A DNA stretch of 35,434 bases from contig JAGAKI010000078.1 in assembly GCA_017625695.1 (NCBI GenBank), positions 1 to 35,434 of the forward strand, given 5' to 3'. The notes beneath the pieces are model-generated. The model saw nothing but the letters and a program-made list of their open reading frames with translations. It did not search any database and was not told the DNA's origin. Source of the stretch: Clostridia bacterium (GTDB lineage Bacteria > Bacillota > Clostridia > UMGS1840). A program made the position numbers and the translations under genes. Position 1 is the stretch's first letter; every line of letters begins with the position of its first letter. Positions 1-35,434 of this stretch are shown here, one piece after another.

Positions 1-128
1 CGCTGGACATCATAGGCATAACCAAACGTCATTGTTTTTGAATCGGTTTGTGCATTTGCAACCAAAGTTGTTGGCAATATGCCAATCATCATACAAAGAC
101 ACAAAAGCATACATAGCACTTTTTTCAT
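1..128 (-). CDS. Secreted protein, N-terminal fragment (gene runs off the left edge)
   Basis: The first 42 codons of a gene are visible on the minus strand, starting with ATG at 128. They encode a classical signal peptide: MKK, then a hydrophobic core rich in Leu/Met/Cys (about residues 4-24), then an Ala-x-Ala-type cleavage region (VANA, followed by Gln). No lipobox Cys lies at the cleavage point, so signal peptidase I export is more likely than lipoprotein processing. A good ribosome site (GAAGGA) lies about 8 nt upstream. It is 43 nt downstream of the zinc-ribbon gene and probably co-transcribed with it from the MerR-type promoter at 494-524. The mature domain is outside the window, so its function is unknown. 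Confidence 0.75.
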   Translation of the reverse strand, partial: MKKVLCMLLCLCMMIGILPTTLVANAQTDSKTMTFGYAYDVQ

Positions 129-171
129 TGTTCATTCCTTCTTTCGTATCATAGAATTTAATTTAAATAAC

Positions 172-444
172 TTATTCGGGCTTCAATCGTTTCGCATATT
201 CCATAGCCTGTTGCTTTCTCTTTTTTGAAAGCTCTGTCGCAAGACATTTAGGGCATCTTGTAAGCGACTTTGCACGGCTTCTGAGCTGTGTTTGCCACGA
301 ATGACCTTTTTCACATTTCCACCACACGGGAACAGAACTGCTTGAACTGACAATATCGGGTGAAAATGGCAGATTTTTTTCGTCATCCCACTCTTGTAAT
401 AAATACTCTTTTCCTTCCTTAATACAAAAATCTTTAAGGTTCAA
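172..444 (-). CDS. Small zinc-ribbon domain protein (treble-clef type, 90 aa)
   Basis: A 90-residue cytoplasmic protein with one compact domain. The pattern LLQEWDDEKN, then VWWKCEKGHSWQ, then CPKC is that of the 'probable zinc-ribbon' repeat (PF14311-like), in which CxxGHxW and CPxC ligate zinc. Such repeats are often found near mobile or nuclease genes, but a lone copy has no assigned role. I chose the TTG start at 444 because AGAAGGTG at 451-458 is an excellent ribosome site correctly spaced for it. The in-frame ATG at 460-462 overlaps the region just upstream of that site and has no ribosome site of its own. The stop is TAA at 172. It is divergent from the merR-type gene, under a 19-bp-spacer promoter, and followed after 43 nt by a secreted protein gene. 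Confidence 0.7.
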   Translation of the reverse strand: MNLKDFCIKEGKEYLLQEWDDEKNLPFSPDIVSSSSSVPVWWKCEKGHSWQTQLRSRAKSLTRCPKCLATELSKKRKQQAMEYAKRLKPE

Positions 445-463
445 AATTATCACCTTCTGCATC

Positions 464-492
464 TTGAAAAATTAGATATTATGTGCTATACT
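464..492 (+). promoter_or_regulatory. Promoter of the MerR-type regulator
   Basis: TTGAAA (464-469), a 17-nt spacer and TATACT (487-492), with an extended TG one base upstream of the -10. The predicted start, near 499, falls at the edge of the dyad at 500-521, so a protein bound there should block this promoter (autorepression). Confidence 0.55.
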
Positions 493-493
493 G

Positions 494-524
494 ATTATAC
501 ATCGTACCTTGATGTTCGATGCAA
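494..524 (-). promoter_or_regulatory. MerR-type promoter (19-bp spacer) for the zinc-ribbon gene
   Basis: On the minus strand, TTGCAT (519-524) and TATAAT (494-499) are separated by 19 bp instead of 17. That long spacer, with a dyad inside it, is the hallmark of promoters activated by MerR-family proteins through DNA distortion. It reads into the zinc-ribbon gene and the secreted protein gene. Confidence 0.6.
500..521. promoter_or_regulatory. Putative MerR-family operator (dyad)
   Basis: CATCG (500-504) and CGATG (517-521) form the outer arms of an imperfect 22-bp dyad in which 8 of 11 half-site positions match. It fills the spacer of the minus promoter and covers the start of the plus promoter, so one site would control both directions. 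Confidence 0.6.
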
Positions 525-581
525 TAGTTTTTTCATTTTTTTACAAATTTTATTCATTTTAGAAAGCATGAGGGCACTTTT

Positions 582-1349
582 ATGGAGCAAAAAAACTTAT
601 TTTCCATCGGGGAAGTGGCAAAAGCCGTAGGAATTACCCGAAAAACAATTTTAAATTATGAAACAAAAGGTCTCATAAAGCCCGACAAAAAAGAAGGAAC
701 CACCGCCAACAGATATTACACCATTGACACCCTTACCCAAATCCGTACCATTCGTGTATTTCAGAACTTGGGACTTTCCCTTGATGAAATTCATACATAT
801 TTTAATGAATCTGCCGATTTGCATCCGATGATCAACCGACTGGAAAAAATGAGAGATGAACTGAATCTCACCATAGAAAAGCTCAAAGAACGAACCAAAA
901 AACAAGGCAACCATATCAAAGAAATTACCATCGACCAGCAGACTATATACCGCCGCGTATATCACTCAACCTCTATTGCTGACAAGACAAATCTTTTAAG
1001 AAATACAGCACTTGAAGCGATGAGAACGCATGGAACGGATACAACGAAACGAATGTATTTTACAGAGCACGACGCAAGCACTCCTGAAGAGGTTTCATAT
1101 TGTGTTGCTGTACCGCAAGGAAGTAAAGGCGAATATGTAAGCATGATTCCCGAAATGAAAGCTATTTCATTCTTTCATCATGGAGCTTATGAGGAAATTC
1201 CAGAAGCACGAAAAAGACTTGTTTCCTATGCAGAAGCAAACAATCTGAAACTGACAGGCATATTCCGTAATATTTTTCTTGAAGGACCTCCGCAACATAA
1301 AGACAAGAGCAAGTTCATTACTCAAATAATTGCAATTATCAAAGCATAA
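582..1349 (+). CDS. MerR-family regulator with GyrI-like effector-binding domain
   Basis: A 255-residue transcription factor. Residues 6-75 form the MerR winged helix-turn-helix (SIGEVAKAVGITRKTILNYE, then the RYY wing). Residues 77-110 are the dimerising helix, and about 120-255 form a GyrI/BmrR-like ligand-binding domain. This is the layout of BmrR/BltR-type sensors of hydrophobic or cationic compounds. There is no Cys cluster of the metal-sensing MerR type. The start is ATG at 582 after a GAGGG-type ribosome site. Its promoter and the divergent zinc-ribbon promoter share the operator at 500-521, so the likely targets are itself and the zinc-ribbon/secreted-protein pair. The ligand cannot be told from the sequence. 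Confidence 0.9.
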   Translation: MEQKNLFSIGEVAKAVGITRKTILNYETKGLIKPDKKEGTTANRYYTIDTLTQIRTIRVFQNLGLSLDEIHTYFNESADLHPMINRLEKMRDELNLTIEKLKERTKKQGNHIKEITIDQQTIYRRVYHSTSIADKTNLLRNTALEAMRTHGTDTTKRMYFTEHDASTPEEVSYCVAVPQGSKGEYVSMIPEMKAISFFHHGAYEEIPEARKRLVSYAEANNLKLTGIFRNIFLEGPPQHKDKSKFITQIIAIIKA

Positions 1350-1350
1350 T

Positions 1351-1390
1351 AATGGACTGTAAAAAACAAAAATGTTTTTTACAGTCCATT
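1351..1390. terminator. Bidirectional intrinsic terminator
   Basis: A perfect 17-bp stem (1351-1367 with 1374-1390) and a 6-nt loop, with A-rich and T-rich flanks. It lies between the convergent merR-type gene and dpaB. Confidence 0.85.
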
Positions 1391-1400
1391 TTCTCAATCG

Positions 1401-1973
1401 CTATTTGATAACCGGTTGAATTTGTTTTCCTTCCAAGGCAAGTAATACCGTTTCTTTTACTTTGGTAAAATCACAAACTAACGAGGTGGGTTTCTTCACC
1501 GGGTCATCCTGTGAGAGCGGCACAAAATATACATTTTTCACAGGCAGCATCGTTCCTAAGCTTTTGGCAGACTGTCCCAGACCGTCGTTGGTAGCAAGGG
1601 CAAGCACTACAGGAATGCCATTACGAAGAGATGCTTTCACCGCCATAGTGGCGGCAGTATCGGTAATACCGTTTGCCAGTTTGGATAAGGTGTTGCCCGT
1701 ACAAGGAGCAACCACCATTACGTCGATGTATTTTTTCGGACCGATAGGTTCCACCTCACTGATGGTGGAAAGAACCTTTTTGCCGGTCATTTGCTCAATT
1801 TTTGCTACAAAATCTGCAGCTTTCCCAAAACGGGTGTCTGTTTTACAGGCGTTTTCACTCATCATAGGAAACACCTCAAAACCTGCATCCAGTAAGTCCG
1901 AAAGTGTAGTTAAAGATTTTTGGAAGGTACAATACGAACCGGTCAGACAATAACCAACCTTAATCTGTTCCAT
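1401..1973 (-). CDS. dpaB: Dipicolinate synthase subunit B
   Basis: The flavoprotein-like B subunit of dipicolinate synthase (SpoVFB). With DpaA it makes dipicolinic acid from the lysine-pathway intermediate in the mother cell, for loading into the spore core. Family features are clear: VGYCLTGSYCTF at the N terminus, TDTRFGKAADF, the phosphopantothenoylcysteine-decarboxylase-like VVAPCTGNTLSKLANGITD, and FVPLSQDDPVKKPTS near the C terminus. At 190 aa the length fits the family. I prefer the ATG at 1973 because the ATG at 1985 overlaps both the dpaA stop and the ribosome site AAGGA. The gene is translationally coupled to dpaA and ends in the terminator at 1351-1390. It indicates a spore former. 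Confidence 0.93.
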   Translation of the reverse strand: MEQIKVGYCLTGSYCTFQKSLTTLSDLLDAGFEVFPMMSENACKTDTRFGKAADFVAKIEQMTGKKVLSTISEVEPIGPKKYIDVMVVAPCTGNTLSKLANGITDTAATMAVKASLRNGIPVVLALATNDGLGQSAKSLGTMLPVKNVYFVPLSQDDPVKKPTSLVCDFTKVKETVLLALEGKQIQPVIK

Positions 1974-1981
1974 TCGTATTT

Positions 1982-2833
1982 TCATTCCTTATTTAATAAA
2001 TTTATCACAGTGTCCGCAATGATTTTACCGGACGAATAGGGTGCAATTTTTCCCGGAAGTGCTAATGCCCAGATGGTTTTTAATCCAAATTCTTTGGCAC
2101 TTTCCCAGTCAATACCGCCGGGAACTGATGCCAAATCCACAAACAGACAATCCGGATGAATCTTCTCAATTCTGGATTTCTGAAAAATCGGGCTGGGTAC
2201 CGTATTGAAAATAATCTGCATATGCGGCAGTAAATCCCCTAATTTATCGTAACGCACCGGAGTTGCTCCGGACAATTCAATCCAGGATAAATCTCCGATG
2301 CTTCGTGCCGCAACGTAGGTTTCGGCGCCCAGAGCCATAGAAAGCTTTGCAAGAATTTTTCCGATTCTTCCGTAGCCGGTGATGAGAATTTTGGAACCGA
2401 ATACTGAAAACGGGGTTTCGGAAAACACAATGTTAAAGGCACCTTCCGCTGTAATCTGAGCATTTTTAATTAAAAACTCCTCATGTTTTGCATAATCAAA
2501 GACACGCTTTCGCTGTAGCAGACGTTCATCCCGGATCATCCCGCCAAAAACTGCGGTTTCTTCTCGCAAGACATCTGAAATTTTCTCTAAAGAAATAGTC
2601 TGATCCCACAAGGGCGTGTGAATGTTTTTCCCGTCCTGAGTCACCGGAAGCGGCAAAAGTACATAATCGGAGCGGATTAAGTCTTCTGTCAGATTCCGTC
2701 CACCAAACAAACCGGAAAGATACAAATCGTAAAATCCGTATAACACCACATCGTATCCTTTTTTCTGCAAGCATCTGGCGCAGGCAAGTTGCCGTAAATC
2801 TCCACCGATAATTAAAAACTTTTTCTTCATCAT
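1982..2833 (-). CDS. dpaA: Dipicolinate synthase subunit A
   Basis: The NAD(P)-dependent subunit of dipicolinate synthase (SpoVFA), 283 aa. The N-terminal domain begins FLIIGGDLRQLACARCL, matching the IGGDxRQ opening of the family. A Rossmann fold follows at about residues 147-175 (ILITGYGRIGKILAKLSMALGA). The C-terminal DLASVPGGIDWESAKEFG and ALPGKIAPYSSGKI match the family end. The start is ATG-ATG after GGAAAGGA. It overlaps dpaB in the usual two-gene operon. The divergent neighbour is rplS. A mother-cell sigma-factor promoter is expected between 2834 and 2950, but I could not identify one convincingly. Confidence 0.93.
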   Translation of the reverse strand: MMKKKFLIIGGDLRQLACARCLQKKGYDVVLYGFYDLYLSGLFGGRNLTEDLIRSDYVLLPLPVTQDGKNIHTPLWDQTISLEKISDVLREETAVFGGMIRDERLLQRKRVFDYAKHEEFLIKNAQITAEGAFNIVFSETPFSVFGSKILITGYGRIGKILAKLSMALGAETYVAARSIGDLSWIELSGATPVRYDKLGDLLPHMQIIFNTVPSPIFQKSRIEKIHPDCLFVDLASVPGGIDWESAKEFGLKTIWALALPGKIAPYSSGKIIADTVINLLNKE

Positions 2834-2951
2834 TATGCTTTCCTTTCCCTATCGCACATTCATCCGTTTGTTATTTGCCCCACTAACAAAATATGCAAAA
2901 CGGTCCTTTTTGACACCTGCGAAAAAAACTTAGAAAAATTTGTAAAAAAGC

Positions 2952-2980
2952 TTGACATTTCGTATTGTTTATGTTAGAAT
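2952..2980 (+). promoter_or_regulatory. Sigma-A promoter of rplS
   Basis: TTGACA (2952-2957), a 17-nt spacer and TAGAAT (2975-2980): a near-consensus promoter giving a leader of about 110 nt before rplS. Confidence 0.85.
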
Positions 2981-2986
2981 ATGTTC

Positions 2987-3100
2987 CTGTAGTGTAAAAG
3001 GAGCGGTCCGCTTACACGGGGAAAGCAGCTCCCATTGGGAAAAAGTAAAAAGGGTTTTCTATGACGTGTAAAGAACGCTTATCAAGAAAGGAGATTCGAC
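2987..3100 (+). ncRNA. Candidate L19 (rplS) leader, autoregulatory mRNA element
   Basis: The transcript before rplS can fold as GTGTAA (2992-2997) with TTACAC (3012-3017), enclosing AGCG/CGCT. GGAGC (3000-3004) is also complementary to GCTCC (3028-3032), giving a pseudoknot or an alternative fold, and CCCATTGGG forms a small hairpin. A ribosomal-protein leader is known upstream of rplS in low-GC Gram-positives (Rfam L19_leader). I matched position and general form, not a covariance model. A short out-of-frame ORF (ATG at 3061, after AAGGG) overlaps the rplS start. Confidence 0.5.
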
Positions 3101-3448
3101 ATGGACGTTTTAAAAGCCATTACTATGGATCAGTTAAGAACTGACATGCCTAACATCCAGATCGGTGATACCGTAAAAGTGTATGTTAAGGTAAGAGAAG
3201 GTGCGAAAGAAAGAGTACAGATGTACGAAGGCACCGTAATCAAGAAAAAAGGCGGCGGAATCCAGGAAACCTTCACCGTTAGAAGATTATCTTCCGGTAT
3301 CGGTGTTGAAAGAACTTTCCCGGTTAACTCCCCCATTATCGACAAAGTTGTAGTTGTAAGACACGGTAAAGTAAGAAGAGCAAAACTGTTCTACTTAAGA
3401 AAACGTGTTGGTAAAGCTGCAAAAGTTAGAGAAAGACTGGGCGACTAA
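3101..3448 (+). CDS. rplS: 50S ribosomal protein L19
   Basis: L19, 115 aa, the usual length; it sits at the 30S-50S interface of the large subunit. Recognisable family segments are [52 protein letters not shown] and the basic C-terminal [22 protein letters not shown]. The start is ATG at 3101 with AAAGGAG 8-10 nt upstream. Unlike the common rimM-trmD-rplS arrangement, here it is a single-gene unit with its own strong promoter, structured leader and terminator (3475-3509), divergent from the sporulation genes. Regulation by L19 binding its own leader is an inference from family knowledge. Confidence 0.97.
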
Positions 3449-3474
3449 TCCCTGCTTTCCCGACCAATTGTCTC

Positions 3475-3509
3475 AAAAAGAGCTGAATCAGATTGATTCA
3501 GCTCTTTTT
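3475..3509. terminator. Bidirectional intrinsic terminator
   Basis: A perfect 16-bp stem (3475-3490 with 3494-3509), 3-nt loop, AAAAA on one side and TTTTT on the other. It lies between convergent rplS and the XRE gene. Confidence 0.9.
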
Positions 3510-3514
3510 ATATG

Positions 3515-4087
3515 CTATTTTTTTAAAAACGCTGTCAGGATAATTAGAATCTGTCCCGCAATCCCCAATAAGTAAATCACAGGAACGAAAATATGAAAAT
3601 ACCACAGGCTAATTTGTACCGAAATCAGAATCGACCACATCAGCGCAGATATAATCCAGTAGTTATGACGGGGATTTAACCAAAGGGAATTAAAGATTAA
3701 CCGAAGTACCAATACCACCGGCAAGGTAAACAAAAAATACATCCACTGAAAGGTAAGCTTTTTTAATACCAGACCGGTCACAACAAATGCAATCACCGAA
3801 AGAAACCACACAGAGGCTTCGATAATGCAAATTAAAACCGAACGGTTATACTTCGGCAACTTGGATTTTCCCACACCCTCCGGACGAACCAAATCGTCCA
3901 AAGAAATCCGGAACAAATCTGCAATTTCCAACAATACAGAAATATCCGGCAGAGATTCGCCCCGCTCCCATTTGGAAACCGCTTTATCAGAATAGTTTAA
4001 TTTTTTCGCCAGCTCCATCTGCGTCAGATGATGCTGAAGTCGAATCTTTGATATATTTTTGGCTACAATATTTTTGATATCTTCCAT
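3515..4087 (-). CDS. XRE-family regulator with C-terminal membrane domain
   Basis: A 190-residue protein with two parts. Residues 3-66 form a Cro/C1-type helix-turn-helix (IRLQHHLTQMELAKKLNYSD, then KAVSKWERGESLPDISVLLEIADLF). From about residue 80 onward there are four hydrophobic segments that look like membrane helices. This is a common clostridial design for membrane-tethered regulators of unknown stimulus. The ATG at 4087 is preferred over the ATG at 4138: GGGAG lies upstream of it, and the promoter at 4148-4176 would start transcription too close to 4138 for a ribosome site. It is divergent from degV, with a 23-bp palindrome (4209-4231) between the two promoters. Confidence 0.85.
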   Translation of the reverse strand: MEDIKNIVAKNISKIRLQHHLTQMELAKKLNYSDKAVSKWERGESLPDISVLLEIADLFRISLDDLVRPEGVGKSKLPKYNRSVLICIIEASVWFLSVIAFVVTGLVLKKLTFQWMYFLFTLPVVLVLRLIFNSLWLNPRHNYWIISALMWSILISVQISLWYFHIFVPVIYLLGIAGQILIILTAFLKK

Positions 4088-4147
4088 AAATACTTTCTCC
4101 CATAGCAAGTAGCAACCTGGTCGGATATGTAAAAACATTTGTTCTTT

Positions 4148-4176
4148 ATTATATCTTAAAAATGCTCACTTGTCAA
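4148..4176 (-). promoter_or_regulatory. Promoter of the XRE-type gene
   Basis: On the minus strand, TTGACA (4171-4176), a 17-nt spacer and a perfect TATAAT (4148-4153). Confidence 0.8.
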
Positions 4177-4208
4177 ATGAAAAATTGGAAAATTGATCGG
4201 TAGAATTT

Positions 4209-4231
4209 GCACTCTACCAACAGTAGAGTGC
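4209..4231. promoter_or_regulatory. Palindrome between divergent promoters, candidate operator
   Basis: GCACTCTAC (4209-4217) and GTAGAGTGC (4223-4231) form a perfect 9-bp inverted repeat with a 5-bp centre. It lies 17 bp upstream of the degV -35 and 32 bp upstream of the XRE -35. It has no T-tract, so a protein-binding site is likelier than a terminator. Confidence 0.5.
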
Positions 4232-4248
4232 ACCAAAAAAGCTGTAGA

Positions 4249-4278
4249 TTGACTCTTTTATCAGAAATATGTTATCAT
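4249..4278 (+). promoter_or_regulatory. Promoter of the degV-type gene
   Basis: TTGACT (4249-4254), an 18-nt spacer and TATCAT (4273-4278). The ribosome site AAAGGA follows at about 4295. Confidence 0.65.
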
Positions 4279-4312
4279 AAAAAAAGAAACAACGAAAGGA
4301 CGGTGTCCCATT

Positions 4313-5149
4313 TTGAGAACCATAAAGATTGTTGCAGATTCCTCTGCAAATCTTCTGACACTATCTCAGATTCCCTTTGCAAACGCTCCCTTAAAAATGA
4401 TTACTTCCACTCAGGAATTCATAGACGATGCCTCGTTGGATGTTGAACAGATGGTTTCTTTTTTTGAAACTTATAAAGAAAAATCTAAAACCTCCTGCCC
4501 CAATACCGGAGATTTTTTAACTGCTTTCGGAGATGCTGATGATATCTTTTGTGTCACGATCACCAGTGGCTTGTCCGGTTGCTACAATGCGGCGTGCATG
4601 GCAAAACAAATGTATGAAACAAACAATCCCGGGAAACGAGTACGTGTCATTGACACCCTGTCTACCGGTCCGGAAATGGAGCTTCTTATCGAAAAGCTGA
4701 CCGAATGGATCAAAAGCGGGCTGTCTTATGAACAAATTCTTCCGCTGATTGAGCCTTATCAGGAACAAACCGGACTGGTATTTATGCTTGCCTCTTTAAA
4801 AAACTTTGCCGCAAACGGAAGAGTTTCTCCGGCAGTTGCCAAAATCGCCGGGATGCTGGGAATCCGGATCGTAGGAAAGGCAAGCGAAAAAGGAACTCTG
4901 GAACCTCTGCACAAATGCCGTGGCGAACAAAAATCCGTTGAAGCCATTTACAGCCATCTGAAAGAAAATGGACTGAAACAAGGAAAAGTCCGCATTGCCC
5001 ACTGTCAGAACGAAACATTGGCAGAAACGCTGAAAAACATCTTGAAAGAACGGCTGCCCAAAGTGGAAACCAAGATAATCAAATGTCGTGGACTCTGCAG
5101 TTACTATGCAGAAAAAGGCGGACTTTTGGTCGGTTTTGAAAAATTTTAG
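4313..5149 (+). CDS. DegV family fatty-acid-binding protein
   Basis: A 278-residue DegV/FakB-type protein. These proteins hold a fatty acid in a deep pocket and, with the FakA kinase, feed exogenous fatty acids into lipid synthesis as acyl phosphate. Family marks are IVADSSANL at the N terminus, CPNTGDFLTAFG, the ITSGLSGCYNAA loop whose Ser contacts the ligand carboxylate, RVIDTLSTGPEMELL, and the terminal ends near GGLLVGFEK. The start is TTG at 4313 with AAAGGA 12 nt upstream; no in-frame ATG gives a complete first strand. It has its own promoter and terminator and is divergent from the XRE gene. Several DegV paralogues usually occur per genome, so the lipid specificity is open. Confidence 0.9.
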   Translation: MRTIKIVADSSANLLTLSQIPFANAPLKMITSTQEFIDDASLDVEQMVSFFETYKEKSKTSCPNTGDFLTAFGDADDIFCVTITSGLSGCYNAACMAKQMYETNNPGKRVRVIDTLSTGPEMELLIEKLTEWIKSGLSYEQILPLIEPYQEQTGLVFMLASLKNFAANGRVSPAVAKIAGMLGIRIVGKASEKGTLEPLHKCRGEQKSVEAIYSHLKENGLKQGKVRIAHCQNETLAETLKNILKERLPKVETKIIKCRGLCSYYAEKGGLLVGFEKF

Positions 5150-5190
5150 TCTGCTTTGAATATAGCTCCTGAAAATCCGGCAAACAAAAG

Positions 5191-5227
5191 AAATCCCAAG
5201 GAAAACTTCATTCCTTGGGATTTTTTT
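5191..5227. terminator. Bidirectional intrinsic terminator
   Basis: A perfect 13-bp stem (5191-5203 with 5211-5223), 7-nt loop and T-run to 5227. It lies between convergent degV and the stalk-domain gene. Confidence 0.88.
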
Positions 5228-5258
5228 ATTATGATATTACAATCAACTTCGGGATGAA

Positions 5259-6017
5259 TTATTCATACAATCCGGCATTACCAATCATAAATTTGGAATA
5301 ACTGCTATGTTCATACCAAGAATCGTTTCCTTCGCTGTATTCTTGAGGCACGATTTTTAAAACCACAACATTGGAAACATCAATATCAAAGGGAATGGTG
5401 AAGCTTCCTGCAGCAACGCCCTCGGAGGTGTAAATCACTTTATCATCACCATACACAACAATTCTGTTTTTATAAGAATGATTCTTATTGCCCTTTCCTA
5501 AATAGAACGTTCCTTTGAAGGATTGATACTTGCAGTTTAAAAGATAAGAAGCACCATCGCTATTGGTATACCAATAGTTTTGGAACACCTCGCCCGTGTT
5601 CGCAGTTAAAATATCGTTATATTCAGAGCCACCAAACTCAATGGTATCTGCTGAATTTGTGGTAGCATTTCCTGTAAAGGTTTCTAAATCTTTTAACCAA
5701 ACAGAAGGCTGTTCGATGGCATCATTTTTTCCCAGAAATACGGTCTGTGTTGCACCATCCCAGGAAACGGCTTTCTGCAACGCATCGGATACTGCACGAA
5801 CAGGAAGATAGGTTGTCCCGTCAATAATAAACGGCTCTACGGTATTTCCTTGCGCATCTCTTAAATCCGCCTGTTTCCCATCAATGACAATTTTAATATT
5901 ATTATAGAATAACTCCGCTGTTTTGGTCACTTTTTCTGCCATGGTCGGAACTGCACCCACTACTAAAGAAGAAAGCACAACGCCGGCAACCAAACCTTTT
6001 AATTTTTCTTTCAGCAT
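5259..6017 (-). CDS. Secreted protein: copper-amine-oxidase-type stalk domain plus NPCBM-like C-terminal domain
   Basis: A 252-residue exported protein. Residues 1-27 form a signal peptide (MLKEKLKGLVAGVV, ending ...PTMA). Residues about 38-96 match the 'copper amine oxidase N-terminal' stalk domain common in clostridial surface proteins: IKIVIDGKQ, PFIIDGTTYLPVRAVSDAL, then VSWDGATQTVFLG. Residues about 110-252 resemble an NPCBM/galactose-binding-like beta-sandwich (NYWYTNSDGASYLLN, FYLGKGNKN, VVVLKIVPQEY). Together they suggest an extracellular carbohydrate- or wall-binding protein without an enzyme domain. The ATG at 6017 has GAGG 8 nt upstream. The ATG at 6077 lies within the -35 of the promoter (6049-6077) and cannot be used. 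Confidence 0.8.
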   Translation of the reverse strand: MLKEKLKGLVAGVVLSSLVVGAVPTMAEKVTKTAELFYNNIKIVIDGKQADLRDAQGNTVEPFIIDGTTYLPVRAVSDALQKAVSWDGATQTVFLGKNDAIEQPSVWLKDLETFTGNATTNSADTIEFGGSEYNDILTANTGEVFQNYWYTNSDGASYLLNCKYQSFKGTFYLGKGNKNHSYKNRIVVYGDDKVIYTSEGVAAGSFTIPFDIDVSNVVVLKIVPQEYSEGNDSWYEHSSYSKFMIGNAGLYE

Positions 6018-6048
6018 TCTTAGAACCTCATTTCTTATTTTTTCTTTT

Positions 6049-6077
6049 ATTATATCATGTAAATTCATATTCGTCAA
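6049..6077 (-). promoter_or_regulatory. Promoter of the secreted stalk-domain gene
   Basis: On the minus strand, TTGACG (6072-6077), a 17-nt spacer and a perfect TATAAT (6049-6054). It fixes the gene start at 6017. Confidence 0.8.
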
Positions 6078-6213
6078 TCCATAGTTTTATATATTTTCGA
6101 TAAAGAAATCTTTGCAATCTCCTCCCTATTGCAAAACGAAATGCTCGTTTAAGGTGTTCTTATCATCGCTGCTTGCAAAAATGCCTTTTGCGTATCAAAT
6201 GCAAATCCATCAC

Positions 6214-6244
6214 ACAAAAAGGCACAGGAGATTCCTGTGTCTTT
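6214..6244 (-). terminator. Intrinsic terminator after the beta-galactosidase gene
   Basis: A 12-bp stem (6218-6229 with 6233-6244, one G-U pair) and 3-nt loop, followed on the minus strand by a T-run. It lies about 60 nt beyond the stop codon. Confidence 0.75.
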
Positions 6245-6303
6245 CTTCCGTTAGGATTATATAAATGGTGAGATTCGTTGATTCTGTGCCTATTGTCGAT
6301 CCT

Positions 6304-9300
6304 CTATTCCACGCTAATAGAGAATCCGAATAAGTATTTATCAGCGTTGACACGATTTTCCGGACAGAGTGCGGAAATCCAAGCCATTTCCCCGCCGATA
6401 CCTGCGTGTTTGGCATCAATGTGCAAATAACTTTCGGGTCTGCGTTTTAATAAGTGTTCGTAGCCTGCAGTTAAGTAATCTTCCACAGTGTTGTGATGAA
6501 TATCAAAATGGAATGGTAAATCCCCTTCGATTCTCATTTTGTGACCGTTATTATCAGAGATTTCCAGCCATTCGCAGGATTCGTGACCACCGTTTTCTAC
6601 GGGAGGATTGAAGGGGAAATGTTCTTTTTCCACTTCACTTTCGTAGATCGCTTTCACAGGAGAGAGCATTCTGTCGCAGTATGCTTCATTCCTTCCATAT
6701 GCAAAGTATTTTAAGGTTTCAAAACCTTCAGGAATCACTAATTCTTCTCCGATTCTGGGCATATCACCTAAATCTTTATCCATATCGTACACGACATCGA
6801 TGTGGATTTTATCTTTTAACACGGTGTAGGTTAATTTAGAATAAATATTATAACCGGATGCACCGGTATTGCAGTTTTCAGAAGTAAATACGATTCTGCC
6901 GTCATTTCCCTGATACCAGGAAGTACCAAGACAAACAGGATTTACCCCTTTCATTTCATCCCAAAGCACATTTCTGCCCCAAGGCATACCCGGACAGTTG
7001 GTACCGCAGGCAGGACGCTGGAACTGATTTCTCCAACCATCCATAAGATAGGTGGTGCCGTCTTTTACCATCGTTTTCACAGTACCGGTATCTTTTGAGA
7101 ACACCACAGTAAAGCTTCCGTCGGTCACGGTGACGTTGTTTCCTTCTTCGGTTACGATATAGTTGGAAACAACTTCAGGAACGAAGGTTTTCACGGTTTT
7201 GCCGTGTTCTAATTCAAACTGTGCATAACCGATTTCGTAACCTGCATCGTAGGCTTTGGTTGCCTCTTTGGCATACACAGTGAACAGGATGTGGTATTTT
7301 GCATTAGGTTTGGATTCATAGTCTACTTTGTAGGTCCAGTCAAGGGTTTCTCCCGGTTTTAATAAGGGGAAATCCACATTAACAGTTTTTAAGGGCAGAC
7401 CGTTTTCATATACAGTTGCAACCACGTCATAATGGCTGGAATCTAACGCCATATTGGTATTGGATACCAGATAACGGTTTTCAAATTTTGTTATTTCACG
7501 ATGATCATAATGAGGTTTTCTGAAAATGATGGGCATATATCCCATTTTCAATTCGTAAGCACCCGGTTTCCAGGTATAGTCACCCAGCATAACACCGTTG
7601 TTGGTGAAGAAGGGGGCACATTCTTTTTCACGGATTGATTCGTTGAACGCGCCTGCATAACCGTAAAATTCCACGCCGTTTTCATCGTGAGTTGCAATGC
7701 CTTTATCGATTAAATCCCAAGCAAAACCACCCTGGAAACGGGGGTATTTTAAGATGCAGTCAACATAACGCCAAACACCCGAACCGGCATTTAACATCTG
7801 ATAGAGCATTTCAATTAAGATAATCGGTCTGTCATCATCTACATCGGAAATCATATCCCGAATCATAAACTGCTGTGCATACATAAAGGGACGGGTATCA
7901 CTCATCCGTTTGCTAACCGCTAAGATTTCACCGCCTTCATACTGGCAAAGTCTGGTGGGGTCATATTCTTTAATCCATCCATACATTGCTGCATGAGCAG
8001 GACCAACACCGCTTTCATTTCCCAGTGACCAGCAATAAACACAAGCATGGTTTTTGTAGAAGGTCGCCATACGGACAGCACGGTTCACAAACTCGGGTGC
8101 CCATTCGGGACTACGGGTCAGCTGACCGCCAACACCGTGGCTTTCCACGTTACATTCCAGCATCACCATCAAGCCGTATTCGTCACAAAGTTCATAGAAT
8201 TCACGGCAAGCGGGATAGTGACAGGTTCTAACGGCATTAATGTTCATCCGTTTCATATTTTCCACTTCACGGATGATGATTTCACGGCTTAAAGTACGAC
8301 CGGTATAAACGTGATGTTCGTGACGGTTCATCCCTTTTACAATCATTCTCTGACCGTTTAAGTGTACCACGCCTTTGATGGTTTCAATCCGTTTGAAACC
8401 GATTTTTAAGGATTCGATATCCAAAACATTTCCGTCTTGATCGGTCAAGGTACAGATAACGGTATAGAGTTTGGGAGTTTCGGGAGTCCATGGACTTACA
8501 GCTCCCACATTTGCTTTCAGTAAGCAAGCATTACAGTCAGGCACCTCATCGCTATGTACCGATTCCTGTCCGATTTCCGGCTTGGTTTCATAAATTAAAG
8601 TTTCGCCGTCATAAATCTGAAAAGTAACAATATCATTGGCAAATCCGTTCACACGATTTAATAAAATACTGCCGTTGATGCTTCCTTTGCCCAGTTCGTA
8701 ATCGGTTAATACTTTCATATCCACGATTCGTTTGGAGGGCTTGGAAATTAAGTATACGGGACGGTAAATTCCTGCTAAGTACCAATAGTCCTGGTCTTCG
8801 ATATAAGAAGAAGTGGACCATTTCATTACCTGAACAGTCAGGGTATTTTCTCCGGGTGTTACGTAATCGGAAATATCAAAAGTAGAGGGCAGCTTGCTGT
8901 CTTCCGCATACCCCACTTCCTTGTCGTTTACCCAAAGGATATAGGAGGTTTCCACCCCGTCAAACTGAATGAACGTATCTTTTTTACACCAATCCTCAGA
9001 CAAGGTAAAGGTAGTTTCATAAATACCAGTAGGGTTTTTCTTGGGCAGATTGGGAGCATTTACCACTCTGTCTACCCCGTTATCGGTGGGATATACCACG
9101 CATCCATCGGTTTCATAGTGTCTCCAGGGATAAGTAAAGTTGGTGTAGATAGGTTCTCCGAATCCAAAATATTCCCAGTTGCCGGGAACGGGAATTTCCG
9201 CAGTGAAATTCTTATCTAAATGTGCATCATAGGACGGAACTTCATCGTAATAACGGAATTTCCAGTTTCCGTTTAAGGATTTCACATTGGGAGATTTTAA

Positions 9301-9426
9301 AATATCACAGGTAAATGCCTGTTCCCTGGTAGCATAAGCACCCCACTGAGAATGAGGAGCTTCTCTGTTTATTTGTGAAACAAACTGGTCTAACCAAGGC
9401 ATTTTATTATGAACTTTCTGATACAT
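6304..9426 (-). CDS. GH2 beta-galactosidase (LacZ/EbgA type)
   Basis: A 1040-residue cytoplasmic glycoside hydrolase of family 2 with the full LacZ order: sugar-binding jelly roll, Ig-like domain, TIM barrel, second Ig-like domain and C-terminal 'small chain' beta-sandwich. The acid/base Glu is E471 in WSLGNESGVG, and the nucleophile is E539 by alignment in ILIEMLYQM. Retained substrate-site motifs are NRHEHH, RTCHYP, VESHG, EDQDYW and GGFAWD. The segment after the nucleophile, normally EYAHAMGN, is EMLYQMLNAG here, so the His that contacts the sugar O6 in E. coli LacZ is Tyr or Gln. ATG at 9426 follows AAGGAG. No signal peptide or lac transporter is nearby. It hydrolyses a beta-glycoside, with galactoside not certain. 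Confidence 0.9.
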   Translation of the reverse strand: MYQKVHNKMPWLDQFVSQINREAPHSQWGAYATREQAFTCDILKSPNVKSLNGNWKFRYYDEVPSYDAHLDKNFTAEIPVPGNWEYFGFGEPIYTNFTYPWRHYETDGCVVYPTDNGVDRVVNAPNLPKKNPTGIYETTFTLSEDWCKKDTFIQFDGVETSYILWVNDKEVGYAEDSKLPSTFDISDYVTPGENTLTVQVMKWSTSSYIEDQDYWYLAGIYRPVYLISKPSKRIVDMKVLTDYELGKGSINGSILLNRVNGFANDIVTFQIYDGETLIYETKPEIGQESVHSDEVPDCNACLLKANVGAVSPWTPETPKLYTVICTLTDQDGNVLDIESLKIGFKRIETIKGVVHLNGQRMIVKGMNRHEHHVYTGRTLSREIIIREVENMKRMNINAVRTCHYPACREFYELCDEYGLMVMLECNVESHGVGGQLTRSPEWAPEFVNRAVRMATFYKNHACVYCWSLGNESGVGPAHAAMYGWIKEYDPTRLCQYEGGEILAVSKRMSDTRPFMYAQQFMIRDMISDVDDDRPIILIEMLYQMLNAGSGVWRYVDCILKYPRFQGGFAWDLIDKGIATHDENGVEFYGYAGAFNESIREKECAPFFTNNGVMLGDYTWKPGAYELKMGYMPIIFRKPHYDHREITKFENRYLVSNTNMALDSSHYDVVATVYENGLPLKTVNVDFPLLKPGETLDWTYKVDYESKPNAKYHILFTVYAKEATKAYDAGYEIGYAQFELEHGKTVKTFVPEVVSNYIVTEEGNNVTVTDGSFTVVFSKDTGTVKTMVKDGTTYLMDGWRNQFQRPACGTNCPGMPWGRNVLWDEMKGVNPVCLGTSWYQGNDGRIVFTSENCNTGASGYNIYSKLTYTVLKDKIHIDVVYDMDKDLGDMPRIGEELVIPEGFETLKYFAYGRNEAYCDRMLSPVKAIYESEVEKEHFPFNPPVENGGHESCEWLEISDNNGHKMRIEGDLPFHFDIHHNTVEDYLTAGYEHLLKRRPESYLHIDAKHAGIGGEMAWISALCPENRVNADKYLFGFSISVE

Positions 9427-9462
9427 GACTGATTCTCCTTCCTGATTTGATACTAAAGTAAT

Positions 9463-9491
9463 TTGATATTTTAAAAATATGGTTGTCTCAA
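9463..9491 (-). promoter_or_regulatory. Possible promoter of the beta-galactosidase gene
   Basis: On the minus strand, TTGAGA (9486-9491), a 17-nt spacer and TATCAA (9463-9468), in the 82-nt gap after argB. Moderate match; it would separate this gene from the arg genes. Confidence 0.4.
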
Positions 9492-9508
9492 CCAGACACC
9501 CTTTGATT

Positions 9509-10387
9509 CTATTCAGCTTTAAACATGGTACCAATACCATCGGTAGTGAATATTTCAAGCAATAAACAATGGGGGATACGTCCATCCAAAATATGTACGG
9601 ATTTCACGCCGGAATCAATGGCATCCAAACAGCCTAACACTTTGGGAATCATCCCGCCGGTAATAATACCGTCATCAATCAATTTCAAGGTATCTGCTTT
9701 ATTGATTTCAGGTATAATATCGGGAGAATCCACGTCCATCTTCAGTCCCTCAATGTCGGTTAAAAGAATCAGTTTTTCTGCTTCCAGCGCACCTGCTAAC
9801 ACACCGGCAGCAGTATCTGCATTGATATTGTAACTGTGACCGTTCACATCCACACCGATAGGTGCAATTACGGGAATATATCCGTTGTCTGCCAAGTTTC
9901 TTACCAGTTTGGAATTTACTTTTACAATGTCGCCCACATAGCCGATATCTACTTCTTCTCCATCTACCATCGTGGTATGTTTTTCACAGGTGAAGAGACA
10001 GGAGTCCATCCCGGAAATCCCAACCGCATTCCCACCGTTTACATTCAGGAGGGAAACGACTTCCTTGTTGGTTTTCCCGATTAATACCATTTGTACGACC
10101 TGCATGGTGGTTTCGTCAGTCACTCTGAGTCCGTTTATAAATTCACTCTGCACATCATAGGTTTTTAATGCACTGGAAATATCCGGTCCGCCACCATGTA
10201 CCACAATGGGGTGCATTCCGATGTATTTTAACAAGGTAATATCTTCCATTACGGAATTTTTTAATTCTCCGTTAATCATTGCATTGCCGCCGTATTTAAT
10301 TACAACAGTTTTATCGTAGAATTTCTGGATATAAGGCATTGCCTCTACCAGAATTTTGGCTTTCTTAATCAATTCGTCCATATTCAT
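9509..10387 (-). CDS. argB: Acetylglutamate kinase
   Basis: N-acetyl-L-glutamate kinase, 292 aa, second step of arginine synthesis, which phosphorylates N-acetylglutamate with ATP. Amino-acid-kinase motifs are in order: [10 protein letters not shown] (about residues 28-37, nucleotide Lys), [11 protein letters not shown] (about 60-70), [18 protein letters not shown], and [28 protein letters not shown]. The start MNMDEL has an upstream AAGGAG at longer than usual spacing. It lies 18 nt behind argC, so both are probably on one mRNA with typA. The rest of the pathway (argJ/argD/argF) is not in the window. Confidence 0.96.
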
Positions 10388-10405
10388 TTTCTTCTGTAAC
10401 TCTCC

Positions 10406-11446
10406 TTATAAGTAGAATCCGGGATTAGAAAGTCCGGTAGTTTCGGGAAGGTCAAACATCAGATTCATATTCTGAACCGCCTGCCCCGCTGCACCTTTGT
10501 TCAAATTATCCAAAGTAGAGATAACAACCACACGGCGTAAGCGTTTATCCACCGTCAGACCGATATCCACATAGTTGGAACCTGCTACATGGTTGGATTC
10601 CGGAATTTTACCTGCATCGTAGATGCGGATGAAAGGACAGCCTTCGTAAAACTTACGGTAAGCTGTGAGCAGCTGTTCTTCGGTATAATCATCGGTCATA
10701 TTCATATAAATGGTGGAATAAATGCCACGTTTCATCGGTACTAAGTGGGGGGTAAAGCTGATTTGCACTTCCTGCCCTGCCAGTTTGGAATACTCCTGTT
10801 CAATTTCAGACGTATGACGATGAGTAGCAATTTTATACGCTTTCATATTTTCAGTACATTCCGAGAAATGGTAATCCAGATGAATTCCGCGTCCTGCACC
10901 GGTTACACCGGATTTTGCATCCACAATAATATTTTTGTGAGAAACAAATCCGCCCTTAATGAGAGGTGCCGCCCCTAAAATTGAGGTAGTGGTATAACAA
11001 CCGGGATTTCCAATCAGTCTTGCTTTTTTGATTTTGTCCCGATAGAGTTCGCACAAACCGTAAACAGATTCTTTCAACAATTCGGGGTTTTTATGAGTGG
11101 TTTTGTACCATTCTTCATAAACTGCCACATCATCATAACGGTAGTCACCGCTTAAATCAATCACACGAAGCCCTGCGTGATATAAGTTCCCGATCACCAT
11201 ATCAGAAGCACCGTGAGGCAGAGAAGTGAACACTACGTCGCATTTTTTTGCAATCTCTTCCACATTCAGCTCTTCTAAAACAATATCGCAGATTCCTTTT
11301 AAATGGGGATAGATGGTAGAAATTTTTTCCCCGGCGGTACTGCCTGACACCAAAGTAGTCACTTCCACTTCGGGATGGCTCAATAATAATCTTAACAATT
11401 CAATTCCGGCATAACCCGTAACGCCTAAAATACCGGCTCTAATCAT
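10406..11446 (-). CDS. argC: N-acetyl-gamma-glutamyl-phosphate reductase
   Basis: ArgC, 346 aa, type 1. It reduces N-acetylglutamyl phosphate with NADPH to the semialdehyde, the step after ArgB. The Rossmann start is GILGVTGYAGIELLRLL (residues 5-21) and the catalytic Cys is C150 in GNPGCYTTT. The conserved HRHTSEIEQE and FTPHLVPMKRGI segments and the NLNKGAAGQAVQNMNLM end are present. ATG at 11446 follows GGAGGAAATAG. It is 20 nt behind typA, which suggests a typA-argC-argB transcript. Confidence 0.96.
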   Translation of the reverse strand: MIRAGILGVTGYAGIELLRLLLSHPEVEVTTLVSGSTAGEKISTIYPHLKGICDIVLEELNVEEIAKKCDVVFTSLPHGASDMVIGNLYHAGLRVIDLSGDYRYDDVAVYEEWYKTTHKNPELLKESVYGLCELYRDKIKKARLIGNPGCYTTTSILGAAPLIKGGFVSHKNIIVDAKSGVTGAGRGIHLDYHFSECTENMKAYKIATHRHTSEIEQEYSKLAGQEVQISFTPHLVPMKRGIYSTIYMNMTDDYTEEQLLTAYRKFYEGCPFIRIYDAGKIPESNHVAGSNYVDIGLTVDKRLRRVVVISTLDNLNKGAAGQAVQNMNLMFDLPETTGLSNPGFYL

Positions 11447-11466
11447 ACTCTATTTCCTCCGTTATG

Positions 11467-13281
11467 TTATTTGTTTCGAGCTTTTGCTCTCAGTTGATTA
11501 TTCAAAATTCGTTTGCGGATACGAAGTGACTTCGGTGTTACTTCCAAAAGCTCGTCATCTGCCAAAAATTCCAACGATGCTTCCAAGCTGTACACCGTAG
11601 GCGGTGTCAGCTTCAAGGCATCGTCACTGCCGGAAGCACGGGTATTGGTCAGCTGTTTCTTCTTACAAACGTTTACGTTAATGTCTTCCTGTTTCGGGGT
11701 AAAGCCTACCACCATTCCTTCATACACTTTGGTTCCTGCATCAATAAAGAGGGTACCGCGTTCCTGTGCATTATATAAACCGTAGGTTACCGCGGTTCCG
11801 GTTTCAAATGCTACCAAAGAACCGGTAAAACGCTTGGTGATGTCTCCCTTATGTTCCTGATACTCATGAAAGATGGTGTTTAAAATCCCCTCTCCCTTGG
11901 TATCGGTTAAAAATTCGCTTCGATAGCCAAATAAGCCACGGGAAGGGATGATAAATTCAATTCTCATACGATTGCCAACCGGTGCCATCTGCGTAAGCTC
12001 CGCTTTGCGAAGTCCCATTTTTTCCATCACGGAACCAACACAGTCTTCGGGAACATCAATCACTAATTTTTCAGTGGGTTCATATAGTTTGCCGTCAATC
12101 TCTTTCAGCAGTACACGGGGAGTAGAAACGGCAAATTCAAAGCCTTCTCTGCGCATGGTTTCAATCAGAATGGAAAGATGCATTTCCCCACGTCCCGATA
12201 CTAAGAAACAATCGGTAGTTTCCCCGTCTCTCACACGAAGAGAAACGTCTTTTAACAATTCTTTCTGAAGTCTGTCACGAATCTGACGGCTGGTAACAAA
12301 TTTCCCTTCCTGACCGGCAAAAGGACTATCGTTGACGGAAAATGTCATTTCCACAGTAGGTTCTCCAATTTTGACAAATTCCACCGGTTCGGGATTGGAT
12401 ACTGAAGCAATCGTTTCTCCAATGGTGATATCTTCAATACCGGAGAAGTAAATGATATCGCCCACTTTCGCATCCGTTACCTGTTTTCGGTTCAAACCGT
12501 CAAACTGATACAGATTAACTACTTTTCCTTTTCGGGGAGCACGGCGGTTATGATAGTCGCAAACCATAACCTCCTGATTCTGTTTTACCACCCCACGTTC
12601 TACACGACCGATAGCAACACGACCTACATAATCGTTATAGTCGATGGAGGAAACCAATACCTGCAGATCTGCAGTTTCGTCTCCTTCGGGAGCCGGAATG
12701 TAGCTGACAATTTTTTCAAACAGTACGGACAAGTCCTTGCCTGCCACATTGGGAGAATAGGAAGCAGTTCCTGCTCTGCCGGAACAGTAGATGATGGGAC
12801 TGTCTAACTGTTCATCGTTGGCATCCAGTTCCAAAAGCAATTCCAGAACTTCTTCCCCCACTTCATTCAGACGGGCATCCGGTTTATCGATTTTATTGAT
12901 CACTACAATAATTCGATGTCCCAGTTCCAGTGCTTTCTGCAAAACAAAACGGGTCTGAGGCATTGGCCCTTCTGCCGCATCCACCAACAGTACAACCCCA
13001 TTTACCATTTTTAATACACGTTCCACCTCACCGGAAAAGTCTGCATGACCGGGAGTGTCGATAATATTGATTTTGGTGTCCTTATAATGCACAGCAGTAT
13101 TTTTTGCTAAAATGGTGATGCCACGTTCTCGTTCCAGGGCGTTATTATCCATAACACGTTCTTCTACTACCTGGTTTTCACGGTATACACCACCCTGCTT
13201 TAACATTTCGTCAACTAAGGTAGTTTTCCCGTGGTCAACGTGAGCAATAATGGCGATATTTCTTAAATCTTCTCGAATCAT
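11467..13281 (-). CDS. typA: Translational GTPase TypA/BipA
   Basis: BipA, 604 aa, a ribosome-binding GTPase related to EF-G and LepA. It is needed for 50S assembly and growth under stress or cold in studied species. The G motifs are intact: [10 protein letters not shown] (P-loop), RERGITI (switch I), DTPGHADF (G3), INKID (G4). The BipA-specific C-terminal part follows ([51 protein letters not shown]). GAGGTG lies 5 nt before ATG 13281. An extended -10 promoter lies at 13364-13392. It heads the likely typA-argC-argB operon. Confidence 0.97.
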
Positions 13282-13363
13282 AAGAGCACCTCATTCTAAA
13301 ATTCAAACGGTCTTTGAGGCAACTAGTATACAGATTACCCCATAATAAACTTATACGAATACA

Positions 13364-13392
13364 ATTATAGCACACACTTCCCGAAATTTCCA
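13364..13392 (-). promoter_or_regulatory. Promoter of typA (extended -10)
   Basis: On the minus strand a perfect TATAAT (13364-13369) is preceded by TG with one base between. A weak -35 (TGGAAA, 13387-13392) lies 17 bp upstream. The rest of the 295-bp typA/MATE gap is AT-rich and shows no gene. Confidence 0.55.
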
Positions 13393-13512
13393 GCATTTTT
13401 TGCAGAAATTATGTGTTTTTTTCAAATTTTTTCTACGTATTTCGGAAAGATATTGTTTTTTGCTTTCAGACTACCAAAAATCTGCTGATTTCAAACTATT
13501 TTGCGTAAAAAA

Positions 13513-13541
13513 TTGACATTTTTTTCAATTTATAGTATACT
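13513..13541 (+). promoter_or_regulatory. Promoter of the MATE exporter gene
   Basis: TTGACA (13513-13518), a 17-nt spacer and TATACT (13536-13541). The predicted start at about 13548 leaves a leader of only about 30 nt. Confidence 0.8.
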
Positions 13542-13576
13542 GAATCTGTTATGAAAAAAGAAAAGAAGTGATATTT

Positions 13577-14980
13577 TTGCAACTGTTACACAAACTTTTT
13601 TCCACAAAATGTATGGTAAGAGAAAAAGACTGTGTAGGAGAAATCCCCGCCTCAAAGGAAGCATATAAAAAAACATTTAACCTTGCCTGGCCATCCATGA
13701 CCGAATCGGTGCTGGTTTGCTTAACCGGTGCGGTGGATACCATGATGGTTGGAACCATCAGTCCCCAGGCAATTTCTGCAGTGGGAATCACCAATCAACC
13801 CAAGTTTATTCTTCTATCCCTCATTTTCTCCTTAAACGTCGGAATTACCGCAGTAATTGCACGAAGAAAGGGAGAACAAGATCAAGACAGTGCCAACCGG
13901 TGTATGAAACAAACTCTGATTGTGGCCTTTCTTTTAGCAATTCTTTTGTTTCTTCTTGGAAATCTGATTGCGGAACCGTTGTTACGGTTTGCCGGTGCAG
14001 GCGAAGATATTATTTCCGATGCAGTGCTGTATTTTCGTATCATTATGGTAGGAATATTCTTTAATTCCATCGGTCTTGCCATCAATGCGGCACAACGGGG
14101 TGTTGGTAATACCAGAATTTCCATGACCACCAATCTGACAGCAAATATTGTGAACGTGATATTTAACTATTTTCTCATTAACGGTGCCTGCGGCTTTCCG
14201 AAATGGGGCATTATGGGAGCAGCTGTTGCCACGGCATTGGGAAATTTCATAGCGTTTTTAATGGCAGTAGCCTCCATCGTTCCCAAAAAACGGTATTTGA
14301 GCCTGTTCTCTAAAGCAAAATGGCGTTTTGACCGTCACACCATGGGTTCAGTTTCCAAGGTAGGCTTTAGTGCCTGTGCTGAACAGGTTGCAATGCGAAT
14401 CGGATTTTTCCTCTATGCAAAAATTGTGGCAGGACTAGGAACCATTCCCTTTGCAACCCACCAGGTTTGTATGAGCATTATGAGTATTTCTTTTGGCTTT
14501 GGAGACGGGTTCAGCGTGGCATCAGCAACGCTGGTAGGTCAGTCATTAGGCTCCAAACGACCAGACATGGCAAGAATTTATGCAAGTATCTGCCAAAGAA
14601 TCGCCCTCATTATCTCTACGGTGCTGTTTGTTCTGTTTATCGTATTTCGATACGAAATCGTGGGATTGTTTACCACCGATCAAATCATCATCCAAGAGGG
14701 TGCAGTACTGATGATTATTATGGCTTTCACTACCCACGCCCAGACATCTCAGGTAATTATTACAGGCGCACTCCGAGGTGCAGGAGATGCCATGTATGTG
14801 GCGATGACTTCTTTGCTTAGCATCGGCATTGTACGACCTGCCCTCACTTGGCTGTTATGCTATCCGGTGGGACTTGGTCTTCCCGGTGCCTGGATTGGCG
14901 TAATGCTGGATCAGTTTATGAGGCTCGGCATCAACTTTTCTCACTTTAAAAAAGGCAGATGGACAACCATTAAGCTATAG
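13577..14980 (+). CDS. MATE family multidrug/sodium or proton antiporter
   Basis: An integral membrane exporter of 467 aa with twelve hydrophobic segments in two six-helix halves. The first half starts at LAWPSMTESVLVCLTGAVDTMMVG and contains the usual GLAINAAQRGVGNTRISM loop. The second half starts near VGFSACAEQVAMRIGFF and contains GDGFSVASATLVGQSLGS and GALRGAGDAMYV. It belongs to the NorM/DinF-like MATE group, which swaps Na+ or H+ for drugs or metabolites. I chose the TTG at 13577 because AGAAGTGAT forms a properly spaced ribosome site; GTG at 13568 overlaps that site. It ends in the terminator at 14981-15018. The substrate is unknown. Confidence 0.9.
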   Translation: MQLLHKLFSTKCMVREKDCVGEIPASKEAYKKTFNLAWPSMTESVLVCLTGAVDTMMVGTISPQAISAVGITNQPKFILLSLIFSLNVGITAVIARRKGEQDQDSANRCMKQTLIVAFLLAILLFLLGNLIAEPLLRFAGAGEDIISDAVLYFRIIMVGIFFNSIGLAINAAQRGVGNTRISMTTNLTANIVNVIFNYFLINGACGFPKWGIMGAAVATALGNFIAFLMAVASIVPKKRYLSLFSKAKWRFDRHTMGSVSKVGFSACAEQVAMRIGFFLYAKIVAGLGTIPFATHQVCMSIMSISFGFGDGFSVASATLVGQSLGSKRPDMARIYASICQRIALIISTVLFVLFIVFRYEIVGLFTTDQIIIQEGAVLMIIMAFTTHAQTSQVIITGALRGAGDAMYVAMTSLLSIGIVRPALTWLLCYPVGLGLPGAWIGVMLDQFMRLGINFSHFKKGRWTTIKL

Positions 14981-15018
14981 AAAAAATCCTATGTGTATTG
15001 TAACACATAGGATTTTTT
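14981..15018. terminator. Bidirectional intrinsic terminator
   Basis: A perfect 16-bp stem (14981-14996 with 15003-15018), 6-nt loop, A6 and T6 ends. It serves the MATE gene and the convergent cysteine-rich ORF, whose stop codon touches its edge. Confidence 0.9.
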
Positions 15019-15239
15019 TACTGCATTTTAAATCTTGTATCTGCTGTATTCAAAACATTTCTCGGACATTTGATATGAATGCAATCATCGCAATGCTGTG
15101 GTCTGAAATACTCCAAACAGCAACACAGATAATCACATTCATCACAACAGATTTCATTCCCGTTTTCACCATTTCCCGGACAATCTTTTCCACCGTTTCC
15201 GGGAATCAGTTCAATCCCGGTTGGTCCGTCAATAATCAT
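15018..15239 (-). CDS. Small cysteine-rich protein of unknown function (73 aa)
   Basis: Not recognised as a named family. The N-terminal third is Gly/Pro/Asn-rich (IELIPGNGGKDCPGNGENGN). The middle is very rich in Cys (ICCDECDYLCCCLEYF), and the rest has HCDDC-IHIK-C spacing. In all there are ten Cys and two His within about 45 residues, suggesting metal or Fe-S binding or a disulfide-rich peptide. There is no signal peptide and no membrane segment. ATG at 15239 has an AAAGGGTGAG ribosome site at good spacing, which makes this a real gene despite its size. Upstream come a terminator hairpin, a structured leader and a sigma-A promoter (15477-15505). No modifying enzyme gene is adjacent, so a peptide natural product is not supported. 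Confidence 0.65.
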   Translation of the reverse strand: MIIDGPTGIELIPGNGGKDCPGNGENGNEICCDECDYLCCCLEYFRPQHCDDCIHIKCPRNVLNTADTRFKMQ

Positions 15240-15261
15240 ATTCTCACCCTTTTCTGAAAAT

Positions 15262-15289
15262 AAAAAATGCGCCAACCGTAGTCGACGCA
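15262..15289 (-). terminator. Intrinsic terminator/attenuator before the cysteine-rich ORF
   Basis: On the minus strand a 9-bp stem (15281-15289 with 15268-15276, two G-U pairs) is capped by a UACG tetraloop closed by C-G and followed at once by T6 (15262-15267). It lies between the structured leader and the ribosome site of the small ORF. It therefore either ends a small RNA or conditionally stops transcription of the ORF. Confidence 0.75.
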
Positions 15290-15310
15290 ATAAAACGCAA
15301 ACTCCAGTTG

Positions 15311-15472
15311 TTGTCACACAAACTTAATCAGAACGGGATTTGATTCGCACACCCTAATTAATGGAATTTGCATTTTTAACAAATTCAAAATTAGCGTGTG
15401 CAGAAAAAGGCATCGTTATTCTTATAAAAAAATAACAAATCCCTCTCTGATTCTATTAAGTTCATGTGACAA
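15311..15472 (-). ncRNA. Highly structured leader RNA or small RNA (unknown class)
   Basis: The RNA predicted from the promoter at 15477-15505 begins at about 15470. It folds back on itself with a 16-bp closing helix (15455-15470 with 15315-15330, two G-U pairs), then CAGA/TCTG and GGGATTTG/CAAATCCC. The closed junction holds a small TTATT/AATAA hairpin and a long hairpin (15347-15359 with 15389-15401, one mismatch, plus inner GAATTTG/CAAATTC at 15364-15370 and 15380-15386). A terminator follows 22 nt further on. The layout fits a riboswitch-like attenuator for the cysteine-rich ORF. It also fits a stand-alone RNA of about 210 nt such as a 6S-like RNA, since the helix is interrupted by an asymmetric bubble after about 35 nt. 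I recognised no known aptamer core. Confidence 0.6.
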
Positions 15473-15476
15473 TATT

Positions 15477-15505
15477 AGTATACCACATTCTATTCCATTA
15501 TGCAA
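15477..15505 (-). promoter_or_regulatory. Promoter of the structured RNA and cysteine-rich ORF
   Basis: On the minus strand, TTGCAT (15500-15505), a 17-nt spacer and TATACT (15477-15482). The predicted start coincides with the first base of the closing helix. Confidence 0.7.
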
Positions 15506-15773
15506 GAGTTTTTCGTTTTTTATGTTAAGGAAGCAGGGGATTTTCGATATTCCCCCTATCCCCTTTTACACGAGTGCTCAGTCTCCACACGGCTGTCCTA
15601 TCCGACGATTTAAAAACCGAAAGAAAAGATTCTACATCAGATTTTCTATAACCTGTAAAAACGTTATTGAACAACGAAACCAAAAAAATCCGCCCTTATT
15701 TTCGCAAGTGAATATGGGTGCAGGAAGACGGGAGTAAGGGATTGCGGAAATACCAGGCGGTGCTTTCTTTTTG
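15506..15773. other. Gene-free stretch
   Basis: Between the structured-RNA promoter and the repeat hairpin at 15774 I see no gene. The open frames on both strands lack ribosome sites and recognisable protein character, and the composition shifts toward G-rich, repeat-like text near 15710-15770. Confidence 0.5.
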
Positions 15774-15804
15774 GTTCTTTTCTTTGGCACCAAAGAAAAA
15801 GAAC
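15774..15804. repeat. Imperfect palindrome, probable dispersed intergenic repeat
   Basis: GTTCTTTTCTTTGG (15774-15787) pairs with the strand at 15790-15804, with one extra A and a 2-nt loop. Together with the flank from about 15720 it resembles dispersed intergenic repeats I recall from many clostridial genomes. Copy number cannot be tested from a single window. Confidence 0.45.
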
Positions 15805-15840
15805 ATATCAACTTTTTCAAACCGTTATTTATAAAAAAAA

Positions 15841-15867
15841 GAGTTGCCAAAAGGCAACTCTTTTTTT
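15841..15867. terminator. Terminator of the str operon (after tuf)
   Basis: A perfect 8-bp stem (15841-15848 with 15853-15860), loop of four, A8 before and T7 after. It functions for tuf on the minus strand and is symmetrical. Confidence 0.88.
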
Positions 15868-15878
15868 ATAAATGGTTA

Positions 15879-17081
15879 TTATTCAATAACTGCGGTAACA
15901 GCGCCGGAACCTACGGTTCTACCACCTTCACGGATAGCGAATCTTAAACCTTCTTCAATAGCGATAGGTTTAATTAATTCAACTTCCATTTCAACGTTAT
16001 CACCAGGCATGCACATTTCGGTGCCTGCGGGTAATTTGATCTGACCGGTTACGTCGGTAGTTCTGAAATAGAACTGGGGTCTGTAATCATTGAAGAAAGG
16101 AGTATGTCTACCACCTTCATCTTTGGTCAGAACGTATACCTGAGCTTTGAATTTGGTGTGGGGTTTAATGGTACCGGGTTTCGCCAATACCTGACCTCTT
16201 TCGATTTCGTTTCTCTGAACACCACGGAGCAGTAAACCAACGTTATCACCAGCTTCAGCGTAGTCCAGTAATTTTCTGAACATTTCGATACCGGTAACAA
16301 CGATTTTTCTGGATTCTTCAGCCAGACCAACCAGTTCAACTTCGTCGTTCAGGTTTAACTGACCTCTTTCTACTCTACCGGTAGCAACAGTACCACGACC
16401 GGTAATGGTGAATACGTCTTCTACAGGCATTAAGAAGGGCAGGTCAGCTTTTCTTTCCGGAGTAGGAATGTAAGCATCAACCTGATCCATCAGAGCCAGG
16501 ATGGGAGCATATTCAGGAGCAGAAGGTTCGGTAGCAGCACATTCTAATGCCATTAAAGCAGAACCGCTAACGATCGGAATATCATCGCCGGGGAATTCAT
16601 ATTCATTCAACAGTTCTCTGATTTCCATTTCAACTAATTCCAGTAATTCGGGATCGTCAACCTGGTCAGCTTTGTTCATGAATACTACGATATAGGGAAC
16701 GCCTACCTGACGAGACAGCAGGATGTGTTCTCTGGTCTGAGGCATCGGACCGTCAGCAGCAGATACAACTAAGATAGCACCGTCCATCTGAGCAGCACCG
16801 GTGATCATGTTTTTAACATAGTCAGCATGTCCGGGGCAGTCAACGTGAGCATAGTGTCTGCTATCGGTTTCATATTCTACGTGAGCGGTAGAAATGGTGA
16901 TACCTCTTTCTCTTTCTTCGGGAGCTTTGTCGATCTGATCGTAAGCTTCGTACTGAGCCTGACCTTTCATAGCCAGAACTTTGGTGATAGCTGCGGTTAA
17001 GGAAGTTTTACCGTGGTCAACGTGGCCGATAGTACCAATGTTAACGTGCGGTTTGCTTCTTTCGAATTTAGCTTTTGCCAT
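15879..17081 (-). CDS. tuf: Elongation factor Tu
   Basis: EF-Tu, 400 aa, delivers aminoacyl-tRNA to the ribosome as a GTP complex. All G motifs are canonical: [30 protein letters not shown]. Domain 2 ([15 protein letters not shown]) and domain 3 ([22 protein letters not shown]) are complete. AAGGAGG precedes ATG 17081. It is the last gene of the str operon, 81 nt behind fusA; that gap holds a small TGAAGC/GCTTCA hairpin (17100-17114) but no convincing promoter. It is the only tuf in the window. Confidence 0.98.
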
Positions 17082-17162
17082 TGATAGTTTCCTCCTTCGT
17101 GAAGCATTGCTTCAAGATTTTTGTATAAATAATTTTTTTAACAAGAATAAAAGGATAATAAA

Positions 17163-19253
17163 TTATTCTTCGTCCTTTTTCGCTCTGGTAGCAACGATTT
17201 TTTCTGCAATGGACTTCGGCACTTCATCGAAGTGAGAGGGTTCCATTGTATACTGACCTCTACCCTGAGTTTTAGAACGTAAGTCAGTTGCATAACCGAA
17301 CATTTCAGACAGCGGAACATGAGCAGTAATGTTCTGAACACCACCGTTTCTTGCTTCCATACCCTGAATCTGACCACGACGGGAGTTTAAGTCACCCATA
17401 ACGTCGCCCATATAATCTTCGGGAACAACAACAACAACTTTCATGATAGGCTCTAACAGAACCGGGTTACCTTTTCTGCAGGCTTCTTTAAATGCCATAG
17501 AACCGGCAATTTTGAACGCCATTTCAGAAGAGTCAACTTCGTGGTAAGAACCATCGTACAGAGTTACTTTAACGTCTACAACGTTGTAACCTGCCAGCAC
17601 ACCAGTCTGCATTGCACCCTGGATACCGGCATCAACTGCGGGGATATATTCCTTCGGAATTGCACCACCAACGATTTTGTTAACAAATTCGTAACCAAAA
17701 CCGGGTTCCATGGGTTCAACGATAATTTTACAGTGACCGTACTGACCTTTACCACCGGACTGTCTTGCATATTTCTGTTCAACATCAACCTGCTTACGGA
17801 TGGTTTCTTTGTAGGATACCTGAGGTTTACCAACATCAGCTTCTACTTTGAATTCACGAAGCAAACGGTCAACAATGATTTCCAGATGCAATTCACCCAT
17901 ACCGGCGATAATAGTCTGACCGGTTTCTTCATCGGTGTAGGTTTTGAAAGTCGGGTCTTCTTCTGCCAGTTTTGCCAGAGCAATACCCATTTTTTCCTGA
18001 CCTGCTTTGGTTTTGGGTTCAATTGCTACACGGATAACGGGATCCGGGAATTCCATAGATTCCAGAATAACCGGAGCAGATTCGATACACAGAGTATCAC
18101 CGGTAGTGGTATTTTTCAGACCAACTGCAGCAGCGATATCACCGGAATATACTTTTTCAATATCCTGTCTGTGATTTGCGTGCATCTGCAGAATTCTACC
18201 GATTCTTTCTTTATGACCTTTGGTAGAGTTCAACACAGTGGAACCTGCATCGATCGTACCGGAATAAACTCTAAAGAAGCAGAGTTTACCAACAAAGGGG
18301 TCGGTCATAATTTTGAACGCCAACGCAGAGAAGGGTTCTTCGTCAGAAGAAGGTCTGCAAGTGGGTTCATCGGTATCGGGATTGATACCTTTAATTGCTT
18401 CGATATCAGTCGGAGCAGGCATATAGTCGATAACAGCATCTAAGAGAAGCTGAACGCCTTTGTTTCTGTAAGAAGTACCGCACAGTACGGGAACGATGGT
18501 GTTATCCAGAGTTCCTTTACGGAGTGCTTCTTTGATTTCTGCAACGGTGAGTTCTTCACCTTCCAGATATTTTTCCATTAACTCTTCAGAAGTTTCTGCA
18601 ACAGCTTCTAACAGATTGCTGTGATATTCTTCTGCTTTGTCTTTCATATCTGCGGGGATTTCTTCGATTCTTAAATCCTGACCCATGTCATCGTAGTATA
18701 CATGAGCATTCATTTCTACCAGGTCAATAATACCAACAAAGGTATCTTCTGCACCGATAGGCAACTGAATCGGAACTGCATTACAGCCAAGTCTGTCTTT
18801 CATCATGTCAACAACGTTATAGAAGTTAGCACCCATGATGTCCATTTTGTTAACATAAGCCATTCTCGGAACTTTGTAATCGTCAGCCTGTCTCCACACG
18901 GTTTCAGACTGAGGTTCAACGCCGCCTTTTGCACAGAATACAGTAACAGAACCGTCCAATACTCTTAAAGAACGCTGTACTTCAACAGTGAAGTCAACGT
19001 GACCGGGAGTATCGATGATGTTAATTCTGTGACCTTTCCACTGAGCTGTGGTAGCAGCGGAGGTAATGGTAATACCTCTTTCCTGTTCCTGAGCCATCCA
19101 GTCCATAGTAGCGGAACCTTCGTGGGTTTCACCAATTTTATGAACTCGACCGGTATAATATAAAATACGTTCGGTAGTTGTGGTCTTACCTGCATCGATA
19201 TGAGCCATAATACCGATATTTCTGGTTTTTTCCAATGAAAATTCTCTTGCCAT
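17163..19253 (-). CDS. fusA: Elongation factor G
   Basis: The canonical EF-G, 696 aa, catalyses ribosomal translocation and, with RRF, recycling. The G motifs are intact: [19 protein letters not shown] (P-loop), [11 protein letters not shown] (switch I), DTPGHVDF (G3), VNKMD (G4). Domains II to V are complete ([52 protein letters not shown]). AAGGAAGTGAG precedes ATG 19253. It follows rpsG in the standard str order and is distinct from the divergent EF-G-like protein at 29239-31311. Confidence 0.98.
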
Positions 19254-19341
19254 GCTTTACTCACTTCCTTTCTATTGAGTAAAGGCAAACGGGAATGTTT
19301 GATTCCCGCTGTGCCCAATGTGTCAACTTGCTAATAAAAAA

Positions 19342-19812
19342 TTAGAATCTGTAGTGAGAGAATGCTTTGTTAGCTTCTGCCATTTTATGCATTTCGTCTC
19401 TTTTCTTAACTGCACCGCCGGTGCTGTTGATAGCATCTAAGATTTCGTTAGCCAATCTTTCTTTCATGGTTCTTTCGCTACGTTTTCTGGAATACAGAGT
19501 AATCCATCTTAAGCCTAAAGTCTGTCTTCTGTCAGGACGAACTTCGATGGGCACCTGATAGGTAGCACCACCCACACGTCTTGCTTTAACTTCTAATACA
19601 GGCATAACGTTATTCATTGCTTCTAAGAATACGGATAAGGGTTCTTTTCCGGTTTTTTCCTGAATAATTTCAAAAGCACCATAAACAATTTTCTGGGCTA
19701 CACCTTTTTTACCGTCAATCATAACGTTGTTGATTAATCTGGTTACGATTTTATCATTGTACAACGGATCGGGTAAAACGTCTCTTTTTACTACATTACC
19801 TCTTCTCGGCAC
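19342..19812 (-). CDS. rpsG: 30S ribosomal protein S7
   Basis: S7, 156 aa, nucleates assembly of the 30S head and contacts the E-site t[52 protein letters not shown] and the C-terminal [15 protein letters not shown] are family hallmarks. The start codon is GTG (19812), with AGGGGGAAG upstream. The gap to rpsL is an unusually long 203 nt and contains a long foldable dyad (19897-19957). In E. coli, S7 represses its own synthesis by binding the S12-S7 intercistronic RNA, and a similar control is possible here. Confidence 0.97.
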
Positions 19813-19896
19813 TGTACTTCCCCCTTTCTAAGGATAAATCATATAATTTTATCGGGTACTCAAGCTTCGCCAAACGTTTCATTTGACTTATCTTGT

Positions 19897-19957
19897 TAGT
19901 GCTGGTGACGAACATCTTAATTATAATGAAAAATAACGAAGATTCGCACTTGCACTA
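19897..19957 (-). promoter_or_regulatory. Long interrupted stem-loop in the rpsL-rpsG gap
   Basis: TAGTGC (19897-19902) pairs with GCACTA (19952-19957), then GTG/CAC, CGA/TCG and ATC/GAT pairs continue the stem across small internal loops. A second perfect palindrome, TCGTAC-aaa-GTACGA, lies at 19970-19984. Neither has a T-run, so mRNA-level control (S7 site) or RNA processing is likelier than termination. Confidence 0.45.
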
Positions 19958-20015
19958 TTTAGTTGGTTCTCGTACAAAGTACGAATAAAGTTTCCAAATA
20001 AGTTATGCAGCTTTA

Positions 20016-20438
20016 TTATTTCGCAGCTTTTTTCGGTCTTTTAGCACCGTATTTGGATCTGGACTGATTTCTGTTTGCAACACCCTGAGTATCCAAGGTA
20101 CCACGGATGATATGATATCTAACACCGGGTAAGTCTTTTACTCTACCGCCTCTGATCATAACAACGCTGTGTTCCTGCAGGTTATGACCGATACCGGGGA
20201 TGTAAGCAGACACTTCAATACCATTGGTCAGTCTTACTCTGGCAATTTTACGAAGTGCAGAGTTCGGTTTTTTAGGCGTCATGGTTTTAACAGCTGTACA
20301 TACTCCTCTTTTCTGCGGGGAAGAGATGTCAGTTGCCTGCTTTTTCAAGGTATTTAAACCTTTCTGAAGAGCAGGTGCAGTAGACTTGGTAACAGCTACC
20401 TGTCTGCCTTTTCTAACTAATTGGCTGAATGTAGGCAT
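20016..20438 (-). CDS. rpsL: 30S ribosomal protein S12
   Basis: S12, 140 aa, shapes the decoding centre. The sequence has [12 protein letters not shown] at the start, [45 protein letters not shown] with the conserved methylthiolated-Asp region, and [11 protein letters not shown] at the end. The streptomycin-relevant Lys residues in KKPNSALRK are wild type. AAAGGAG precedes ATG 20438. It is second in the str operon behind the L7Ae-like gene, separated from it by about 200 nt that may carry an internal promoter (20469-20497). Confidence 0.98.
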
Positions 20439-20468
20439 CTTGTTTCTCCTTTCATTAAAAATTAAAAT

Positions 20469-20497
20469 GTTCTACCAGGCAATCTGCCTGTTTTCAA
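20469..20497 (-). promoter_or_regulatory. Possible internal promoter before rpsL with a palindrome in its spacer
   Basis: On the minus strand, TTGAAA (20492-20497), a 17-nt spacer and TAGAAC (20469-20474). The spacer is almost entirely the palindrome CAGGCA-atc-TGCCTG (plus strand, 20476-20490). It could be a promoter with an operator, or simply a leader hairpin. Confidence 0.35.
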
Positions 20498-20566
20498 GGT
20501 TTTTTAACTTAAAAACCCCAAAAACAAACGGATTGCATAACAAAGTCCGGAAATAAAAAATGGCGT

Positions 20567-20590
20567 GTAAGGGCAGAATTCTCCCCTTAC
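20567..20590 (-). terminator. Weak terminator or attenuator between the L7Ae-like gene and rpsL
   Basis: GTAAGGG (20567-20573) and CCCTTAC (20584-20590) enclose AGAATTCT, itself self-complementary. A run of six T's follows on the minus strand, but only after several bases, so termination would be partial. Confidence 0.35.
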
Positions 20591-20639
20591 AACAAGGAAG
20601 TTTATTAAAAATGATTTTAAAAACCGGTACCTTCTTTTG

Positions 20640-20882
20640 CTATTTCAACACAACGGCAACTGACGCATCCACGTCAATCTGACAAAGATGACCAAGCTCT
20701 TTTTTGGTAGAAACCCTTATAACAGGAACCTGTTTTTTCTCACACAAACGAAGAAACGGTTCAGAAATGTTCGGCGCAACTCCTTCTGCCACATAGGCAG
20801 TCAGGACCACCCCGTCATTCACCGCTTTGGTACACTGTTTGATTCCGACAAGTCTTTGTCCATCCGATAAGGAGGATAGCAT
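20640..20882 (-). CDS. rplGB: Ribosomal protein L7Ae-like (YbxF type), K-turn binding
   Basis: An 80-residue L7Ae/L30e/S12e/Gadd45 fold protein. The segment LVGIKQCTKAVNDGVVLTAYVAEGVAP aligns with the B. subtilis YbxF opening (GTKQTVKALKRG), and KKELGHLCQIDVDASVAVVL with its end. YbxF binds kink-turn RNA. Its position between rpoC and rpsL is exactly that of the Firmicutes str locus. The start is ATG 20882. Its strong promoter (20910-20938) lies downstream of an rpoC terminator hairpin, so it heads the str operon here. Confidence 0.93.
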   Translation of the reverse strand: MLSSLSDGQRLVGIKQCTKAVNDGVVLTAYVAEGVAPNISEPFLRLCEKKQVPVIRVSTKKELGHLCQIDVDASVAVVLK

Positions 20883-20909
20883 AAAAAGAACACCACTTCC
20901 TGATATGAT

Positions 20910-20938
20910 ATATTAACACGAAAGTGTCAAAATGTCAA
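20910..20938 (-). promoter_or_regulatory. Main promoter of the str operon
   Basis: On the minus strand, TTGACA (20933-20938), a 17-nt spacer and TAATAT (20910-20915). It precedes the L7Ae-like gene. Confidence 0.8.
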
Positions 20939-21005
20939 TATTTTTATGAATTTTTTTCTTTTTTTTAAGTTTTTCCAAAAAGAAATGAAAAAACTAAAAT
21001 CCAAA

Positions 21006-21043
21006 GTTTGTCACCAAAGGCTTACCTGCCTTTGGTGACAAAC
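21006..21043 (-). terminator. Strong stem-loop after rpoC
   Basis: A perfect 16-bp stem (21006-21021 with 21028-21043) and 6-nt loop, 13 nt past the rpoC stop. The minus-strand flank is T-rich but not a clean T-run. It is probably a terminator, or an RNA-processing site if rpoC and the str operon are read together. Confidence 0.65.
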
Positions 21044-21056
21044 CCGGGAACATTGG

Positions 21057-24000
21057 TTACGCTTCTTCTGCCATCTGGTAAACTGCTTCAGGTTCTTCTG
21101 CTTTTTCGGTAACGGAGTTATATCCCGTATTCTGATACTTCTGCATACCGGTACCTGCAGGAATCAGCTTACCTAAGATAACATTTTCTTTCAAGCCGTT
21201 CAGCGGGTCGATTTTTCCTTTGATTGCTGCATCGGTCAGAACCTTGGTGGTTTCCTGGAAGGATGCTGCAGACAGGAAGGAATCGGTTGCCAGAGATGCT
21301 TTGGTGATACCCAGTAAAGTGATTTCACCGGTTGCTTCCTTGCCGCCTTGGGCTCTTACTTTTTCATTCTGTTCGTTGAATTCCACCATATCCACTAAAG
21401 AGCCGGGGAACATTGTGGTATCGCCGTTATCATCCACACGGATTTTTCTCATCATCTGACGAACAATAACTTCGATATGTTTATCGTTGATATCAACCCC
21501 CTGGAGACGGTAAACTCTCTGAACTTCGGAAATTAAGTATTCCCAAACGGAGAATTTGCCTTTGATGCGGAGTACATCGTGAGGATTGATAGGACCTTCG
21601 GTCAAAGGATCACCGGCTTCAATGTAGCTGCCATCGGTAACCTTAATCTGAGAACCGTAAGGAATTTTGTAGGTTTTTGCTTCGCCTTCATCAGACACAA
21701 CTGTAACTTCTCTCTTATGGTCAGTTACAACAGAAACCTTACCGGACAGTTCGGAAATTTCGGTACAGCCCTTGGGTTTTCTTGCTTCAAAGAGTTCTTC
21801 AACTCTGGGAAGACCCTGGGTAATATCGCCACCCGCAACACCACCGGTGTGGAAGGTTCTCATAGTTAACTGGGTACCCGGTTCCCCGATGGACTGTGCT
21901 GCGATGATACCAACCGCTTCCCCGATGGAAATGGGAGTACCGCTGGCAAGGTTTGCACCGTAACATTTTGCACAGACACCGATTTTGGATTTACAACCCA
22001 ATACAGAACGGATTTTCACCGATTTGATGTTGTTTTCTTCGCAGATTTTTTCGATTTCCAACGCTTTTGTTTTGGAAATCATAGTATTGGTATCACAGAT
22101 AACTTCGCCGGATTTCGGATCAACGAAATCGTTGATTAAATATCTGCCGATGAGTCTTTCGTGTAAGGGCTCGATACCTTTGATTGCTTCTACATCCAGA
22201 CCGTCGTGAGAACCGCAATCCATTTCGCGGATGATAACATCCTGAGAAACGTCAACCAGTCTTCTGGTTAAGTAACCGGAGTCAGCGGTACGGAGTGCGG
22301 TATCGGCAAGACCTTTACGAGCACCGTGAGAAGAAATGAAGTATTCCAATACGTTCAGACCTTCACGGAAGTTTGCACGAATGGGGATTTCAACGGTTTT
22401 ACCGGAGGTATCCGCCATCAGACCACGCATACCTGCCAGCTGACGAATCTGACTCTTACTACCACGGGCACCGGAGTCCGCCATCATAAAGATGGGGTTG
22501 GTTGCTTTCAGGTTATCCATCAGAGCGTCGGTAACATCGTCGATGGTATTGGTCCATAAGTCGATTACCTTGTTGTATCTATCCTCTTCAGTTAACAAAC
22601 CACGTTTAAATTTCTTTTCAACGTCTTTGATTTTATCTTCGGTTTCGTGGATGAGTTTCCATTTGGTAATGGGAACTTCCATATCCGCAACCCCAACAGT
22701 GATAGCACCACGGGTGGAATATTTGTAACCGTTTTTCTTGATATCATCCAATACAACAGCAGTTTCGGTGATGCCGTGTACTTCGATACATTTTTCAATG
22801 ATTTTACCCAAAGCTTTTTTGTCAGCATTGAACTGAACTTCCAGATCCAGAATGGTATCTTCGTTGGTTCTGTCCACAAAACCTAAATCCTGAGGAATGT
22901 AGCTGTTGAAGATGATTCTTCCCACGGTTGCATCCAGTACTTTGGAGTAGGTTTTACCGTCAATTTCTTTGGTGCTTCTTACTTTAATGGGAGCGTGCAG
23001 ACCAACTACGCCGTTTTCGTATGCCAGCATTGCTTCATCGAAGCTGGAGAACGCTTTACCCACGCCGGGTTCATCCTCGTTAACGATGGTCAGATAATAG
23101 CTTCCCAAAATCATATCCTGGGTAGGAACGGTAACAGGTTTACCATCCTGGGGTTTTAAGAGGTTATTTGCAGAAAGCATCAAAAATCTTGCTTCCGCCT
23201 GAGCTTCTGCAGATAAGGGTACATGAACCGCCATCTGGTCACCGTCAAAGTCTGCGTTGTACGCAGTACATACCAACGGATGCAGTCTTAACGCTTTACC
23301 GTCTACCAGAACGGGTTCAAACGCCTGGATACCCAGTCTGTGCAGAGTGGGTGCACGGTTCAGAAGAACAGGATGTTCTTTGATAACCTCTGCTAAAATA
23401 TCCCAAACTTCGTCATTCACACGTTCTACCATTCTCTTTGCAGATTTGATATTGTGTGCTTTACCGGAATCGTGCAGACGTTTCATTACGAAAGGTTTGA
23501 ACAATTCCAATGCCATTTCTTTGGGCAGACCGCACTGATATATTTTCAGTTCAGGACCTACTACGATAACCGAACGACCGGAATAGTCCACACGTTTCCC
23601 CAGCAAGTTCTGACGGAAACGGCCCTGTTTTCCTTTTAATAAATCGGAAAGAGATTTTAAGGGACGGTTACCGGGACCGGTTACAGGTTTGCCGCGACGG
23701 CCGTTATCAATCAATGCGTCAACCGCTTCCTGAAGCATTCTCTTTTCGTTTCTTACAATAATTTCAGGTGCATTTAATTCCAACAGCTTTTTCAGACGGT
23801 TGTTACGGTTGATAACACGTCTGTACAAATCGTTTAAGTCAGAGGCTGCAAATCTGCCGCCATCCAACTGCACCATCGGTCTTAAATCAGGCGGAATAAC
23901 AGGCAGAACTTCCAGAATCATCCATTCGGGCTTGTTTCCGGACAGACGGAAAGATTCTACTGCTTCCAGACGTTTCATCTGTTTGGTACGCTTCTGTCCC

Positions 24001-24650
24001 TGACCGGTGGTAGAAGCGATTTCTTCTTTTAATTCCTGAGACAATTTATCTAAATCTAAGTTGCGAAGCAGAGTCTGTACTGCTTCCGCACCCATACCTG
24101 CCTGGAATTTGTCACCGTATTTTTCTCTTGCTTCCTGATATTCTGCATTGGACAGAATCTGATTCAGAGAAAGGTCGGTGTTTTTACCGGGATCGGTTAC
24201 GATATAAGCTGCAAAATATAATACGTTTTCCAGATATTTCGGAGAGATATCCAGAAGCAAGCCCATTCTGGAGGGAATTCCTTTGAAATACCAGATGTGA
24301 GATACAGGAGTTGCCAAAGTGATGTGACCCATTCTTTCACGTCTTACTTTGGATTTGGTTACTTCAACGCCGCATCGGTCACAAACAATCCCTTTATAAC
24401 GGATTCTTTTATACTTTCCGCAGTGACATTCCCAGTCTCTGGTGGGACCAAAGATACGTTCGCAGAACAAACCGTCTTTTTCCGGTTTCTGGGTTCTGTA
24501 GTTGATGGTTTCGGGTTTCTTTACTTCCCCATAGGACCAATCCAGAACATCTTCAGGAGAACACAAACCTACTTTGATAGACTCAAAGCTATTAAATTCT
24601 ACCTTAGTGTCTTTTTTCACTTCGCTTGTATTTAATTCCATATTTGACAT
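21057..24650 (-). CDS. rpoC: RNA polymerase subunit beta'
   Basis: RpoC, 1197 aa, the bacterial RNA polymerase largest subunit in its Firmicutes form, without large lineage inserts. The zinc-binding [20 protein letters not shown] lies near residue 75, and the catalytic Mg loop NADFDGD is at residues 465-471. The bridge-helix and trigger-loop region includes [25 protein letters not shown], followed by the second zinc cluster context ([14 protein letters not shown]). AAAGGATGAG precedes ATG 24650. It is 94 nt behind rpoB in the same transcript. Confidence 0.98.
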
Positions 24651-24744
24651 TTACTCTCATCCTTTACTAAAGTTTTACCTATTCCTACTGTAACACATAA
24701 GTGAGCTGCCGGGGCGGGCATATCCGCCCGACAGTACGTGGTGA

Positions 24745-27700
24745 TTACGCTTCGATATCATCCAGGATATCGTCGATACTTTCTTCGCTTTCTGCTAAAA
24801 TGGTATCGATATCTTCTTCGGCCTCAATAAAGTCAGATTCGTCTTCCGGGAGGAGTTCATCGGTTTCATCCGGTAAATCAACAGTTTCCAGGAGATCGTC
24901 GTCATCCTCTTCTTCTTTTGCGAAGTCGTTGCGTTCTGCATAGTTGACTAAGTCATCTTCGTTTTCGATGGGCTTCATCGGATGCACATCATCGTCGTTA
25001 TAGGTATCTTTCAGGTTGATTTCTTCGTTATCCTTGTCGTACACCTTCATGTTCAGACCCAGGGATTGAAGTTCCTTGATTAACACCTTGAAGGATTCGG
25101 GAACACCCGGTTTGGGAACATTCACACCGCGAACGATTGCTTCGTAGGTCTTCACACGCCCCACAATATCGTCAGACTTCACAGTGAGGATTTCCTGCAA
25201 GGTATGAGCAGCGCCGTATGCTTCCAGCGCCCAAACTTCCATTTCCCCAAATCTCTGACCGCCGAACTGTGCTTTACCGCCCAGAGGCTGCTGAGTAACC
25301 AAAGAGTAGGGACCGGTAGAACGGGCATGGATTTTGTCGTCTACCAGATGATGGAGTTTCAGGTAATACATATAACCAACGGTAACACGGTTGTCAAAGG
25401 GTTCCCCGGTTCTTCCGTCGTATAACACGGTTTTACCGTCGTATACTTTACCTTTGAATTCTTTTAATTCAGTCTCCTTCAGCATAATTTCCATTTCGGC
25501 ATTTTTTCTTTCTTCCGGAGACATTTTTTCTTTTTCCCGCTCGAATTTTTCTTTTTCTACACGGAATACTTTTTCACGTTTTTCATATTCGGGAAGGAGT
25601 TCTTCGTTATAACCGATACCCGCCTGTTCAAATGCGGATACGATGTCTTCTTCCACTGCACCATCGAATACAGGAGTAGCAATCTTCCAGCCTAATGCTT
25701 TTGCCGCATAACCCAGGTGCACTTCCAATACCTGACCGATATTCATACGGGAAGGTACGCCCAAAGGATTCAATACAATATCCAAAGGTCTTCCGTCGGG
25801 TAAATAGGGCATATCTTCTTCCGGAAGTACTCTGGAAATAACCCCTTTGTTCCCATGACGTCCCGCCATTTTGTCCCCAACGGAGATTTTTCTCTTTTGA
25901 GCAATGTTTACACGGACAATCATATTGACGCCGGGAGACATTTCGTCACCGTTTTCACGGGTAAATACGTTAACGTCAATAATGGTACCACATTCACCGT
26001 GGGGTACTCGCAAGGAAGTATCTCTGACTTCTCTTGCTTTTTCACCGAAGATTGCACGAAGCAGACGTTCTTCACTGGTAAGCTCGGTTTCACCCTTGGG
26101 AGAAACTTTACCAACCAATACGTCGCCGGGTTTTACTTCGGCACCGATACGGATGATACCTCTTTCGTCCAGATCTTTTAAAGCATCTTCCCCAACATTG
26201 GGAATATCTCTGGTGATTTCTTCCGGTCCGAGTTTGGTATCTCTTGCTTCAATTTCATATTTTTCAATATGAATAGAAGTATATACGTCATCTCTGATGA
26301 GTCTTTCATTAATTAAAATAGCATCTTCGTAGTTGTAACCTTCCCAGGTCATAAAGCCGATTAAAGCGTTTTTACCCAGTGCGGTTTCCCCGTGGTCAGT
26401 GGAAGGACCGTCTGCAATAACGGTACCTTTGGTCACTCTGTCACCTTTGGCAACAACGGGACGCTGATTTAAGCAGGTACTCTGGTTGGAACGTTTGAAC
26501 TTGATAAGTTCGTAGTTCTTTTCTTCGCCATCATCAGTTTTCACCATAACGTGATCACCGTCTACAGAAGTAACGATACCGTCCTCCTGTGCAACAACCA
26601 CAACACCGGAGTCCACAGCCGCATTGTATTCCATACCGGTACCGACAATCGGACTGTCTGGTTTCAAAAGCGGAACAGCCTGTCTCTGCATGTTGGAGCC
26701 CATCAGTGCACGGTTCGCGTCATCATTTTCCAGGAAGGGAATCATTGCGGTTGCAACGGATACCAACTGCTTGGGAGACACGTCCATATAGTCTACACGG
26801 TCACGGTCCACTTCGATGATGTTTTCGCGGAATCTTGCGGTAACTTTTTCGTTGACAAAGTAACCGTTTTCATCCAGGGGTTCGGTTGCCTGAGCAACGA
26901 TGTAGTTATCTTCCACATCAGCAGTCAGGTATTCTACAATATTGGTAACTTTTTTCTTTTTCTTGTCAATTTTACGGTAAGGAGATTCCATGAAACCGTA
27001 TTCGTTTACCTTTGCATAGGTAGACAGACAGTTAATCAGACCGATGTTGGGTCCTTCAGGGGTTTCAATGGGACACATTCTGCCGTAGTGGGAGTGATGA
27101 ACGTCACGCACTTCAAACCCTGCACGGTCTCTGGACAAGCCGCCGGGACCCAATGCAGAAAGTCTTCTCTTATGAGTTAACTCTGCCAAGGGGTTGGTCT
27201 GGTCCATAAACTGAGACAGCTGAGAGCTTCCGAAGAATTCTTTCATTGCTGCATATACAGGACGAACGTTCACTAAGGTTTGGGGAGTTAAGATGTCGGT
27301 TTCCTGCTGAACGGTCATTCTTTCACGAACCACACGTTCCAGTCTTGCCAAACCAACTCTTACCTGATTCTGAAGCAGTTCACCCACAGAACGAATTCTA
27401 CGGTTGCCCAGATGGTCGATATCATCGGTGGTACCAATGCCTTTTGCAATACAGATATGATAGCCGATGGTACCCACGATATCGTCAGTTGTAACGGTTT
27501 TGGTAATCAGAATGTTTTTCTGGTTGTATACTTCTTTGAGTTTTTCTTCATCGGAAAGGTCAGAATCCAAAATGGGTTTCAACAGGCCATAATGAACTTT
27601 TTCGTTGATGATTTTGGTATCTGCTTTGGGGAAGAAGTAGGTGATGTCACAGGTGTTGTTGGAAATCACTTTCAGTTCGGAGCCGTCATCCAACTTCAGG

Positions 27701-28677
27701 TAAATGAAGTTTACGGGAGAACGGTCAAATTCCAGAGCCATTTCTTCGGTGATTAAATCGCCTTCGGAACCTAAAATTTCTCCGGTTTCGGGACATACAA
27801 CATCACGTGAGAGAACTTTTCCTACCGTACGCAGACGGAAAGAAAGTTTTTTATCGAATTTATATCTGCCCACTCTTGCGATGTCGTAACGTTTGGGGTC
27901 AGACAGTAAATCTAAAATCAGTTTTTTCGCATTTTCAAAAGATGCGGGTTCACCGGGTCTTAATTTTTCATAAATTTTGATGATTGCTTCTTCGGTATTT
28001 TTTGCAGGGTCTTTCTCTAACGTGTTCACGATTAACGGGTCGTGGTCAAACAACTCTGCAATTTCGTGATTGGTGGCATAGCCCAACGCTTTTAATAAAA
28101 TGGTTGCAACGATTTTTCTGGTTCTGTCAATACGAACAGACAAAACATCGTTGGAATCGGTTTCAAACTCAATCCACGCACCACGATTGGGAATCATGGT
28201 AGAAAGATAGAGTTCTTTCCCGGATTTGTCTCTTTGCATCTCAAAATAGATGCTGGGAGAACGAACAACCTGGCTGACAATAACACGTTCAGCACCATTA
28301 ATGATAAAGGTACCGGAATTGGTCATTTTCGGGAATTCACCCATATAAATTTCCTGTTCCTTTACCTCACCGGTTTCCTTGTTTACAAGTCTCATCAGAA
28401 CACGGAGGGGCACGGAATAAGTAGATTCTCTCTTTTTCGCCTCTGCAACCGTATACTTGGGCTTATCATCGAATCTGTAGTCCACAAATTCCAGAACATA
28501 TTTGTCCATATGGTCTACAATCGGAGACACACTTTCAAATACTTCCTTTAATCCCTGATTGATGAACCACTCATAAGAATCTTTCTGAATTTCAATCAGA
28601 TTGGGAAATTCCAGAACATTTTCGATTTTGGAGTAATTCATTCTCTCCACATTGCCATAGCGGACCGGATGTACCAC
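24745..28677 (-). CDS. rpoB: RNA polymerase subunit beta
   Basis: RpoB, 1310 aa. The rifampicin-pocket region [14 protein letters not shown], then [14 protein letters not shown] is of the sensitive type. Late motifs ([37 protein letters not shown]) are intact. Two features make it longer than the B. subtilis protein. One is a highly charged Lys/Glu insertion at about residues 1028-1073, before [12 protein letters not shown], where many Clostridia carry an insert. The other is a strongly acidic tail from about residue 1240. I chose GTG 28677 (MVHPVRYG, as in relatives) because GAGGTGAT sits just before it; the upstream GTG is part of that ribosome site. rplJ/rplL are not upstream; the neighbour is divergent. 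Confidence 0.97.
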
Positions 28678-28875
28678 AAAAATCACCTCTTCTAAAAATT
28701 CACATTATGGAAATCACCTACCGCCGACCTCTTTCAAAAAAATTTGTAACTCTTCTTGAAAAAACAGCGATTCCGGTAATGCTTTCTGTGCAAAATCGAC
28801 AGTCGTTTCTCCCATATTCGTAGAATATGAGACACAAACTCCTGATAAATAGGAACACTTTTCCATTAAAATGCG
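28678..28875 (-). other. rpoB 5' leader, no gene
   Basis: About 200 nt of untranslated leader. The only clear element is the palindrome CATATTC-gta-GAATATG (28813-28829). No ORF with a ribosome site and no terminator were seen. Such a long leader before rpoB could carry post-transcriptional control, but nothing more specific can be stated. Confidence 0.4.
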
Positions 28876-28912
28876 GTTATATCATAATATCACTGTTTGT
28901 CAAGATTGTCAA
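28876..28912 (-). promoter_or_regulatory. Tandem overlapping promoters of rpoBC
   Basis: On the minus strand there are two arrangements: TTGACA (28907-28912), 17 nt, TATTAT (28884-28889); and TTGACA (28898-28903), 16 nt, TATAAC (28876-28881). Either gives a leader of about 190-200 nt before rpoB. Confidence 0.75.
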
Positions 28913-29028
28913 TAGATTTTAAGCAATTTTTTTAGAAGTTTTTTTATTTTTTGAGAATCGATTTACTTGGTTCATCAGCATTTGTGTAAAATGCACAAAA
29001 AAATATTGAAATATCGTCCATTTTTCAG

Positions 29029-29057
29029 TTGATTTTTTTTCAGAAGTATAGTATAAT
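29029..29057 (+). promoter_or_regulatory. Promoter of the EF-G-like gene
   Basis: TTGATT (29029-29034), a 17-nt spacer and a perfect TATAAT (29052-29057). It leaves a leader of about 175 nt with only weak hairpins (for example TATGC-aacg-GCATA near 29117). Confidence 0.7.
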
Positions 29058-29238
29058 GATACTAATCATTCATACAACATCGGCAACAGGCAAAAAACAA
29101 GCAGCCAAAACACCGTATGCAACGGCATATTTCAAAGGCATTTTCCTTTTTTCCTTGTGTTTCTCAGGTTGCTTGCATCGATTGTCACATCCGAAATGTA
29201 GATTGGATTATCATACCAAAAAGAGAGGATGAATTCAT

Positions 29239-31311
29239 TTGGACTACAATGTAAAAAACATCAGAAACATCGCATTGGCAGCACATGGCGGCTGCGGAAA
29301 AACCGCATTGGCAGAAGCTATGCTTCTCAATATGAAGGAAATTGACAGACTGGGTAAAATCGTAGACGGTAATACCGTAATGGATTACAATCCCGAAGAA
29401 ATCAAACGCGGTATTTCAATTTCTACTGCAATTTCCAGCGGTGAATGGAAAGATACAAAAATTAATATTATAGATACTCCCGGCTTCTTCGATTTTGAAG
29501 GAGAGTTAGCTTGCGGTCTTCGTGCAGCGGATGCAGTTGTAATTTTGGTAAGCGGTAAGTCCGGCGTCGGCGTTGGTTCGGAAAATGCATGGGACTACGC
29601 TGAACGTAAAAATATGCCCAAAATTATTTACATCAACGATATCGACGATGAGCATGCAAACTACACTCAGGTGGTAAATCAGTTAAAAGAAGTATTCGGT
29701 AAATCCGTTGCTCCTTTCTATGTACCCTTAAAGGTTGATAATTTTGTAACCGGTTATGTAGATTTAATTCATGACCGTGCAAGAGACTTTACCACCAAAG
29801 AAAACATTCCGATTACCGAACCCATGAGAGCTGCTTGTGCTGACATCAAAGACCAGATGTATGAAGCAATTGCAGAAACCTCTGAAGATTTGATGGATAA
29901 GTATTTCTCAGGGGAAGAATTCACTTCCGAAGAAATCCTGAACGCAGTCAGAAAAGGCGTGGAAAACTGCGAAATCACTCCTGTAATGTTTGGTTCCAGT
30001 ACCCACGATATCGGTATCAAGGGATTACTCAATGCAATCAAGGACTACTTCCCCTCTCCCGATGAAGCAAAATCCGAAAAAGCAATTCATCAGGATACCG
30101 GAGAAGAAGTTATCCTGGAAATGAAAGATTCCGACCCGGTAAGACTGCTGGTCTTCAAAACCATTTCCGACCCCTTTATCGGAAAACTGTCTGTATTTAA
30201 AGTATTGTCCGGCAAACTGACACCCGACACTACCTTATATAACATCAACAGAGATAAAGAAGAAAAAATTGGTAAACTGTACTTGCCAAAAGGTAAAAAA
30301 CAGGTAGAAACTAAAGAACTGATTGCAGGGGATATCGGCTGTGTGGCAAAACTTGCCGTTACCAAAACCGGAGATACCTTATCAGCTAAAAATGATAAGT
30401 TGGAAGTTAAGAAAATTAAGCTTCCCACTCCCCACGTAAAAATGGCAATCGTTTCCAAAGAAAAAGGTGACGAAGAAAAAATCGGCTCCGGTCTGGCAAA
30501 AATTGCAGAAGAAGATCCGACCATCCGTTACTACAACGACACAGAAACCCATCAGTTTATCTTATGCGGTATTGGCGAACAACATCTGGAAATTATTCAG
30601 AGTAAATTAAAAGCCCGTGCCGGTGTTGACTTCACCTTACAGGAACCCATCGTTCCCTACCGTGAAAAAATCAGACGTAAGGTTTCCGCAGAAGGAAAAC
30701 ATAAGAAACAGTCCGGTGGTCACGGTCAGTTCGGTCATTGCTGGATTGAATTTGAACCCCATGAAGAAGACGATTTAATCTTTGGCGAAAGAGTAGTGGG
30801 CGGTGCAGTACCGAAAAACTACTTCCCCGCTGTTGAAAAAGGTTTAAGAGAAAGTATTTTACATGGCGTATTGGCAGGTTATCCGGTTGTTGGTCTGAAA
30901 GCTACTCTGTATGATGGCTCCTACCATCCGGTTGACTCCTCGGAAATGGCGTTCAAGATGGCTGCTCACAAAGCATATATGAAAGGTCTGGCAGAAGCAT
31001 CTCCCTGCATCTTAGAACCAATCGGCAGCTTAAAAGTAATTGTTCCAAACGATTATATGGGTGATGTAATCGGCGATATCAACAAACGCCGTGGTCGTGT
31101 CATGGGTATGACTCCCATTAACTCCAAGCTGCAGCAGATTGATGCGGAAGTTCCCGTTTCTGAAATGGCAAAATACTCCACAGACTTACGCTCTATGACT
31201 CAGGGCAGAGGCAAATTTGAATTTGAATTTGTTCGCTATGAAGAAGCTCCGCAGAATATTGCAGATAAAGTTATTGCAGACAGTAAATTCGTACGTTCCG
31301 AAGAAGACTAA
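29239..31311 (+). CDS. EF-G-like translational GTPase (second EF-G paralogue)
   Basis: A 690-residue full-length EF-G homologue with all five domains (domain IV/V motifs: [57 protein letters not shown]). The GTPase domain differs from fusA. The P-loop is AHGGCGKT (residues 15-22) and switch I has RGISIST. G3 is DTPGFFDF. The G4 motif, normally NKxD, is NDID (133-136), so the Lys that packs on the guanine is lost. Such EF-G-like proteins are common in Clostridia beside a normal EF-G, but their role is not settled. Specialised translocation, ribosome rescue or protection are options. The start is TTG 29239 after AGAGAGGA. It is divergent from rpoB and single-gene. Confidence 0.9.
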   Translation: MDYNVKNIRNIALAAHGGCGKTALAEAMLLNMKEIDRLGKIVDGNTVMDYNPEEIKRGISISTAISSGEWKDTKINIIDTPGFFDFEGELACGLRAADAVVILVSGKSGVGVGSENAWDYAERKNMPKIIYINDIDDEHANYTQVVNQLKEVFGKSVAPFYVPLKVDNFVTGYVDLIHDRARDFTTKENIPITEPMRAACADIKDQMYEAIAETSEDLMDKYFSGEEFTSEEILNAVRKGVENCEITPVMFGSSTHDIGIKGLLNAIKDYFPSPDEAKSEKAIHQDTGEEVILEMKDSDPVRLLVFKTISDPFIGKLSVFKVLSGKLTPDTTLYNINRDKEEKIGKLYLPKGKKQVETKELIAGDIGCVAKLAVTKTGDTLSAKNDKLEVKKIKLPTPHVKMAIVSKEKGDEEKIGSGLAKIAEEDPTIRYYNDTETHQFILCGIGEQHLEIIQSKLKARAGVDFTLQEPIVPYREKIRRKVSAEGKHKKQSGGHGQFGHCWIEFEPHEEDDLIFGERVVGGAVPKNYFPAVEKGLRESILHGVLAGYPVVGLKATLYDGSYHPVDSSEMAFKMAAHKAYMKGLAEASPCILEPIGSLKVIVPNDYMGDVIGDINKRRGRVMGMTPINSKLQQIDAEVPVSEMAKYSTDLRSMTQGRGKFEFEFVRYEEAPQNIADKVIADSKFVRSEED

Positions 31312-31379
31312 TTTGGACTGTTCATTCTGCATCAAAATTGCTTAGCCCAAATACAATACCAATATTCAGTACCAAAACA

Positions 31380-31411
31380 AAAACTCCCGTCCGAAATTGG
31401 ACGGGAGTTTT
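31380..31411 (+). terminator. Intrinsic terminator after the EF-G-like gene
   Basis: A perfect 13-bp GC-rich stem (31380-31392 with 31399-31411) and 6-nt loop, extended by AACA/TGTT pairing and followed by a T-rich stretch. Confidence 0.88.
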
Positions 31412-31453
31412 GTTATTATAATATAGTATAGAATTTTTCTGTAACTTTCCGTT

Positions 31454-31512
31454 CTCTCTCCCTCCGTCAAAACCTGCGGTTTTGCCACCTCCCTCGTCAG
31501 AGGGAGGCAAGG
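31454..31512. repeat. Dispersed intergenic repeat with two hairpins
   Basis: Contains AAAACC-tgc-GGTTTT (31469-31483) and CCTCCCT-cgtcag-AGGGAGG (31488-31507), with CTCTCTCCCTCC at one end and GGCAAGG at the other. From memory this matches a very common clostridial intergenic repeat that often produces spurious ORFs. It is non-coding, and its mobility and role are unknown. Confidence 0.6.
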
Positions 31513-31570
31513 AAGAATGTTACCATGCTACAATGTAACAGAAAAATGGATGCAGAATTCGGAAATCGAA

Positions 31571-31617
31571 TCAAGGCAACGCCTTGACAGTGCCCGAAGC
31601 CGTACCGAGTGTACGGC
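31571..31617. repeat. Second paired-hairpin repeat element, possibly ending purF transcription
   Basis: TCAAGGC-aac-GCCTTGA (31571-31587) and GCCGTAC-cgagt-GTACGGC (31599-31617) are perfect 7-bp hairpins in tandem, 33 nt beyond the PurF-like stop. There is no T-run. The base composition (CG-rich) differs from the surroundings. Together with 31454-31512 it fills the 338-bp gap, and no gene is visible in it. Confidence 0.5.
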
Positions 31618-31649
31618 GAGCGGTGAGATTCACGGATTATGCGCCATTT

Positions 31650-33074
31650 TTACTTACAATGACCGGAACATTCCTTCCCATCCCAACAATAAGTACAAAC
31701 CTTACATTTGCCGAGACCGATGGAATCCACCATATCATCTAAGCGGTGATATTTTAAGGTAGTAAATCCCATTTCTTTGCGGATCGCTTCTACCATAGCT
31801 TTATAATTATCATGATCAGGGTCAATGTAAGTCGCCATAGTTTTTTCATCCACATGATCTCCCTCACGAAGTGCAATCATTCGGCGGGCAATCAAATCCA
31901 TATCAGAAGTGGAACGTGAGAAATTCAGATATTTACAGCCAAACATAATGGGCGGGCAGGCAGGACGAATATGCACTTCTTTGGCGCCACGCTTGTATAA
32001 GAATTCTGCAGTTTCCCGAAGTTGTGTTCCACGAACGATAGAGTCATCAATTAAAACCATATCTTTATTACGGATAAGTTCTTCCACAGGGATTAATTTC
32101 ATTTTCGCAATTTTATTTCGTTCGGTCTGCACCTGAGGCATAAAAGAACGTGCCCAGGTGGGAGTATATTTAATGAAAGGTCTTGCAAATGGGATTTCAG
32201 ACTTATTGGCATAACCAACTGCATGGGCAGTCCCGGAATCAGGAACTCCTGCCACCATATGAGCGTGGACATCATCTCGCATTGCAAGACGTTCCCCGCA
32301 ATCATAACGCATCTGTTCTACATTGATTCCCTCATAGGTGGAGGTAGGATAGCCGAAGTACACCCATAAAAAACTACAGATTTTCATTTCGTCTCCGGGT
32401 GCCTGCAAAGTCTGATACCCATCCGGCGTTACCAATGCAATTTCACCGGGACCGAGTTCCTTTTCCAATGTATATCCTAAATTAAAATAAGCAAAGCTTT
32501 CAAAGGTAACACAACGGGCATTTTCTTTTTTGCCGATGATTAAGGGAGTTCTTCCCACTCGATCACGGGCAGCATAAATGCCTTTGGCAGTCAATACCAG
32601 CATCGACATAGAGCCGTCTATTTTTTCCTGAGCATAACGGATACCTTGGGGAATGGAATCACATTGGTTGATTAAGGATGCCACAAGCTCGGTAGCATTA
32701 ATCTGTCCGCCGCTCATTTCCAGAAAATGGGGATTTCCTTTATCGAATGCTAATTTGACAAGTTCGTCAGAATTGTTGATTCTACCCACGGTAGTAATTG
32801 CAAAATTACCTAAGTGACTACGGACAATCAAAGGCTGAGGTTCCGTATCAGAAATACAGCCAATGCCGTAATTTCCTGCCATTTCCTCTAAATCCCGATC
32901 AAATTTGATACGGAAAGGAGAGTTTTCAATATTATGAATGGCTCTGGTAAAACCGTTTTTGCCGAGAACAGCAAGTCCGCCGCGTCTGGTACCTAAATGA
33001 GAATGATAGTCAGTTCCAAAGAATAAATCCAGTACGCAATCTTCTTTGGAAGCTACGCCGAAAATTCCTCCCAT
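31650..33074 (-). CDS. Amidophosphoribosyltransferase-like protein lacking the glutaminase nucleophile
   Basis: A 474-residue PurF homologue. The C-terminal phosphoribosyltransferase half looks active: GVPDSGTAHAVGYA, KYTPTWARSFMPQ and the PRPP loop VLIDDSIVRGTQL. The N-terminal Ntn glutaminase half is degenerate. The protein begins MGGIFGV where PurF has Cys-Gly-(I/V)-FG, so the N-terminal Cys nucleophile is Gly. The usual RYST and HNGN glutamine-site motifs are replaced (CISDTEPQP, TVGRINN). The C terminus carries CKVCTYCWDGKEC-SGHC, akin to the Fe-S ligand pair of B. subtilis PurF with extra Cys. ATG 33074 follows AAGGAG. It is monocistronic with its own promoter. It may use free ammonia or have another PRPP-dependent role. 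Confidence 0.88.
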   Translation of the reverse strand: MGGIFGVASKEDCVLDLFFGTDYHSHLGTRRGGLAVLGKNGFTRAIHNIENSPFRIKFDRDLEEMAGNYGIGCISDTEPQPLIVRSHLGNFAITTVGRINNSDELVKLAFDKGNPHFLEMSGGQINATELVASLINQCDSIPQGIRYAQEKIDGSMSMLVLTAKGIYAARDRVGRTPLIIGKKENARCVTFESFAYFNLGYTLEKELGPGEIALVTPDGYQTLQAPGDEMKICSFLWVYFGYPTSTYEGINVEQMRYDCGERLAMRDDVHAHMVAGVPDSGTAHAVGYANKSEIPFARPFIKYTPTWARSFMPQVQTERNKIAKMKLIPVEELIRNKDMVLIDDSIVRGTQLRETAEFLYKRGAKEVHIRPACPPIMFGCKYLNFSRSTSDMDLIARRMIALREGDHVDEKTMATYIDPDHDNYKAMVEAIRKEMGFTTLKYHRLDDMVDSIGLGKCKVCTYCWDGKECSGHCK

Positions 33075-33131
33075 AGTGTGTTGTCTCCTTTTCGTAAAAG
33101 AAATCACCGCATAATATCATACGATAATTGT

Positions 33132-33160
33132 ATTATAAACGATGTTTCGGAAAATTGCAA
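33132..33160 (-). promoter_or_regulatory. Promoter of the PurF-like gene
   Basis: On the minus strand, TTGCAA (33155-33160), a 17-nt spacer and a perfect TATAAT (33132-33137), about 50 nt before the start codon. Confidence 0.75.
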
Positions 33161-33255
33161 CCCTATTTCCCAAAAAACACCTACGAATCTTTGAGGTTTT
33201 CTTTCCTGTTTTTTATGAAAATCGGACAATACTTTTTAGAATATTGCTTTGCAAC

Positions 33256-33288
33256 AAAAAACTCGCAGCAACAAACTGCGAGTTTTTT
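33256..33288. terminator. Terminator after gtrA
   Basis: A perfect 13-bp stem (33256-33268 with 33276-33288), 7-nt loop, A6 and T6 ends, directly at the stop codon of the GtrA-type gene. Confidence 0.9.
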
Positions 33289-33289
33289 A

Positions 33290-33688
33290 CTATTTCTTTT
33301 TGAATGTGAAAAATTTCTGCAATACAAAAGTTACGGGAACACCGATTGCTGCCGCTAAAACATAAGCAATCAACTTATGCCATCCCAAAACGTTGTAGAA
33401 CAAAATGACTACCCCATTCTGAATCAGAAAATTGGGAACGGTTGCAACCGCATATTTCACCAGTTTGTCCCAGGCAAGTTTTTCACAGAAGGTGAATCGG
33501 CTATTTAAAAGGTAAGACACCAAAAAGCCGACCACATACCCAATCACATAAGAAACATTGGGGTTAAACAACTCAGACAGCAGATAGGACACCACAATCG
33601 AAGTTAAGGTATTCACACCGCCGATTCCCACAAACAGAATAAAGTCTTTCTTTAAGAAAAGATTTTTTATAATATTAAACAATTTCAT
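33290..33688 (-). CDS. GtrA-family membrane protein
   Basis: A 132-residue protein with four membrane helices and a conserved opening FILFVGIGGVNTLTSIVVSYLL. It belongs to the GtrA/DPMS3 group, thought to move or present undecaprenyl-linked sugars for glycosylation of cell-surface polymers. The NSRFTFCEKLAWDKLVKYA loop and the FVLQKFFTFKKK end are typical of the family. Its ATG lies one base behind the gpmI stop codon with no strong ribosome site of its own, so it is probably translated by coupling to gpmI. No glycosyltransferase partner is visible. The pairing with a glycolytic gene looks positional rather than functional. Confidence 0.88.
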   Translation of the reverse strand: MKLFNIIKNLFLKKDFILFVGIGGVNTLTSIVVSYLLSELFNPNVSYVIGYVVGFLVSYLLNSRFTFCEKLAWDKLVKYAVATVPNFLIQNGVVILFYNVLGWHKLIAYVLAAAIGVPVTFVLQKFFTFKKK

Positions 33689-33689
33689 C

Positions 33690-35204
33690 TTATTTTACAA
33701 TTAAGGATTTACCGGTCATTTCTTCCGGCTGGGGCAGTTCCATCAATTCCAGCATGGTAGGACAAACGTCTGCCAGGCATCCGCCTTCGGTTAAAGTTAA
33801 ATCCCCTGCACCGCAAACGATAAAGGGTACTCTGTTGGTGGTATGAGCGGTTACAATCCCCTCTTCATCGGAGAACATTAAGTCTGCGTTACCATGGTCT
33901 GCAGTGATCACTGCGATACCGCCTTTTGCCAGAACTGCTTCCACAGTCGCTTCCATACATTCATCCACTGCTTTTACTGCGGCGGTTGCTGCATCAAACA
34001 CACCGGTGTGACCAACCATATCGCAGTTTGCATAGTTTAAGATAATGACATCATATTTATCAGAATGAATGCGGTTTAACACTTCGTCTTTTACTTCGTA
34101 TGCAGACATTTCAGGCTGCAGGTCATAGGTTGCAACCTTGGGAGAAGCAATTAATGCTCTGTCTTCCCCTGCAAATTCCGCTTCCACACCACCATTGAAG
34201 AAAAAGGTAACATGCGCATATTTTTCGGTTTCTGCAATTCTTAACTGTTTTAACCCTTTTTCGGAAATATATTCGCCGAAGGTGTTTTTTAAGCTCTGGG
34301 GTTTGTATGCAACAGATACGTTGGGCATGGTTGCGTCATACTGAGTCATACATACATAGAACAAGGGGAAGAATTCACGTGCAAAACCGTCAAACGCTTC
34401 GTCCACAAAGGTACGGGTGATTTCTCTTGCTCTATCAGGACGGAAGTTAAAGAAAATCACGCTGTCATTTGCACCAATGGTTTTCGCACCGTCAATCACG
34501 GTAGGCAGAACAAATTCGTCTACCACTTCCTTTTCGTAGGATGCGGTGATTGCTGCATCGGCAGAAGCAGCAGTTTCGCCAACGCCTTTTACCATTGCAC
34601 TGTATGCTTTTTCCACACGTTCCCAACGGTTATCTCTATCCATAGCGTAGTATCTGCCCATAATAGTAGCAATTTTACCTACGCCGATGTTTTTCATTTC
34701 ATCTTCTAACTGTGCTAAATACTCTTTTGCAGAAGATGGTGGGACGTCACGTCCATCTAAGAAACAATGAACGTAGACTTCCGTCAGTCCGTTTTTCTTT
34801 GCCATTTCAAGTAAGCCATACAGATGGGTATTATGGCTATGCACACCGCCATCAGACAAAAGACCCATCAGATGCAGGGCAGTACCATTCTTTTTACAAT
34901 TCTCTACCGCAGAGAGAAGAACATCATTACTAAAAAAATCACCGTCTTTGATGGCCTTAGTGATGCGGGTTAATTCCTGATATACAATTCTGCCTGCACC
35001 GATGTTGGTGTGACCAACTTCAGAGTTTCCCATCTGACCGTCGGGCAGACCAACTGCCATACCGCTGGCATCGATTAAGGTGTTGGGATATTTTTCTAAT
35101 AAGGTATCGATATATTTGTTGGGAACGGCTTTGATGGCATTCCCCTTTTCTTCGGGATTGTAGCCGTAACCGTCCATAATCAGTAATGCGATAGGTTTTT
35201 TCAT
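33690..35204 (-). CDS. gpmI: 2,3-bisphosphoglycerate-independent phosphoglycerate mutase
   Basis: iPGM, 504 aa, interconverts 3- and 2-phosphoglycerate using two Mn2+ ions. It is the usual glycolytic mutase of spore formers, where its Mn/pH sensitivity helps store 3-PGA. Motifs are MDGYGYNPE (metal Asp), MGNSEVGHTNIGAGR with the phosphorylated Ser at S61, CFLDGRDVPPSSA, GRYYAMDRDNRWERVEKAY, VAFNFRPDRAR-like IFFNFRPDRAREI, NYANCDMVGHTG and TADHGNADLM. I chose ATG 35204 because AGGAGAAAGGAAA precedes it. An 18-bp hairpin lies directly upstream in the leader. gapA/pgk/tpi/eno are not in view. Confidence 0.97.
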   Translation of the reverse strand: MKKPIALLIMDGYGYNPEEKGNAIKAVPNKYIDTLLEKYPNTLIDASGMAVGLPDGQMGNSEVGHTNIGAGRIVYQELTRITKAIKDGDFFSNDVLLSAVENCKKNGTALHLMGLLSDGGVHSHNTHLYGLLEMAKKNGLTEVYVHCFLDGRDVPPSSAKEYLAQLEDEMKNIGVGKIATIMGRYYAMDRDNRWERVEKAYSAMVKGVGETAASADAAITASYEKEVVDEFVLPTVIDGAKTIGANDSVIFFNFRPDRAREITRTFVDEAFDGFAREFFPLFYVCMTQYDATMPNVSVAYKPQSLKNTFGEYISEKGLKQLRIAETEKYAHVTFFFNGGVEAEFAGEDRALIASPKVATYDLQPEMSAYEVKDEVLNRIHSDKYDVIILNYANCDMVGHTGVFDAATAAVKAVDECMEATVEAVLAKGGIAVITADHGNADLMFSDEEGIVTAHTTNRVPFIVCGAGDLTLTEGGCLADVCPTMLELMELPQPEEMTGKSLIVK

Positions 35205-35223
35205 ACCGGTTTCCTTTCTCCTG

Positions 35224-35263
35224 GAAAATGGCAAGTAGTTTTTCTAAAACTCTTGCCATTTTC
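35224..35263 (-). promoter_or_regulatory. Long stem-loop just upstream of the gpmI ribosome site
   Basis: GAAAATGGCAAG (35224-35235) pairs with CTTGCCATTTTC (35252-35263), and the inner AGTTTT-tct-AAAACT (35237-35251) extends the stem to 18 bp with one bulged base. On the minus strand it is followed by TTTTCC and then the ribosome site. It may be a terminator of an upstream gene, a leader attenuator or a stabilising 5' hairpin. Confidence 0.55.
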
Positions 35264-35385
35264 TTAATTTAACATAAGTTCAGTTTTCTGATACAGGCGT
35301 CAGATGATTGAGCGACATTCGCCCGAACCGGGAGCGATAGCCGTTTCTGGGATGGAAATTTTTAGCAAGAGAAGGCGAAAGCACA

Positions 35386-35406
35386 GCAAATACTTTGTGT
35401 ATTTGC
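35386..35406. repeat. Short palindrome in a gene-free edge region
   Basis: GCAAATAC-tttgt-GTATTTGC is a perfect 8-bp inverted repeat. The surrounding 35264-35434 holds no supported ORF and has a mixed, repeat-like composition (also CGCA-ctat-TGCG near the edge). It may be part of a dispersed repeat cut by the window. Confidence 0.4.
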
Positions 35407-35434
35407 GAGCATTTTAACGCACTATTGCGTAGAA

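Follow-up and report, generated by a model that had tools for sequence, protein, structure and literature searches.

We identified, on the minus strand of the 35,434-nt stretch of DNA analysed here (the window), a leader flanked by a small ORF (15239-15018) and an ORF recognized by eye as EF-Tu (15879-17081). We interpret this leader with considerable confidence as a cis-acting transcription attenuator, a predicted RNA switch working by three-way strand exchange, and as the first member encountered of a family that is apparently undescribed. Copies of this family sit before many genes, mostly for surface or secreted proteins, and probably govern whether each is read. Comparison among copies supports the alternative pairings, the promoter spacing and the gene association. 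The device would be of a kind known in principle (a riboswitch-like attenuator), and of a class that is new in having a pseudoknot as its deciding helix. The features of the window leader, all on the minus strand, are as follows.

15500-15505, minus strand: -35 element TTGCAT, read by eye; weak, 3/6 match
15477-15482, minus strand: -10 element TATACT, 6 nt ahead of the first base of P1, from sequence
15457-15470, minus strand: P1 helix, 5' strand, from the fold and pairing versus swapped strands, with the probable start at 15470
15452-15456, minus strand: asymmetric bulge after P1, from the fold and by eye; AAUA-type in relatives
15445-15451, minus strand: P2 helix, 5' strand, from the fold (3' strand 15327-15333)
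15437-15443, minus strand: P3 helix, 5' strand, from the fold (3' strand 15335-15341)
15415-15436, minus strand: P4 junction hairpin, from the fold; region of variable length among relatives
15346-15402, minus strand: P5 arm with the switching strand at its tip, from the fold
15364-15386, minus strand: local tip hairpin GAAUUUG/CAAAUUC, predicted by the fold to lock part of the pseudoknot 5' strand
15363-15376, minus strand: pseudoknot 5' strand AAAAUGCAAAUUCC, complementary over 14 bp to 15292-15305
15313-15326, minus strand: P1 helix, 3' strand, from the fold, swap control and covariation
15300-15310, minus strand: antiterminator 5' strand CAACUGGAGUU, 10/11 positions pairing with 15273-15283; swap test
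15292-15305, minus strand: pseudoknot 3' strand GGAGUUUGCGUUUU, sharing positions with the antiterminator 5' strand
15273-15283, minus strand: antiterminator 3' strand GACUACGGUUG, in the terminator stem and loop, from the fold and swap test
15268-15289, minus strand: intrinsic terminator stem-loop with UACG loop, from a terminator scan
15262-15267, minus strand: T6 tract of the terminator
15245-15250, minus strand: ribosome-binding site AGGGTG, Shine-Dalgarno-like
15018-15239, minus strand: cysteine-rich ORF of 73 aa, matching no family in Pfam or NCBIfam

A preliminary description of this locus had placed a structured RNA here, and the window RNA indeed folds at -82.3 kcal/mol (z -10.2), with 0/200 dinucleotide shuffles as stable. 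The fold reproduced the two further helices and the junction with two hairpins that had been proposed (P2, P3, P4 and P5), the junction beyond P3 comprising two hairpins and a 2-bp helix. The proposed terminator with UACG tetraloop and T6 was located at 15289-15262 (-) as TGCGTCGAC-TACG-GTTGGCGCA-T6, and the ribosome site and 73-aa ORF lie downstream as described. A long first helix likewise exists, but P1 measures 14 bp from the likely start (15470-15457 paired with 15326-15313) instead of the 16 bp first given, because two bases upstream of that start had been counted. The pseudoknot, the antiterminator and the further copies of the RNA are features missed at that stage. The window promoter, TTGCAT-17 nt-TATACT at 15505-15477 (-), was read by eye and is omitted by a consensus promoter scan because its -35 element matches at only 3/6 positions. 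Among 200 aligned copies a -10 box (at least 5/6) lies within 16 nt of P1 in 187, compared to 35/200 with shuffled upstream sequence, and in 146/200 exactly 6 nt separate this box from the start of P1; under a loose rule run without a control, a -35/-10 pair is present in 199/200. The comparative -10 box and its 6-nt spacing, which back the earlier claim of a start point on the first base of the helix, argue that transcripts very probably begin with P1 itself, at 15470 in the window.

No familiar aptamer core had been recognized in this RNA, and Rfam 15 gave 0 matches to the whole window at gathering thresholds. Scanned with a permissive E-value, 15000-15620 gave only implausible families, all below threshold, and 20 relative loci gave no credible match on the element. 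Matches above threshold in those 20 loci correspond to tRNAs and one Gut-1 RNA off the element, and the single sub-threshold match overlapping an element (mir-2574 in L047, E 0.87) is not credible. The RNA is also not described in the open papers searched by title and abstract start; its core letters occur in only two unrelated papers in the search listing of open papers, and passages of PMC8632094, PMC11109978 and PMC7266159 concern other motifs. With no Rfam 15 match and none in open-paper searches, the family is apparently undescribed. What appears to be a sizeable regulatory RNA family would lie outside Rfam, perhaps because the carriers named here are all metagenome-assembled genomes.

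The extent of the family was surveyed by several routes. Using blastn, the window RNA was found at 6 places in its own genome and matched 17 of 99 genomes, its own included; two blastn places (L020 and L021) were spurious. From 20 copies we built a covariance model (R1) that covers the 3' 125 positions with pseudoknot and terminator only, so that its matches lean towards these two structures, P1 and the antiterminator being absent from the model. In the own genome R1 matched 21 places at E<=1, 14 of them below 1e-7, and at E<=0.01 it matched 99/391 sampled genomes of the class, own included, scoring being capped at 9 candidates per genome. Of 398 genomes sampled from the phylum, the own genome alone matched, at E<=1e-5, which also serves as a specificity control for the model. 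An exact 25-nt core was found in 92 stretches of genome_contigs; R1 confirms the 80 that were listed, the remaining 12 (L156-L167) lying outside the R1 scan. These 80 are all from uncultured or metagenome-assembled organisms, many from animal gut samples, and are named Clostridia, Clostridiales, Oscillospiraceae, Ruminococcus, Christensenella, Firmicutes or just bacterium. The core pattern had no match in viral_contigs, nor the window RNA in plasmid records. One RNA copy was observed at 417-530 of an unannotated faecal phage record (L298; MT835503.1), 44 nt before a 382-aa ORF which we take to resemble an adenine-type DNA methyltransferase, with a presumably DUF262/HNH-like neighbouring ORF.

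Counts below refer to 228 elements, a set which excludes two weak matches (L041 and, on the minus strand, L026), two truncated ones (L084 and L124), L153 because a contig end is close by, places that had been fetched more than once, and L169, identical over the element to L168 at a different place. Two elements without a clear U tract were removed for strand tests (226), and three more, too near the end of their own stretch of sequence, for analysis of P1 (223); 200 are aligned. Copies share a common order of P1, an asymmetric AAUA-type bulge, inner helices of variable length, a tip strand AAAAAUGCANNYUC and the P1 3' strand, followed by a linker resembling GACAAUC, the strand GGAGNNUGCRUUUUU and a terminator whose loop is often UUCG. 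Conserved unpaired bases are few, comprising the bulge after P1, the linker GACAAUC and, in short copies, a tip loop UUUYGGU. P1 itself occurs in diverse versions, including GCCAAAC..GUUUGGC, GUCACA..UGUGAC, GCGACA..UGUCGC, GCUAAAC..GUUUAGC and others, and a P1 score of at least 22 was obtained for 210/223 copies with their own strands versus 46/223 with 3' strands swapped. Because best pairing was used to position the 5' strand of P1, these counts lean towards pairing, a bias which the swap control addresses. One natural variant in the own genome (G000), L004 / L035 (G000 C60:55532-55651), lacks the inner arm with the pseudoknot 5' strand, and keeps P1, the GGAG strand and the terminator ahead of a lipoprotein-like ORF; this natural deletion may have lost switching.

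Covariation, which the preliminary description had proposed as a check on its helices, bears out P1, some terminator pairs and one antiterminator pair, and not the pseudoknot. An unguided test, with a null of 100 alignments simulated on a tree, returned 5/6670 column pairs at E<=0.05, all within P1, each 97-100% canonical and showing several pair types. In a guided, tree-aware test of 48 pairs, those at E<=0.05 comprised 6/11 in P1, 3/9 in the terminator, 1/14 in the antiterminator and 0/14 in the pseudoknot, where 5 had p<=0.01; the switching strand is highly conserved and has little room to covary. The antiterminator pair (C22-T30, E 0.02) combines, over 176 copies, A (GACAAUC) facing U in 113 and U (GACUAUC) facing A in 20, and is paired in 82% compared to 59% expected.

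Given 19 copies, RNAalifold proposed unprompted a 15-bp helix between the tip strand and GGAG..UUUUU, which is a pseudoknot because the P1 3' strand lies between its two strands. All positions of its 10-nt core pair in 176/226 copies and 9 in 43/226, while 10 paired positions were seen in only 7/226 with a shuffled partner region and 45/226 with the core of another copy. Compensated pseudoknots were identified in L037 (AAAAAGUAU with AUACUUUUU) and L039 (AAAAAGUGU with ACACUUUUU), and for 88 copies with a changed core the mean energy was -16.2 kcal/mol for own strands versus -12.1 kcal/mol for swapped strands, own strands winning in 83% of the comparisons. Over all 226 copies the means were -17.2 and -15.0 kcal/mol, respectively, and the win rate was just 52% because most copies share one core. 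The antiterminator is formed by the 15 nt that precede the U tract, which are predicted to pair with the terminator's 5' arm and loop, with a mean of -15.1 kcal/mol for own strands versus -12.8 kcal/mol when swapped and a win rate of 72% over 226 copies. The antiterminator exceeds the terminator in predicted stability in 160/200 copies (-15.7 versus -11.7 kcal/mol in the window), and it would therefore be the pseudoknot that decides.

The tip strand is also predicted to be held within its own arm. With P1 held closed and the pseudoknot disallowed, at least 40% of this strand is locally paired in 180/200 copies, compared to 59/200 with the interior shuffled. Long copies lock the 3' half alone in 139/147, and among 53 short copies the 5' half alone is locked in 30 and both halves in 13; the lock function is thus predicted to be kept despite the differing geometry, and the two architectural types would lock opposite halves of one switching strand. 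In short copies, L262 and L240 among them, the locking strand is approximately a repeat of the pseudoknot 3' strand and leaves CUCU unpaired, an arrangement that suggests a toehold. Most of about 200 divergent copies retain the pseudoknot, antiterminator and local-hairpin options, and by predicted pairing the pseudoknot, antiterminator and terminator share strands, giving mutually exclusive helices as in the expression platform of a riboswitch.

These pairings suggest a mechanism in which transcription would start on the first base of P1, and the inner-arm strand (AAAAAUGCA..YUC) would then choose between its local hairpin and the strand after P1 (GGAG..UGCRUUUUU), the latter forming the pseudoknot. 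The post-P1 strand could alternatively pair with the terminator 5' arm and loop to form the antiterminator. Once formed, the pseudoknot would occupy the antiterminator strand, allowing the terminator to fold and turning the gene off; were the inner strand held in its local hairpin, the antiterminator would form and the gene would be read. We infer that RNA polymerase obeys the predicted pairings, that the pseudoknot, by this pairing logic, corresponds to the off state, and that the balance is tipped not by a protein but by a small molecule, an ion or a second messenger. Sensing of a small molecule by the leader is plausible on this model, and the family probably represents a riboswitch. More specifically, and tentatively, it may constitute a new riboswitch class for a signalling molecule, possibly a novel one, in which toehold-like strand exchange sets a surface-protein regulon of a dozen or more genes in uncultured gut Clostridia. 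The ligand question appears tractable, and clear predictions for single-round transcription follow from the competition of pseudoknot and antiterminator.

The sense of the switch might be the opposite, the signal turning genes on by disrupting the pseudoknot or by stabilizing the local hairpin. This is a quite possible rival reading: the greater predicted stability of the antiterminator in most copies leaves the decision to the pseudoknot, and the data favour neither sense, each fitting the sequence. It is rather unlikely, but deserves weight, that the same attenuator is set by an RNA-binding protein or antitermination factor instead of a small ligand, since the diverse regulon and the few conserved unpaired bases suit a protein site as well as an aptamer; elaborate arms of variable length and a conserved pseudoknot would nevertheless seem more aptamer-like than simple protein sites.

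As a putative ligand-sensing attenuator the family may be compared with riboswitches that use a terminator/antiterminator platform, such as the SAM-I and glycine riboswitches. It resembles these in its structured 5' domain, a shared strand choosing between aptamer and antiterminator, an intrinsic terminator, a close gene and the occurrence of serial copies, and differs in having no Rfam match, a choosing strand that forms a 14-15 bp pseudoknot with an internal hairpin, a strongly conserved expression platform and a promoter at fixed spacing to P1. Clostridial genomes carry several copies of c-di-GMP riboswitches, many before surface genes, and the present RNA is similarly found in many copies per genome and enriched before secreted-type proteins. 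It differs from them, too, in having no Rfam match, and in that GGDEF proteins were found in only 14/18 RNA-rich genomes, the four without a detectable one being the draft genomes G001, G025, G253 and G274, each possessing at least 9 RNA copies. c-di-GMP is therefore disfavoured as a common, universal ligand, with the proviso that these are drafts. T-box leaders share a long 5' leader ending in an antiterminator/terminator choice, but no amino-acid gene appears among the commonest 25 of 51 and 25 of 58 Pfam families downstream; the absence of a T-box core from the window, reported at the outset, holds both by eye and in Rfam (no RF00230 match), and a T-box leader is not supported. A leader-peptide attenuator is not supported either: the window copy has an ATG in P1 that L007, L008 and L009 lack, and a closed ORF of at least 6 codons with ribosome-site-like sequence is present in just 16/200 leaders. 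A type III toxin-antitoxin system was rejected, there being no tandem repeat in 15240-15520 and the downstream proteins being diverse.

Downstream of 216/228 distinct copies a candidate ORF was identified by a home-made picker, and some of the 12/228 without one are explained by the end of their own stretch of sequence. Among 191 better-scoring copies the ORF starts within 40 nt in 120, at 41-130 nt in 50 and further away in 21. A stricter rule demanding an ORF and ribosome site within 40 nt was satisfied by 110/212 copies, compared to 11/205 when shifted 500 nt and 4/212 on the reverse strand. By an equally home-made signal-peptide rule, signal-like N-termini occur in 94/149 downstream proteins of at least 100 aa versus 81/499 other ORFs of the same loci. 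Of 184 downstream proteins selected, 181 were scanned and 3 left out. Within the commonest 25 of 51 and 25 of 58 Pfam families, for sets of 95 and 86 proteins, counts in the first and second set were 7 and 12 for BspA-type leucine-rich repeats, 5 and 3 for copper amine oxidase N-terminal domains, and 3 and 1 for both S-layer homology domains and ricin-type lectins, with 5 zinc ribbons in the first set and 3 DUF6809 in the second. For anti-phage defence, the PADLOC matches in the same two sets comprised one member each, with no enrichment. The family suggests a single common signal that would control numerous surface and secreted proteins in gut bacteria, which are represented chiefly by metagenome-assembled genomes. 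The downstream proteins are diverse, and the link between RNA and gene is loose for some families. For example, 30 independently fetched DUF6809 loci gave 0 convincing R1 matches (best E 0.022), which argues against a general tie between DUF6809 genes and this RNA, and an Rfam scan of 20 of the 30, examined for a hint of the ligand, found no riboswitch.

A tighter association was found for the cysteine-rich protein of the window. Its family comprises 15 genes in four searched genomes of the genus, and collecting homologous loci through this protein, as had been advised, placed the RNA (R1) directly upstream of 14/15, with two copies in series in L313. The sole gene without an R1 match is L304 (G004 C6:4719-4910), just upstream of which 24 nt (C6:4927-4950) are identical to the end of the region of the window RNA, perhaps a remnant leader. 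Members are 58-83 aa long, with motifs PGN.GKDC.GNG and CCCDECDY-type and, in the window copy, 10 cysteines; distant forms were seen by eye in L132, L149, L168, L245 and L246. Searches with the window protein gave no match in phages and none of its relatives in viral_contigs.

These gene associations bear on two further readings. That the element is a stand-alone trans-acting sRNA, 6S-like or other, with downstream genes coincidental, we regard as very unlikely. It would account for an own promoter and terminator and for the few gene-less copies (e.g. L028 of the own genome, which faces a convergent gene by eye), but the antiterminator would be purposeless, same-strand ORFs are tightly spaced relative to controls, and cysteine-rich genes nearly all carry the RNA. 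The genome also has a separate canonical 6S RNA (C58:7366-7557, 83.2 bits), with no RF00013 match in the window, and a 6S above cut-off was found in this genome (G000), all 4 congeners searched and G025, and none in G008, i.e. in 6/7 genomes searched. While the present RNA shares with 6S RNA (RF00013) a long, helical form of about 200 nt with internal loops, its pseudoknot, antiterminator and downstream genes set it apart. The original suggestion of a new cis-regulatory RNA or a diverged 6S-type RNA is consequently retained in its first half, given that promoter, structured RNA, terminator and a close same-direction gene recur in many copies without an Rfam match, and abandoned in its second. 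Finally, a miniature mobile element or repeat carrying a promoter and terminator is barely credible: multiple copies, two of them on one strand within 3 kb in 10 loci, and a second repeat just upstream in 3 own-genome loci, window included, would suit it, but pairing is preserved by compensating changes, copies are placed before genes, plasmid and viral_contigs searches were negative with one phage record found, and in place of the many near-identical copies that had been named as its signature, the own-genome relatives of the window copy are divergent, with partial blastn matches of 73-91% identity.

Some other RNA copies have been duplicated recently along with the gene they precede. In the 228-element set, 10 loci have two elements on one strand within 3 kb; the distance between their R1 matches is 109-220 nt in six (L065, L101, L212, L232, L240 and L247) and 410-2801 nt in the others. 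At G000 C71:114172-114969 two RNA copies stand back to back, divergent, with one cysteine-rich gene each. Where the gene starts approximately 80-100 nt away, a GCAAA stretch (GCGCAAA, CGCAAAT or TGCAAAT) is often found in the spacer and could, by eye, pair with UUUGCGUUU of the switching strand (L003, L006, L010, L011, L014 and L024); such pairing may provide an additional regulatory layer. The second repeat occupies 15506-15700 (-) of the window, continuing towards 15800, and is unstructured (fold z +0.9 for 15540-15640). Four shorter copies and three near-full copies were identified, the latter at G000 C71:121821-122036, C71:114504-114718 and C9:10612-10820. The RNA was not seen around the C9 copy within the flanking sequence read; both C71 copies lie upstream of RNA copies that precede cysteine-rich genes.
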